Part shown: piece by piece, positions 1 to 54,440 of the stretch
Position numbering within the stretch: position 1 is the first letter of the stretch
Layout: every line of letters begins with the position of its first letter
DNA from: an uncultured Verrucomicrobiales bacterium
GTDB lineage: Bacteria; Verrucomicrobiota; Verrucomicrobiia; Verrucomicrobiales; Akkermansiaceae
Direction: 5' to 3'
DNA length: 54,440 bases
Assembly: GCA_937128235.1 (NCBI GenBank)
Contig: CAKZMG010000213.1
Coordinates: forward strand, 77,255 to 131,694
Program-made: the position numbers and the translations under genes
Notes under the pieces: generated by a model
Database searches by the model: none
What the model was told of the DNA's origin: nothing
What the model saw: the letters and a program-made list of their open reading frames with translations, nothing else

Positions 1-1520
1 ATCAAAGTCGATACGAGAACGGTGAAAGCCGAAGCTACCAACCACGGCTTAGAATAGTTAGCAAGTCCATCTTTGAGTAATGTCCCCCAGGTCGCGTATT
101 TCCCAGGCAAGCCAAACCCTAAGTAATCGAGCGCGGTTAGTGACATAATAATACCAGAAATACTAAATGGAACGAGCGTCACTAGGATAGCCACTGTATT
201 TGGTAAAATATGGCTGAAAAGCACGCGAGAAGTGCTAGCCCCAGAAACACGAGCCGCTGCCACATAGTCTCTAGCCTTCTCCTTCAGTGCCGCAGTTCGC
301 ATCAGATAAGTCATCCCCATCCAGCCAAAAGCGATCAAAATAGCCAGAATCATGTATAATCCTCTATTCTCAGGTTTAATCAAACTACTTAGAATGATCA
401 CCACGAAGAGAAACGGAATCGTAGAGAAAATTTCAATAATTCTCTGTAAAATGAGATCAAACGTCCCACCAAAATATCCCATCAGTAAGCCAATCGAAAC
501 ACCAATAATATAAATGGCAGGGATGTAGAGCACAGCTGCTTTAATATTCAGCTGCAAGCCACCATAGAGATAAGCTAGCAAATCGTAACCCTGAATCGTA
601 GTGCCTAGCATGTGTCCTTGGCTAGGCATAGGAGGTGCTGAGTGATAATGGATGTAAGACAAAACATCGTTCCCTGATTTAAGAAACTCCTCCTTACTCA
701 TCTCCTCACCACTGTATTTTTCAGACTCAGGAACCAGCACATTATCTTTATAACGGGCTTCATAGACCTTGACACCTTCCTCAGTTTTACCAGTGACTAG
801 ACCTGCTTTGACTCCTTGCCTATAAACATAGCTCATATGGATACTCTCCGCGCTATCGCCATACAGAGTCATCGCTCGCCCATCCAGAGGCTCGCCGCTC
901 GTGTCCAGCAGCTTCCCATCTTTTTCCTCTAATGGAACCACCGGCACATCCACCGTATCCTCAGTGGGATCATACGGCACCAGCGGCATGATAACCGTCC
1001 CTTCTTCCTTATTCTTCGCAATCCTTTTTTTCAAATCACGATAATTCACAGACTGCTTCTCAAGATCTCCCGTAAGACCAAAGTCCTCTCCAGCCACATC
1101 CTTACGCATGAATGCAGGGAAATAGGATTCCCCATTATAACTAGCATACAATGCACGCTTCCCTACCAATACTTGATCTAAACTAGCCAGAAGCACAAAA
1201 AACGAAATAATATACAAGGAAATCAACCCACGTCGATTTGCTCTGAACCTCTCAATTCTTCGCTTCGTAGTAGGCAGCATTCCGCCCTCTTGATGTTTAC
1301 TTAATATCAAGAGCCCTGCCACTATTCCAAGCACAGCAACAAAGTAGCCAAACCAAGCAAGCCGCCAAGCATCTTCACCTGCCCCCATCACAGAGTGCAA
1401 GCCCGCCTTTTCATGGGCTAAGTTAAACGCCCAGCTTATGGTAGGAAATTTTAACTTCAACATCTCCGCGACCGAAGCGATCACTGAGCTAATAATGAGA
1501 AACCATGCAAATTTACGCAT
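1..1520 (-). CDS. ABC transporter permease, YejE/OppC-like (partial, 3' end outside window)
   Basis: Inner-membrane permease of an oligopeptide or microcin C-type ABC importer. The reading frame opens at an ATG complementary to 1518-1520 (MRKFAWFLII) and stays open to the left edge, so the C-terminus is missing. It has hydrophobic segments at residues 1-20 and about 50-70 and another near 100. A long hydrophilic, charged periplasmic stretch follows (roughly 125-285). The binding-protein-dependent permease domain comes last, with the cytoplasmic-loop signature DYVAAARVSGAS and the GYFGG segment typical of the OppC/YejE branch. It starts 18 bases after the stop of the upstream permease, so the two form an operon. 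Family assignment is firm; the substrate is not known. Confidence 0.88.
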   Translation of the reverse strand, partial: MRKFAWFLIISSVIASVAEMLKLKFPTISWAFNLAHEKAGLHSVMGAGEDAWRLAWFGYFVAVLGIVAGLLILSKHQEGGMLPTTKRRIERFRANRRGLISLYIISFFVLLASLDQVLVGKRALYASYNGESYFPAFMRKDVAGEDFGLTGDLEKQSVNYRDLKKRIAKNKEEGTVIMPLVPYDPTEDTVDVPVVPLEEKDGKLLDTSGEPLDGRAMTLYGDSAESIHMSYVYRQGVKAGLVTGKTEEGVKVYEARYKDNVLVPESEKYSGEEMSKEEFLKSGNDVLSYIHYHSAPPMPSQGHMLGTTIQGYDLLAYLYGGLQLNIKAAVLYIPAIYIIGVSIGLLMGYFGGTFDLILQRIIEIFSTIPFLFVVIILSSLIKPENRGLYMILAILIAFGWMGMTYLMRTAALKEKARDYVAAARVSGASTSRVLFSHILPNTVAILVTLVPFSISGIIMSLTALDYLGFGLPGKYATWGTLLKDGLANYSKPWLVASAFTVLVSTL

Positions 1521-1538
1521 AACAAATAAGAACAATCG

Positions 1539-2879
1539 TTAGTTGAATTTAATCCGTGGATCAACCATAGCCACAATGAAATCTGATAAAATATTACCTA
1601 TAAGCATCAAAAATGAGCTCACCGTCAAAGTTCCCATAATCACAGGAATATCCACGCTCGTCACCGCCTGGTACTGAAGTAGCCCAAATCCTTGAATATC
1701 AAACACCCGCTCCACCAGCATACTCCCTCCAATGAATAACGTGATCAACCCACCAAGTCCAGTCGCAATAGGAATGAATGAATTTCTAAACGCATGACCA
1801 ATCACCGCTTTCTTGAATGTCACGCCTTTTGACATCGCTGTCCGCACATAATCAGAAGATAAATTCTCCATCAGATTATTCTTCATCATCATCGTCAAAA
1901 ATGCAAATCCACTAATCACATAACAAATCAGTGGTAACACCGTATGAGCCACTAGATCTTTAACTTGCCCCCAGAATGATAAGTCGCCAAAGTTATCACT
2001 CGTCAAACCAAAGATAGGAAACCATCCCATCCTAGCTCCCACAAAGATAACTAACAACGCACCCAAAGCATAGCCCGGAATAGAGTATCCCACAAACACT
2101 GCAATCGAACTCAAGTTATCAAACCAGCTCTTATGCCCAATCGCCTTAGCTATCCCCAGCGGAATACACGTGCCATAAATGATAATAGTCGAAAGCACCC
2201 CGAAGTACAACGCAATCGGAACTCGCCCCAAAATCAATGACCAAACACTATCACCGTACTTATAAGAACGACCTAAATCCCCCTGTATCAATCCAGAAAA
2301 TTTCTCCTTATAAGCTAACGCCCGATAACTATATTTATTAGGGCACTCAGAAGCCTCCTTACCCTCTCGCCTTGCCCAGCGTTCCTTGCGGTCTTGGGGT
2401 GACTCTATTTTCACCGCCCAGCCATCTTCGGTAGGATCACCACCTCCCTCAGCATATTTGAATGTGTAATCATCCGTGCTGTCCTTACTCTTGCGCTCCA
2501 ATAAAACAATACGGTCACTCCCCTTCAGCACAAACCGCGCTTGCAGATCTGTATCCACACCCACCGAGATAGATTTGCCGCCAAATTCCTTCTTAGAAAC
2601 AAACTTATTTTTAGGCCAGCCCCCCAACCACATTGCATACGCCTCCATGATTCCCTTATCCAGACCATACTGCTCTTCCAGATCCTCCAGTTCATCCTCG
2701 GATAAATTACCGGTTTTTCCATCTCCGCTCCCCTTATCATCCGCACCCGCAGCCGCTGACTGCAGAGCCTTCTCAAAAGGTCCCCCAGGAGCAAAGCGCG
2801 AGATAGTAAACACCATCAACGTAATCCCTATCAGCGTAGGGATCACCAGCAACATTCGTCGAATAAAATAGGCTTTCAT
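1539..2879 (-). CDS. ABC transporter permease, YejB/OppB-like with large periplasmic insertion
   Basis: Membrane permease subunit of a peptide-type ABC importer, partner of the YejE-like gene that follows it. The N-terminus (MKAYFIRRMLLVIPTLIG) is the classic OppB/YejB first helix. Residues about 35-205 are an acidic, hydrophilic periplasmic region, which makes the 446-residue protein longer than usual OppB/YejB proteins (about 310-365). Residues about 212-446 hold the permease domain with the coupling loop DYVRTAMSKGVTFKKA and the usual end MVDPRIKFN. The start fits because it gives the conserved helix directly. It is transcribed divergently from the peptide-binding lipoprotein gene at 3035, with about 155 bases between them. 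Confidence 0.93.
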   Translation of the reverse strand: MKAYFIRRMLLVIPTLIGITLMVFTISRFAPGGPFEKALQSAAAGADDKGSGDGKTGNLSEDELEDLEEQYGLDKGIMEAYAMWLGGWPKNKFVSKKEFGGKSISVGVDTDLQARFVLKGSDRIVLLERKSKDSTDDYTFKYAEGGGDPTEDGWAVKIESPQDRKERWARREGKEASECPNKYSYRALAYKEKFSGLIQGDLGRSYKYGDSVWSLILGRVPIALYFGVLSTIIIYGTCIPLGIAKAIGHKSWFDNLSSIAVFVGYSIPGYALGALLVIFVGARMGWFPIFGLTSDNFGDLSFWGQVKDLVAHTVLPLICYVISGFAFLTMMMKNNLMENLSSDYVRTAMSKGVTFKKAVIGHAFRNSFIPIATGLGGLITLFIGGSMLVERVFDIQGFGLLQYQAVTSVDIPVIMGTLTVSSFLMLIGNILSDFIVAMVDPRIKFN

Positions 2880-2920
2880 AGATCGTAAAAATCGCTCACA
2901 AACATAAACTCACTGTAAGC

Positions 2921-2939
2921 ATCCCTATTTATTAGGGAT
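2921..2939. promoter_or_regulatory. Palindrome in the divergent transporter promoter region
   Basis: Perfect 7-base inverted repeat (ATCCCTA / TAGGGAT, 5-base spacer) in the 155-base gap between the divergent Yej-like and Opp-like genes. The position suits an operator acting on both directions, or a leader hairpin of the minus-strand gene. This is inference from symmetry and position only; it is not followed by a T-tract in either direction. Confidence 0.35.
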
Positions 2940-3034
2940 CTAATCACCAGAGATCAAGCAACGTTTGGAAAAAACAAAATAAAAACAAAAAAGGTGTGCA
3001 AGCTGACCCAAAATAAGCCAATTTCTTCTGCAAC

Positions 3035-4954
3035 ATGAAGCAACTCATCGCTAAAACTATTCTGGCGCTCACTCTTAGCTCTAGCGTCTTCTGTCTTACT
3101 AACTGTAAGTCTGAGGATACACTCGCCGATTCTACTAAGAAGAAAATTCTCATTCTGGGGAACTCAGCGGAACCAGAAGGTCTGGACCCACAGGTCGTGA
3201 CTGGTGTGACTGAGAGTAATATCATCCGAGCATTATTTGAGGGACTCTGTGTTGAAAACCCTGATGATCCAGCAACATCTAAGCCTGGTGTAGCAGCGAC
3301 TTGGTCATCTGATCCTAATTACAAGGAATGGACATTTAACCTGCAGCCAGACGCAAAGTGGTCTGATGGTGTGGATCTCACAGCGAGTGACTTTGAGTTC
3401 TCCTATCATCGCATTCTACATCCGAAATTTGGAGCTAAGTATGCATCCATGCTCTATTTCATCCGTGGTGCTGAGGACTATAATAAGAACCACCGTGAAC
3501 TCTACCTGATCAAGCCTGAGACATCTGGGCTGGTGTGGGAATCGGTCAAGAATGTTAATTTCCGTGGTGATAGTGATATTGATACTAAAGAACTCAAACA
3601 AACACTCTATGACGATATGTCTGACAAGCAGAGAAAAGCGATGCATGACTCATCAGGGCTAAATAATTTGCCTAAAGCCAAACTCATATCCATTTCAAAA
3701 AACAAAACACTTTTTACCTGGCCTCCAGACATCAATCCAAGTTTATCAGATAAGTTACTTGAAATCTATATTCAAAATGCAGACAAGGACATGTGGTCGA
3801 GATCTGGTGTCGGGGTGCGAGCAGTTGCTCCTAAATTATTAGAAATTTCACTGAAAGCACCCATCCCATTTCTGCCTGATATCACGAAGCACTACACTTG
3901 GTATCCAGTTCCTAAACATGTGATCGAGAAATTTGGGAATCCGATGGTGCAAAACTATCTCTGGACTGAGCCTGGTAGCCTCGTGAGCAATGGTCCATTT
4001 AAACTTAAAGAATGGACGATGAACTATCGCATCGATGTGGAATCCAACCCACAATACTGGGATGCAGCGAACGTGAAGCTCAGAGGTGTCCGCTATCTTC
4101 CTATCGCAAATCCTTACACCGAAGCGCGGATGTTTTTTAATAACCAACTCCATGCTACGGATAAGCTGGCATCAGAACTCATCGAGTACAGTAAGGAAAA
4201 ATTCCCTAAAAATCTGAAGCAAGAAACCTATCTGGGAACAAATTTCCTCAGATTTAATACTAAATTAGCCATCTTTGATGATGTTAATCTTAGAAAAGCG
4301 CTCGCGTATTCGATTGATAGCGCATCGATCATTGAGCACATTCTCAAAGGCGGTCAATCAGTAGCGACTGGTGTGGTGCCACCAATGGGAGATTACAAAA
4401 CAGCGAAAGCTCTTGAATATGACATTGCTAAAGCCAAAGAATTTTTCAGTAAAACAAAATATGCTGATGATCCTAGTTCACTAGAAATCACCCTGTTAAC
4501 AACGGATCAGGAATCCGCTAAAGTGCTTGCAGAGGCTCTTCAGGCTATGTGGAAAACACATCTTGGGGTTAAGGTTAAAATCGAGCAGAGAGACTGGAAA
4601 ACTTACCTCGACAGTATGTCAAAATTCAACTTTGGTATCGCGACTGGAGGCTGGATTGGTGATTACCCAGATCCGACAACCTTTCTTGATATGTGGAAAA
4701 AAGGCGATGGAAATAACCGAACAGGCTGGAGTAGCGAAGAGTTCGAAGCCAAACTAAAAGAGGCTGAAACGGCAGCAACTCCTGAGCTTAGATTGCAGTT
4801 ATTATCTGAGGCTGAGAATCTCTTCCTCAAGGATCTACCCATCATTCCACTTTACTGGTACACTAGTAATTATCTTCTGCACGAGTCTGTAAAAGGCTGG
4901 AAGCCTTCAATTATGAAAAATCAGCCATATAAGTTTATGGATCTCAGTGAATAA
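3035..4954 (+). CDS. Oligopeptide ABC transporter substrate-binding lipoprotein (OppA/SBP_bac_5 family)
   Basis: Extracytoplasmic solute-binding protein that captures peptides and hands them to the OppB/OppC-type permeases encoded directly downstream. Residues 1-24 are a hydrophobic signal sequence ending in LTNC, a relaxed lipobox, so Cys24 is the likely lipidated residue. The mature part is a cluster-C binding protein: GNSAEPEGLDPQ near the N-terminus, NGPFKLKEW in the middle, and GWIGDYPDP near residue 550. At 639 residues it is longer than Escherichia coli OppA; an extra segment near residues 150-230 contains Lys/Asp-rich sequence. It leads a three-gene operon (gap 27 bases to the next gene). 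No Shine-Dalgarno sequence is visible before the ATG. Confidence 0.93.
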   Translation: MKQLIAKTILALTLSSSVFCLTNCKSEDTLADSTKKKILILGNSAEPEGLDPQVVTGVTESNIIRALFEGLCVENPDDPATSKPGVAATWSSDPNYKEWTFNLQPDAKWSDGVDLTASDFEFSYHRILHPKFGAKYASMLYFIRGAEDYNKNHRELYLIKPETSGLVWESVKNVNFRGDSDIDTKELKQTLYDDMSDKQRKAMHDSSGLNNLPKAKLISISKNKTLFTWPPDINPSLSDKLLEIYIQNADKDMWSRSGVGVRAVAPKLLEISLKAPIPFLPDITKHYTWYPVPKHVIEKFGNPMVQNYLWTEPGSLVSNGPFKLKEWTMNYRIDVESNPQYWDAANVKLRGVRYLPIANPYTEARMFFNNQLHATDKLASELIEYSKEKFPKNLKQETYLGTNFLRFNTKLAIFDDVNLRKALAYSIDSASIIEHILKGGQSVATGVVPPMGDYKTAKALEYDIAKAKEFFSKTKYADDPSSLEITLLTTDQESAKVLAEALQAMWKTHLGVKVKIEQRDWKTYLDSMSKFNFGIATGGWIGDYPDPTTFLDMWKKGDGNNRTGWSSEEFEAKLKEAETAATPELRLQLLSEAENLFLKDLPIIPLYWYTSNYLLHESVKGWKPSIMKNQPYKFMDLSE

Positions 4955-4981
4955 TCATTTCTCCAATTCTCCAATTCTACC

Positions 4982-5905
4982 ATGTTAAAAATCATCATTA
5001 ATCGACTGCTTCAGGGCATCGTCGTCATCGCCTGTCTCTTCACAATTACGTTTTTTTTAGTTAGAAAGCTACCTGGTGATGCTCTCACATCTGAAAAAGA
5101 ATTGAGCGCAGAAGCCAAAAAAGCATACAATGAAAAATATGACTTCGACAAACCTGTAACTACACAATATCGAATAGCTATTGCAAAACTCTTCGAAGGC
5201 GACCTCAGGGAATCCACTAAGACTGGCCAACCTGTGAGTAAGATCATCGCTCATTCATTCCCTACCTCAGTGGTGCTAGGAGTAACTGGTATGTTCGTGG
5301 CTATTTGCATAGGAATCCCAGCTGGCATTATCTCAGCACTGAAGAAGAACTCATACATTGACTATAGCACCATGCTCATAGCCATGATTGGTATTAGTGT
5401 CCCAACTTTTGTCATTGGACCTCTCATCGCTAAATTTATAGGCAGCAATGTCCCTTTCCTCAAAGTAGCAGGCTGGGGAGATCCCTTCGATTGGGTTTTG
5501 CCCTCTATCACCCTTGGTCTTGGAACAGGAGCCTATCTAGCCAGAATTACCCGTGCTGGAATGCTTGATGTGCTTTCCCAAGACTATATCCGCACTGCAC
5601 AAGCAAAAGGAGTGCCTCAGCAAATGATCATCACCAAACACGCGCTCAAAGGTGGTCTGATCCCCTCTATCGCGTATATCGGACCAGCATTCGCAATGCT
5701 CATCACGGGATCATTCATCGTGGAAACAATTTTCCAAGCACCTGGCATGGGGCAGCACTTTGTTAACGCCACGAAGAACCGTGACCCGTTTCTCCTCCAA
5801 GGTATCGTGCTATTATTTGGAACATTAATCGTGGTGGTAAATATCGCCTCAGACATTGCTCTAATGTTCTTAAACCCTCGTCTAAGGCAGGAAGAAAACG
5901 CATAA
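4982..5905 (+). CDS. oppB: Oligopeptide ABC transporter permease OppB
   Basis: Integral membrane subunit of a peptide importer. Length (307 residues) and sequence match OppB/DppB: N-terminal helix MLKIIINRLLQGIVVIACLF, a periplasmic segment (about 30-95), then five membrane helices with the ATPase-coupling loop QDYIRTAQAKGVPQQMI near residue 200, followed by GGLIPSIAYIGPAFA and IVETIFQAPGMGQ. It sits between the binding protein and OppC, 23 bases before the latter. The gene symbol is by family; the natural substrate could be another peptide or nickel-type ligand. Confidence 0.93.
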   Translation: MLKIIINRLLQGIVVIACLFTITFFLVRKLPGDALTSEKELSAEAKKAYNEKYDFDKPVTTQYRIAIAKLFEGDLRESTKTGQPVSKIIAHSFPTSVVLGVTGMFVAICIGIPAGIISALKKNSYIDYSTMLIAMIGISVPTFVIGPLIAKFIGSNVPFLKVAGWGDPFDWVLPSITLGLGTGAYLARITRAGMLDVLSQDYIRTAQAKGVPQQMIITKHALKGGLIPSIAYIGPAFAMLITGSFIVETIFQAPGMGQHFVNATKNRDPFLLQGIVLLFGTLIVVVNIASDIALMFLNPRLRQEENA

Positions 5906-5928
5906 TTTAACCATTTTTCACTCTACAC

Positions 5929-6909
5929 ATGAAAATAGAATCAGGAAATTCACTTTGGTCAGATGCTTGGCTAAGACTAAAGAAGAACCGCATGGCTTTC
6001 ATTAGCCTGTGGATTGTTGTTGGCATCATTTTAAGCTCATTTCTCATCCCCATTATCGGTGAGATATTTGCTCCGAAAGATGAAGCATACCGGGCTGAGC
6101 ACTATTGGTTCAAAGACCCAGACAAACAGAGTCTAGCTAATAAATTCCAAGGACCTAGTGGGAATCACTGGCTCGGCACAGATCAGGCTGGACGAGATCT
6201 TTTCTCAAGACTTCTTTACGGTGGTCAGGTGTCACTACTAGTGGGACTTCTCGCTACACTCATCAGTATGGCAATAGGAATCTGCTACGGAGCTATTTCT
6301 GGTTACAAGGGTGGCAAAACTGACAGTATCCTCATGCGTATCGTTGACGTTCTCTATGGACTCCCCTTTCTCGTTATCGTTATTTTGTTCTCAGTATTTA
6401 TCAAGGCATGGGCACAGCAGTCTGTAGGCTTCCTTAAAAATGATTGGGGCTGGGGCGAAGGACTCATCAATATCACGGTAAACTACTTACCGCTATGCGT
6501 AGCGATAGGTATTCTGGGCTGGTACACCATGGCTCGTGTGGTCAGATCTCAGGTTCTTTCTTCTAAGAAATTAGAATATGTGGAAGCCGCGGTGTCACTG
6601 GGGCTCTCTCACAAGAACATCCTCTTTAAGCAAATCCTGCCAAATCTGTTAGGACCTATCATCGTTTACACCACGTTAACCATTCCAGGCTTCATTCTCA
6701 CAGAAGCAGGACTTTCCTATCTAGGACTAGGCGTAGAATCTCCTAACAGTTCTTGGGGGCTACTCCTTCAGGAGGGAGCTAATTACATGGAAACGCAACC
6801 AAGGTTACTGATCGTTCCCTCCATCGTGTTTGCTCTCACTCTGCTCGCACTAAACTTCCTAGGTGATGGCTTGCGAGATGCTCTAGACCCGAAAGCTTCT
6901 AAGGATTAA
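5929..6909 (+). CDS. oppC: Oligopeptide ABC transporter permease OppC
   Basis: Second membrane subunit paired with OppB. The N-terminal stretch (SGNSLWSDAWLRLKKNRMAF) is the OppC_N domain, followed by GPSGNHWLGTDQAGRDLFSR, the signature that opens OppC permease domains, and the coupling loop KKLEYVEAAVSLGLSHKNI near residue 215. It ends LNFLGDGLRDALDPK, the usual OppC terminus. It is the last gene of the binding-protein-OppB-OppC set. The usual oppD/oppF ATPase genes do not follow; the next gene is a secreted PEP-CTERM protein, so ATPases must be supplied from another locus. Confidence 0.93.
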   Translation: MKIESGNSLWSDAWLRLKKNRMAFISLWIVVGIILSSFLIPIIGEIFAPKDEAYRAEHYWFKDPDKQSLANKFQGPSGNHWLGTDQAGRDLFSRLLYGGQVSLLVGLLATLISMAIGICYGAISGYKGGKTDSILMRIVDVLYGLPFLVIVILFSVFIKAWAQQSVGFLKNDWGWGEGLINITVNYLPLCVAIGILGWYTMARVVRSQVLSSKKLEYVEAAVSLGLSHKNILFKQILPNLLGPIIVYTTLTIPGFILTEAGLSYLGLGVESPNSSWGLLLQEGANYMETQPRLLIVPSIVFALTLLALNFLGDGLRDALDPKASKD

Positions 6910-6968
6910 AAATATACATAAATGCAATCTTGACTTTATTATTCAGATATTTTATTACTTTAAATGCT

Positions 6969-7646
6969 ATGAAAATTTATAACTATAAAAACACATTAAG
7001 TCATTTGCGCTACATTCTTTTAGGTTCTTTTCTCACAGCCATACCAGCCCAAGCTGCGATGATAAATATCGTAGTGGGTGATGATGGAGATGTAGCTAAC
7101 TATGGCACCACGGTGAATACTACAGGAGCGTCAGCAGACTTCATCCGCTCAGGAGGCACAATCGTGCGCTACGTAATCCTTGAGTTCAATCTCAGTGCGC
7201 TTGATGACACCACTACGATAGACTCAGTAACATTGAATCTAACAAAAAATGGGACATTTTCTAATACTGGTAGCAATCCAGTTGAAATTGATATTTTTGC
7301 ATCTAACGGAGACGGTGTCGTTAATATAAGCGATTACAGTGCTGGTGGAACGCAGGTAGTAGATACATCGGTTTCCATTTCTCCTACGAACCCGATCGAT
7401 GGAACTGTCTTTAACTTTGCATTCACTGATGTGAATCCTGTCCAAGCTGCATTAGCTGGTGACAATCTCACTGTCCGATTAGCTACTGTCAATTTTGGTG
7501 GCGGCGGATTTGCAACATTGGAAACTCCAAATCCAGATTTTTCGGCCGCTAATTTAACCATCAATCACACCCCTATCCCTGAACCAACAAGTTCTCTTCT
7601 GCTTGGGCTAGGTGCATGTTTAGGTGTCATGAGGAGACGAAGATAG
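6969..7646 (+). CDS. PEP-CTERM sorting domain protein with DNRLRE-like domain
   Basis: Secreted protein of unknown role that carries the exosortase sorting signal. I place the start at ATG 6969 (MKIYNYKNTL) rather than an upstream TTG-type start, because a signal peptide then begins at once and ends near AQA. The body (residues about 30-200) is a beta-rich, Asn/Thr/Gly-rich domain resembling DNRLRE domains. The C-terminus has the three parts of a PEP-CTERM signal: IPEP, a hydrophobic helix, and the basic tail MRRRR. The family is known to be cut and anchored by an exosortase (EpsH/XrtA type), which is not in this window. It is flanked by unrelated genes and is probably monocistronic. Confidence 0.85.
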   Translation: MKIYNYKNTLSHLRYILLGSFLTAIPAQAAMINIVVGDDGDVANYGTTVNTTGASADFIRSGGTIVRYVILEFNLSALDDTTTIDSVTLNLTKNGTFSNTGSNPVEIDIFASNGDGVVNISDYSAGGTQVVDTSVSISPTNPIDGTVFNFAFTDVNPVQAALAGDNLTVRLATVNFGGGGFATLETPNPDFSAANLTINHTPIPEPTSSLLLGLGACLGVMRRRR

Positions 7647-7668
7647 CTATATCCACATTCCCATAAAT

Positions 7669-8265
7669 TTAAGAATTTAGCATCCTCAGAGCTGCTCTGA
7701 GCAAGTCATCGGTGTCGGCATTTTTGTCTGCATCGGCTGCGGCTTTCACAGCTTTTCTAGCTTCCACTTGCTTGTAACCTAGGCTGATCAATGCAAGTTC
7801 AGTATCACTAACAGCGCTGGAAACTCCCTCTGCTGAAGCATTTTTCCAAGACTCGGTGACACCTATCTTGTCTTTAAGTTCTAGGATGATTCTCTCTACA
7901 CCTTTCTTTCCTAAGCCTTTGATCTTAGAAAGTGCTGCTACTTCGTTGTTCACCACGCAAGCTTTGAAGTGATCCACAGGCATTCCGCTGAGGACTGCCA
8001 TGGCAATGGCTGGACCAATCCCGCTAACGCGATCAATCAGGAGTAAGAATAATTCCTTTTCCTCATCCGAGGCAAATCCATAGAGCGTGTGTGCCGTTTC
8101 ACGAACATGCATATGCGTGTGAATGTCCACTTTATCGCCCTCTTGCGGGTTCAGCTTATCATAGGTAGATAAAGGAATACTCACCAAATACCCCACACCA
8201 TTGACATCAATCACTAATCTATTAGGTAGTGACTCTAAAATTCTTCCTCTTAATCTCGCTATCAT
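7669..8265 (-). CDS. ruvA: Holliday junction branch migration protein RuvA
   Basis: RuvA binds four-way DNA junctions and loads the RuvB motor during recombination repair. The 198-residue length and order of parts are typical: N-terminal OB-fold (MIARLRGRILESLPNRLVID, residues 1-63), a central double helix-hairpin-helix region (SGIGPAIAMAVLSGMP and IKGLGKKGVERIILELKDK), and a C-terminal three-helix RuvB-binding domain (about 145-198, ALISLGYKQVEARKAV). It starts directly after the stop codon of the small membrane protein gene at 8266, so the two are probably co-transcribed. ruvB and ruvC are not here. Confidence 0.97.
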   Translation of the reverse strand: MIARLRGRILESLPNRLVIDVNGVGYLVSIPLSTYDKLNPQEGDKVDIHTHMHVRETAHTLYGFASDEEKELFLLLIDRVSGIGPAIAMAVLSGMPVDHFKACVVNNEVAALSKIKGLGKKGVERIILELKDKIGVTESWKNASAEGVSSAVSDTELALISLGYKQVEARKAVKAAADADKNADTDDLLRAALRMLNS

Positions 8266-8595
8266 TTACTTTGACTTAGGTTGGTTCGCTGGTTTTGATT
8301 TAGCATCTGGTGCAGCTTTCATATTCTTGTAGGCTTTTAAAAGGATCGCGCATAGCACCAATACCATCACGCTGCTCCAACAGAAAAACAACAGCGTCAT
8401 CATGTTTCTCGGTGCAAAACTCATCAAGGTCTGACCTAGGATATTAAAGAAAAATGCTCCCGCACCTATGAAATACGGATATTTCTTAGCTCTGCCTGTT
8501 GGATAACCTTTCGATCTCGCTAGGGTTGCAAATTTCCCTGACGCAAAGATCGCTATGATAATGATCAGTATGTTAAAACCTATCAGAATTTCCAT
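8266..8595 (-). CDS. Small membrane protein of unknown function
   Basis: A 109-residue protein with an N-terminal hydrophobic helix (MEILIGFNILIIIIAIFASG), two more membrane segments (about 40-62 and 68-90) and a basic, Pro/Lys-rich cytoplasmic-type tail (KSKPANQPKSK). I do not recognise the family. The stop codon directly abuts the ruvA start, and it begins 12 bases after the stop of the basic protein gene upstream, so the three minus-strand genes look like one transcription unit. The tight packing and the coding-like sequence support a real gene. Confidence 0.7.
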   Translation of the reverse strand: MEILIGFNILIIIIAIFASGKFATLARSKGYPTGRAKKYPYFIGAGAFFFNILGQTLMSFAPRNMMTLLFFCWSSVMVLVLCAILLKAYKNMKAAPDAKSKPANQPKSK

Positions 8596-8607
8596 AGTTG
8601 GATGAAA

Positions 8608-10041
8608 TTATCCCTCTGGTTTATTTTCTGCTTTCTCCGTGGACTCTGAATCTGGCTCAGGCTTAGACTCTGGCTCAGGCTTCTCTTCTTTCGCAGTCAC
8701 TTTCTTAGCCGTCTTTTTTGCCGCTTTCTTAGCCGCAGGCTTCTTAGATGCTGATGAAGGGAAGAGTAATCCATTATTCATGAAAATCACGTAGCCTTCA
8801 TTGATAAGCCAATGCAGATCATGATACCACTCGAACTTCGCTTTTTCTTCGATGCCTTCTGGGCAGACATTTTTCCAGAGCGCATCAATGCCAGACCCTG
8901 AATGATCATTCACCCATGTGTAGATAGCCTTCGGGCGATCCGCCATGTTGAGGTCTTCTGGCAGCATGTGTGGCCTGGATGGTCCGCAGTGAAGCTTCCC
9001 CTGCCACTTAAATACTGCTAGCTGTCTCCCAGAAAGCTGACGACATAAGAATGATGATAGATCACCTGGGTAGCGGCGCTGCTCTTGGATAGATTCCTTG
9101 AGGCAAGTTAGTAGCCCTGGCGATAGTTTCTTCGCTTCTATATCAGATGGGACTTGTGCTTTTCGGGTCTTATGAAAATTGTTTTCAAATTCAGATGTTG
9201 CCAAATGCTGTAGCATCGCTGTCTTACTATCAAATACCACAGACTCATCACTAGCTAGCTTATAGACCGTGCGCTTGGTCATGCTTTCTTTCCAGAGATT
9301 TACCACATCCTCGCCACTTTCGGTAACGATGCGCTTCTTGTAGTTTTCTAGCGTGAAATGACTGAATTTAGTGCGATGCAGCTCAATCACTCTATCCTGA
9401 TAACCATGGAAATTTGTAGGTCCCAGAAGTTCCCCACTGATTCCGCATTTGGCGATGTTTTGGAAATCACCAGCCGGTGCCTCTACCTCTAGCTCCTCAG
9501 GCTTATAGATAGTATTGATCCACTCAGCGCTGGCTGCGTAGGTCAGACATTCATCCTTGGTCAGAAATACAGCATTATCATGCTTGGCTTGCAGTAGCTC
9601 AGGTCCTTTGTCTTCGCTCTTTAAAATAATATGAAAACGATCTCTCGCACCTAGCACCACACGCGCTAGATCAAACACTGAATACGTTCTGCCAGATGCT
9701 GAAATTTCCTTCACTAGGTTATCCACACCTTCCTCGATAGGCATGATGCTAGCTGAAACACCCTCAGTAGCAGGCACGAAGACTCTGCGCGGCTTGCGGT
9801 CACGTGAGTCATTGTGTCTTTGATTGTGATTTGGCTTAGATCTGAAATCACGGTTTCCGTCACCGCGTCCGCCACCGCCTTGGCGTGGTTTTCTACCACC
9901 TTCCTTGCGCTTGGGACGCTCGCCCTTGTGTTCACGATACTGCTTAGCGGGCTTCTCGCCCTTTGCACCCTTCCGTGCCCATGCCGGTCCAAAATCCAGA
10001 CCGCTGAGGTCTAAGGATTGATTATCTGATGATTCGCTCAT
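8608..10041 (-). CDS. Basic protein with Arg/Gly-rich N-terminus and histone H1-like Lys/Ala tail
   Basis: Unknown function; probably binds nucleic acid. The frame is open to an ATG at 10107, but I prefer the ATG at 10041 (MSESSDNQSLDLSGLDFGPAW, 477 residues), which removes an unlikely Cys/Trp-rich leader. Residues about 20-90 are very rich in Lys, Arg and Gly (KPRQGGGGRGDGNRDFR). The middle 300 residues look globular and include cysteines near HMLPEDLNMADRPKAIYTWV. The C-terminus alternates Lys and Ala (KKPAAKKAAKKTAKK) and then turns acidic (Pro-Glu repeats). It heads the minus-strand unit with the membrane protein and ruvA and is divergent from the nuo operon. An RNA- or DNA-binding role is inferred from composition and neighbour only. 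Confidence 0.75.
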   Translation of the reverse strand: MSESSDNQSLDLSGLDFGPAWARKGAKGEKPAKQYREHKGERPKRKEGGRKPRQGGGGRGDGNRDFRSKPNHNQRHNDSRDRKPRRVFVPATEGVSASIMPIEEGVDNLVKEISASGRTYSVFDLARVVLGARDRFHIILKSEDKGPELLQAKHDNAVFLTKDECLTYAASAEWINTIYKPEELEVEAPAGDFQNIAKCGISGELLGPTNFHGYQDRVIELHRTKFSHFTLENYKKRIVTESGEDVVNLWKESMTKRTVYKLASDESVVFDSKTAMLQHLATSEFENNFHKTRKAQVPSDIEAKKLSPGLLTCLKESIQEQRRYPGDLSSFLCRQLSGRQLAVFKWQGKLHCGPSRPHMLPEDLNMADRPKAIYTWVNDHSGSGIDALWKNVCPEGIEEKAKFEWYHDLHWLINEGYVIFMNNGLLFPSSASKKPAAKKAAKKTAKKVTAKEEKPEPESKPEPDSESTEKAENKPEG

Positions 10042-10200
10042 ATTGAAGAACCGACAATACAGATTTTCAACCCAACGGCAACCCCAGTTTTCAGGGAATT
10101 TTAACATGCATCTCGTTGAGTTAAATCGGGCTGTGTCATTTCATCTAAACTCATGAGAAATTTAGGATAATTCGCAGTGATTTGGCTTAGAAATTTTAGG

Positions 10201-10220
10201 CTTGTGAAATTTTTCACAAG
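10201..10220. promoter_or_regulatory. Palindrome upstream of the nuo operon
   Basis: Arms CTTGTGAA and TTCACAAG, perfect over 8 bases with a 4-base AT spacer, 88 bases before the nuoD start. The gap carries divergent transcription of the nuo operon and the basic-protein/ruvA unit. The length and symmetry are those of a dimeric repressor or activator site, and the TGTGA...TCACA core resembles a CRP/FNR-family half-site pair. A hairpin is the other possibility. There is no functional evidence. Confidence 0.4.
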
Positions 10221-10270
10221 CTCCTTGACCAATCGGCAGAAATTTGGCTCACTCTCTGCGGTTAGCTGTA

Positions 10271-10304
10271 ATGAAAATGTTCATCAACACTGCTAAATTT
10301 TCAT
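10271..10304 (+). promoter_or_regulatory. Leader inverted repeat and possible short upstream ORF before nuoD
   Basis: ATGAAAAT at 10271-10278 is complementary to ATTTTCAT at 10297-10304, with an 18-base spacer, ending three bases before the nuoD ATG. The same stretch can be read as a 17-codon ORF (ATG 10271, TGA 10322-10324, encoding MKMFINTAKFSSYEDDY) that overlaps the nuoD start in another frame. Either could modulate nuoD initiation. The AT-rich stem is weak and the ORF could be chance. Confidence 0.25.
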
Positions 10305-10307
10305 CCT

Positions 10308-11564
10308 ATGAAGACGACTACTGATTACCAAGCCCCTGATAATGCACAAAAGGCTGCGGACTTTGCCTCCGACTACCAAGCTGAAACTACTGACCTCATG
10401 GGTGACAAAATGGTGCTCAACATGGGGCCATCACACCCTGCTACTCATGGAGTTCTGCGTCTTATCTTGGAGCTTGATGGCGAGGTTATTACCAAAGCAG
10501 ATCCAGACATTGGCTTCCTTCACCGTGGCGATGAAAAGATCGCGGAGAACATGCATTACAATCAGTTTATCCCCTACACTGACCGGCTCGACTACCTTGC
10601 CCCGCTCGCTAATAACGTAGCCTACGCCTGTGCTGTAGAGAAGCTCATGGGCTGGGAACTACCTCCACGCGGACAAGCCGTGCGCGTGCTCGCATGTGAA
10701 TTAGCCAGAATTTCATCCCACATGCTCGGAGTAGGAGTCTGCGCCATGGACGTGGGAGCCATGACCGTTTTCCTCTATACTTTCAACGAGCGAGAGAAGA
10801 TCTACAACCTCTGCGAACAGCTCACAGGTGCTAGATTCACTACCTCATACACTAGGATTGGTGGGCAAATCCGTGATTTACCAGAGGGTTTTGATGCTCG
10901 CGTGAGAACATTTCTCAAGGAATGCTCCGAGCAGATCGATGAAATAGCCGCACTGCTCGATAAGAACAAGATCTTCATCAAGCGTATGTGTGATGTTGGT
11001 ACTATTTCAAAAGAAGATGCCATTTCCTACGGCATGACAGGCCCTAACCTCCGCGCATCAGGCGTAGAGCGTGACCTCAGAAAAGACTCACCCTATCTAG
11101 GCTATGAGCAGTATGATTTTGATGTCCCAGTGGCTGAAGAAGGCGATTGCTATGCGCGTTACCAAGTGCGCATGGAAGAAATGAGACAGTCCATCCGCAT
11201 CATCGAGCAAGTTCTAGATACCTTACCAGAAGGTCCTGTGAACATTGTGGATCCCAAAAGCACGCTCCCAGACAAGGAACGCGTTCTTATGTCCATGGAG
11301 GAGCTCATTCACCACTTTATCGTCTCCACGCAGGGCATTGATGCTCCGAAAGGCGAAGTTTACTTTGGTCACGAAAACCCGAAAGGCGAACTCGGATTCT
11401 ACATTCACTCAAAGGGAGGCGGAGTCCCGCACCGTCTCAAGATCCGCAGCCCATCCTTCGTCAACCTCTCCATCTGCTCCGAGCTACTCAAAGGCACGAT
11501 GGTCTCTGACGTCCCAGCCATCTTAGGCTCACTAGACTTCGTGATGGGCGAGTGCGACCGTTAA
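10308..11564 (+). CDS. nuoD: NADH-quinone oxidoreductase subunit D
   Basis: 49-kDa-type subunit of complex I, in the peripheral arm at the quinone-binding site. The 418 residues show the family hallmarks: MVLNMGPSHPATHGVLRL (about 35-52), DIGFLHRGDEKIAE, the DRLDYLAPL stretch, ARISSHMLG, and the C-terminal LGSLDFVMGECDR. The N-terminal 30 residues are poorly conserved; an alternative start at the Met before GDKMVLN is possible. It is the first gene of this operon, whereas nuoA, nuoB and nuoC normally precede it, so those must lie at another locus. It is followed 19 bases later by nuoE. Confidence 0.97.
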   Translation: MKTTTDYQAPDNAQKAADFASDYQAETTDLMGDKMVLNMGPSHPATHGVLRLILELDGEVITKADPDIGFLHRGDEKIAENMHYNQFIPYTDRLDYLAPLANNVAYACAVEKLMGWELPPRGQAVRVLACELARISSHMLGVGVCAMDVGAMTVFLYTFNEREKIYNLCEQLTGARFTTSYTRIGGQIRDLPEGFDARVRTFLKECSEQIDEIAALLDKNKIFIKRMCDVGTISKEDAISYGMTGPNLRASGVERDLRKDSPYLGYEQYDFDVPVAEEGDCYARYQVRMEEMRQSIRIIEQVLDTLPEGPVNIVDPKSTLPDKERVLMSMEELIHHFIVSTQGIDAPKGEVYFGHENPKGELGFYIHSKGGGVPHRLKIRSPSFVNLSICSELLKGTMVSDVPAILGSLDFVMGECDR

Positions 11565-11583
11565 AATTTCAAACTTTACAAAA

Positions 11584-12144
11584 ATGAACACACTAGAAAA
11601 AAACGTCGCTTCACCAGTGACTCCAGGTGAGCAGCATTTCCCTCCTTTTGAGGTGAGTGATGATATCATCGCACTTGCAGATGAGCGTATTTCTCATTAT
11701 CCAGAAAGCAAGCTGTCTGCTGTGCTTCCGTTGATTCATATTGTCCAGCATAAGCACGGATTCGTCTCTAAGGAAGCGATTACTTGGATCGCTGGCAAGC
11801 TTGAGATTGAGCCAATGAAAGTCGTCTCGGTGGTTACTTTCTACCCAGGCTTCCGTCAGTCCGCTCCAGGAAAATTTCACTATCGCGTCTGCCGCACGCT
11901 GTCTTGTGCGATGGCTGGGTCATATGAGCTCATGGATCAGATCTGTGAGATTACCGGCATTGACCGCTCCAAGCTCTCACATCATCACCCTATCGTGGTT
12001 TCTCCTTGTGGAATGTATTCTGTGGAATTTGCCGAGTGCCTCGCTTCTTGCGGATCAGCTCCAGTCTGTCTCGTGAATGATGATTTCCACGAGAACATCA
12101 AGCCTGAAAACGCTCAGGATCTCATCAACAAATATCAGCCATAA
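11584..12144 (+). CDS. nuoE: NADH-quinone oxidoreductase subunit E
   Basis: 24-kDa-type subunit of the NADH dehydrogenase module, thioredoxin-like fold with one [2Fe-2S] cluster. The four ligand cysteines are visible as C103-x4-C108 and C152-x3-C156 (CRTLSC and ECLASC). Length (186 residues) is normal for a NuoE without C-terminal extension; the helix-hairpin-helix extension found on some NuoE proteins is instead on NuoJ here. nuoF follows after 6 bases, consistent with the obligate NuoE-NuoF complex. Confidence 0.96.
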   Translation: MNTLEKNVASPVTPGEQHFPPFEVSDDIIALADERISHYPESKLSAVLPLIHIVQHKHGFVSKEAITWIAGKLEIEPMKVVSVVTFYPGFRQSAPGKFHYRVCRTLSCAMAGSYELMDQICEITGIDRSKLSHHHPIVVSPCGMYSVEFAECLASCGSAPVCLVNDDFHENIKPENAQDLINKYQP

Positions 12145-12150
12145 TTTATC

Positions 12151-13557
12151 ATGAGCCACTCCGACAGAGTCAAATACTTACCAGGTAAAGAACCGCATCC
12201 ACGCGAGCACCGTCTTATTTTCAAAAATATCGACCGTGAAGGCTGGGATCCATCTATCGACTGCTACATGCAGGACGGTGGCTATGATCAGCTTAAGAAA
12301 GCGATCACGATGGAACCAATCGACATCACCAACGAAGTCAAGACATCTGGTCTCCGAGGCCGTGGTGGTGCTGGCTTCCCTACTGGCGTGAAATGGGGAT
12401 TCATCCCACCAGGAAATACCAAGCCAGTGTATCTCATCTGCAACTGTGATGAATCTGAGCCGGGAACATTTAAGGACAGATACATCGTCCACCAAGACCC
12501 GCATCAGCTCATCGAAGGCATGGTAATTTCTGCATTTGCAGTAGGTGCCCACACGGCATTCATCTACATGCGTGAAGAATTCCCAGAGGCTGCCATCATC
12601 ATGGAAAAAGCCATTGAGGAAGCGCGTGAGAAAGGATTTGTGGGTAAAAATATCCTCGGAAGCGGATTCGACCTTGAAATCTGGGTTCACCGCGGAGCTG
12701 CTGCTTATATCTGTGGTGAGGAGACTGGACTCATCGAGTCACTCGAAGGCAAACGCCCTTACCCACGCATCAAGCCTCCCTACTTCCCTGCTGCGCTTGG
12801 TCTCTACATGGCTCCTACTATTGTAAATAATGTGGAGTCACTCTGTCATGTAAAGCACATTATCGAGATGGGTGGTGAGGAATACGCTAAGTTAGGAGTC
12901 GATAGAAACACAGGGACGCGAATCCTCTGCGTCTCTGGCGATGTCAAAAAGCCTGGCTACTACGAAATCCAAGTTGGAAAAATGACCATGCGCGAGCTGC
13001 TCAATGAAGTCTGTGGAGGACCGCTCGATGGCAGAGAATTTAAAGCCGTCATCCCCGGAGGCTCATCCTCTAAAATTCTCCGCTGTGATGAGACATTTAA
13101 AATCGGCAGAGGCGATGATGCTACAGACCTCAGCTTCTGGGATATCCAGCTAGATTTCGACACCCTCGCAGCCTGCGGATCAATGGCAGGCTCAGGCGGA
13201 GTCATCGTGCTAGACAATTCCCGCAAAATGTCCTGGGTGCTCAATAACATCAATCACTTCTACGCACACGAGTCATGCGGTCAGTGCACACCATGTCGTG
13301 AAGGATCCACTTGGATGAAGAAAATTTCTGACCGCATCGTGGAAGGAAAAGCCAGCCCAGAAGACATCAAGACTCTCGAAGAAGTAGCATACCAGATAGA
13401 TGGTAAAACCGTCTGTGCCTTCGGAGAAGCATCCTCATGGCCCGTAGAAGCCATCATCGATAAATTCCGCGGAGAACTCACCGCTGAAACCAGCGAAACC
13501 AACGAAAGACTCTCTAAAGAACAGCTCCAGAGGGAACAATTCTTAGGCAAAGTATAA
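12151..13557 (+). CDS. nuoF: NADH-quinone oxidoreductase subunit F
   Basis: 51-kDa-type flavoprotein that oxidises NADH. FMN and NADH sites are marked by GLRGRGGAGFPTGVKW (about 68-82) and CDESEPGTFKDR. The [4Fe-4S] N3 cluster ligands are the ESCGQCTPCREG motif (about 375-385) and the Cys in TVCAFGEA near 421. The 468-residue length is slightly longer than typical because of a Glu/Thr-rich tail. The stop codon is followed after one base by the DUF805-like gene, which separates nuoF from nuoG. Confidence 0.97.
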   Translation: MSHSDRVKYLPGKEPHPREHRLIFKNIDREGWDPSIDCYMQDGGYDQLKKAITMEPIDITNEVKTSGLRGRGGAGFPTGVKWGFIPPGNTKPVYLICNCDESEPGTFKDRYIVHQDPHQLIEGMVISAFAVGAHTAFIYMREEFPEAAIIMEKAIEEAREKGFVGKNILGSGFDLEIWVHRGAAAYICGEETGLIESLEGKRPYPRIKPPYFPAALGLYMAPTIVNNVESLCHVKHIIEMGGEEYAKLGVDRNTGTRILCVSGDVKKPGYYEIQVGKMTMRELLNEVCGGPLDGREFKAVIPGGSSSKILRCDETFKIGRGDDATDLSFWDIQLDFDTLAACGSMAGSGGVIVLDNSRKMSWVLNNINHFYAHESCGQCTPCREGSTWMKKISDRIVEGKASPEDIKTLEEVAYQIDGKTVCAFGEASSWPVEAIIDKFRGELTAETSETNERLSKEQLQREQFLGKV

Positions 13558-13558
13558 C

Positions 13559-14131
13559 ATGGCAGCAGTAGATTACAGGAACCCTCAGAACATGCTCTCT
13601 AAGTCATCAGAGAACAAAGAGACACCTGTGTCTGACACTTCAGCCTTCCAGAATTTCTACGATCTATTTTTCAGAGATTACGGGTTTTTAAGTAGATCAC
13701 AGTATCTCTTTTGTTTTCTCACCGGCCTCACTATACTACCTCTGCTAGTTCTCAAATTGATAAAGAACAAAGGCTACATTGCAAGTGTGTCACCAAAGCA
13801 GCATACCTTTAAGTTCATTATTCTTCTAGCTTTAATATGCTCTTACATTGTTGGCTACTACATAGAAAATTTCGCTGTAGCAATAATCCTAGGTGTTTTA
13901 GTTGGCTTAATTTTATTTGTTAAAATACTCATCTTTATCATTACTACATTTTCCAGAATAGCAGCAAAAAGATTTGCAGACACAGGTTGCGCTAACTACC
14001 CCATATCTTCTTTCGTTCTTCTATTTGTTTTAGGCTTCATTGGCACACTGATAAACTTTTTCTTTTTATTACTAACTTCTAGCTCAGAAAATAAACCTGT
14101 TCATTCTAAACATACCGTTATTATTAGTTAA
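13559..14131 (+). CDS. DUF805-like membrane protein inserted between nuoF and nuoG
   Basis: A 190-residue inner-membrane protein of unknown function. After a polar N-terminus (residues 1-35), the FFRDYGFLSRSQYLFCF stretch recalls the GR.SRxEYW motif of DUF805, and RIAAKRFADTGCANYP corresponds to the family's R..DTG signature. Four membrane helices are likely (about 48-65, 80-98, 103-130, 150-172). The start ATG lies one base after the nuoF stop; a second in-frame Met at residue 12 is an alternative. Base composition is visibly more AT-rich than nuoF and nuoG. It is not a complex I subunit, and unlike the three cassettes downstream it has no flanking inverted repeats. Confidence 0.8.
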   Translation: MAAVDYRNPQNMLSKSSENKETPVSDTSAFQNFYDLFFRDYGFLSRSQYLFCFLTGLTILPLLVLKLIKNKGYIASVSPKQHTFKFIILLALICSYIVGYYIENFAVAIILGVLVGLILFVKILIFIITTFSRIAAKRFADTGCANYPISSFVLLFVLGFIGTLINFFFLLLTSSSENKPVHSKHTVIIS

Positions 14132-14167
14132 AACAATTTTAGATCGAACCTCATACAAATCATCATC

Positions 14168-15904
14168 ATGTCAGAAACACTCACACCACAACTTCCAAAA
14201 GACGAGGCCGCTGAAAAGGGGCTCGTGAACGTGCAGATCGATGGCACCTGGATCCAGGTGCCTAAGGGCACTCGTATGATCGAGGCCTGTAAGATGGCTG
14301 AGAAGGAAGTTCCCCACTATTGCTATCATCCTAAGCTCACATCTCCAGGAAACTGCCGCATGTGCCTCGTCCAGATGGGAATGCCCCCTCGCCCTGCGCC
14401 TGGTGCTGAGCCTGTCTATGGAGATGATGGCTATCAGGAAATCGGCTGGATGCCACGCCCAGTCATCTCTTGCGCTAATACTGTCGGTGAAAACATGGGG
14501 ATCAGAACTACCGGTAAACTCGTAGAAGAAGTGCGTGAAGGTGTGATGGAGTTTCTCCTTATCAATCACCCACTCGACTGCCCTATCTGTGACCAAGCTG
14601 GTGAGTGTTCACTGCAAGAATTTTCCGTAGAACACGGTCGCGGTCAGTCACGCTTCGTGGAAGACAAGGTCAAGAAACCTAAGAACGTTGACATCGGACC
14701 ACGTATCAATCTCGATGACGAACGCTGCATCATGTGTTCACGCTGTATCCGCTTCATGGATGAAGTAGCTGATGACGCTGTGCTCGGTTTCTCTGAGAGA
14801 GGAACGCACACCACAGTCACTTGCCACCCGGATCGTAGATTAGATTCTAACTACGGCATGAACACCATCGATCTCTGCCCCGTTGGAGCGCTTACCTCTA
14901 AGGATTTCAGATTCCAAATGAGAGTCTGGTTCCTCAAGGAGACAAATTCTATCGATGTCAACTGCGGCACTGGATGCAACACGACTATTTGGACACGCGG
15001 AAGCAAAGTTTATCGAGTCACTCCACGCAGAAATGATGATGTAAACTCAGAATGGATGCCAGATTCTCACCGCCTCGCATTTCATGAGACTCAGGGAGAT
15101 GATCGACTCACTGATCCGATGATCAAAGTGGATGGAAAACATGAGATCACAGACTGGAACACCGCTCTAACAGCAGCTGCTGATGCGCTAAAAGAATTTC
15201 AAGCTAGCGAAATAGCAATCATCGCTTCTGCACGCCAAACAAACGAAGAACTTTTCCTCACCAAAGCCCTTGCAGACACGCTAGGCATCACAACTCTAGC
15301 CACAGTGCCACGCACAGGTGAGCCAGACGGAAAACTTATCTCTGCAGATAGGAATCCAAATACCAACGGTGCAAATCTCATCCTTGGAGCTACTCCCACA
15401 ACAGAAATCATTAAACAAAAGCTCCACAGTGGCGAAATCAAAGCTCTCCTCATCCTAAATGAAGACGTCTTTGAAGCAGCAGGATTCACCCACGATGACC
15501 TAGCCCCTGCTGAGTTCATCATTTCATCAAACATCATTGCTAACAAAACTGCACACGCCAGCGACATTTTCCTCCCTGGAGCAAGCTTCGCAGAAAAACG
15601 CGGCAGCATGATCAACGTAACAGGCAGACTCCAGCGCCTCAACCAAGCCATCCAGCCCACTGGAAATGCCAGAGAAGACTGGGAAATCATCCGCGACCTC
15701 ATCCTCACCATAACCGGTGAAAAGAACGACATGTTCATGATCGAAAACGTGCTAAAAATGATCGCGACGAATATACCAGAATTTAACGGAATCACCTTCT
15801 CAAAGATAGGTGACCAAGGCATCCCGCTCATCGAAACCGGCGTAGAAATCCCACTCCTAACCAAAGAAAGAGCCCAAGCAGCAGCGGGCATTATTGTTGG
15901 GTAG
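14168..15904 (+). CDS. nuoG: NADH-quinone oxidoreductase subunit G (short form)
   Basis: 75-kDa-type iron-sulfur subunit of the complex I peripheral arm. The N-terminal [2Fe-2S] domain has C52, C63 and C66 (HYCYHP, GNCRMC) with the fourth Cys near 102. The His/Cys cluster follows (HPLDCPICDQAGECSLQ, about 133-150), then a ferredoxin-like domain with CIMCSRCIRF and DLCPVGAL. The 4Fe-4S/molybdopterin domain starts near residue 255 (IDVNCGTGCNTTIW). At 578 residues the molybdopterin-like part is much shorter than in E. coli NuoG (about 900), as in several other phyla. A GxxExxY cassette begins immediately after the stop. Confidence 0.95.
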   Translation: MSETLTPQLPKDEAAEKGLVNVQIDGTWIQVPKGTRMIEACKMAEKEVPHYCYHPKLTSPGNCRMCLVQMGMPPRPAPGAEPVYGDDGYQEIGWMPRPVISCANTVGENMGIRTTGKLVEEVREGVMEFLLINHPLDCPICDQAGECSLQEFSVEHGRGQSRFVEDKVKKPKNVDIGPRINLDDERCIMCSRCIRFMDEVADDAVLGFSERGTHTTVTCHPDRRLDSNYGMNTIDLCPVGALTSKDFRFQMRVWFLKETNSIDVNCGTGCNTTIWTRGSKVYRVTPRRNDDVNSEWMPDSHRLAFHETQGDDRLTDPMIKVDGKHEITDWNTALTAAADALKEFQASEIAIIASARQTNEELFLTKALADTLGITTLATVPRTGEPDGKLISADRNPNTNGANLILGATPTTEIIKQKLHSGEIKALLILNEDVFEAAGFTHDDLAPAEFIISSNIIANKTAHASDIFLPGASFAEKRGSMINVTGRLQRLNQAIQPTGNAREDWEIIRDLILTITGEKNDMFMIENVLKMIATNIPEFNGITFSKIGDQGIPLIETGVEIPLLTKERAQAAAGIIVG

Positions 15905-15906
15905 AT

Positions 15907-15946
15907 TTACACAGAATTAACAAAATGTTTCAGAATTAACAAAATT
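15907..15946. repeat. Left inverted-repeat arm of cassette A
   Basis: Contains CAGAAT at 15912 and 15931 and the variant CAAAAT at 15921 and 15940 (spacing 9, 10, 9). It is complementary to 16371-16410 with about 8 mismatches in 40. It begins two bases after the nuoG stop codon. Confidence 0.75.
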
Positions 15947-15955
15947 ACTTTTAAA

Positions 15956-16342
15956 ATGACTAAATACGATCTAGCTGGAGAAGTTATTGGATGCGCCATG
16001 GAGGTACATTCAGTGCTAGGTCATGGACTGAATGAATCTGTTTATCAAAAATCACTCGCTATCGAATTAGCAACAAAAGGATTTGAAGTCATCGTCGAAA
16101 AGAAAATCACTGTTTACTATAAAGGTCATGATGTAGGACTCTTCTCCGCTGATCTATTTATCAATCAGACTCTTATCGTAGAATTAAAAGCTGTCCGAAA
16201 TATTCTACCTGAGCACGAAGCTCAACTCGTCAACTACTTATCAGCTACCAAAACCGAAGAAGGAGTTCTCATCAACTTTGGAGCACCAAGTCTTCAATTC
16301 AAAAAGAAATTCAAAGACTACAAACCACCAAAACTTTCATAA
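15956..16342 (+). CDS. GxxExxY protein (PD-(D/E)XK nuclease-like fold), cassette A
   Basis: Small protein of the GxxExxY family (128 residues). The name-giving motif is GLNESVY (about 24-30). A PD-(D/E)XK-type core is visible as SADLFINQ...LIVELKAV, with Asp near 64 and Glu-Leu-Lys near 75, followed by HEAQLVNYL and VLINFG. The biological role of the family is unknown; a nuclease-type fold is predicted. It sits inside the inverted repeat between nuoG and nuoH, in the direction of the operon. The second GxxExxY protein at 17719 is only distantly similar, so this is not a recent tandem duplication. No Shine-Dalgarno sequence is visible. Confidence 0.9.
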   Translation: MTKYDLAGEVIGCAMEVHSVLGHGLNESVYQKSLAIELATKGFEVIVEKKITVYYKGHDVGLFSADLFINQTLIVELKAVRNILPEHEAQLVNYLSATKTEEGVLINFGAPSLQFKKKFKDYKPPKLS

Positions 16343-16370
16343 AAATCAAACGAACGCGCAACCCAAGGAA

Positions 16371-16410
16371 ATTATGTTAATTCTGAACCATTCTGCATAA
16401 TTCTGTATTA
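16371..16410. repeat. Right inverted-repeat arm of cassette A
   Basis: Carries ATTCTG at 16380, 16390 and 16400 (exact 10-base spacing) and the variant ATTATG at 16371. It is the reverse-complement counterpart of 15907-15946. It ends 16 bases before the nuoH start. Confidence 0.75.
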
Positions 16411-16426
16411 AAAAAATTTAACACAC

Positions 16427-17674
16427 ATGGAAACTCTTATCCCTATCATCATTATCCTCGCTAAGGTCATTGGCATCACGTTTGTGCTGACCTTGCCGAT
16501 TATTGCGTATTCAGTTTATGCTGAGCGTCGTTTTGCGGCTGTTATTCAAGACCGTGTGGGGCCTAACAGAACTGGAATCCCGCTTACTATCTTCGGATTT
16601 AAAAAGGACATAAGCCTCTTCGGTCTTCTACAGCCTCTTGCGGATGGTCTTAAGTTTATACTGAAGGAGGACTTTGTTCCTTCACACGTGAATAAATTTT
16701 TCTTCTGGCTTGCTCCAGCTCTCACCATGGTTCCTGCACTCGTCACGCTCTCAGTAGTCCCCTTCGGTTCTGAGTTATTCGGTGAGAAACTAGTGATCGC
16801 AGATGTGTCTGTGGGTCCACTTCTCATCTTTGCGGTAGCGTCACTTTCAGTTTACGGAATCACGCTCGCTGGCTGGGCATCGAACAACAAGTATTCATTC
16901 TTCGGTGGTGTTCGCTCATGTGCTCAGATGATTTCTTACGAGATCGCGCTCGGACTCTCTATCATCCCAGTGCTCATGCATTTCGGTGATTTAAACCTCT
17001 CTAACATCGTAGCAGAACAGGCTAAAAATGGCTGGCTCATCCTCCCTCTCTGGGGAGAAGGTCTCACTACGGAGCGCATGTTGCTCTGGATACCGATGAT
17101 TATTTCCTTCTTCATCTTCACCATCTCCATCTTCGCAGAAACAAACCGTATGCCATTCGACTTACCAGAATGTGAAACGGAACTCGTTGGTGGTTACCAC
17201 ACGGAGTATTCCTCTATGAAATTCGCTCTTTTCTTCCTAGGAGAATACGCAGCAATGATCGTAGGTTCTGCCCTGATCGTGACCCTCTTCCTCGGAGGTT
17301 GGTCCATCGGGTTCGGTGCAGATGCTTGGGTCGTCAGCACATTTGGCGACTGGGCTGGGCTCATCCACCTCGGAGTGTTTCTCGCCAAGCTCGTAGGCTT
17401 CATCCTCTTCTTCATACTCATCCGCTGGACAGTCCCACGTTTCCGCTATGATCAACTCATGAAACTCGGCTGGGTCGTATTCTTCGAAGCCGCACTGATA
17501 AACATCCTCATCGCAGCAATTATCATGACCTACACCAGAGGTCATCTATCCACTGCACAGTTTGTCGGTGCAGCGATTGGCGTGATCGTCTTCTCTGCTG
17601 TCATGTTCTACATTGCAAAGTCGCTTGAAAAAATGCTCGCTAAAGACAAAGTAACCACCGCCATATCTGACTAA
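16427..17674 (+). CDS. nuoH: NADH-quinone oxidoreductase subunit H
   Basis: Membrane-arm subunit (ND1 type) that forms the quinone chamber with NuoB and NuoD. Family signatures are RVGPNRTGIP (about 41-50), GLLQPLADGLKFILKED, and the acidic third loop with ETNRMPFDLPECETELVGGYHTEY (about 237-260). About eight to nine membrane helices are predicted; 415 residues is slightly longer than the usual 325-400. It is bracketed by accessory cassettes on both sides, and the cassette B arm begins within a few bases of its stop codon. Confidence 0.97.
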   Translation: METLIPIIIILAKVIGITFVLTLPIIAYSVYAERRFAAVIQDRVGPNRTGIPLTIFGFKKDISLFGLLQPLADGLKFILKEDFVPSHVNKFFFWLAPALTMVPALVTLSVVPFGSELFGEKLVIADVSVGPLLIFAVASLSVYGITLAGWASNNKYSFFGGVRSCAQMISYEIALGLSIIPVLMHFGDLNLSNIVAEQAKNGWLILPLWGEGLTTERMLLWIPMIISFFIFTISIFAETNRMPFDLPECETELVGGYHTEYSSMKFALFFLGEYAAMIVGSALIVTLFLGGWSIGFGADAWVVSTFGDWAGLIHLGVFLAKLVGFILFFILIRWTVPRFRYDQLMKLGWVVFFEAALINILIAAIIMTYTRGHLSTAQFVGAAIGVIVFSAVMFYIAKSLEKMLAKDKVTTAISD

Positions 17675-17680
17675 ATTTAA

Positions 17681-17712
17681 CCGCTGATTACGCTGATTTT
17701 AAACTGATTTTT
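17681..17712. repeat. Left inverted-repeat arm of cassette B
   Basis: Three CTGATT hexamers at 17684, 17693 and 17704 (spacing 9 and 11). It matches the reverse complement of 18140-18171 at 30 of 32 bases. It begins six bases after the nuoH stop. Confidence 0.92.
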
Positions 17713-17718
17713 TCTCTA

Positions 17719-18141
17719 ATGAACTATCCTGAACATCAATACCCACACTCAGAGCTGACTAAGCAGATTATTGCTGCGGCTTATCGAGTGAGTAGTGATC
17801 TAAAGAATGGATTAGTAGAAAAAATCTATGAAAATGCACTTTGTATCGATTTCGCTGAACAGAACATAATCTATTCTCAACAAGAACAATTCCCCGTTTA
17901 CTATCATGAAAAAAACTGTGGCACCCTCATCCCAGATTTGATTGTCGATGAAAAAGTCATCGTTGACACGAAAGTAGTCAAAGAAATCAATAGTGAACAC
18001 ATCTCAAAAATGCAAAGTTACCTCAGCATATCAGGGTTAAAAGCAGGACTAATCATCAATTTTAAATACACATCAGTAACAGTCCGAAGAGTGGCAAACA
18101 CGAATCCAACCACAAATCCAGAAGAAATCAGATTGAAATAA
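17719..18141 (+). CDS. GxxExxY protein (PD-(D/E)XK nuclease-like fold), cassette B
   Basis: A 140-residue GxxExxY-family protein, divergent from the one at 15956. GLVEKIY (about 32-38) is the signature motif. The nuclease-like core is LIPDLIVDEKVIVDTKVV, where the Glu of the ELK motif is replaced by Asp (DTK). MQSYLSISGLKAGLIINF corresponds to the last conserved block. The C-terminal 20 residues are Asn/Thr/Pro-rich. The ORF is co-directional with nuo and enclosed by the 32-bp inverted repeat; its stop codon overlaps the right arm. Function is unknown. Confidence 0.88.
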   Translation: MNYPEHQYPHSELTKQIIAAAYRVSSDLKNGLVEKIYENALCIDFAEQNIIYSQQEQFPVYYHEKNCGTLIPDLIVDEKVIVDTKVVKEINSEHISKMQSYLSISGLKAGLIINFKYTSVTVRRVANTNPTTNPEEIRLK

Positions 18142-18171
18142 AAATCAGTCTAAAATCAGCGCAATCAGCGG
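18140..18171. repeat. Right inverted-repeat arm of cassette B
   Basis: Three AATCAG hexamers at 18143, 18154 and 18163 (spacing 11 and 9, the mirror image of the left arm). It overlaps the GxxExxY stop codon and ends about 39 bases before nuoI. Confidence 0.92.
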
Positions 18172-18210
18172 CAAAAAAATTTAAAGCAATAACTACAATT
18201 CTAAACAGCA

Positions 18211-18780
18211 ATGGCTAAAGTCACTAAAATATCTCGCCCCAAGCTCAGCAAGACTGATGAGGTTTATCTCATTGGGATCTTCAAAGGCACTCTTGTCACT
18301 CTCAAGCATGCCTTTAAGTCTGTCTTCGGAAAATCTCGCGGTGCTGATTCACTCAACTCATCTGGTCTCGGTGTCACGATGCAGTATCCAGAGGAAAAAT
18401 GGGACGATGAACTCCCGGAATACTACCGCGGAGCACCCGCACTCGTCACCGATGAGCAAGACCGTGAGCGCTGTGTCTCTTGCCAGCTTTGTGAATTCAT
18501 CTGCCCGCCAAAAGCCATCAAGATCATCCCAGGAGAAATCCCTGAAGGTGATGAATGGGAAAAAGTGGAAAAGAGACCACAGGAGTTCGACATCGACATG
18601 ATCCGCTGCATCTACTGCGGACTCTGCGAGGAAGTCTGCCCTGAGCAAGCCATCTACCTAAGAAAAGACTACGCCATCACCGGCACAAGCCGTGAAGAAA
18701 TGGTTCACAATAAACAAAAACTCTACGAAATCGGCGGCAAAAGAGTCGGACTAGTCAACAAGTGGAATGAGTTGAAATAG
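18211..18780 (+). CDS. nuoI: NADH-quinone oxidoreductase subunit I
   Basis: 23-kDa ferredoxin-type subunit (TYKY) carrying clusters N6a and N6b. Both [4Fe-4S] motifs are complete: CVSCQLCEFICPPKAI (about 89-104) and CIYCGLCEEVCPEQAI (about 131-146). The N-terminal segment GIFKGTLVTLKHAFKSVFG is the usual amphipathic membrane-contact helix. At 189 residues the length is normal. It is separated from nuoH by cassette B and from nuoJ by cassette C. Confidence 0.97.
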   Translation: MAKVTKISRPKLSKTDEVYLIGIFKGTLVTLKHAFKSVFGKSRGADSLNSSGLGVTMQYPEEKWDDELPEYYRGAPALVTDEQDRERCVSCQLCEFICPPKAIKIIPGEIPEGDEWEKVEKRPQEFDIDMIRCIYCGLCEEVCPEQAIYLRKDYAITGTSREEMVHNKQKLYEIGGKRVGLVNKWNELK

Positions 18781-18810
18781 TTATTTGGTAATGGGTAATT
18801 GTTATTTGGA
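18780..18810. repeat. Left heptamer-type repeat array of cassette C
   Basis: Short degenerate repeats of the form GTTATTTG / GTAATGG / GTAATT / GTTATTTGG follow each other with 6-8 base spacing. The first base is the G of the nuoI stop codon TAG. A small hairpin GGCTC-TGGG-GAGCC lies just inside at 18817-18830. Confidence 0.65.
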
Positions 18811-18849
18811 TTTGTGGCTCTGGGGAGCCAGTTAAAAAAGGAAGAAATC

Positions 18850-19236
18850 ATGAAAAAAAACGTTAAATCATTTGAGGATCTCGAAGCTTATAAAGCTAGT
18901 CGAGTTTTTAGAATGTTCATTCATTCCAAAATCGTTCCTTTATTATTAGCAAAGAATGAATACGATCTCCTCAATCAAATCAAACGATCATCTCGATCAA
19001 TCACCGCCAATGTCGCTGAAGGTTATGGCAGGTTTCACTACATGGATAACTCAAAGTTCTGCGGGATATCAAGAGGATCACTTTATGAAACTCTAGAACA
19101 CTGCATCACAGCAAATGATGAGCTACTCATCTCCAACGACCTACTCACAGAATCAAGAACACTTTTCGATAAAGCAATTGCTCCACTAAACGGATACATC
19201 AACTACCTATTCAGAGCAGCAGACAAATCAAAATAA
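18850..19236 (+). CDS. Four-helix bundle protein, bS23 / 23S rRNA intervening sequence protein family
   Basis: A 128-residue member of the bS23 (IVP) family, which forms a pentameric four-helix-bundle barrel related to the Avd protein of diversity-generating retroelements. Recognisable blocks: KSFEDLEAYKASR, YDLLNQIKRSSRSITANVAEGYGR (residues about 38-61) and GISRGSLYETLEH. I choose ATG 18850 over an upstream TTG because it gives the family N-terminus and is preceded by a good Shine-Dalgarno (AAGGAAG, 18838-18844). Such a signal is missing from the neighbouring genes. Family role is unresolved; a nucleic-acid-binding function is plausible. Confidence 0.92.
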   Translation: MKKNVKSFEDLEAYKASRVFRMFIHSKIVPLLLAKNEYDLLNQIKRSSRSITANVAEGYGRFHYMDNSKFCGISRGSLYETLEHCITANDELLISNDLLTESRTLFDKAIAPLNGYINYLFRAADKSK

Positions 19237-19260
19237 GCACTGGCGCACTAGCGCTATAGC

Positions 19261-19293
19261 CCCCATTAACAAATAACCATTCACGATTAACCA
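19261..19293. repeat. Right heptamer repeat array of cassette C
   Basis: Read on the minus strand it is GTTAATC, GTGAATG, GTTATTT, GTTAATG in exact 7-base register. It is complementary to the left array. It ends about 7 bases before the nuoJ start codon. Confidence 0.65.
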
Positions 19294-19300
19294 CCACACC

Positions 19301-20332
19301 ATGCCTACAATTTTATTCTATCTCTTCGCCATCCTCATGATAGCTGGTGGCGTCTGCGTAGTCGTCCTGAAAAATCCAGTCTCCTCAGCGATGGGTATGA
19401 TCGGATCATTCATCGGTCTCGCAGCTTTACTCATCGGTCTCAATGCATACTTCGTAGGCACACTCCAAGTGCTTGTTTATGCTGGCGCGATCATGGTGCT
19501 GTTTATCTTCATCATCATGCTACTTGATCTCAAAAAAGAAGAGCGCAAGGAATTTAGCAATGCTTCCATCGCTGCTGGTGTGATCATTCCACTTCTTCTC
19601 GTCCTCATCATGGTGCCAGTTTTCTCAAGCATTGATAAGGATTTTGCTAAATTAGACGGGCAAGCCCTAACAGCCTCTATAGAACATTTAGACGACAGTA
19701 TCGCTGATGACAGCCAGATAGTAAAAGCCCTCCGTGGAGAAAAGAACATGGATAAGCCTGCCGATTCTAGTAAAGCTACTCTTCCAGATGTGAACCTCAT
19801 CGGTCAAAAACTCTTCACTGATTATAATTTTCCGCTCCAGGTCGTAGGCGTTTTACTCCTAGTTGCCACTATAGGGTGCGTCACTCTTTCTAAGAAACTT
19901 CACGGTGATGAACCTGAGACAAATACTGATAATCGCATGGCTAAGACCATCGCCAAATCTAGCATCATCCCAGAAGTTAGTATGCCTGCTGATGGCTCAG
20001 AAAATATTGCATCTACTGAGCAGGCAGAACTTCAGCTAGATGAGCAAGCGGCTACTGTCATTTTACCTGAAAATGCCAAATCTGACAAGAAACTCGGAAT
20101 CATCTATAGTTCAAGACCCGATGATGCTGACGACCTCGTCATCATCAATGGAGTCGGTCCACTTCTCGAAGACAAACTTAACGAAATAGGAGTTTATACA
20201 TTCAAGCAAATCGCAGAATGGACCCCAGAACATGTCGCAGAGTTTGATGACCTACTTTCGTTTAAAGGACGCATTGAGCGCGATAACTGGATCGCTCAAG
20301 CAGCAGAACTCCAAGCCAACAAATTTATCTAA
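19301..20332 (+). CDS. nuoJ: NADH-quinone oxidoreductase subunit J with C-terminal helix-hairpin-helix domain
   Basis: Residues 1-200 are a normal NuoJ (ND6 type) membrane subunit: five helices, with NPVSSAMGMIGSFIGLAAL and VLVYAGAIMVLFIFIIML as conserved blocks, and an acidic loop near 115-160. After the last helix (LLLVATIGCVTL) comes a linker of about 65 residues, then a domain (about 276-343) with VIINGVGPLLEDKLNEIGVY and FKGRIERDNWIAQA. This matches the helix-hairpin-helix extension usually seen at the C-terminus of some NuoE proteins. The fusion makes the protein 343 residues instead of about 170-200. Confidence 0.93.
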   Translation: MPTILFYLFAILMIAGGVCVVVLKNPVSSAMGMIGSFIGLAALLIGLNAYFVGTLQVLVYAGAIMVLFIFIIMLLDLKKEERKEFSNASIAAGVIIPLLLVLIMVPVFSSIDKDFAKLDGQALTASIEHLDDSIADDSQIVKALRGEKNMDKPADSSKATLPDVNLIGQKLFTDYNFPLQVVGVLLLVATIGCVTLSKKLHGDEPETNTDNRMAKTIAKSSIIPEVSMPADGSENIASTEQAELQLDEQAATVILPENAKSDKKLGIIYSSRPDDADDLVIINGVGPLLEDKLNEIGVYTFKQIAEWTPEHVAEFDDLLSFKGRIERDNWIAQAAELQANKFI

Positions 20333-20365
20333 TTCATCACCTTTTCACCCCTACCATTAATCATT

Positions 20366-20689
20366 ATGGCAACCGCATCTCTAACAGAATACTTATTCTT
20401 CTCCGGCTTACTTTTCGCCATTGGCTTAGCAGGAGTCATCATTCGCCGCAATATCATCGTCATTTTCATGTGCTTGGAAATGATGCTCGCAGCCGCATCA
20501 CTTACCCTAGTCGCCTTCAGTAGACAAAACCTAGTGAATGGGCTTCCAGACTATGATGGACAAATGCTCGTCTTCTTCATCATCACCGTTGCCGCTGCGG
20601 AAGTCGCAGTCGGGCTCGCCATCATCGTAGCTCTCTACCGAGCACGCAAAACGATCAGCACAGATGATCTCACCACTCTGAAAAACTAA
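20366..20689 (+). CDS. nuoK: NADH-quinone oxidoreductase subunit K
   Basis: Small membrane-arm subunit (ND4L type) of 107 residues with three helices. The conserved glutamates in the second and third helices are visible in CLEMMLAAASLTLVAF and ITVAAAEVAVGLAII; these belong to the proton-translocation path. Length and order (J-K-L) are standard. nuoL starts 12 bases after its stop. Confidence 0.97.
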   Translation: MATASLTEYLFFSGLLFAIGLAGVIIRRNIIVIFMCLEMMLAAASLTLVAFSRQNLVNGLPDYDGQMLVFFIITVAAAEVAVGLAIIVALYRARKTISTDDLTTLKN

Positions 20690-20701
20690 TACATAAATCT
20701 C

Positions 20702-22495
20702 ATGCTACTCTGGTTACTATTTATCCTACCACTCGCAAGTGCGGCACTGATTCATTTCGTGCTGAAGCAAAACAATGCGGGTCTCGCGACTAAGCTCGGA
20801 ACGCTCTTCACATTTGGCACTCTTGTGCTCGCCATCCTCTGGGTCTTTAATGTATTCTCCATTCCTGCTTCTTGGAGTTGGATCCATTTCGGCGACTTCA
20901 AGGTAAATATTGGATTTGTCGATGATCAGCTCGCTAAGGGCATGATGATCGTGGTGACAGGAATCGGTTTCCTCGTGCACGTTTTCTCACTCGCCTACAT
21001 GGAAGATGATGATGCCAAGGCGCGCTACTTCGGTAACCTCTCACTCTTCATGTTCTCCATGACAGGCATCGTCCTCGCAGAGAACTTCATCATGATGTTC
21101 ATCTTCTGGGAGCTTGTCGGTCTATCATCTTATCTCCTCATCGGACATTGGTATAAAAAAGACACTGCTGCAGAAGCTGCCAAGAAAGCATTCCTCTCTA
21201 ACAGAATCGGTGACTTCGGATTCCTCATCGGTATTCTCATGACGTGGATTCTAGCTGGATCAGTCGTCTTTTCAGAAATGAACGGAGCTGAATTCATCGC
21301 ACACGGTGAGTGCCTCGCAGGAGCTGCTGTTCTCCTCGTCTTCTGTGGAGCCATCGGAAAATCCGCCCAGCTCCCACTCCACGTCTGGCTCCCAGATGCC
21401 ATGGAAGGACCCACTCCAGTATCTGCTCTCATCCACGCCGCCACCATGGTTGCAGCTGGTGTCTACATGATGGCACGCTTCTTTGGAGGCATAGGTGATG
21501 CCGCTTTACAGCAAATCCCTGCTACAGAAGTCATCGCCTGGATCGGTGGTATCACCTCACTAGTTGCCGCTCTCATGGCGACTCAGCAGAACGACATCAA
21601 GAAAATCCTCGCCTACTCCACCCTCTCTCAGCTTGGCTATATGGTCATGGCAGTTGGGCTACTTGATCCAAATGCTGGCATGTTCCACCTCTACACACAC
21701 GCATGGTTCAAGGCTCTCCTCTTCCTCGGATCTGGAGCAGTCATCTATGCATGTCATCACGAGCAAGACATCTGGAAAATGGGTGGACTTCGCAAGAAAA
21801 TGCCTATTACGGCGTTCACCTTCATCGTCGGAACGCTCGCACTTACAGCGGTTCCATTTACTTCAGGTTTCTACTCTAAGGAAGGCATTCTTCATGCTGC
21901 GGAAAATCATCCCCTCTACTGGGTAGCACTCGGAGTAGCTTTTCTTACTACTTTCTACATGTTTCGTCTCATATTCGTGGCATTTCTCGGTGAGGCAAAG
22001 GACGATCATGCTAAACACGCTACGGAAGTCGAATCTAGGATGTTTGGTCCCCTCATTATCTTAGCGATCATGGCGTTCGCTTCTCCGTTCCTTACAAAAT
22101 TGATTCCAGGGACAGAAGCTCCAGATATACATTTTGTGATGAACACCACAACTATTCTTTCAATCTCAGCATTCGCTGCTGGTTTCGCACTCGCCTTCCT
22201 ACTCTACAAAGGCAAGAAAGAAGATCCAGTCAGCATCCCGTTATTCCGCAACAAATTCTACATTGATGAATTCTACGCAGGCATCGTGAAATGGTTCCAG
22301 GACCTACTTGCGGCTGTCGTTCACTTCCTCGATGAATTCATCATCAACGGAATGCTCGTCGGAGGGCTCACCCGCCTTGCTCAAGGAACTGGAAATATTT
22401 TCCGCAAATATGCACAGTCAGGAAACCTCCAGCACTATGCGCTCATTAGCGGAGTCGGAATCCTGCTCGCCATCTACTTCACCGTTTTCAAATAA
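20702..22495 (+). CDS. nuoL: NADH-quinone oxidoreductase subunit L
   Basis: Distal proton-pumping, antiporter-like subunit (ND5 type), 597 residues. Signatures: IFWELVGLSSYLLIGHWY with the essential Glu (about 140), KSAQLPLHVWLPDAMEGPTPVSALIHAATMVAAG (about 220-253), and the broken-helix region near DIKKILAYSTLSQLGYM. The C-terminal 100 residues contain the lateral helix expected of NuoL and not of NuoM or NuoN. It is followed by nuoM after 24 bases. Confidence 0.97.
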   Translation: MLLWLLFILPLASAALIHFVLKQNNAGLATKLGTLFTFGTLVLAILWVFNVFSIPASWSWIHFGDFKVNIGFVDDQLAKGMMIVVTGIGFLVHVFSLAYMEDDDAKARYFGNLSLFMFSMTGIVLAENFIMMFIFWELVGLSSYLLIGHWYKKDTAAEAAKKAFLSNRIGDFGFLIGILMTWILAGSVVFSEMNGAEFIAHGECLAGAAVLLVFCGAIGKSAQLPLHVWLPDAMEGPTPVSALIHAATMVAAGVYMMARFFGGIGDAALQQIPATEVIAWIGGITSLVAALMATQQNDIKKILAYSTLSQLGYMVMAVGLLDPNAGMFHLYTHAWFKALLFLGSGAVIYACHHEQDIWKMGGLRKKMPITAFTFIVGTLALTAVPFTSGFYSKEGILHAAENHPLYWVALGVAFLTTFYMFRLIFVAFLGEAKDDHAKHATEVESRMFGPLIILAIMAFASPFLTKLIPGTEAPDIHFVMNTTTILSISAFAAGFALAFLLYKGKKEDPVSIPLFRNKFYIDEFYAGIVKWFQDLLAAVVHFLDEFIINGMLVGGLTRLAQGTGNIFRKYAQSGNLQHYALISGVGILLAIYFTVFK

Positions 22496-22519
22496 CATTT
22501 CTATCACCTACTCAAAACC

Positions 22520-23944
22520 ATGCTTACCTTAGCACTCATCTTAATTCCTCTGCTGGCGACCGCCATCATCTTCTTTGGTGTCTCAGTCAATGCCCGCAAG
22601 ATTGCACTTGGAGCTGCAGTTTTAAACATTGCAGTCGCTATTGCCGCTATCTTCACCTCAGGGTTCTCAGATTTCACTCTCAATGTTCTCAGCAAACCTA
22701 ACATTAATCTAGCACTAGACATTCATCAGAATGGCGGCATCTCGGTTGTGTTGTTGCTGCTCTCAGTGATCGTCACCCTCGCGGCTGTTCTCAGTGGGAC
22801 TTGTCCTAAGGGACGTGAGAAACTGTGGTACTGTAGTGCCCTGCTCATCTCTGCTGGTGCGATTGGTGCGTTTATCTCTACTGATCTGTTCTTCTTCTTC
22901 GCCTTCCATGAGCTAGCGCTCATCCCTACATTCCTCATGATCGGCATACTAGGACGTGGCGACAGAAAGGAAGTCGCATGGAAAGTCACCGTTTACCTCG
23001 CCTTCGGATCAATCGTTCTACTTGCTGGTCTCCTGATGATTGCTAATCAACTCGGCAGCTTCGACATGACTCAGCTAACGGCACTCAGTCATCATCAAAA
23101 CGAAATTGCACTCCTGCTCATCATCGGATTTGGCACGCTCGTTTCACTCTTTCCATTCCACAGCTGGGCAGCCCCAGCCTATGCTTCTGCACCAGCTCCA
23201 GTATCCATGCTTCACGCCGGAGTGCTGAAGAAATTTGGACTCTACGGACTCATCGTAGTGGGCTATAAAGTAGTGCCGGATGGCATGGCTCACTGGCTTC
23301 CCCTGCTCCTCGTTCTTCTCCTCTGCAATATCATCTGGGTTGGACTCGTGACCATCAACCAGAAACGCCTCGACCTCATGCTAGGCAACTCCTCTGTGAT
23401 GCATATGGGCTATATTTTCTTAGCCATCGCAGCACTCGTAGACAACGGCAGCAGCTTCGCTACACAAGCCGCAGTGCTCCTCATGTTCGCGCATGGAATT
23501 TCCATCGCCATGTCATTCTGCCTAGCAGATAGGATAGAAAACAAGACCGGCTCACTAGAGCTCAACCAACTCGGCGGACTCGCTAAAAACGCTCCATCAC
23601 TCGCCTTCCTCTTCGGACTCGTAGGCATGGCATCCATTGGGCTTCCAGGGCTCGCAAATTTCGCCGGAGAGATCATGGTCTTCTTCTCTGGCTTCGAAGG
23701 CTGGAAACCAGCTGATGACCTAGGCCCTGTGCAGATCGCCACCATTATCGCCATCTGGGGCGTGGTTATTTCCGCAGTTTACATGCTCCGTGCATTTAGA
23801 AATATTTTCCAAGGAGAAACTGTCAGCCGCACCGAGAAGGTCAAACCACTGAGCGGAGACGATAAACTCCCTGCCATCATCCTCGGAGTCATCTTACTCA
23901 TCGTAGGAATCTACCCTCAATCCATTTTACAGTTCTTTAACTAA
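22520..23944 (+). CDS. nuoM: NADH-quinone oxidoreductase subunit M
   Basis: Antiporter-like proton-pumping subunit (ND4 type), 474 residues and about 14 helices. FFFFAFHELALIPTFLMIGILG contains the key Glu of helix 5. PFHSWAAPAYASAPAPVSMLHAGVLKKFGLYG (about 212-243) is the conserved helix 7-8 region; it reads AAPAYASAP where most NuoM proteins have LPDAHVEAP, a natural variant of some phyla. It lies between nuoL and nuoN as usual. Confidence 0.96.
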   Translation: MLTLALILIPLLATAIIFFGVSVNARKIALGAAVLNIAVAIAAIFTSGFSDFTLNVLSKPNINLALDIHQNGGISVVLLLLSVIVTLAAVLSGTCPKGREKLWYCSALLISAGAIGAFISTDLFFFFAFHELALIPTFLMIGILGRGDRKEVAWKVTVYLAFGSIVLLAGLLMIANQLGSFDMTQLTALSHHQNEIALLLIIGFGTLVSLFPFHSWAAPAYASAPAPVSMLHAGVLKKFGLYGLIVVGYKVVPDGMAHWLPLLLVLLLCNIIWVGLVTINQKRLDLMLGNSSVMHMGYIFLAIAALVDNGSSFATQAAVLLMFAHGISIAMSFCLADRIENKTGSLELNQLGGLAKNAPSLAFLFGLVGMASIGLPGLANFAGEIMVFFSGFEGWKPADDLGPVQIATIIAIWGVVISAVYMLRAFRNIFQGETVSRTEKVKPLSGDDKLPAIILGVILLIVGIYPQSILQFFN

Positions 23945-23964
23945 CTTTTTTATAACACAACTAC

Positions 23965-25395
23965 ATGAACACTTATTTACTCGAATTTTACGTCGTCGGA
24001 CTAGGCGTTATTATGCTGCTCTGGGAAGCCTTTGCATCACCGAAGAATAAATCTAAACTCGCTCTCATTGGTGCTGGTGGATTAACGATCATCCTCGCAC
24101 TACTGATCTTCGGCAAAGACTCAGCGGATCTCAATCACGTTCCAGACTGGCTCTCACGCTTCTACTCCACTGGAGGTCATTCACTCTTCTTTAAAGGATT
24201 CGCTCTCGTTAGTACCATCCTCGTTTTGCTGATGTCCTATGATTTCCGCAGTATTCTCAATAAATACACAAGCAACAACAACAGCAGTGACAACACGGGT
24301 GAGTTCTACACACTGCCTGTTTTCGCTTGCGCGGGACTCATGTGGATGGCATCTGCTACTGATTTGGTTTCTATCTTCGTAGCGCTTGAGCTAGTCACGA
24401 TCACCTTCTACGTGATGGTCGCCTTCATGCGTAGAAATGTGGGATCTCTTGAGGCAGGTGTGAAATACCTCATCCTAGGTGCTCTCTCCACAGGCTTTCT
24501 CGTCTATGGAATAGCATGGATGTATGGTGCTACAGGCACTACTGATTTGGCTAAAATTTCCAATCTAGAACTCACTAGTTCATACTCCCTGCTCTTTGGA
24601 CTCTCGCTCATCATCATTTCACTTGGCTTCAAAGTCGGTGCAGTGCCTATGCAACTCTGGATTCCAGACGTTTACCAAGGCGCACCTACTCCGATCACTG
24701 CGTTCCTATCCATCGCATCTAAAGCGGCTGGATTTGGTGTCGCAATAGTCATTCTCCAGCCCTTCCTAGCCTCAGACGCTGTGAGTGGAAATGTGCTTAT
24801 GATCTTGGTCATCATGGCAGCAGCTACCCTGCTCTACGGTAATTTATCCGCTCTCGCGCAGACGAATTTCAAGCGCTTACTAGCCTATTCATCCATCGCT
24901 CATGCGGGATTCTTACTACTCGCTCTATCAGTCTCAGACTTCTCGACTGTAAAATTCTACCTAGCCACCTACCTCATCATGAACTTTGCAGGATTCTTCA
25001 TTCTCAATCTAGTCCGTGTCCAAGACGGCAGCGATGAGATCGATGCCTTTGACGGACTTGGTATGCGTAATCCTAACCTTGCCCTCGCGCTCACAATCAC
25101 CATGGCAGCCATGGCTGGTGTCCCGCTCACTGCTGGATTCCTAGGCAAGCTCTTCGTCTTCCAATCCATCGTTGGCACTCTACCATGGATAGTCGTCGTC
25201 ATCGCATTCGTAGCAGCAGCCGCTGGATTCTACTACTACTTTAAGGTCATCCGTGCCATCTACTGGCACAAGCCCGCGAATGAAAAGCCACTCACAGTCC
25301 CGAGCATCTCAAAATACGCCATCATCATACTCACAGCCGCCATCATCGTGGTTGGTGTTTATCCAAAGGCGATCGAGTGTCTCATCGGTGGTTAA
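23965..25395 (+). CDS. nuoN: NADH-quinone oxidoreductase subunit N
   Basis: Third antiporter-like subunit (ND2 type), 476 residues. SIFVALELVTITFYVMVAFMR holds the helix-5 Glu. MQLWIPDVYQGAPTPITAFLSIASKAAGF (about 230-258) is the diagnostic NuoN block, and FKRLLAYSSIAHAGFLLLAL the broken-helix region. It closes the nuo operon; no clear terminator follows, and the next gene starts 18 bases downstream on the same strand. Confidence 0.97.
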   Translation: MNTYLLEFYVVGLGVIMLLWEAFASPKNKSKLALIGAGGLTIILALLIFGKDSADLNHVPDWLSRFYSTGGHSLFFKGFALVSTILVLLMSYDFRSILNKYTSNNNSSDNTGEFYTLPVFACAGLMWMASATDLVSIFVALELVTITFYVMVAFMRRNVGSLEAGVKYLILGALSTGFLVYGIAWMYGATGTTDLAKISNLELTSSYSLLFGLSLIIISLGFKVGAVPMQLWIPDVYQGAPTPITAFLSIASKAAGFGVAIVILQPFLASDAVSGNVLMILVIMAAATLLYGNLSALAQTNFKRLLAYSSIAHAGFLLLALSVSDFSTVKFYLATYLIMNFAGFFILNLVRVQDGSDEIDAFDGLGMRNPNLALALTITMAAMAGVPLTAGFLGKLFVFQSIVGTLPWIVVVIAFVAAAAGFYYYFKVIRAIYWHKPANEKPLTVPSISKYAIIILTAAIIVVGVYPKAIECLIGG

Positions 25396-25413
25396 ATTAA
25401 CTGCCTGTTTATC

Positions 25414-25773
25414 ATGCTATTTAAGCCTTCAAAAGATGCAGTTCTCTATAATGAACTGCCTAAAAAATGCCCGGATTGTAATACCCCAGTATCGCCCACC
25501 ACTCCGGAGAACTCTAAGAAGGCTAAATTTTGTGTATTGATTGGCATACTTGCCACGGCAGCTTGGTTGATCATATTTTTTAAATTCATCTACACGAAAA
25601 ACCCAAATCAGGTTTATACCGGTCAGGTAGCTCGAGCGATTATTCTAAATTCCTGGCCCGCATTTGTGGTAGGCTTTCTAGCTTCTAAGTTGCCCCAAGT
25701 TGTCCACCGTAAATGCATAAAATGCTCTTGGAAAAAAACGTATCAGATCAAACTTCCTGACTTGAAGAAATAG
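25414..25773 (+). CDS. Small membrane protein with two CxxC pairs
   Basis: A 119-residue protein of unknown function. CPDC (about 24-27) and CIKC (about 101-104) flank two membrane helices (about 38-58 and 70-90). In a hairpin topology both pairs would be on the same side, where they could make one zinc-binding site. It starts 18 bases after nuoN and is probably read through from the nuo operon, but it has no known link to complex I. It ends 14 bases from the convergent DUF3147-like gene. Confidence 0.7.
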   Translation: MLFKPSKDAVLYNELPKKCPDCNTPVSPTTPENSKKAKFCVLIGILATAAWLIIFFKFIYTKNPNQVYTGQVARAIILNSWPAFVVGFLASKLPQVVHRKCIKCSWKKTYQIKLPDLKK

Positions 25774-25787
25774 TCAGATACTCTGCT

Positions 25788-26150
25788 CTATCCCATGAGC
25801 TTGATGTCGAATTTCTGAAGGATAAAATTCAGCAAGAAAAAGATAGCGATAGTTCCTACGATATAAACTCCCAGACTCAACCAGAAGTTGCTCCCATTTT
25901 TTAGCATCTGGCTCATCACTAGAAACATTGGCAATGTAGGTAGGACATACCAGCAAGTATAATATACGTGACTCGCTATCTTTGTGACTCCTTCGCCACC
26001 TTTATTTTCTATAAATAGCCAGAGGATGACGATAATGGTCATCATAGGTAGTGCATTTATGAGCGCAGCAAACTTTGGATTCCGGTTCGCTATCTCAGAG
26101 ACAGTCACGACGATGGCTGCTGTTATAAGATATTTGAGATAGATGGGCAT
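25788..26150 (-). CDS. DUF3147-like inner-membrane protein
   Basis: A 120-residue protein with four predicted helices. The sequence (TAAIVVTVSEIANRNPKFAA, INALPMMTIIVILWLF) resembles the DUF3147 family of small membrane proteins, whose function is unknown. It is convergent with the CxxC protein gene and divergent from the lysozyme-like lipoprotein gene. The ATG at 26150 gives the family-like N-terminus MPIYLKYL. Confidence 0.78.
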   Translation of the reverse strand: MPIYLKYLITAAIVVTVSEIANRNPKFAALINALPMMTIIVILWLFIENKGGEGVTKIASHVYYTCWYVLPTLPMFLVMSQMLKNGSNFWLSLGVYIVGTIAIFFLLNFILQKFDIKLMG

Positions 26151-26183
26151 GATAGAAAATTCTCTTTGTGTTCTTACTAAAGA

Positions 26184-26206
26184 TAAGTTAAATTGTTTTT
26201 AACTTA
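26184..26206. promoter_or_regulatory. 9-bp palindrome between divergent genes
   Basis: TAAGTTAAA and TTTAACTTA are perfect reverse complements separated by 5 bases, 22 bases before the lipoprotein gene start and 33 bases before the DUF3147-like start. This is a candidate operator for the divergent pair. A leader hairpin is the alternative; there is no T-tract after it. Confidence 0.4.
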
Positions 26207-26228
26207 ATCCACTCTAACTTCTACCACT

Positions 26229-27080
26229 ATGAAATCAAGTCATCTTCTCTGTCTTATCAGCAGCTCATTTTTACCACTCACTGCATGCAGTGTCGCTCCC
26301 ACGAGCTACTCCGCTCCCGCTACATCAATCGCTGCACCACAGGCAAATTTCCCCGTGCTCAGCACCACTGACAAACGCAAGATCGGCAAGAAAATCTGGC
26401 AGAACGAATCAGGCGGCACAGTCAGCGGACTCACAGCTTGGAACAAAGGTGAAGAATTCCCATCACTCGGAATAGGTCATTTCATTTGGTATCCTAAAAA
26501 TTTCCGCGGTCCTTACACTGAATCATTCCCATCCTTCATCAGATACGCGCAGCAGCGCGGAGCCAAAGACATCCCTGGCTGGGTTCTTAAAACCCCAGTC
26601 TGTCCATGGTCATCTCGTGCATCATTCAATGCCGCCAAAAATGGCGCACACCTCACCAGCTTGAGAAATTTCCTAGCCGCAAACGTTGAACTCCAGACAG
26701 ACTTCATCCTAGCGAAGAGCCAAGCAGCACTTGGAAAAATGCTCAGAGCCGCACCGGCTAACCAAAGAGAACTCATCCGCCAAAACTACGCAAAAGTAGC
26801 CACTACCTCGAACGGAGCCTACGCGCTTATCGACTACGTGAATTTCAAAGGAGAAGGAATCAACCCCAAGGAACGCTATAAGGGTCAAGGCTGGGGGCTA
26901 CTCCAAGTCCTAGCCAACATGCGCCCCGTAGCTGCTGGACAGCCAGCCGCCAGAGAATTTGCCGCTAGTGCCAAACGCATGCTAGACCGCAGAATCAAAA
27001 ACTCCGTCCCAGCCCGAGGCGAAAACCGCTGGCGCGAAGGCTGGCACAACCGATGCAACACCTACTCCCGCCCACTCTAG
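26229..27080 (+). CDS. Lysozyme-like secreted lipoprotein
   Basis: A 283-residue exported protein. The signal peptide ends in the lipobox LTAC (Cys20), followed by a Ser/Pro/Ala-rich linker. The domain starts near residue 48. KKIWQNESGG, WNKGEEFPSLGIGHFIWYP (about 75-95) is reminiscent of lysozyme-fold enzymes, in which a catalytic Glu precedes a TIGYGH-like motif; here Glu is in IWQNE and the second motif is LGIGH. Later parts are Trp/Arg-rich (GQGWGLLQVLANM, ENRWREGWHNRCNTY). Peptidoglycan cleavage is plausible but inferred from motifs only. Confidence 0.65.
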   Translation: MKSSHLLCLISSSFLPLTACSVAPTSYSAPATSIAAPQANFPVLSTTDKRKIGKKIWQNESGGTVSGLTAWNKGEEFPSLGIGHFIWYPKNFRGPYTESFPSFIRYAQQRGAKDIPGWVLKTPVCPWSSRASFNAAKNGAHLTSLRNFLAANVELQTDFILAKSQAALGKMLRAAPANQRELIRQNYAKVATTSNGAYALIDYVNFKGEGINPKERYKGQGWGLLQVLANMRPVAAGQPAAREFAASAKRMLDRRIKNSVPARGENRWREGWHNRCNTYSRPL

Positions 27081-27173
27081 TGGATAATTAGATAAACTCC
27101 TTTACCCTCATCCACTCATAGGTTAAGCAATCAACGTCATCAATCTGGATTGGGGACGACTAACAGATTTCTT

Positions 27174-27776
27174 ATGCACGCTTACGAAAAAATCTCACTC
27201 AGCTCAGCTGGCTATGTCCTTGCTGCCTTTATCATCGTGATTCATCTATGGATGGTACTGAAGCCAACTCAGGCAGCAAACTATCTTAAGGAATTCCCGC
27301 GTAACTACGGCATCGGAAGGATTCTCATGGGGATTGGTATGGCTTGGTTTTGGTTGCTCATCATTCCTGAGAAGTTTTTCTTCACTAGCCCGATTGCCAT
27401 GGATCTGCAAGATTTCAATAAACTCAAGACAATCATGGCTCTCGCTGTCCCGCTCGTAGCTTATCTTATCATTACTGAGTGTAAGGAATTCATCGCGGTT
27501 AGAGGACTAGGACTCTGCCTACTAATGGCAGCCGCACCACTACTCGGTGCTGCATGGCAAGAGCCGCATCCATTTAAAGTTCTCATGCCTCTCTATGCCT
27601 ACGGAATGATCATCAAAGGTCTCTTCATGGTGGGTATGCCATACATGACACGCGATCTCATCAACTGGGCAACCGCAAGCACAGGCAGATTCAGAGCACT
27701 CAGCCTAGCTGGCCTAGCTTATGGTATTGCTGTCCTAGCCTGTGCTATTCTCTTCTGGGGAAAACTGCCTGCCTAA
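27174..27776 (+). CDS. Multi-pass membrane protein of unknown function
   Basis: About 200 residues with six predicted membrane helices. The frame also has an upstream TTG-type start at 27150, but ATG 27174 (MHAYEKISLSSAGYVLAAF) is the more natural beginning. No catalytic motif or family is recognised. FPRNYGIGRILMGIGMAWFWLL and the GLLMAAAPLLGAAW-like stretch suggest a conserved membrane family. Its stop codon overlaps the end of the convergent gene at 27773 by four bases. Confidence 0.72.
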   Translation: MHAYEKISLSSAGYVLAAFIIVIHLWMVLKPTQAANYLKEFPRNYGIGRILMGIGMAWFWLLIIPEKFFFTSPIAMDLQDFNKLKTIMALAVPLVAYLIITECKEFIAVRGLGLCLLMAAAPLLGAAWQEPHPFKVLMPLYAYGMIIKGLFMVGMPYMTRDLINWATASTGRFRALSLAGLAYGIAVLACAILFWGKLPA

Positions 27777-28996
27777 GGAATGAACCAAGTCTCTGAAACT
27801 ATCTCGATAATTTCCACGCACTGCTCTGATGCGGCATCTTTAGGGTAAACAAGTTTGAGAACCATCGGGACTATCTTTTTCTTTGATCTGGAACTCTTGT
27901 TATCCTTTAAAAGTAGTGCCTTCATTTTCACATCAATAGCGGAGTCTTTTTTAGCATAGCCTATGAGGTATTTTGCCGCCTCTCCTCTCACACTGATCCT
28001 GTAGGCTTGGTATTCACTATCGTCACTGAATTGATAGAGATAGGGACCATAGTCGATACGTTCTCTAGCTTCTAATCTGAAAACATGTGGTTCTTCGCTC
28101 TTATTCTGTATAAAACTATCCCAATCTGATGGCTGATAAACAACAGCTGTATCCCAATCAACCAGATATTCACCATCTTCTTGTTTTTCTAACAACAAAC
28201 TCTTAGGCTTCTTTTGAGTGGCAGATCTTCCAGCATCATCACTGACATTCACACCCACTATCACCAAGTTTTTACCGCCTAAATTTGAATCAGAAGTCAT
28301 TACGAAACTTTCAAAGCGGTAGTTATTGAATGTGAGTTTATTTTTATAATAATCCGTCATTTTGAGCAGGGTTCCCTTTGGGTCTCTGCACCATTTAGCT
28401 CGTTCTTCTATTGTAGTCGCTTCTAAGTAGGCTTTTACACATTTCTCTAAATTTATACGATCCCTAGCATCTGCTGCTTTTTGTTCCTCAGCAGATATAA
28501 TAATCTCTTTCAGTTCTTTATCCCGCTGTTCTTTAGTTATCTCTTCTTTGTCGAGACTGATCAATGCCCAAACTCCAGCTGCCAGTATAAGTAAAACACC
28601 CACAACAATAAATCTATTCACCCAGCTTACATTCGACTTACTACTCTTTTCTTGAACCCAACTATCTTCGAGTGTCGGCATGATTTCTCTCTCAGAGAGA
28701 TCTACTTCTGTTAGTTCTCTGGATCGAAAGCTCTTCCCCAAGTCATCGTCTATATTTTTTTCTATCCTATCAACTAAGGCGTCACTCTGAAATAAATTGA
28801 TTTTTTTCTGATCAGAATTTGATTCTGAATCTGAAATTGTCTGGACAAGTTCCACTCCGAACTCAGAGGCATCATCATGATTTTCAATGTTTTCTTCTAC
28901 AGGAAGAGCTAAAATCTCTACTTTAACTTCTTCTTCTGCTGCTAGGCGAAGTTCAGTATTACTTTTAACGGTCATTTTAGATTTTTTATCACTCAT
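27773..28996 (-). CDS. Single-pass membrane protein, second of twin 407-residue paralogues
   Basis: Unknown function. Residues 1-122 are acidic and probably cytoplasmic. A single helix follows (about 126-147, FIVVGVLLILAAGVWALISL), then a coiled-coil-like charged stretch (KEQRDKELKEIIISAEEQK) and an extracytoplasmic alpha/beta domain (about 185-407) with a Cys-Trp-Cys cluster (EKCVKAYLEA, KWCRDP). It follows its paralogue at 29003 by 6 bases, has the same length and the same layout, and shares weak similarity in the C-terminal domain (DWDSFIQNKSEEPHVFRLEA against VKKFIETRSKEAKVFRFEV). The pair probably arose by duplication. Confidence 0.82.
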   Translation of the reverse strand: MSDKKSKMTVKSNTELRLAAEEEVKVEILALPVEENIENHDDASEFGVELVQTISDSESNSDQKKINLFQSDALVDRIEKNIDDDLGKSFRSRELTEVDLSEREIMPTLEDSWVQEKSSKSNVSWVNRFIVVGVLLILAAGVWALISLDKEEITKEQRDKELKEIIISAEEQKAADARDRINLEKCVKAYLEATTIEERAKWCRDPKGTLLKMTDYYKNKLTFNNYRFESFVMTSDSNLGGKNLVIVGVNVSDDAGRSATQKKPKSLLLEKQEDGEYLVDWDTAVVYQPSDWDSFIQNKSEEPHVFRLEARERIDYGPYLYQFSDDSEYQAYRISVRGEAAKYLIGYAKKDSAIDVKMKALLLKDNKSSRSKKKIVPMVLKLVYPKDAASEQCVEIIEIVSETWFIP

Positions 28997-29002
28997 CCTA
29001 AA

Positions 29003-30226
29003 TCATTCAGCTGTGTTAACCCATTTTCTAGATATTACGTCCTCAATGAGGATATACTGATCGTTCTCCCTTGGTGAATCTTCTAGAAACCTTACTTTAA
29101 GTATAAATTGATGCTTAGTTTCTTTATTCAATACTTGGTTTTTAAGATCTAATTCGATGAAACGATTGAGCATTTTTTGCTCTGTGCTTCCCCGCGCTAC
29201 ATACCCCCAAAATACAATATCAGAATCAGGAATAGAAAGTCTAACAACTTGGTAGTCAGTATCCTTAAACCCCCAATTATAAGTTGCCATCTTAAGCAAT
29301 GTCTTTACTTCAAATCTGAATACTTTTGCTTCTTTAGACCGAGTTTCTATAAATTTTTTAACATCATCGTCTTGAAAACACACATCTGCTTTCCAAGACA
29401 CTTTATATCCTCCTTCATCATCTAATCTCACAAAATAACTTTTAAGTCTTCCCTCTGCACTCTGCTCAGAAGAGACAAAAACTTCCCACACATCACCATC
29501 ATCAACGTTTGCAGGTATGATATGGTCTATTGTATAATCCGAAATAGGCTGCACACCTCCCTTTGATGAATAATATTGTTGAACCTGTTCTGTTATTAAA
29601 TCTCCTTTGTAAATACTCTCACATTTCTGAGCAACGGTAATCGCTGAGAAATACTGATTCATTAAGTCACTGATTTTTTTCAGCTTAGTATCTAACAATT
29701 GTTTTTCTAGCTCTCTTTGCTTCACTTCATTCTCTTGGGCTATCAATTCTTCTTCATTTCCCCTTTCATCATGAGTAGATTTCCATATTGCCCAGCCTCC
29801 CGCAATTGACAACAGAGCAATAAGAACGCACATGACAATTACTGATTTACGATTCTGAGATTCCACTGTCTCATCGATTGGTTCCTCCCATATTTCCTCA
29901 ACTGATTTTTGTTGGGCTATTTCACCTTTGAGAGCACTTTCCGAAGGCTCCTTCATCCTCATCCGATAAAGACTAGCTTTAGACATCACCGGTTGGCTAA
30001 GTGCTTTCTGAACTTCATCTTTGAGGTCATCCTGAAAATTCTTTCTCTCTTCATCAAAGAGGCTATCAATCGATCGATCACGGGTGATTTCATCATCCAC
30101 AAATAAGTGATCAATGTCCTCAACATCCTTATCACTTTCATCGAGTTTTATAGGGTCTAGTCTTTCGATGATTTCATCTGAATCATCTATCTCTTCTCCC
30201 TCATTGCTATTTTTCTTCTCTGCCAT
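29003..30226 (-). CDS. Single-pass membrane protein, first of twin 407-residue paralogues
   Basis: Unknown function. It has an acidic N-terminal cytoplasmic region of about 127 residues (rich in Asp/Glu, with SIDSLFDEERKNFQDDLKDE), one membrane helix (about 129-148), a Glu-rich coiled-coil-like segment (LIAQENEVKQRELEKQ), and an extracytoplasmic domain of about 240 residues. It is the leading gene of a two-gene unit with the paralogue at 27773. It is divergent from the glycosyltransferase gene at 30307. The region is AT-richer than its surroundings. Confidence 0.82.
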   Translation of the reverse strand: MAEKKNSNEGEEIDDSDEIIERLDPIKLDESDKDVEDIDHLFVDDEITRDRSIDSLFDEERKNFQDDLKDEVQKALSQPVMSKASLYRMRMKEPSESALKGEIAQQKSVEEIWEEPIDETVESQNRKSVIVMCVLIALLSIAGGWAIWKSTHDERGNEEELIAQENEVKQRELEKQLLDTKLKKISDLMNQYFSAITVAQKCESIYKGDLITEQVQQYYSSKGGVQPISDYTIDHIIPANVDDGDVWEVFVSSEQSAEGRLKSYFVRLDDEGGYKVSWKADVCFQDDDVKKFIETRSKEAKVFRFEVKTLLKMATYNWGFKDTDYQVVRLSIPDSDIVFWGYVARGSTEQKMLNRFIELDLKNQVLNKETKHQFILKVRFLEDSPRENDQYILIEDVISRKWVNTAE

Positions 30227-30306
30227 TGAAATACATGCTGTCCTCTAAACACACTCTCCACAAAATCAGCATAGACGCAACTTAGAATCCTGATATAAGA
30301 AGAAAA

Positions 30307-31455
30307 ATGTCTGAGCATGAGCTACCACGAATCATTATTACCACCGCAGGATTCGGCGATGGGCACAATAGCGCGGCCTATAATCTGGCCGCAGCATTAG
30401 AAACACATGCTGAAGCTGAAGTCATAGATCCCTGTGCGCTAGGCTCTCCCAGAATAAATACTAAGCTCAGGACATTTTATCGGTTCATCACCACACATAC
30501 ACCTAAGATCTGGCATAGAATCTACAAATCTGTTGAGAAACATGATTTCTCTAAGGAAAAATTCCCCTTCATGAAGAAACCTGAAGCCACTCTCCATGAC
30601 ATTATGCTGAGTTTTGAGCCACACGCCATCGTGAGTACCTATCCACTTTACCCTTATTATGTTGAGCGTTCATTTGCAAAAGGAATTCCCAGGATACCAG
30701 TATTCACCATCATCACTGACTCTATTGAAATTAATGGTGCATGGACAAATGCGCCCACAGATTACTTCCTCGTTACTGATAAATTCACCAAAGCATCTCT
30801 AATTGCTACTGGTGTCGATGAGAGAAAAGTCATCGTCACAGGATTCGCAGTTCACCCCAGATTCACCCAGTTAGACACCATCCGAGCGTTCGAGTCAGGT
30901 TCCAAGTTCAAGGTGCTCTATTTCCCTACAGCGAAAAAGCCCATTATCCGCAGGATCATGTGTGCTATTCTTGATACCAAAGATGCTAAGACTGAGATTA
31001 CTGTCGTATTAGGTAGAAACGTCAGAAAGCTGTATGATCGGGTTCGCGAGATTCAGCTTGAGTATCCAGGACGAGTGCAAATCAAAGGCTGGACACGCAG
31101 AGTCCCTGAGTTGCTAAGCACGCACCATCTCGTTATTGGCAAGGCTGGTGGAGCCACTGTGCATGAGACCATTGCTGCTGCTTGTCCTATGTTGATTCAT
31201 CATCTCGTCCCTGGTCAGGAAGAAGGTAATCTCGCTCTATTAGAAAAAATCCAAGGTGGTTTTTACACAGAGACACCAGAGGATGTTAGTAATGCTCTCA
31301 CAAATATTCTCAAGGATGACGCGACGCTCTGGAAAAACATGAAGCAAAATCTCACCCAATACGCTAAACCAGCTGGCTCCATCTCAGCGGCTCAGTTTAT
31401 CATCAACAAAATCGAAAATCATAACTATAATAGTAAAAATGACCTTCCTCTTTGA
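30307..31455 (+). CDS. MGDG synthase/UgtP-like glycosyltransferase (GT28 family)
   Basis: Predicted membrane-associated glycosyltransferase of the monogalactosyldiacylglycerol synthase type, making a glycolipid from diacylglycerol and a UDP-sugar. The N-terminal domain starts with IITTAGFGDGHNSAAYNLAAA (residues about 10-30), the acceptor-side signature. The C-terminal GT28 domain contains KGWTRRVPELL, VIGKAGGATVHETIAA and HHLVPGQEEGN (about 265-315), the sugar-nucleotide site. The 382-residue length is normal. It overlaps the following HAD gene by 17 bases, so they are translationally linked. Confidence 0.88.
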   Translation: MSEHELPRIIITTAGFGDGHNSAAYNLAAALETHAEAEVIDPCALGSPRINTKLRTFYRFITTHTPKIWHRIYKSVEKHDFSKEKFPFMKKPEATLHDIMLSFEPHAIVSTYPLYPYYVERSFAKGIPRIPVFTIITDSIEINGAWTNAPTDYFLVTDKFTKASLIATGVDERKVIVTGFAVHPRFTQLDTIRAFESGSKFKVLYFPTAKKPIIRRIMCAILDTKDAKTEITVVLGRNVRKLYDRVREIQLEYPGRVQIKGWTRRVPELLSTHHLVIGKAGGATVHETIAAACPMLIHHLVPGQEEGNLALLEKIQGGFYTETPEDVSNALTNILKDDATLWKNMKQNLTQYAKPAGSISAAQFIINKIENHNYNSKNDLPL

Positions 31456-32029
31456 CATCGGCAACGTCTTACTCGCATTTGACTTCCTTCCCGCGCTAAA
31501 TTCACTCAAAGGAAAGAACCCTGATCCTCAAGCAGTGGAGAAAATCATCTTGGAGAAAGACGCCTTTGAGGCTGGAGACACTCCCTTAGATGAATACCTC
31601 ATTTTGTTTCGCAAATTGTTAGATTTCCATGGGAGTGATGATGAGCTATTCGCTGCGTGGAACTCCATTTTCACTAAAATTCCAGAGACTTTCGAGCTAG
31701 CTGAAAGCCTACGAGCAAAGGGGCATCGATTAATCCTCTTTTCTAACATCAACCCAATCCACGCACCCTTCTGTGTGAAGAAATATAATCTGTTAGAGAA
31801 GTTTGATCACGCTGTTTTCTCTTATGAGATAGGTGCCATTAAACCTACAGATGAGTTCTTCATGCGAGCGTTTGAGAAATTTAACATCATTCCTGAAAAA
31901 ACGATCTATATCGATGACCTGCCAGAAAACATCGCTGCTGGAAAACGCCATGGCTTGCGATCATTCTGTTACGATTACGGCAAACATAAAGATTTAGTCT
32001 CGTGGTTAAATACTCAACTCCAACAATAA
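31439..32029 (+). CDS. HAD-superfamily hydrolase (YihX-like phosphatase)
   Basis: Cytosolic phosphatase of 196 residues. All four HAD motifs are present: FDIGNVLLAFD (motif I, Asp6), LILFSNINP (II), GAIKPTDEF with Lys (III) and IYIDDLPEN with the Asp pair (IV). This arrangement is that of the YihX/epoxide-hydrolase-N-terminal branch, which dephosphorylates sugar phosphates. It overlaps the glycosyltransferase gene and is followed by the hydrolase gene, suggesting a three-gene operon. The substrate is unknown. Confidence 0.9.
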   Translation: MTFLFDIGNVLLAFDFLPALNSLKGKNPDPQAVEKIILEKDAFEAGDTPLDEYLILFRKLLDFHGSDDELFAAWNSIFTKIPETFELAESLRAKGHRLILFSNINPIHAPFCVKKYNLLEKFDHAVFSYEIGAIKPTDEFFMRAFEKFNIIPEKTIYIDDLPENIAAGKRHGLRSFCYDYGKHKDLVSWLNTQLQQ

Positions 32030-32034
32030 TCATT

Positions 32035-32898
32035 ATGTCACAACCAGAAAAGCTAAGTTACACCTCGTTTGATAATGATAAATTCGACTATCTAAAATGG
32101 AGTAATTCCTCTAGCCCAGACACTGTGATCATTGCTGTCCACGGGATCAATGGGGCTGCTCAGGACTACCACAACTTCGCCTCGCATCTGATGCAAAATC
32201 GCGAACTAACCGCACTCTACGCTCCTGAAACTAGAGGACAAGGCAATGATCATAACGTGAAAAGACGTGGCGACATTTACCGCAAAGAAGAGTGGTTTAA
32301 AGATCTCAGTACTTTCACAAAGAAAATCCAATCTGATCACCCCAACGCAGAAATCATCTGGTGTGGTGAAAGCATGGGATCACTGATCGTTTCGCACGCC
32401 GTTGCTGAGAATAAGCCACCACAGCCAGACCGAGTCATCCTTTTGGCACCAGTAGTAAGTCTCCGACCTCACCTTTCTGTCTGGAAGCACAAGCTGGCAA
32501 ACACCCTCTCCTACCTGCTTCCACGCTTCAGAGTCTCGCTCAATCAGTTCTCTGGTGAGCAGGCGGTAAAAGTCACCCAAGGCGGTGATAGCCATGATGA
32601 CCAAGCTGTAACAAATTCTTATTTTATCGAAAAATTCACCTTAAGACTGCTCGGCACACTAGGAAATATGATTTCTGAGATGAACTCAGCCGCTCAGAAA
32701 ATAGACAGACCGATCATGCTCATCAATGGTGGACACGATTATTTCACGCCCTCAGAGAATGCGGCAGAATTCTACACACACCTCCCATCATCCGGTAAAA
32801 ACAAGCACGCTTATTTCCCCGATTCTTATCATCTCTTAATGTATGATGCTCATCGAGAAGAGATTTTCAGCGAGATTTGTAGCTGGATAGGGAAATGA
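32035..32898 (+). CDS. Alpha/beta hydrolase, lysophospholipase-like
   Basis: A 287-residue serine hydrolase of the Hydrolase_4/monoacylglycerol-lipase type. The oxyanion-side motif is HGINGAAQDYHNF. The nucleophile is Ser in GESMGS (about residue 113), the acid is Asp in NGGHDYFTP and the base is His in DSYHLLMY. The frame extends to a GTG at 32002, but ATG 32035 avoids overlap with the HAD gene and gives the expected N-terminus. Together with the glycolipid synthase upstream, a lipid-remodelling role is reasonable inference. Confidence 0.88.
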   Translation: MSQPEKLSYTSFDNDKFDYLKWSNSSSPDTVIIAVHGINGAAQDYHNFASHLMQNRELTALYAPETRGQGNDHNVKRRGDIYRKEEWFKDLSTFTKKIQSDHPNAEIIWCGESMGSLIVSHAVAENKPPQPDRVILLAPVVSLRPHLSVWKHKLANTLSYLLPRFRVSLNQFSGEQAVKVTQGGDSHDDQAVTNSYFIEKFTLRLLGTLGNMISEMNSAAQKIDRPIMLINGGHDYFTPSENAAEFYTHLPSSGKNKHAYFPDSYHLLMYDAHREEIFSEICSWIGK

Positions 32899-32962
32899 CA
32901 TCGTAAAATTTGCAAAAATCGATCTTGCCTAAGAAAACTTTTCCTCTCATAAACGCCAAGAC

Positions 32963-33409
32963 ATGAACAAAATCATCACCTCAACAGCTCTTCTCAGCAT
33001 CTGTCTTCTAAGCAGTTGCTCCACTATCAAAGGCTTCCGCAATGATCCATCCACATGGGGTAAAAAGGGAAAAAAAGAAGAGATCAAGAAAGTTTCCAAA
33101 AAGACGAATCGACCTATCAAAAGAACTGTTCCCCGTCTTCATTCTAACGAGACTATTTCTTCTGAAGCTAGTAATAGAGTGAATAATGTTTCTAACAGTA
33201 GCAAAAACAAAGGCAGAACCGTGAAAGGGATGATGGAACCAAATGTCACCAATCTACCTGACAACAAAGATCTCCAAGAATCAAACACCGTAGCTCCTGT
33301 CCCTGCCCCACTAAAGCCCAAGCTAAACCTTGACGCACCAGTTACTCCGCTACTCAAAGTTCCGGCAGACCTTACTGACCCTTCAGCTCCACTACCGTCT
33401 AATCCGTAA
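32963..33409 (+). CDS. Small Lys/Pro-rich lipoprotein
   Basis: A 148-residue secreted protein with a signal sequence and lipobox LSSC (Cys19). The mature part is low-complexity: Lys-rich at first (GKKGKKEEIKKVSKKTNR), then Asn/Ser-rich and finally Pro-rich. No domain is recognised. A possible promoter (TTGCCT at 32925, CATAAA at 32948, 17-base spacer) lies very close to the start, leaving almost no leader. Function unknown; a cell-envelope role is inferred. Confidence 0.7.
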   Translation: MNKIITSTALLSICLLSSCSTIKGFRNDPSTWGKKGKKEEIKKVSKKTNRPIKRTVPRLHSNETISSEASNRVNNVSNSSKNKGRTVKGMMEPNVTNLPDNKDLQESNTVAPVPAPLKPKLNLDAPVTPLLKVPADLTDPSAPLPSNP

Positions 33410-33422
33410 GTTTACGGTTCTT

Positions 33423-33818
33423 CTAGTAACCAGCTCGGATAGAAAAGTTCCCGCTGCGGTATTTAAAATAGAGACCGCGTCTAGAATCCCTCCGAGTTCT
33501 GTAGCAACCTCTATAACCATTATCCGGGTAGTAATGTGCATACTGATAAATTTTACGCGCCCTTACCCGACTAGGTCTCGGTAACAACTCGGGTCTTATC
33601 TCTAAAGCTTTTGGGATAATCGGAACAGCCGGTGCTACCTTTTCCTTATCCACCACTTCTTGTCTGATGATTTTCTTACCTTTGATGATCAAAGGTCGCC
33701 CCTCAGAATCATACCAAGTTTGAGCTGCTGTTTGAGCTGCTGTTTGAGCAAGACTGAGATTCACTGCAAAAAAACTTACCCCTAAGATGGTGAAAATGGT
33801 GTTTAAGTTTGTTCTCAT
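33423..33818 (-). CDS. Small secreted protein with Arg/Tyr-rich C-terminus
   Basis: A 131-residue protein of unknown function with an N-terminal signal peptide (MRTNLNTIFTILGVSFFAVN). After cleavage comes a short AAQT repeat, produced by a 12-base tandem repeat in the DNA, then WYDSEGRPLIIKGKKII and a basic, Tyr/Arg-rich C-terminus (YAHYYPDNGYRGCYRTRRDS). It is convergent with the lipoprotein gene, 13 bases apart. Confidence 0.68.
   Translation of the reverse strand: MRTNLNTIFTILGVSFFAVNLSLAQTAAQTAAQTWYDSEGRPLIIKGKKIIRQEVVDKEKVAPAVPIIPKALEIRPELLPRPSRVRARKIYQYAHYYPDNGYRGCYRTRRDSRRGLYFKYRSGNFSIRAGY
33719..33754. repeat. 12-base tandem repeat inside a coding region
   Basis: About 2.7 copies of a 12-base unit (GTTTGAGCTGCT on the plus strand) encode the repeated AAQT segment just after the signal peptide. 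It keeps the reading frame, so copy number may vary without frameshift. Confidence 0.7.
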
Positions 33819-33871
33819 AGAATTATTTTATCACAATAAATACCGAACATCAAACCGACTGATGAAAGTTA

Positions 33872-34744
33872 ATGACTCCTGTCTCAGCCATCAAAACAAG
33901 ATTCGCACCATCACCCACTGGTCACTTGCACCTAGGGCATCTCTATGCAGCCCAGGTTGCTCATGATTTAGCCAGAAAACTAGGTGGCCAATATTTACTT
34001 AGATTTGAAGATATAGATAAAACACGCATCAAGGACATCTACTATGATTCCATCTTAGAAGACCTGTATTTCTTCAATCTCCAGCACGATGCTCCTCCTA
34101 TCAGCCAAATTCAGACTGATCGATTAGAAGCCTATTCAGCAGCAATTGAGAAGCTCGAATCGCTCGGAGTCACCTATCCATGTTATTGCAGTAGAAAGGA
34201 TATTTTCCGCGAAATCTCATCACTAGCTAGTGCCCCGCACGGTAACCATCTGAGTGCTCAATATTACCCAGGCACGTGTAAAAAACTTACCTCTAGCGAG
34301 AGAGCAGAACGTGTCGCTCAAGGCAAAATCCCATCCATTAGAATAGACACTGATAAGGCACGAGAGCTCACCGGCTCGCTCACATTTCACGATCTCATCT
34401 ATGGTGAAATCACCGTGAATCACGATATTTTAGGCGACAGCGTGCTATCCAGAAGAGACATCGGCACCTCATATCATATCGCATCTGTAGTCGATGATGC
34501 TTTCCAAGAGATCACCCATGTTACTAGGGGCGATGATCTTTTAGAATCGACTCATCTGCACCGAGTCATCCAAGTACTGCTAGATCTACCAGAACCCACT
34601 TACATGCATCATCAGCTTATTTTAGATGATCAGAATGAGCGCTTAGCTAAGCGTGCAAAATCACTTTCAGTCAAAGAACTCCGTGAAAATGGACACACTC
34701 TAGATTCATTAAATAGCATGATCAATGAGCAACTTAAAACTTAA
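33872..34744 (+). CDS. gluQ: Glutamyl-Q tRNA(Asp) synthetase
   Basis: Paralogue of glutamyl-tRNA synthetase lacking the anticodon-binding part; it attaches glutamate to the queuosine base of tRNA(Asp). RFAPSPTGHLHLGH (residues about 10-23) holds the HIGH-type motif. A zinc site is suggested by CYCSRKD and YPGTCK. The KMSKS-like loop is RLAKRAKS near residue 263. The 290-residue length is right for GluQ-RS and far too short for a full GluRS. Confidence 0.95.
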   Translation: MTPVSAIKTRFAPSPTGHLHLGHLYAAQVAHDLARKLGGQYLLRFEDIDKTRIKDIYYDSILEDLYFFNLQHDAPPISQIQTDRLEAYSAAIEKLESLGVTYPCYCSRKDIFREISSLASAPHGNHLSAQYYPGTCKKLTSSERAERVAQGKIPSIRIDTDKARELTGSLTFHDLIYGEITVNHDILGDSVLSRRDIGTSYHIASVVDDAFQEITHVTRGDDLLESTHLHRVIQVLLDLPEPTYMHHQLILDDQNERLAKRAKSLSVKELRENGHTLDSLNSMINEQLKT

Positions 34745-34769
34745 CTCTGAGCCCAATTCTGTAATGAAT

Positions 34770-34843
34770 AAAAAAATAAGCGACCCGCTTGATAAGCTGC
34801 TGGAAAAACCCAAAACCAAACAGTAACTCAACCGGGTCGCCTA
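34770..34843 (-). terminator. Long imperfect hairpin with U-tract; terminator or small structured RNA
   Basis: On the minus strand an 11-bp stem (34833-34843 with 34777-34787, core GCGACCCG/CGGGTCGC) is followed inward by 4 bp, a symmetric internal loop and a further helix of about 7 bp closed by a T-rich loop. Directly after it come TTATTTTTTT-type residues. This lies about 90 bases after the stop of the CAP-domain gene. It is a good intrinsic terminator for that gene but unusually long, so a small RNA is also possible. Confidence 0.65.
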
Positions 34844-34935
34844 AAATTGTCGACAGGCAGAAATTAGCAAAAACCATCCAAATTGCAAGCTCTTTTCAGA
34901 CCAAATTCAAACAGATGTTTAGACTAGCCATCTGA

Positions 34936-36348
34936 CTAGTACAAATGCACTAGATATTGCTCTTTAAAGCCGCCTCCTTTTAATCTCACGAGGTAGGTGC
35001 CTCTTCTGGTAATTGGCTCGCTATCAGGCTCGAAGACAATCGTGTCACTGTAGATGAATTTAAAATCCACACTGTATTCCTTACCCTCGGGCGTATCACT
35101 CCACTTTGGTGCTTTCTCTTGAAATTTCTTTAGCTTCCAGACCTGCACTGCACAGTCGCTCGGAATATTACCCTTCACGCTGTGATAACTCCAGCCATTC
35201 CCATGTAGATATTTGACAGGATAAAAGCCATGTCCAGGATATGAATAATTCCTGCGAACTCCCCTATCAGAATGATCCATCGAATACATCGCAGAATAAG
35301 CACCAGTGATACCGAATCCAGTCTTACCCATCTTGTGATTGATACACCATCTGCGGTGACCACGTCTCTCTCTGTTATTCGCACCGGAATCTTCCATGTA
35401 TTGCATCACGCTGATTGCCATGCTCATGTTCCCGCTGTTCATGGCTAAATTACATTTATCTGTAGAATGCCCGAACCCGTGTGAGAGCTGACCTTTCTCG
35501 CTACAGATAGCCGCGGCATCCTCAGCTGCTGCTACCATGCCTTTGTCCGCCTTCACATCGTAGGGAACACGGGACAGAAAACGATACACATTCAGTAGAT
35601 TCACTGCATCTTGCACATCTTTAGAGATTCCATCTGGAGCTTTCCTCGCATTGATTTCTTTGATCTTAGCGCGGATTTCTTTCTTCACCTCTTTTGGAGC
35701 AAAGCCATCATCGATAAATACATCCGTGTCAGCACCTGACCCTGTGATCTTTTCCTTAGGATCATCTAGCGGTTCCTCTACTAGCTGTTGCCCTTTTAGC
35801 TTCAGCTGAGCCAAGCCAAAATCTCGTTCATAGCATATCAGCTCTATCCGATCTGGTTTGAGTCCAGTATTTGCAGATAAAACCACGACAGTGTCTTTAC
35901 AGTTCCACGCCATTCTCAAGTGCTTCACTTTTCCTTTTAAAATATTAGGAACCCGAGTTCCTTCGGACTTTAACCGTTCAGTGATGATTTTATTCCAGCG
36001 TGCTACTTCTGCATCAAACGCACTTTGTTTCATGAACAGAGCCTCTCCTTGATCTAACAATGTGATCTTTAGGCTCGTGATACTATCTTCAGTTTCTACC
36101 AAGCTCACACCATGCACTGGCTGTCCCCAGAAGCTCATTTTTCTGCTCTTGTGGACAAACTCACCATCCTCATCACCACTTTTCCAGCTAAGTTCTGGGA
36201 ACTTCCTGGCTATCTGAGATTGATTAGATCGCCAGATATCAACATTGGCTGTCAGGGGCTCAATGTTTCTTGCATCAGTATGGCTGATAGTGATCGTAGA
36301 AACCAACGACATCGCGAACAGATGGGAACAAAGTAAACGTTTAAACAT
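34936..36348 (-). CDS. Secreted CAP-domain-like protein
   Basis: An exported protein of about 470 residues. I take ATG 36348 (MFKRLLCSHLFAMSLVS) as the start because it begins the signal peptide; the frame opens at an upstream TTG. The N-terminal 180 residues are not recognised. Residues about 235-380 look like a CAP/SCP domain: LLNVYRFLSRVPYDVKAD, AAEDAAAICSEKGQLSHGF, and RGHRRWCINHKMGKTGFG. The first is the usual 'N..R' opening and the His pair would sit in the CAP cavity. The tail is a beta-rich domain. Function unknown. The hairpin at 34770 probably terminates the transcript. Confidence 0.8.
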   Translation of the reverse strand: MFKRLLCSHLFAMSLVSTITISHTDARNIEPLTANVDIWRSNQSQIARKFPELSWKSGDEDGEFVHKSRKMSFWGQPVHGVSLVETEDSITSLKITLLDQGEALFMKQSAFDAEVARWNKIITERLKSEGTRVPNILKGKVKHLRMAWNCKDTVVVLSANTGLKPDRIELICYERDFGLAQLKLKGQQLVEEPLDDPKEKITGSGADTDVFIDDGFAPKEVKKEIRAKIKEINARKAPDGISKDVQDAVNLLNVYRFLSRVPYDVKADKGMVAAAEDAAAICSEKGQLSHGFGHSTDKCNLAMNSGNMSMAISVMQYMEDSGANNRERRGHRRWCINHKMGKTGFGITGAYSAMYSMDHSDRGVRRNYSYPGHGFYPVKYLHGNGWSYHSVKGNIPSDCAVQVWKLKKFQEKAPKWSDTPEGKEYSVDFKFIYSDTIVFEPDSEPITRRGTYLVRLKGGGFKEQYLVHLY

Positions 36349-36392
36349 AGTGAGAATTTGCAATGTCTAGCTCATCAACTCCAGCAAAAAAT

Positions 36393-37019
36393 TCAGGCAA
36401 CCACGAGAACTGCCGCCAATAAAACCAGGCAAACTCCGAACACTCCATCGATGACGTAGGCATTGTGCTGATAAAACCTCTTAACGAATCGCATCTGCAA
36501 CAACCACACCCAGAGGCTCCAGAGTAGCCAACCCTCTAAAAAGATAGTTAGCCATAATAACACCGCCCAGCCTGAGTCACCCAGCTTAAGAAATGGCAAG
36601 GTCACACCTGCTAAGAACACCGCCACTTTTGGATTCAATATATTGCATAGAAATCCCATTTTCCAGTAAGTGGGTAAACTTAGCTCAGCTTGATGAGCTT
36701 GGTTGGTTTGATCAGACTCCACCTTAAATTTCATTTTCTGCATCGCTGATTTGATCAACTGATAGGCAAGCCAGAGCAGATAAATACAGGCTAGATATTT
36801 GATAAAGCGGAAGACCTCAGCATTTCTAGCCAGCACAAAAGCGAGACCAGAAACGGCTATGCCAGCATGGATCATAAGCCCACAAGCGATGCCTAACGCG
36901 GTAGCCCATCCTGCACGCACCCCTTCCGCTAGTGATACACGTGTGAGCAGCACCATATCTGGACCAGGGCTAAACTGCCCCACTGCCATAATCACGATAA
37001 ATGTCAGCCACTCAATCAT
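36393..37019 (-). CDS. LysE/RhtB family amino-acid exporter
   Basis: A 208-residue inner-membrane exporter with six helices. The N-terminal signature GQFSPGPDMVLLTRVSLAEGVRAG (about 15-38) and GLMIHAGIAVSGLAFVL are characteristic of RhtB/LysE proteins, which expel amino acids or homoserine lactones. It lies 9 bases after the small protein gene at 37029 on the same strand, and 44 bases before the CAP-domain gene. The transported compound is unknown. Confidence 0.92.
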   Translation of the reverse strand: MIEWLTFIVIMAVGQFSPGPDMVLLTRVSLAEGVRAGWATALGIACGLMIHAGIAVSGLAFVLARNAEVFRFIKYLACIYLLWLAYQLIKSAMQKMKFKVESDQTNQAHQAELSLPTYWKMGFLCNILNPKVAVFLAGVTLPFLKLGDSGWAVLLWLTIFLEGWLLWSLWVWLLQMRFVKRFYQHNAYVIDGVFGVCLVLLAAVLVVA

Positions 37020-37028
37020 TCTCCAGGT

Positions 37029-37478
37029 CTATTCTTTAAAATCATCAAACCTGGTTTCGTAGGCTAATCTTTCTTGGATGATCCCATCCAGGTAAGTCCT
37101 CAATTTAACATCCTCTTTTGTCGGTTTACGAGAACGCTGACTCCAAGTATCATTTGGTTTTTCTCTCACACTGATAATTGTTCTGTTTTTGTGAAAGTTA
37201 ATTTCAACATATTTTGAAACGAGCAAAATCCCAGGTGCGTAACTGTTGATATCGATGTTACCGACGCTATCCAGACTATCACTCCACTCATTGACTAGTT
37301 CAAGATAGCGTTCCTTCTCCTTAGAGCTTAGATGATATTCTTTTCCTTTGAAAAGCAGTTTAAATTCGAGAGCATCATCATGATTCAGAACATCGCTTGC
37401 ATCCCTATCCATCACATACGAATACGTAAAGACACCTAACAGGAGAATACCTACAATGATGCAAAGTCGTTTAATCAT
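37029..37478 (-). CDS. Small membrane-anchored protein of unknown function
   Basis: A 149-residue protein with one N-terminal helix (residues 4-21, LCIIVGILLLGVFTYSYV) and a mixed alpha/beta extracytoplasmic part with KGKEYHLSSKEKERYLELVNEW and ISVREKPNDTW. No family is recognised. It is probably the first gene of a unit with the LysE exporter. Confidence 0.7.
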   Translation of the reverse strand: MIKRLCIIVGILLLGVFTYSYVMDRDASDVLNHDDALEFKLLFKGKEYHLSSKEKERYLELVNEWSDSLDSVGNIDINSYAPGILLVSKYVEINFHKNRTIISVREKPNDTWSQRSRKPTKEDVKLRTYLDGIIQERLAYETRFDDFKE

Positions 37479-37593
37479 GCCGTATTTTTACACTCATATT
37501 CGCACAAGCACCAGCATCAATCTCACATAGCCTCACTCATGCATCCTCGAAAATTTATTTGCAGATTATCAAAAAGACATTACCATTTATCCT

Positions 37594-38244
37594 ATGCTTA
37601 AGTATTTAACACTGTGTCTCCTGTCGCTTATTTCTACACTCTCTGCTCAATGGAAGAATGGGGATATTATTTTCACTAAGACCAGCGGAAGGCAGGCTAT
37701 CGCGGTGGAAGCTGCTACCGAGTCACCCTGGACTCACACTGCGGTCATCTTCATTTCTGAAGGGAAACCAATGGTGTTAGAGGCAGTGCAGCCAGTGCAG
37801 ATCATTTCACTCGATGCTTACCTCAAGCGCAGTGGTAAAAAAGCGAATCACAGCTTCAAGAGACTCAAGGATGCATCATCACTCAATCAAGACGTTTTTG
37901 CACGTGCTGTTGCTTGGGCTAAGAAACATGTGGGGAAGAATTATGATGGTCGGTTTCAGTGGTGTGACAAGACACTCTACTGCTCAGAGCTGGTCTGGAA
38001 AGTGTATCATGAGTGTGCTGGGATAGAGCTCTGCCGCGTAAAAAAGGTGAAAGAATACAACCTACAGCACCCTAAAGTGAAGCAACTTATCACTGAGAGA
38101 TTTGGCTCTGTGGATCGACTCAATGTAGAAGAAAAAATAGTAGCTCCATCAGACATCTATGACTCTGAGCTACTCGTAGAGTTTCATCCCTTCGCGAAAA
38201 AAGTAGCACCTCAGAAGCAGAAAAAAGAACTGCTAAAGAAATAG
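37594..38244 (+). CDS. YiiX-like permuted papain-fold hydrolase, secreted
   Basis: A 216-residue exported cysteine hydrolase of the YiiX/YebB type (permuted NlpC/P60-like). The signal peptide ends near LSAQ. NGDIIFTKTSG opens the fold, SPWTHTAVIF carries the catalytic His (about residue 48), and KTLYCSELVWKVY carries the catalytic Cys (about 131). The order His-before-Cys is the mark of the permuted family. The C-terminal 40 residues are Lys-rich. Targets may be peptide or lipid-linked; not known. The end overlaps the convergent DUF1501 gene by 12 bases. Confidence 0.88.
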   Translation: MLKYLTLCLLSLISTLSAQWKNGDIIFTKTSGRQAIAVEAATESPWTHTAVIFISEGKPMVLEAVQPVQIISLDAYLKRSGKKANHSFKRLKDASSLNQDVFARAVAWAKKHVGKNYDGRFQWCDKTLYCSELVWKVYHECAGIELCRVKKVKEYNLQHPKVKQLITERFGSVDRLNVEEKIVAPSDIYDSELLVEFHPFAKKVAPQKQKKELLKK

Positions 38245-39690
38245 CTCATTCACCACTCTTGATGGTTTTATCACGCCTGTGAGTGTCTGATCCAGACCAT
38301 TGAAGGGATAGACGAGTTGCTTGTGGTTAAAGCCTAGTCGGTTCAGAATAGTAGCTTGGAGATCTTGGACGCTGACTTTATCTTTCACTGCTCGGTAACC
38401 GATAGGATCTGTCTCTCCATACTCGCCAGGCTTCACCCCAGCACCTGCCATCCACATCGTGAATGCTCCTGGATTATGGTCTCTGCCAATGAATTTCATT
38501 TCTGCACCACCACGGTTCTCACGCATCGGGGTGCGCCCGAACTCTCCGCCCCAGACGATGAGTGTGTCGTCTAACAGTCCGCGTTGTTTGAGGTCGGTGA
38601 TGAGTGCGTAGATGGGTTTATCAGTATCTCGGCACTGACGTTTAAATCCAGAGTTCAGAGCCTCACTCTCTCCTGCTCCATGAGAATCCCAGCCCCAGTG
38701 GAATAGCTGAATGTAGCGCGTTCCACGCTCGGCTAGTCTGCGTGCAAGTAGGCAGTTGTTAGCAAATGATTCCTTACCCGGCTGAGTCCCATACATCTCG
38801 TGAATGTAATCTGGCTCACCTTTTAGATCAAAGGCATCACTCGCATGAATCTGCATTCTAAATGCCATCTCATATTGAGAAATTCTCGTTAATGTCTCTG
38901 GGTCCTTTGCCTCTTCGTATGCTTCTTCGTTCACTTTGTTAATCGCATCCATGGTCTTCCTGCGGATGTCACTAGAGACACCTTCTGGGCTAGAAAGATA
39001 CATCACTGGATCACCTTTAGACCGACACTGCACACCTTGATAAACTGAGGGTAAAAAGCCACTCCCCCAGACAGACTTTCCAGCGGACGGAGCTTTTCCA
39101 CCAGATGCGAGGACGATGTATCCTGGTAAGTTCTGGTTCTCATTTCCAAGCCCATAAGTGACCCATGAACCTATCGATGGATTGCCTAAATTAATATTCC
39201 CCGTGTGCATCAGTAGCTGGGCTGGTGCGTGGTTGAATTGATCCGTATGCAGTGACTTGATGATGCAGAGATCATCGATGACTTTCTCAGTGTATGGAAG
39301 TCTGTCAGAGATCCATTGCTGGCTTTCTCCTGCCTTATGAAATGGGAAAACTGACCCTAACATTTTAGGCACACCTTGAATGAAGGCGAATCTCTGCCCT
39401 TCGAGAAATTCTTCAGGGCAATCTTTTCCATTCAGAGCAGAGAGCTCAGGCTTGTAGTCAAACAGCTCTAACTGGCTTGGGGCTCCCGCCATATGAAGGA
39501 AGATCACCCGCTTAGCCTTAGGAGCAAAATGGCTGAGTCCTTTTTCATCCTCAGAATGCACTACAGTGGCGGCATCCAGCCCCATACTTGTGAGCCATGA
39601 TGTACCCACACCAGCCACACAGTTCTTGAGAAATTGACGTCTCGAGTTGTGCATGGCTGTGTCGTGATTAAGTTGCTCGAAAATATTCAT
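38233..39690 (-). CDS. DUF1501 domain protein, Tat-exported sulfatase-like
   Basis: A 485-residue protein of the DUF1501 family, related to the alkaline phosphatase/sulfatase fold and common in Planctomycetes and Verrucomicrobia. The N-terminus has a twin-arginine signal (SRRQFLKNCVAGVGTSWL). Conserved stretches: FLHMAGAPSQLELFDYKP, WGWDSHG, and WGGEFGRTPM (about 390). It follows the DUF1549/DUF1553 gene by 22 bases; the two families are almost always adjacent. The reaction is unknown; breakdown of complex polysaccharides is often suggested. Confidence 0.93.
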   Translation of the reverse strand: MNIFEQLNHDTAMHNSRRQFLKNCVAGVGTSWLTSMGLDAATVVHSEDEKGLSHFAPKAKRVIFLHMAGAPSQLELFDYKPELSALNGKDCPEEFLEGQRFAFIQGVPKMLGSVFPFHKAGESQQWISDRLPYTEKVIDDLCIIKSLHTDQFNHAPAQLLMHTGNINLGNPSIGSWVTYGLGNENQNLPGYIVLASGGKAPSAGKSVWGSGFLPSVYQGVQCRSKGDPVMYLSSPEGVSSDIRRKTMDAINKVNEEAYEEAKDPETLTRISQYEMAFRMQIHASDAFDLKGEPDYIHEMYGTQPGKESFANNCLLARRLAERGTRYIQLFHWGWDSHGAGESEALNSGFKRQCRDTDKPIYALITDLKQRGLLDDTLIVWGGEFGRTPMRENRGGAEMKFIGRDHNPGAFTMWMAGAGVKPGEYGETDPIGYRAVKDKVSVQDLQATILNRLGFNHKQLVYPFNGLDQTLTGVIKPSRVVNELFL

Positions 39691-39712
39691 AACATGATTT
39701 GGGCTATTTTGA

Positions 39713-42595
39713 CTACTTTGTAATGGCTGCGTCGATGTTCAGTAAGGCATTGCCTATGATTACCATTGCCGCATCTTCTGGATTAGAGGCTAGTTTACTA
39801 TGGTCTTGAGTTTTGTAATCCGCAACTAATTGATGATAGAGTTCAGCTAATGTTTTCACAGTGTGATCAGACGCTTTTTGCTGAGTTACTAACTTATAAC
39901 CGTATGCTATTTGAGATTTCACAGTCGCGCCACCCTCGGATTTCATGCGCTTAGAAAAATGCTGCGAACATTCTAAGAATACGGGATCATTCAAGGTGAC
40001 TAACGCCTGGAGTGGTGTGTTAGTAGGGATGCGCTGAGGCACGCAGACATCGCGCGATGGAGCATCAAACGTAGTCATGCTAGGATATGGGCTGGTGCGT
40101 TTCCAATAGGTGTAAACTGATCTACGGTAGCGGTTTGGTCCCTTAGCGTCTGTCCATTTGGCACCACTGTAAACAGACTGCCAGACACCTGAGGGCTGTG
40201 GTGGCATCACTGACCTTCCACCGATCTGGTGATGCGCTAGCCCTGAGACCGTGAGTGCATTATCACGCACCATCTCAGCAGTGAGTCTCGTCCTAGGTCC
40301 ACGTGCGAGCCACAAATTTCTAGGGTCGCGACGTGCTAAATCTTCCGTAGCTTTATTGCCCTGACGGTAAGCCGCAGATAGCACCATTTCTCTTAGTAGC
40401 TTCTTTAAACTCCATTGGTATTTTCCCTGAAATGATAGTGCTAGATGATCCAGTAGAGGTAAGTTTGTAGGTTTCACCCCAGATGAGCCTAGATCACCAA
40501 GAGTCTCCACAATTCCTCTCCCGAAAAGCTCAGCAAAAACTCGGTTCGCCATTACTCTGGAAGTGAGTGGATTATCTTTATGCGTCATCCATTTTACCAT
40601 CGCTAGTCGATCATCCGTTTTTGCATTGTATTCATTGAGAACCATTGGGACGCCTCGTTCTTGCTTGTCTCCCTTATTCAACCACAAACCACCAATGAAC
40701 AAACGGGTTTCTCTTAAGTTATCTTTGGGGCGTTCTTTAAGCACTGGAATACGGGTTCCTTTAATTTTAGATAAGACTCCTCTCTTCTGCGCAAGTTCAG
40801 CCTCAGTGGCTAAGTAATCGGGATTCGTAAGTAGTGCTGACCAGCTAGGATCTTGCGAGGTGAACATCTGAAATTTCCTCACCGTGCATGCTTGTCCTCC
40901 AGTGGTAGAGGCTGCGCTGTGCACTCTGATTTGCAGATAATCTCCCGCCATCATTGATACAGGCTCCACAGGAATATAAACAGCTTCTCTGCGTTTGAAT
41001 AACTTAGGATAACCACCGAACCCAGCTCCTCCACCCATGATAGATTGCTGTGGATCGTATGGTCCCGTAATGCTGTCAGCAAATACTTTCTTAAAGACAA
41101 CACCAGACTTAGTGCCGTCAGCTGCTACTTTTTCTACAATGAGATGAGATAACACAGAACCGCGCTCGGGAAGTTTTTTGACGTCTTTCTCCTGCGGAAT
41201 GATGCTGAAACGGATCGCTGTTACATTCCCGGGCTTAACTACGTTTGCCTTAAGATTAAAGTGCGTGTGGACAGCATGTGTACCAGAAGTTTCGACTACT
41301 CCATCCTTGACCTCTATGTTGCCACTGGATGCTTTGAGCTCTGTGAAATGAAGTGGCTTCCAGGACGCGGCTTTAGTGATCTTTGTTTTACCAAAGTCAT
41401 TCACCTTCTGCCTGAGCTTATCGATGCTAAGCTGGAGCGTAGTCGCCTCGTCACGCTTCGCTGGATCATTGGCGATCAGGAATTGAGGATATTCATTATC
41501 TAGATCGCAGTCTTCAGTATTATCGAAAAATGCAGAAAATTTATAGTAGTCCTCATGTGGGATAGGCTCGTAGGGATGTGAGTGACATTGGGTGCAACCA
41601 AACGTAACACCCTGGAGTGCGGACCAAGTAGTGTTTACCCTATCTATCACGGCACTGACTCGGAACTCCTCGTCATCAGTTCCCCCCTCAGTATTGGTCT
41701 GCGTGTTTCTTGAAAAGGCGGTAGCTATCATCTGATCCGCTGTGGGTTTCTCTATCAAATCTCCCGCTAGCTGGTCACGAAGGAACTCATCATAAGGCAT
41801 ATCCTTGTTGAAGGCATTGATCAACCACTCACGATATTGCCAGACGTCTCTGTGTCCGTCTTTTTCATATCCTTTCGTGTCAGAATATCGTGCGAGATCC
41901 ATCCAAAGTGATGCCCAGCGCTCACCATAGCGCGGTGATGCTAATAACCTGTCCACTTCTTGTTCGTAAGCATTTGGGTTATTATTAGCTAAGAATGCAT
42001 CTAACTCCGCAGTAGTGGGAGGCAGACCGATGATGTCTAGTGATGCGCGTCTTAGCCACTGCGCTTTATCAGCTTCTTTGGTAGGTTTGAGATTGAGTGA
42101 TTCGAGTCGCTTCAAGATGTAATGATCCATCGGCTGTTTCACCCAGCTTGGATTATTCAGATCCTTGGAGACATCGACTTGCTGAGGTTTAATATATGCC
42201 CAGTGTTCCTCCCAGTGAGCCCCCTGCTCGATCCAAGTTTTGATCAGCTGTATTTCTTCCTCATTCAGAGGTTTGCTGTGTCCCCCCTCCTCCACGAGAG
42301 GCATCATGATCTTAGGATCATCTGAAATGATCCTGCGATACATGTCAGACTCTTCAGGTTTACCAGGGACGATGATCGGCTTTCCGCTTTCGCCTTTTCC
42401 CAGTGCCTCCGCACGATAAATGAATGAGACATCCCCAGCCTTTTTTACCCCACCATGACACCCTACGCATGATCTGTTGAGGATGGGGCGGATTTTTTCG
42501 TTGAAAGAAATTTTCTCTCCCACTTTTTCTTCTGCATTTACAAGAAGAGCTGTAGTAGAAAAAATCAATCCAAAGCTTAGAAGCTTATTTCTCAT
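39713..42595 (-). CDS. Planctomycete-type cytochrome / DUF1549 / DUF1553 protein
   Basis: A large exported protein (960 residues). The signal peptide ends near VNAEE. The PSCyt1 cytochrome-like domain has the haem motif CVGCH (about 43-47). DUF1549 (PSCyt2) covers about 150-360 and ends in a second CxxCH (CTQCHSHPYEP). Then comes an insert of about 230 residues with beta-rich sequence, and DUF1553 (PSD1) from about 640 to the end (NPLTSRVMANRVFAELFG, NTPLQALVTLNDPVFLE). Its ATG overlaps the stop of the upstream gene by one base (TAATG), so translation is coupled. Confidence 0.94.
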   Translation of the reverse strand: MRNKLLSFGLIFSTTALLVNAEEKVGEKISFNEKIRPILNRSCVGCHGGVKKAGDVSFIYRAEALGKGESGKPIIVPGKPEESDMYRRIISDDPKIMMPLVEEGGHSKPLNEEEIQLIKTWIEQGAHWEEHWAYIKPQQVDVSKDLNNPSWVKQPMDHYILKRLESLNLKPTKEADKAQWLRRASLDIIGLPPTTAELDAFLANNNPNAYEQEVDRLLASPRYGERWASLWMDLARYSDTKGYEKDGHRDVWQYREWLINAFNKDMPYDEFLRDQLAGDLIEKPTADQMIATAFSRNTQTNTEGGTDDEEFRVSAVIDRVNTTWSALQGVTFGCTQCHSHPYEPIPHEDYYKFSAFFDNTEDCDLDNEYPQFLIANDPAKRDEATTLQLSIDKLRQKVNDFGKTKITKAASWKPLHFTELKASSGNIEVKDGVVETSGTHAVHTHFNLKANVVKPGNVTAIRFSIIPQEKDVKKLPERGSVLSHLIVEKVAADGTKSGVVFKKVFADSITGPYDPQQSIMGGGAGFGGYPKLFKRREAVYIPVEPVSMMAGDYLQIRVHSAASTTGGQACTVRKFQMFTSQDPSWSALLTNPDYLATEAELAQKRGVLSKIKGTRIPVLKERPKDNLRETRLFIGGLWLNKGDKQERGVPMVLNEYNAKTDDRLAMVKWMTHKDNPLTSRVMANRVFAELFGRGIVETLGDLGSSGVKPTNLPLLDHLALSFQGKYQWSLKKLLREMVLSAAYRQGNKATEDLARRDPRNLWLARGPRTRLTAEMVRDNALTVSGLAHHQIGGRSVMPPQPSGVWQSVYSGAKWTDAKGPNRYRRSVYTYWKRTSPYPSMTTFDAPSRDVCVPQRIPTNTPLQALVTLNDPVFLECSQHFSKRMKSEGGATVKSQIAYGYKLVTQQKASDHTVKTLAELYHQLVADYKTQDHSKLASNPEDAAMVIIGNALLNIDAAITK

Positions 42596-44172
42596 TACTT
42601 CGCGTTAACTTTTGAATTAGTAATTCCCATTTCCACGATTGGCTTGATGTCATTCCCTTTATCAGACGCAGATTTTTGTAATGCTGCTTGAAGCTTAGCT
42701 CCACTCTCAGGTGTCACTTTAGTATTTCCAAGATAAGTTCTCTCCAGCTGAGGCAATGATGATAGTGACATCACACCAGCATCTGTGACTCCTGTTTCAT
42801 AGAGGTTGAGTGACTGAAGACTCTCCATTTTTCCTATCACTTTTAGCGCTTCATCTGTAATTTTGGTGTTACTTAACTTGAGCTTCTTAAGATTCGTGAA
42901 TTTTGCTAGATGAGCCACATCCGCATCACTAATATTAGTGGATGCGAGATCTAGTTCCACTACGTCACCCGCAACAGGCTCCAGCATTTGGAGGTCTGAT
43001 CCTGAGAATGTTTTTCTATAGCTTACTGAGTTAAATACTAAGCTTGTGTCCTCTTGAGAAAGGTACCTAAGCGATCCAGGTAGTGCCTCATTTACGGTGT
43101 GCAGTGTAGCTTTTAGTTGCTTACGCTTTTCTTTAAATTGCTTCTCTGCCTGATCTTTCACTAGCTTAATTTTTTTGCGTTCTTCCTCTAGTTCCTCAGG
43201 AGTCTTGAGTGATGCGATAGCTATTGCAATTTCTTCGGGCACTTTAACTTCGCTGAGTTTCTTGTCTTCTGGTGCGCCCATTTCGATCCACCACTTAAGG
43301 ATGCTTAGTTCCTCTGGTGTGATTTGTGGCTTAGATTTCGGAGGCATGTGGTAGTCATCATCTTTTGGTAACAAGATAGATGTGATCATAAAACTTGCTT
43401 CCACATCACCTGCTACGAGGCACTCTTCTTCATCACCTCCCTCAAACATCGCTGCCATGGAGTCGAGTCTTAGTCCTCCTTTTTCTTTATCTTCACCATG
43501 GCAATCTATGCATTTATTCTGAAGAATGTTGTGTACGATGTTCGTATAGATCACTGGATCGGTTACGACTGGTTTATCATTTTCAGCCTCACGTTTTTCA
43601 GCTATTTTACTAGGTAAAGAATCTAGTGGATCTCCATGAGTCATTTCACCACCATGGTGACCAGCACTCATCATCATCCCTACTGTAGCGAGAAGTGCTA
43701 CTAGATAGCTTGGCTTTAGCCATGTGAGCTTTTTTACATCGTAGCTGTATTTAGCTAAAAATGTGAGGATGATTAAAACTGAAAAAATAACTCCATCACG
43801 CTTGTGGTCTTCTAAAGTAGGTCCCTCATACTTTCCAGTGAGATAAAGGAAGTATCCAAACACAACTGCAAAGATCGATGTTACCGCAGCAAATGCCAAA
43901 GCTAGAGTGGTATTTGGTTTATATTTACCAAAAGAAATAAGTCCCAAAGACTCCATACTCAGCACTAAGACCGTAGCACCTATCGGCAAATGCAAAAACA
44001 GTGGGTGAAACTTGCCTAGAAAATTCATCCACAAGCCACCAGTCTCAGCGGTTTTAGGGTCTGCTACACCTACCTCGCCCATCCATGGCATGGCGGCTAT
44101 CGCTAGTGCCGCTAATATGCAAATACCGAAGATGACTCCATACCACTTACTCTCGCTTTGTTGTTTTTCCAT
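42595..44172 (-). CDS. Membrane cytochrome-like protein with DUF2231-like helices, PSCyt1 and leucine-rich repeats
   Basis: First gene of the three-gene cytochrome unit, 525 residues. Five membrane helices (about 12-170; MNFLGKFHPLFLHLPIGATVLVLS resembles DUF2231) precede a cytochrome-like domain with the haem motif CIDCHG near 219 and MPPKSKPQITPEELSILKWW. A charged coiled-coil stretch (about 310-350) leads to a set of leucine-rich-type repeats (about 395-505, LKKLKLSNTKITDEAL, LQSLNLYETGVTDAGV). Haem-based electron transfer at the membrane is inferred from the motifs. Confidence 0.9.
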   Translation of the reverse strand: MEKQQSESKWYGVIFGICILAALAIAAMPWMGEVGVADPKTAETGGLWMNFLGKFHPLFLHLPIGATVLVLSMESLGLISFGKYKPNTTLALAFAAVTSIFAVVFGYFLYLTGKYEGPTLEDHKRDGVIFSVLIILTFLAKYSYDVKKLTWLKPSYLVALLATVGMMMSAGHHGGEMTHGDPLDSLPSKIAEKREAENDKPVVTDPVIYTNIVHNILQNKCIDCHGEDKEKGGLRLDSMAAMFEGGDEEECLVAGDVEASFMITSILLPKDDDYHMPPKSKPQITPEELSILKWWIEMGAPEDKKLSEVKVPEEIAIAIASLKTPEELEEERKKIKLVKDQAEKQFKEKRKQLKATLHTVNEALPGSLRYLSQEDTSLVFNSVSYRKTFSGSDLQMLEPVAGDVVELDLASTNISDADVAHLAKFTNLKKLKLSNTKITDEALKVIGKMESLQSLNLYETGVTDAGVMSLSSLPQLERTYLGNTKVTPESGAKLQAALQKSASDKGNDIKPIVEMGITNSKVNAK

Positions 44173-44356
44173 TACTCTAGTTATACTAATTAAACGATCT
44201 CCCTTTTACAGAAAAAAACGAGTTTTGCACTTTTTTGACCAGTATTTAGCATCAGAAAGATTTACAGTGAACGGATTTTTCGTAACTTTTATTGAATGCC
44301 CCCTTACTTTTGGTAGTCTAAGCTTATTATAACGCTCCTTAACTTTCAAAAAAGCC

Positions 44357-45088
44357 ATGAAAAAAATCACTTCATTCATTACTAAAACCGCAATTTTTAC
44401 TACCCTTATTTCTCAGTTGAATGCTGCGCCTGCTGCGAAGAAATCTGGGCTAGATAATGACCCTGAGGTTGTTTATCTAGAGCACTACACGAGTGTTCCA
44501 ATAAAGTTCTTAACCATAGAAGACACTACGCTATATGCTTCTAAGAAAGGTAAAAACAGCCGTAAGCTAGGCACACTGAGTTCTGGTTCTAGCGTTCAAC
44601 TACTAGCGATGAATCACAATGCTTACCGCATTTCAGGGAAAGGAAAGTATGGGCTTATCAAAGGCTGGGTGAATCCTAAAAGTCTAGCTAGCCTTGATCC
44701 GAAGTTTGTCGAAAATTTACAAAAGCTCTACGAAAGACAAATGAAAGTGAAAGCCTTGATCAAAAACAAGCAAGTAGCTATCGGCATGTCTCTAGGTGAA
44801 GTGCTGCAGTCACTCGGTGAGCCTACTAAGAAGCAGGACAGAGTCACTAAAGACGGGAGATCTGGAAAGTATGAGTTTATCCAATTTGATGAGCAAAAAC
44901 ACTACCGCTACGTGACGGATCCACGGACTGGTCAAGTTTATCGCCAGCTTTCTCATGTCACAACCGAAGAAAAGTCAAACACTACCGTGGAGTTTGAAAA
45001 CGGTGTAGTCACCGCCATCACCACTAAGGAAGATAAAGGACCAGGTAAAACGAATATCATCGTGCCACCTGTTGTCTTTGGATTTTAA
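44357..45088 (+). CDS. Secreted protein with SH3-like and SmpA/BamE-like segments
   Basis: A 243-residue exported protein. After the signal peptide (cleavage near LNAAPA) comes an SH3-like beta domain (about 45-115: TTLYASKKGKNSRKLGTLSSGS, YGLIKGWVNPKSL). Then a segment with VAIGMSLGEVLQSLGEPTKKQ (about 140-160) follows, the helical hairpin typical of SmpA/OmlA (BamE)-like proteins, and a beta-rich end. An envelope role is likely; the exact one is unknown. A bidirectional terminator follows. Confidence 0.78.
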   Translation: MKKITSFITKTAIFTTLISQLNAAPAAKKSGLDNDPEVVYLEHYTSVPIKFLTIEDTTLYASKKGKNSRKLGTLSSGSSVQLLAMNHNAYRISGKGKYGLIKGWVNPKSLASLDPKFVENLQKLYERQMKVKALIKNKQVAIGMSLGEVLQSLGEPTKKQDRVTKDGRSGKYEFIQFDEQKHYRYVTDPRTGQVYRQLSHVTTEEKSNTTVEFENGVVTAITTKEDKGPGKTNIIVPPVVFGF

Positions 45089-45114
45089 AGCATATTCACT
45101 ATTTTTCTATTCAA

Positions 45115-45154
45115 CAAAAAACGAGAAGCTCAATGTGAACTTCTCGTTTTTTTT
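45115..45154. terminator. Bidirectional intrinsic terminator between the SH3/SmpA-like gene and rpsT
   Basis: CGAGAAG and CTTCTCG form the core stem with an 11-13 base loop, flanked by an A-run on the left and a T-run of eight on the right. The hairpin therefore carries a U-tract in both directions. It lies between two convergent genes and can stop transcription of both. Confidence 0.9.
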
Positions 45155-45191
45155 ATAAAGTACATAGTAGAATCGTTGAGCAATGACTCAA

Positions 45192-45455
45192 TTAAGCTGA
45201 CTTAGAGATAGCCTGTGATGTCTTGCTCTTAAGGTTAGCTGCCTTGTTCTTGTGGAAAATGTTCTTCTTAGCGCATTTATCGACTACTGAAGTGAACTCT
45301 TGGAATGATTTAGTTGCTGCTTCCTTGTCGCCAGCTTCTGCTGCTGCGAGTGTCTTCTTGCGAAGTGTCTTAACACGAGTCTTGATGTCTGTGTTGCGAG
45401 TATTGCGAGTTTCGTTCTGACGAACGCGTTTGAGTGCTGATCTTGAATTTGCCAT
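45192..45455 (-). CDS. rpsT: 30S ribosomal protein bS20
   Basis: Primary 16S rRNA-binding protein of the small subunit, three-helix bundle. The 87-residue sequence begins MANSRSALKRVRQNETRN, the conserved bS20 N-terminus, and ends KSKTSQAISK. Lys and Arg make up about a quarter of the residues. A leader of about 120 bases precedes it and its transcript ends at the hairpin at 45115. Confidence 0.97.
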   Translation of the reverse strand: MANSRSALKRVRQNETRNTRNTDIKTRVKTLRKKTLAAAEAGDKEAATKSFQEFTSVVDKCAKKNIFHKNKAANLKSKTSQAISKSA

Positions 45456-45580
45456 AGTGTTTGAAAGTGTTGCTGTATTTACTTTATGTTTGAGTGAGTT
45501 ACGCTGAATCGATATTGATGAACTTCTAACTCTCGTCTGTATTGCCTTACATGATTGTTGAGAAATCCTGCTTGGGTGCG

Positions 45581-45610
45581 GAAAACTATCTAAATTTGCC
45601 CAGATGTCAA
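45581..45610 (-). promoter_or_regulatory. Candidate promoter of rpsT
   Basis: On the minus strand a consensus -35 hexamer TTGACA (45605-45610) is followed after 16-17 bases by a weak AT-rich -10 (TAGTTT). This lies about 130 bases before the rpsT ATG in an otherwise gene-free stretch of 192 bases. The -35 is perfect but the -10 is poor, so confidence is modest. Confidence 0.4.
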
Positions 45611-45647
45611 GCTCGTAGCGAGATTTTCAGCAATAATTACTAAAATA

Positions 45648-48401
45648 TCAATATCTATTAAGTAATTTCTCAATCGCTTTAATTACATTTTCTTGCTGTA
45701 CCTGCCATTCTACAAAGCCAACCGGGATGAGCTTCATTCCTGCACGTTCGAGAATTTGATGCCTATTTACCCCTACTGCATCCTGCGTATATCCTGGATA
45801 CCCTACCAGATCTACACCTAGAAACTTCCCCTTTTTTTCAAGCAGAACATCTACAGGGATAGATGCTACGCTCTGATTAATTCTACAGGAAATATTTCTA
45901 AGAGCGCATTTCTCAGTAAACTGTTTCGCAAACTCATCCGCTTCATTCTCTGAAGACATTTGATCCTGCGATGTTAGGGACTGCCCAGAGAATGATAAAT
46001 ACTTAGCCAAGAGTGAGGATGGCGGGAGATCTTCGGGTTGTGCCGAATGATAAATAACCTGCCGATGTCGCGCACGAGTGATACTCACGTTAAAAACATC
46101 TTCTTGCTCTAGAAATCTAAGTGAACCTGCGTTATCAGATTTCCCCAGCGCCAGACTGATGAGCATCACATCGCGCTCTTCACCCTGGAAACTATGAGCT
46201 GTGCCTATTTTAAGCTGATGTTTAGCAAGATGGTACACAAGCCCTTGGTCTTGAGCATACGCATTCACTGCCTTAGTTAGAGCATCTACTTGAGCACGGA
46301 AAGGCGACAAAATCCCAACGGTGGTAGGAGTGCGGGCAGGGAATGTTTTCTCATCACGTTCAATAATCCGATGTAAATCAGCCATTACTGCAAGTATTTC
46401 AGCTTCATTGACTCCATCTTCGCCTCTATTCCCAGCACAATATTGAAATGATAGTGGCTCAACTTTAGTTGCTTCCCATGGACGATCTCTCATAAGACGG
46501 AGATTGTTCTGATAAAACTCGGAGTTACTAAATTGGATGATCGGCTTCAAACTACGGAAGTGCTCATTGAGCAGAGCAACTTGGCTAGAATCAACCGTAT
46601 TCTCGATTGCAATATCCATCAGGCTCACATTGCGATAATTGTATTTATCTTCCTCTTCAGTGGTGAGACCCAGATCGTTTGCAAATTTATGAATGCTTGC
46701 ATTCGCTATAAATGAAACGTGTCGGAGCTGTTTCGCATCTCCTGCTATCACCACTCGCTTTGCCCGCTGGATCGCTGGTAGCGCGCTGGCTATATCGCAC
46801 TGACTCGCTTCATCAATGATTACTACATCGAACATTTCTCTCTCTGGTGGAAGCACCCTATGGAGGTCGCTCAGGTTGGTGATCCAGATGGGGAAGACCT
46901 TTAAGACAGAATCAAAATTCGCTGAAGAAAATGCCTTTAGCTGTTCGGATGATTTCCTTTTCTTCAGTGCTGTGAGAAGCTTCTTCAGATCCGCTCTGGT
47001 CGATGCCTTGCTCATCACATCATTGACTAAATATTGCTGCTGAGCAAAGATGAGTTCACGTATCGTTTTTTCTTTCGTGAAATGCAATTTATCCAGGTGA
47101 CTTGCTAAATCTAACAATAACGGTCGCTTCTTCACCTTGCTTTCATACCATAACTTTCTGATCCTTTCATACCACCTAGGATTTGGCTTTGCAGATACTT
47201 CTCCTCGCTTGATGGACTTCTTATACTCGCTAGCTAGTTGATCATTCTCATCCATAATTTTGCTGAGAATTTCAAGTAAGTTTAAAGTGATTTCATGTAG
47301 CCGAATTTTATCTTCATCTACGGCTGTGTATCTCTGAGCTAGGATGGTTGAAATTCTAGCTTTGAGATTCTTTAAGAAACCACTCCGTCCAGCTCGCACC
47401 ACAGCCACTTTTGATCCGATTAGATCTTTCGTTTTCTCATAGAGAACATCCACTGCATGATCCTTCTTAGAAACGATAAGAACAGTCTCACCCCTCGCAA
47501 TGTGGTCAATCGCTATAGCAGCTAAGGTGAACGATTTCCCAGTACCCGGAGGTCCATGGCAAACTGTTAGATTATTACTCCGTGCTGATTTTAAGAGATG
47601 CTCTTGATTCTCACTGAGCAGTACAGGAGCAAGAGCTGGTTTATACAGCACCTCTTTTACCTTGGAACTAGAAGTAGAGGTAGAAGAGCCTCCATCAAAA
47701 ATTGCTCCTAATGCCGCTGACCATGATACCCGGCTCATCTCGCCTAGCTTTTCTAGCTCATCCACCACACCACTAGATCCAGCAGATCGTTTCACTACCC
47801 CCCATCCTGCCGCGGAAATGATTTTCAGCCCAGAGCCCAACTTACTATTTACTCCTGAAACACCAGACACATGAGGCCACTCTATGAGTTTAGAAACTTT
47901 AACTTCTGGCATATTGTGTCGGAAAACATCAGCTATCTCAGAGACTGCCACGCTGGTGAGAACTCCATCACTTTCGCCCAATACTTTTACGATGCCTTGC
48001 TCTATTTGTTGCTTGTTATCCAGCCTATCTAACAGTGAGTAATTGATCCGGTACAAACCAAACTCAAGGCTCACCGTAGTCGCTCCCCCTTCATTTCTAA
48101 TGACCGCTGGATAAAGAATCAGCGGAGCTCGGTAGATCTTACCCTCTAACTTGCCAAAGAAAAACAAGCAGCCATAAACACACTCTTTTTCCCGATCATT
48201 CAGAGCCAAATTATTCATCAGCTTCTCAGCGTAGGCGGGAGCTAAGACATCTTCTTCGAGAAATCCACAAGCGAGTTTATCCTCACCCTTGATGATCAAC
48301 CTGTTCTCTAATGTTCTCGCAGTGAAATCTCGCACCCCTGCTCGGGTGTTATCTTCACGATAGCATTCTCTTAGCCATCTGATAAGAGATTGATGATTCA
48401 T
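45648..48401 (-). CDS. Superfamily 1 DNA/RNA helicase with C-terminal nuclease-like domain
   Basis: A 917-residue protein of the DNA2/NAM7 (UvrD-related) helicase group. After an N-terminal region of about 270 residues come Walker A GPPGTGKSFTLAAI (about 283-296), a helical insert (350-510), Walker B VVIIDEASQCDIASAL, GDAKQLRHV, LLNEHFRSLKP, GILSPFRAQV, GTAHSFQGEERDV and VSITRARHRQVIY. The last 90 residues (PVDVLLEKKGKFLGVDLVGYPG, MKLIPVGFVEW) look like the VSR/MTES_1575-type endonuclease fold that often ends such helicases. A repair or phage-defence role is possible. It precedes the lipocalin gene's 3' neighbour position by only 6 bases. Confidence 0.9.
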   Translation of the reverse strand: MNHQSLIRWLRECYREDNTRAGVRDFTARTLENRLIIKGEDKLACGFLEEDVLAPAYAEKLMNNLALNDREKECVYGCLFFFGKLEGKIYRAPLILYPAVIRNEGGATTVSLEFGLYRINYSLLDRLDNKQQIEQGIVKVLGESDGVLTSVAVSEIADVFRHNMPEVKVSKLIEWPHVSGVSGVNSKLGSGLKIISAAGWGVVKRSAGSSGVVDELEKLGEMSRVSWSAALGAIFDGGSSTSTSSSKVKEVLYKPALAPVLLSENQEHLLKSARSNNLTVCHGPPGTGKSFTLAAIAIDHIARGETVLIVSKKDHAVDVLYEKTKDLIGSKVAVVRAGRSGFLKNLKARISTILAQRYTAVDEDKIRLHEITLNLLEILSKIMDENDQLASEYKKSIKRGEVSAKPNPRWYERIRKLWYESKVKKRPLLLDLASHLDKLHFTKEKTIRELIFAQQQYLVNDVMSKASTRADLKKLLTALKKRKSSEQLKAFSSANFDSVLKVFPIWITNLSDLHRVLPPEREMFDVVIIDEASQCDIASALPAIQRAKRVVIAGDAKQLRHVSFIANASIHKFANDLGLTTEEEDKYNYRNVSLMDIAIENTVDSSQVALLNEHFRSLKPIIQFSNSEFYQNNLRLMRDRPWEATKVEPLSFQYCAGNRGEDGVNEAEILAVMADLHRIIERDEKTFPARTPTTVGILSPFRAQVDALTKAVNAYAQDQGLVYHLAKHQLKIGTAHSFQGEERDVMLISLALGKSDNAGSLRFLEQEDVFNVSITRARHRQVIYHSAQPEDLPPSSLLAKYLSFSGQSLTSQDQMSSENEADEFAKQFTEKCALRNISCRINQSVASIPVDVLLEKKGKFLGVDLVGYPGYTQDAVGVNRHQILERAGMKLIPVGFVEWQVQQENVIKAIEKLLNRY

Positions 48402-48407
48402 CAGGTC

Positions 48408-48965
48408 TTACTTATTCTTCTTTGATTGATCTACAAAAATTAACTCATCCACATCAAATCCGAGCTCTTTTGCCATGTTGAGAAACTTACTTCTTTCCGA
48501 ATCGGTGACAATGGGCTTGCGTGACAGAAACCAAAGATATTTTCGGTTGTAACTTGTGATATAGGCGTATTGGTAATCTTTTTCATCTAGCTCGAACACT
48601 GCATAAGAACCATAAAATGGTCCGAAAAACGATACTTTCAAATGTGCCACATCTGGAGTTTTTACAAAATAAGCTTTTCCTATCGCCTCACTCCACTCTC
48701 CTTTAGCTTCGTTGTACCCTCTGTTGACCACCTTGATGCCTCCATCATCTCTCATAGAATACTCAGCAGTCACCTGGCTAAGGCCGCGCTCGAATGAATG
48801 ATCAAGGCGGGCTATCTCATACCATTTCCCTAGATACTTATCTTTCTGAAATCCCTCCACAGGTTTTATCCCATCGGGCAATCCAACACAGCTATTCATC
48901 AAGTAGGCACCAGTGACTAATACGCATATGAGTCCGAGTAATTTAAATTTATGTTTCATATTCAA
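48408..48965 (-). CDS. blc: Lipocalin lipoprotein (Blc family)
   Basis: Outer-membrane lipocalin of 185 residues. The signal peptide ends in the lipobox-like LMNSC (Cys26). The three lipocalin signatures are clear: KYLGKWYEIARLDHSFERGL (about 43-62), VNRGYN, and YAYITSYNRKYLWFLSRKP (about 132-150). Family members bind fatty acids or lysophospholipids under envelope stress. It lies between the helicase gene and two secreted hypotheticals on the same strand, with short gaps. Confidence 0.93.
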   Translation of the reverse strand: MNMKHKFKLLGLICVLVTGAYLMNSCVGLPDGIKPVEGFQKDKYLGKWYEIARLDHSFERGLSQVTAEYSMRDDGGIKVVNRGYNEAKGEWSEAIGKAYFVKTPDVAHLKVSFFGPFYGSYAVFELDEKDYQYAYITSYNRKYLWFLSRKPIVTDSERSKFLNMAKELGFDVDELIFVDQSKKNK

Positions 48966-48986
48966 AAGTAAGATTGAAAATTCTAA

Positions 48987-49655
48987 TTACTCCCAAGTCG
49001 GGAGTTTTGGCAAGAACGGGATTCTAACAGACGGAGGATAAACACTAACCCCAGCACTCAGACCTAGTGCGCTAAATTCCACACCTTCTTTTAGACCGAG
49101 AGCCACACCCACGATTGGTGTCTGGACTTTCACACCAGTTCCACCAGACGTTTTTCCTAAATAAAATCCACTCTCTTTTCCAATCGCATTGTGATCCAAA
49201 ATGGCAGAAACTCCATCCACTTCACGGATCATTTTTTCCATAAACGTATTACTGTTAGGTCCGGGGTAAGATTTATAGACTGAGTCATCATAGCCCTCTG
49301 CAAAGGCGCGGATATCACTCGCAAAATTCGGATTTGTTTTCCCATCTGACTGAGAAAGTATCCGCACCCTCTCGCCCCAGCGTTTCCGTGTATGAGCTGA
49401 TGCTACAGATATTTTTTCATGAACAATACCACTTTTAGGATTCAATATTTCAATCCGGTGCCAAGCAGAGTCAACATTCTCTCGATAATCCAAAAACGTA
49501 TGAGTCGCAAACTGTGCAATCAATGCCTCACTGCTAGGAATATCAATATCCTTCACCATGATCAGCGTATCTGGCTTGATCCTAACTTGAGAACCACAAC
49601 TGGTAAAGAAGGTGAGTATTATTCCACATAAGGAATTAACCGAGTATAGCTTCAT
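48987..49655 (-). CDS. Secreted lipoprotein, DUF3750-like
   Basis: A 222-residue exported protein with lipobox FTSC (Cys20). The block YKSYPGPNSNTFMEKMIREVDG (about 125-148, split here by position) resembles DUF3750 proteins, in which SYPGPNSNTF is conserved, and EVSS-like HTRKRWGERVRIL precedes it. The end is Gly/Val-rich (VGVALGLKEGVEFSALGLSAG), as expected of a protein of that family. Function unknown; no active site is assigned. Confidence 0.72.
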   Translation of the reverse strand: MKLYSVNSLCGIILTFFTSCGSQVRIKPDTLIMVKDIDIPSSEALIAQFATHTFLDYRENVDSAWHRIEILNPKSGIVHEKISVASAHTRKRWGERVRILSQSDGKTNPNFASDIRAFAEGYDDSVYKSYPGPNSNTFMEKMIREVDGVSAILDHNAIGKESGFYLGKTSGGTGVKVQTPIVGVALGLKEGVEFSALGLSAGVSVYPPSVRIPFLPKLPTWE

Positions 49656-49696
49656 CTTCTAATCATAGAAAACGGAGGGTGAAAATCAAGCTCTGA

Positions 49697-50506
49697 CTAC
49701 TGCTCTTTCTCAATTTCTGAATTTTCAGGTTGCTGAATATTATCAGTCTTCGGTTTGAATGAGCTTTGTGACACTATCTTTAATTCAGGAGGATTTTTTC
49801 CAGACTGAAAGATGAAGACAAATTTCCGGCGATTTGGCATATGAAACCATCGAGAACTCTTAAACCGATTCCACTGATCATTCTCTTCGTCATAACTTTC
49901 TATGTAAACTTGGTTTGAGGTTTTACCGCTTAGGTTCGTAACAATCGTTGATTCTCCAGGTTTCAGGATAAATCGATTATTATTTTCGGCTTTCACATAA
50001 AACGGTATTTCGCCTGTCATACCACGGATCGGCTTAGCGGTGAGATTTAGTAAAAACCGGCTTCCCAGTGTGAATTTAGTATTGTTATCAGAAACTGCAA
50101 CGGCACGGTAAGGCAGTTCTTTTGTCTTACCTTCTGTATCATTCACTCCATAAGTTGGATTGGGAAAAATAATCACTATCGTATTTTTAGAGTCTGGAAG
50201 TGATACACTGGCTACAGGTTCAAAATCTCCTTTTCCTTCATCTGCAATTTTTTTTAAACTGTGAAACATCAGCTTTTTTGGTCCTTCATATTTTGCAGGT
50301 GCCAAAATACTAGATGTAGAGGTCATGATCGACTTGCTCTTATCAACTTCACCTTTGGTATTTGTCCAGTAGAGTTGATTCAACGCTTCATTATATCGCA
50401 TCACAACTATGCTAAGATTAGTCTTGTGAGTTTTCACTGGCTTGTCTTGAGCAGCCAGCAAACCAGGTAATAAGAGCACTAGTAAGTAAATAAGATAAGA
50501 TTTCAT
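49697..50506 (-). CDS. Secreted beta-rich protein of unknown function
   Basis: A 269-residue exported protein. The signal peptide (MKSYLIYLLVLLLPGLLAAQ) ends at AAQ. The rest is beta-strand-like with little Cys and ends in a Glu-rich tail (NSEIEKEQ). No catalytic motif or family is recognised. It follows the Verru_Chthon protein by 18 bases on the same strand, so both are likely in one operon, and a link to that surface system is reasonable but unproven. Confidence 0.75.
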   Translation of the reverse strand: MKSYLIYLLVLLLPGLLAAQDKPVKTHKTNLSIVVMRYNEALNQLYWTNTKGEVDKSKSIMTSTSSILAPAKYEGPKKLMFHSLKKIADEGKGDFEPVASVSLPDSKNTIVIIFPNPTYGVNDTEGKTKELPYRAVAVSDNNTKFTLGSRFLLNLTAKPIRGMTGEIPFYVKAENNNRFILKPGESTIVTNLSGKTSNQVYIESYDEENDQWNRFKSSRWFHMPNRRKFVFIFQSGKNPPELKIVSQSSFKPKTDNIQQPENSEIEKEQ

Positions 50507-50524
50507 AGTAGATGAGTATGCTTG

Positions 50525-53500
50525 TTAGATTTCGTCCTTAGATAGCCACTGAAAACTTTTCATGACAAATCTACGTCCAAATTTGCGATTTATAGGACTA
50601 AGTGCACCAGAGATAGGTCCCCCTGTCGAGTCTGTAACTATTGTATCTGCTGGATTTGTAGAGTCTACATAATCTGGCACTCTCTGAACTACTGCTTGGC
50701 ACCATGCTCTCGCTGTGACATTTCCAGAAGCATCTAGTGCTTCACCATAAGCACGAATGGTGAAAGTATCACATCGCACTGTGAGTGAAGGTGCGATTGG
50801 CATCAGAAGATCTGCCTGAGTTATGTAACCAGGCGCTCCTCGACCAGTCTCTTTTTTATCAATCGACTTCTTGTTAGAATAGTTTGCTTTTAGATCATTT
50901 ATCACATCGGAATCACTTACAAACGAGGCATTGATTCCTGAACTCTTGATGGCTGCTTGAAGAGCACCCTGAAATCCTAAGTCCCCATCTGATAAACGAC
51001 GATTAACAAACTCACCAACACTTAAAAAGGGACCTCTAAGTCGAACTTCATCCACTATAGCTGAGGCTAACTTTGTCAGTTCTTCATCAGAAATCTTACG
51101 AGAACCCAGCCAACGTTTTTGCCAGAAACTTATCCCTGATCCATTTGATTCCGCTAGTTGTCCATTAGGTAGAGTGAACCTAGATATTGGGTAACCTTCT
51201 TTACTTGGGTCTTTCTCCCAAGAAGAGTTTGAAGCCTTCATGTATTCAAATGGATAGATACGTAGATCTAAACCACCGAGTACCGCTTTCCAAGCATGGA
51301 CTGAAGTCGAATTAACGTTAAATGCTCCTTTATTAATTATATGAGAAGAAATTTGTTGAAAGCCATTTTCAGCCTCTATTGTCTTAGTTAAATTAGCAGT
51401 TCCATTGCTATTTGAGTAATATCTTTCAAAACGCTGATTTGGTAATTTTTTATTTTCATTAAAAAAGCCTTCAATCACTTCCTTCTTCGTTTGCTTGTTT
51501 GTTATAAGAGGATTGTTCCAGTTTCCTATTCCACTCATAAACCAGCTATCCCACAGGCTTTCATTTAGCTTCCAAGACTTGTCATGAAGGGTTGCATTAT
51601 AGCCACTTTCTCCACCATGCGGGCCACTAAGCGGAGAAACTCCCACTTTCTCAACTTCAGTTTGCTTGGTAAATGGAGTAGCAAATGAATTACCCAATGC
51701 ATTATTTATGTGAGGATGTGAGCGCAGATGCCATGGCTTTAATTTATTAGTATCTACAGTATCACTTAAATCAGAAATTTCACTCGCAGTTTGTGGGTTA
51801 AAATCGCTTTTAATACTATAATATCCCAATCCCGCATGCTGAAGCTGAGCCATTGAGGTGAGTGGCTGAACTGGGATTTCCCGAAGCGCAACATGTGTCT
51901 GACCATCAGCTCCATGGCTTCTTCCTAGGTGTCCATTATCATCCTCAATCGAAACATGCACATCATCAAAATCTGTGACACGCCGAGCTATAAACTGATA
52001 AGGATTTGTTTCTAACTGGAATGGATTATTGTTAGTGAGATAGCTTTGACCAAGAGTTATAGGGCTAAATAAATAAGGTGAAAACCGTGTTTTCTCAGAC
52101 AGAGTAAGCTCCGAAGGATCTCCTGTAGCTGCAATAGAATGCTCAGTCCGAAGAACTGAACCGATAATTAGAGATGGTTGAGGTGATTCTCTAGGAGTTG
52201 ATCCAATTGAGAAAAGCTGACCACTCGGTTGAAAAATTGCAGCAGTCGAGTCCTTAGAGTTCTTCGTGACTATTTCTGAATGATAAGACCACTGAGACGG
52301 ATAGCTGTTAGGACCAGTAAAATAGTTATCACTATAAAACCATTCATTCCTAGGTTTATAGTGGACTTCTACTGAAGCAGTATTGGGCAAGATAAGTTCT
52401 TTCCCGTAATGACCTATGTTTCTAGAAAAAGTTCCACCACGGATTTGCAAGCCTTTTGTCAGGGTGATGACATCACTACTGGGGAGTCTCGGTGAGTCAC
52501 TACCGTCAGAAAATAATACAACTTCGCCTGGTTGCATTGCTGAATGATTACCACTGCTATCTACAAATTTTACAGTATAGCGAACGGTTGCACCTGATTG
52601 CTGACCTATATTTTTATTAGCTTCGTTCTCTCCTACAGGAAAGTGAATCCCCCTATTGGTTAACACATCACCAACGCCAGTTTGTCTAACACTGAGTTCT
52701 AGTGGCATTGTAAAAAACTTCAACTCATAAGCTGAATCTTCAGGCATCTTAAGAGGTAAATTAAATGGATTCCATAGCTCTATTACAGGCTGAACAACCA
52801 TGTTCATTCTAGATTTTTTAGGATCATTAGCGTCAGCCTCTCCGAAATATGAAAGCACCCATAGCCATTTACTAACTACTGGCATCCGATGCTGCCATCC
52901 ACGTCTACGCGTAGCCTCAGTCCAGCTTTCACCAACACTGTAATATGGTTTATCAGCAGCCCACTCTACTAGTCCTCCTTCCGCGAATGGCTTATAACTC
53001 TTAGCATACTGCACGAGGTCTGCCCAGTATGGACCATCTCTAAAAATATGAGCTTTCGTATTAGAGGATAAAGTCATCTCACTCGGCAGAGTATCTAATT
53101 CAGAGAGTAAACTAATGTCTTTCTGCAAACCACCAGACTTAGTATTTGTCAGCAGTCCGTAGGAACTCACAGAAAGATCATGGTAATAATAACTGAGCTT
53201 TTCATGAGTCATTGCTGCGGCATTATTCCCTCCTAATACGAATGAGTTCCAGCTACTTACTTTGTTTAACTCTGAAGCAAATGTTCCATCATCATTGATC
53301 ATAAATTCCTTGAGACTTTGAGCTTCTGGAACCGCCCCTCCAATAGAGTGGATTGCGTTAATTGGTGATGTTGATCGGTAAGCAAGTTTGTCATTATTTG
53401 GAGAATCTTCAAGTAACACACGGGCTTTTAAATTTTCACCACTCACAGCCCAAGCATAAGCTCCAAGCTTATTATTATTGTCTACATTCAGAACTAAATT

Positions 53501-54061
53501 AGCACTAACCATTTTAGCCTTCTGCTCCTCTGTTAGAGCTTCTGTTTGAGGAAAACCCAGGGTATTACGACCTATGAGAGGAACTGAGTTCGTTGAAATA
53601 CTAGGTTTTGGATAATTAAAAACAGAGGTGGTATCTTTGTTACCAGATACCAGCCAACCAAGAAAACGATCATTGCGTTTTTTATCATTATAACTCGCTT
53701 TATATTCCGCAGCTAGAGCAGTTAGATCATGAGTATTGTTTCCATCTGCACCAATACTTTTCCAGACACCTAACACATGTGGTTGCCTAACATCTTCACC
53801 CAAAATGCTAGCATTTGCGGTGATACGTTGATCACTTCCTGCCATTTCCTGTAGTTCAGACAATGCCATCATCAAAGCTAACCTTGCATTTGCTTTAGCT
53901 ACTTCTGTCGCTTTAAATGTCTTAGATCCTCTTGCTGACATTGAGCTAAAATTTAACATAGCAAAAGCTAACATTAATAATAGCGACATAATGCTGATTG
54001 TCGAAATAAGGGCGAACCCTTTGTTAGTTTCAGATTTCGTTAAAGTTTTAGCAACATTCAT
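50525..54061 (-). CDS. Verru_Chthon cassette protein A
   Basis: Very large protein (1178 residues) with a type IV pilin-like N-terminus: after a short polar leader, GFALISTISIMSLLLMLAFAML forms the prepilin-type helix (residues 19-40). This resembles Verru_Chthon cassette protein A, a verrucomicrobial family normally found with the pilin-like proteins B, C and D, which are not in this window. Repeated Ser/Asn-rich sequence, ALLTNPLxSR-type segments and few cysteines fit a large surface protein. The ATG at 54061 gives the pilin leader. The role is presumed to be a surface structure or a secretion complex. Confidence 0.87.
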   Translation of the reverse strand: MNVAKTLTKSETNKGFALISTISIMSLLLMLAFAMLNFSSMSARGSKTFKATEVAKANARLALMMALSELQEMAGSDQRITANASILGEDVRQPHVLGVWKSIGADGNNTHDLTALAAEYKASYNDKKRNDRFLGWLVSGNKDTTSVFNYPKPSISTNSVPLIGRNTLGFPQTEALTEEQKAKMVSANLVLNVDNNNKLGAYAWAVSGENLKARVLLEDSPNNDKLAYRSTSPINAIHSIGGAVPEAQSLKEFMINDDGTFASELNKVSSWNSFVLGGNNAAAMTHEKLSYYYHDLSVSSYGLLTNTKSGGLQKDISLLSELDTLPSEMTLSSNTKAHIFRDGPYWADLVQYAKSYKPFAEGGLVEWAADKPYYSVGESWTEATRRRGWQHRMPVVSKWLWVLSYFGEADANDPKKSRMNMVVQPVIELWNPFNLPLKMPEDSAYELKFFTMPLELSVRQTGVGDVLTNRGIHFPVGENEANKNIGQQSGATVRYTVKFVDSSGNHSAMQPGEVVLFSDGSDSPRLPSSDVITLTKGLQIRGGTFSRNIGHYGKELILPNTASVEVHYKPRNEWFYSDNYFTGPNSYPSQWSYHSEIVTKNSKDSTAAIFQPSGQLFSIGSTPRESPQPSLIIGSVLRTEHSIAATGDPSELTLSEKTRFSPYLFSPITLGQSYLTNNNPFQLETNPYQFIARRVTDFDDVHVSIEDDNGHLGRSHGADGQTHVALREIPVQPLTSMAQLQHAGLGYYSIKSDFNPQTASEISDLSDTVDTNKLKPWHLRSHPHINNALGNSFATPFTKQTEVEKVGVSPLSGPHGGESGYNATLHDKSWKLNESLWDSWFMSGIGNWNNPLITNKQTKKEVIEGFFNENKKLPNQRFERYYSNSNGTANLTKTIEAENGFQQISSHIINKGAFNVNSTSVHAWKAVLGGLDLRIYPFEYMKASNSSWEKDPSKEGYPISRFTLPNGQLAESNGSGISFWQKRWLGSRKISDEELTKLASAIVDEVRLRGPFLSVGEFVNRRLSDGDLGFQGALQAAIKSSGINASFVSDSDVINDLKANYSNKKSIDKKETGRGAPGYITQADLLMPIAPSLTVRCDTFTIRAYGEALDASGNVTARAWCQAVVQRVPDYVDSTNPADTIVTDSTGGPISGALSPINRKFGRRFVMKSFQWLSKDEI

Positions 54062-54073
54062 AGTCTTTACATG

Positions 54074-54097
54074 GTCTATACATTTATAAATATAGAC
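54074..54097. promoter_or_regulatory. Palindrome upstream of the Verru_Chthon gene
   Basis: GTCTATA and TATAGAC are perfect 7-base reverse complements with a 10-base AT spacer, about 13 bases before the gene start. It could be an operator or a leader hairpin. The surrounding gap of 112 bases is AT-rich and includes the promoter for this gene and the end of the deformylase gene. Confidence 0.3.
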
Positions 54098-54173
54098 TTT
54101 AGACAGTTGAAATCAAAATATAAAAGAATGTTCCCTAAGGAGACATTACTTCTGAAGTTAAGTTCAGAAAAAA

Positions 54174-54440
54174 CTATCTCTTCTCCCACTCAGTGTTTGC
54201 GAGATCCTTGAGCTTTCTTTTCAATCTCGTCTTCGTGGTGCTGCTAATGCGGTCGGTGAAAAGAATACCGTTTAGATGATCTACTTCATGCTGGATCGCT
54301 CTAGCTAATAAGCCGTCAGACTCGATCACTTTGACACTGCCATCAAGCTGAGGCATAGTCGCCTTCACGATGGTCGGGCGTTTTACTTTAGCCCGTATTT
54401 CTTGGATGCTCAGGCAGCCTTCATTATCAGACTCTTTTGG
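54174..54440 (-). CDS. def: Peptide deformylase (partial, 5' end outside window)
   Basis: Metal-dependent enzyme that removes the formyl group from the N-terminal methionine of new proteins. The frame is open to the right edge, so the N-terminus (with the GxGxAAxQ motif) is missing. Motif II is NEGCLSIQE, with Gln in place of the usual Pro, and motif III is QHEVDHLNGILF, which supplies the two His ligands and the catalytic Glu. The C-terminus is Lys-rich (RLKRKLKD). A start within this stretch is only an internal codon. Confidence 0.93.
   Translation of the reverse strand, partial: PKESDNEGCLSIQEIRAKVKRPTIVKATMPQLDGSVKVIESDGLLARAIQHEVDHLNGILFTDRISSTTKTRLKRKLKDLANTEWEKR

Follow-up and report, generated by a model that had tools for sequence, protein, structure and literature searches.

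The window, a 54,440-nucleotide stretch of DNA from an uncultured Verrucomicrobiales bacterium that was analysed as a whole, contains a complex I (nuo) operon in which the nuoG/nuoH, nuoH/nuoI and nuoI/nuoJ junctions each hold one small open reading frame (ORF) between complementary arms: a GxxExxY ORF, a divergent GxxExxY ORF and a bS23 ORF, respectively. The parts of the three cassettes are as follows.

15906..15951, forward strand: cassette 1 left arm, tandem units CAGAATTAACAAAAT..CAGAATTAACAAAATT
15956..16342, forward strand: cassette 1 GxxExxY ORF (predicted PD-(D/E)XK), nuoG/nuoH junction
16365..16411, forward strand: cassette 1 right arm, reverse complement of the cassette 1 left arm
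17676..17712, forward strand: cassette 2 left arm, CCGCTGATTACGCTGATTTTAAACTGATT
17719..18141, forward strand: cassette 2 divergent GxxExxY ORF, nuoH/nuoI junction
18140..18176, forward strand: cassette 2 right arm
18780..18832, forward strand: cassette 3 left arm, GTTATTT GGTAATG GGTAATT GTTATTT GG, then the short hairpin GGCTCTGGGGAGCC
18850..19236, forward strand: cassette 3 bS23 / four-helix-bundle (23S rRNA IVP) ORF, nuoI/nuoJ junction
19239..19291, forward strand: cassette 3 right arm

The arm-to-arm spans of cassettes 1, 2 and 3 were 506, 501 and 512 nt, and the distance from the last base of the upstream stop codon to the start of the left arm was 1, 1 and -1 nt, in agreement with an earlier note on this DNA that had put the spans at about 500-515 bp and the arm starts within about 6 bases of the stop. 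The arms of cassette 2 (37 nt) were 89% complementary. Relative to dinucleotide shuffles, the arm pairs gave z scores of approximately 8-11, 12-15 and 5-6.5 for cassettes 1, 2 and 3, and for each cassette 0 of 100 shuffles equalled the real pair. A scan of the whole 54 kb for inverted pairs returned the three nuo junctions as its top three places (scores of 29, 27.5 and 19, with a next-best score of 17 and a 99th percentile of 14.5); no other inverted repeats of this kind in the window are as strong as two of the nuo arm pairs, and that of cassette 3 is weaker and still significant. Arms, ORFs, shuffles and scan agree on the layout that the note had described, one ORF with complementary arms in each of three consecutive junctions, and its remark that the three cassettes differ in sequence applies to their arm words, which are unlike one another. 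An Rfam search of the window gave no match, and no rRNA match was obtained in it.

ORFs 15956-16342 and 17719-18141 matched PF13366/TIGR04256 (GxxExxY) with E values of 3e-39 to 1e-30, and ORF 18799-19236 matched PF05635/TIGR02436 (8e-20 and 4e-19); the ORF list starts the latter at a TTG at 18799, and the ATG at 18850 is the likelier start. Matches of the cassette ORFs in Pfam and NCBIfam were confined to families of the PDDEXK_3/GxxExxY and 23S_rRNA_IVP types. The catalytic D, (E/D)xK and QxxxY were conserved in the GxxExxY alignment, and the best fold matches of GxxExxY, for which the AlphaFold model had a pLDDT of 91.5, were Cas4 (4ic1) and lambda exonuclease; on active-site residues and modelled fold, the GxxExxY ORFs are predicted PD-(D/E)XK (PDDEXK_3) proteins. 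We know of no catalytic site in S23. The two GxxExxY genes tested are under purifying selection (pN 0.14-0.22 versus pS 0.73-0.88). Cassette genes were approximately as diverged as host genes, and the present copies are therefore old.

Cassettes were absent from the corresponding junctions of close relatives, in which the empty junctions mostly measured 7-69 nt, and arms recurred around other bS23 and GxxExxY genes of the window's own genome. Empty junctions in relatives and arms at other loci were the two outcomes on which the earlier note had staked its idea of an element, and the picture of discrete arm-ORF-arm cassettes akin to 23S rRNA intervening sequences stands. Among 58 related genomes of the same order, arms flanked 47 of 64 S23 genes (73%) and 39 of 49 GxxExxY genes (80%), compared with 0-2% of ordinary nuo genes as a control, and in a cross-phylum sample they flanked 60 of 82 S23 genes (73%); approximately one quarter of the S23/GxxExxY genes had no arms at the threshold used. 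None of the S23 genes at the 70 of 80 cross-phylum loci checked lay within 23S rRNA, only tRNAs being nearby. The recurrence of the same arrangement around the gene family in many phyla points to a class of mobile mini-element that is widespread and little described. No event of movement was observed, nor was a target-site duplication recognised; recent in-genome copies with arm-limited ends were also not found, the sole near-identical pair of loci (L166/L167, 99%) being truncated inside arm and ORF.

The distribution is patchy, and this bears on the quite unlikely alternative that the proteins are domesticated operon regulators, vertically inherited and immobile, which bind repeat words in DNA or in their own and other mRNAs. 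The purifying selection on the two GxxExxY genes, the filling of an identical junction in several congeners, and the interpretation of heptamer repeats elsewhere as regulator sites (PMC4679880, PMC2700814) would accord with such a role, but the presence of nuo cassettes was as scattered over the NuoH tree (14 changes) as when the labels were shuffled, the cassette gene family also occurs in unrelated operons (sucC/sucD, nrdB/nrdA and upstream of groES), and copies that lack the ORF and have related spacers are found at separate sites, as described below.

The arms are built of tandem short words whose length follows the enclosed protein, 7 nt for S23 and 9-10 nt for GxxExxY. Self-match in S23 arms was 0.54 at lag 7 and 0.51 at lag 14 compared with ~0.26 at most other lags, and GxxExxY arms matched themselves at lags 9-10; the word core was [A/G]G[T/G] in S23 arms and of the ACxGA type in GxxExxY arms. 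Heptamer arms were likewise present at the S23 genes of Nostoc sp. KVJ20. Polymerase slippage, which has been invoked for heptamer arrays (PMC4692102, PMC4679880), could expand heptamer simple sequences near genes and produce inverted repeats by accident, an account that we find hardly credible since arm copies matched in register (identity 0.85-0.90 versus 0.65-0.73 when shifted by one unit) and flank one gene family and not control genes. We regard it as very unlikely that the cassettes are carried along passively by some unrelated transposase or recombinase that acts in trans, with S23 and GxxExxY as cargo of some other role, for example in defence. PD-(D/E)XK proteins frequently serve as nucleases in defence and the cassettes encode no transposase, both of which suit this explanation; cargo, however, would not be expected to have arms whose word length varies with the protein family between them, as it does across phyla.

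Mini-elements of ~70-160 nt that have GxxExxY-type arms and no ORF co-occurred with the cassette in one genus, being present in those of its genomes that hold that cassette. Arrays of ACAGAATT were found in all four genus genomes with the matching cassette type and in none of the eight without it (control, 0). Approximately 11 of the 19 array loci were paired mini-elements, several of which had related spacers at different sites; paired ORF-less copies were found in three genus genomes (G002, G004 and G011), and the window's own genome had a single unpaired array only. Dispersed ORF-less copies occupied many kinds of intergenic site. Arrays of AGTAG heptads were present in G004, though no examined S23 gene of that genome had AGTAG arms, and the association of S23 with heptad arrays over genomes has genome size as a confounder. 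The period-8 control for heptad arrays gave 13 versus 38 genomes, and the reversed-pattern control is no true null because other heptamers match the reversed pattern too. Searching the 58 genomes for ACAGGATT-type words gave few matches, which lay beside a GxxExxY gene in two genomes and had no verified connection to one in two others; they are too sparse to be of use.

The arms paired in the minimum-energy RNA fold of all three cassettes (z of -4.0, -6.4 and -2.3, the third clearly the weakest), and all 32 nuo cassettes were co-directional with the operon. Over all loci, gene orientation was same/same in 83 cases versus opposite/opposite in 7, as counted with the first S23 and GxxExxY HMMs, which possibly included antisense seed translations and gave a few antisense matches; arm, wobble and period counts come from clean HMMs and hardly differed from the first-HMM counts. 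Pairing and co-direction in the nuo operon would both be expected of an operon intervening sequence whose arms form an mRNA stem that RNase III cuts, giving mRNA segments of differing stability and placing the stem under selection. We nevertheless consider this unlikely: arm mismatches on the transcribed strand showed no G-U bias, the tendency being slightly reversed (233 G-U versus 301 A-C), a stem needs neither word structure nor a protein-specific word length, and ORF-less copies are dispersed between genes. The mismatch counts and the ORF-less copies also speak against the processing at the RNA level that the earlier note had proposed. Since the ORF-less mini-elements between genes have the same arms, spread at the DNA level fits better, and we favour a DNA-level mobile, RAYT/REPIN-like system over RNA processing.

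As an explanation of the whole, the three junctions have probably each received a single copy of a mobile mini-element whose protein recognises its own arms. Such an element would consist of one small gene with an inverted arm on either side, sited directly behind the upstream stop codon, and would be read with the operon, needing no promoter and riding on operon transcription; this reliance would account for the orientation of the cassettes. We infer that the encoded protein binds its own arm type, either on DNA or on the single strand of a hairpin, that the elements are mobile at present and, as to the chemistry, that in GxxExxY the Cas4/lambda-exonuclease-like PD-(D/E)XK domain cuts at the arms. 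Copies could spread with or without the ORF, by analogy with REPINs and RAYT genes. On this view, what is known from rRNA operons as the 23S rRNA intervening sequence would be a special case of such an element. More tentatively, S23 and GxxExxY proteins could be the mobilising factors of bacteria-wide repeat-word elements, of which the heptanucleotide repeats of Nostoc, Xanthomonas, Beggiatoaceae and Geobacter would be non-coding forms and the 23S rRNA intervening sequences a coding form that landed in rRNA.

If true, one mechanism would join three puzzles, namely where 23S rRNA intervening sequences come from, what two very common and now 'hypothetical' protein families (four-helix-bundle/S23 and GxxExxY) do, and what produces the heptanucleotide repeats known from separate reports on several phyla. 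It would constitute a protein-plus-repeat mobile system without a classical transposase, would predict that each protein binds its own arm word, and would make core operons, nuo, sucCD and nrd among them, recurrent insertion sites.

In RAYT/REPIN systems, a gene lies between inverted repeats of a type that is also scattered over its genome in short pairs without an ORF. The ORF-less paired arrays of the ACAGAATT type, dispersed in genomes that hold the cassette, resemble these, whereas the proteins here are S23 or PD-(D/E)XK and not Y1/HUH tyrosine transposases, and the arms are word arrays and not single REP hairpins. MITEs have a conserved terminal inverted repeat and a target-site duplication in common with an autonomous transposon; here the ORF-less mini-elements share arms with the cassettes, and neither a transposase nor a target-site duplication was recognised. 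S23, regarded here as an Avd-like, pentameric protein, belongs to the same four-helix-bundle family as the Avd accessory proteins of diversity-generating retroelements; a homologue, XCC0516 (2gsc), has been described as being assembled from five four-helix bundles (PMC10053308), and the four to five heptamers of an arm may correspond to the five S23 subunits of such a ring. Heptanucleotide repeats on record comprise GGGAATC in Xanthomonas, GGGGA(C/T)T in Nostoc, TAACTGA in Beggiatoaceae and heptamer sites in Geobacter. Those of Xanthomonas are intergenic tandem heptamers, mostly of four units, near a neighbouring ORF and often in inverted pairs (PMC4692102), and are thus similar to the arms described here, including those of Nostoc sp. 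KVJ20; the Xanthomonas/Nostoc and Beggiatoaceae heptamer papers make no mention of S23. The earlier note's term 'undescribed class' was too broad for the 23S rRNA version, which is known together with tandem GACAGAT heptamers directly before the S23 ORF in Coxiella (PMC4990558), and appears to hold for cassettes in operons, GxxExxY cassettes and the link to dispersed repeats, of which no description was found in open PMC papers. The 23S rRNA intervening sequences of Leptospira and Coxiella are like the present cassettes in their single S23 gene, terminal inverted repeats, length of ~430-510 nt and patchy occurrence, and the Coxiella heptamers beside the S23 ORF parallel the period-7 S23 arms. 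Unlike them, the cassettes described here lie in mRNA operon junctions and not in 23S rRNA, two of the three in the nuo operon carry a predicted PD-(D/E)XK nuclease and only cassette 3 carries S23, and their arms have many dispersed ORF-less copies.

In the window, the complex I operon (nuoD-N, + strand) carries a single small ORF at each of the nuoG/H, nuoH/I and nuoI/J junctions, and each ORF is enclosed by a pair of complementary arms:

15906-15951/16365-16411: complementary arm pair, nuoG/H, enclosing a GxxExxY ORF (cassette 1)
15956-16342, + strand: ORF, nuoG/H junction, GxxExxY/PDDEXK_3 match
17676-17712/18140-18176: complementary arm pair, nuoH/I, enclosing a GxxExxY ORF (cassette 2)
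17719-18141, + strand: ORF, nuoH/I junction, GxxExxY/PDDEXK_3 match
18780-18832/19239-19291: complementary arm pair, nuoI/J, enclosing an S23 ORF (cassette 3)
18799-19236, + strand: ORF, nuoI/J junction, match to the four-helix-bundle/23S rRNA IVP family

These junctions were the top three places in an inverted-pair scan of the whole 54 kb; the nuoI/J pair was weaker than the other two, yet better than all shuffles. Family matches, arms and scan thus bear out an earlier note's claim of three arm-bounded single-ORF cassettes in consecutive nuo junctions. The nuoF/nuoG junction, for which the window-wide scan returned no strong arm pair, is occupied by a 190-aa membrane-protein-like ORF (13559-14131) with a weak DUF805 match under the Pfam cut-off, and a 119-aa ORF without Pfam or NCBIfam match (25414-25773) immediately follows nuoN.

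The same genome, a 3.86 Mb draft, contains one further GxxExxY gene and three further strong bS23 genes, and the check for flanking arms proposed in that note placed 4/4 within arm pairs, the words of which differ among all four. The sites are sucC-sucD, nrdB-nrdA, upstream of groES and before a DUF3686 ATPase gene; the gene preceding the groES-side copy, represented by its C-terminus only, reads by eye like dnaK and has no Pfam match. The arm-ORF-arm arrangement is confirmed to be far more general than had been claimed: tests across the order (58 genomes) gave arms at z>4 for 47/64 S23 and 39/49 GxxExxY genes, a level reached by 0-2% of ordinary nuo-operon genes used as a control, and arms accompanied 60 of 82 S23 genes sampled across phyla (Verrucomicrobia, Bacteroidetes, Proteobacteria, Clostridia, Acidobacteria, Cyanobacteria and others). 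An Rfam scan of 70 of 80 cross-phylum loci found rRNA at none. Two Proteobacteria had a tRNA gene immediately downstream of the S23 gene (L216:4375-4445 and L221:4395-4467).

The arms are built of tandem words whose length tracks the enclosed protein family. Self-match of S23 arms was 0.54 at lag 7 and 0.51 at lag 14, with most other lags at ~0.26, a period equal within the order and across phyla, and the word core was [A/G]G[T/G] at every seventh base; GxxExxY arms peaked at lags 9-10. Words per arm were usually 4-5 (median 4.4), and paired arms were copies in register, beyond mere arrays of one word. For the S23 homologue XCC0516 (2gsc) an assembly of five four-helix bundles is reported; that 4-5 words per arm could meet the five subunits of such an assembly is suggestive only.

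When the nuo region was taken from 53 other genomes and the window, eight different junctions carried a total of 32 cassettes, all of them pointing in the operon direction. Of the S23/GxxExxY genes in these genomes, roughly 240 in all, ~13% are such nuo cassettes, in a region estimated at ~0.35% of sequence. On the NuoH tree, cassette presence takes 14 changes, the very number that shuffled labels give on average, with at least 12 forced by supported branches. Cassette-free junctions, sought in close relatives as the note had advised, were indeed present; at the three sites occupied in the window, most measured just 7-69 nt. The nuoI/nuoJ junction of one related genome (G010, locus L106) retains a ~270-nt shortened S23-cassette remnant with its end hairpins. 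Where both neighbouring genes run the same way, cassettes across all loci pointed with them in 83 cases vs 7 against, and the left arm usually began a few bases from the upstream stop codon.

Processing of the cassettes at the RNA level had also been proposed, and in folded RNA the arms pair in all three window cassettes. Selection on a stem, however, predicts a bias towards G-U in arm differences, the opposite of that counted in the sense-strand pair (G-U 233 vs A-C 301). RNA-level processing, which may still occur, is therefore not supported as the reason for the arms.

The arm type of cassette 1 was searched for, as a pattern of three ACAGAATT-type words in tandem, across 12 genomes of the genus; arrays were present in 4/4 genomes with that cassette type and 0/8 without, while a control pattern gave zero matches. 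The window's own genome yielded one exact match, an unpaired array away from cassette 1, the arms of which are absent from the matches because they are too diverged for the pattern. Paired mini-elements of 70-158 nt, mostly ~140 nt, made up ~11 of the 19 array loci examined, and some ORF-less copies at different genomic sites have common spacer sequence. AGT-heptamer arrays occurred in 34/43 genomes with S23 matches vs 4/15 without (Fisher p 4.5e-4, with genome size as a confounder); period-8 arrays were much rarer. At two different loci of G004, a related genome, GxxExxY genes (L166 and L167) are 99% identical over 430 nt, one copy being truncated within arm and ORF. At L001/L150, the cassette is surrounded, on both sides of the GxxExxY gene, by nested arm-like arrays belonging to other types (ACCACGGAAAGCACGGAA; ATTCGTGAAGATTCGTGG). 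In another relative, intergenic regions of L294 (G006:C2:320500-340400), with pattern matches across G006:C2:321-447 kb, are dense in many arm-like array types connected through GCCCTGCGGGGC-type hairpins and a 'GGCTTGATGAAGC' linker that recurs, and look like a composite repeat landscape.

Both GxxExxY genes tested were under purifying selection, the family alignment kept D66, (E/D)xK78 and Q90xxxY94, and the folds nearest to the structure model (pLDDT 91.5) were Cas4 and lambda exonuclease. Because of this selection, the kept active-site residues and the fold likeness, the GxxExxY proteins are likely to be active DNA nucleases; S23 has, to our knowledge, no catalytic site. On the best reading, the enclosed protein would act on its own arm words; the analysis shows the cassettes' anatomy, specificity and scatter, and we infer binding, cutting and current movement.

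The cassettes are best read as a family of arm-ORF-arm elements that are, or once were, mobile, with the 23S rRNA intervening sequence (IVS) as one case. The Coxiella IVS has tandem GACAGAT heptamers directly before its S23 gene and a terminal stem of 28 bp (PMC4990558). Heptamer arrays without a known partner have been reported in Xanthomonas and Nostoc (PMC4692102), Beggiatoaceae (PMC4679880) and Geobacter (PMC2700814). In Nostoc sp. KVJ20 we found 193 matches to three tandem GGGGAYT words and several S23 genes with heptamer arms, one a close GGGGA(T/C)A variant; taken with the reported arrays, these arms suggest, but do not prove, that heptamer arrays and S23 cassettes belong to one common system.
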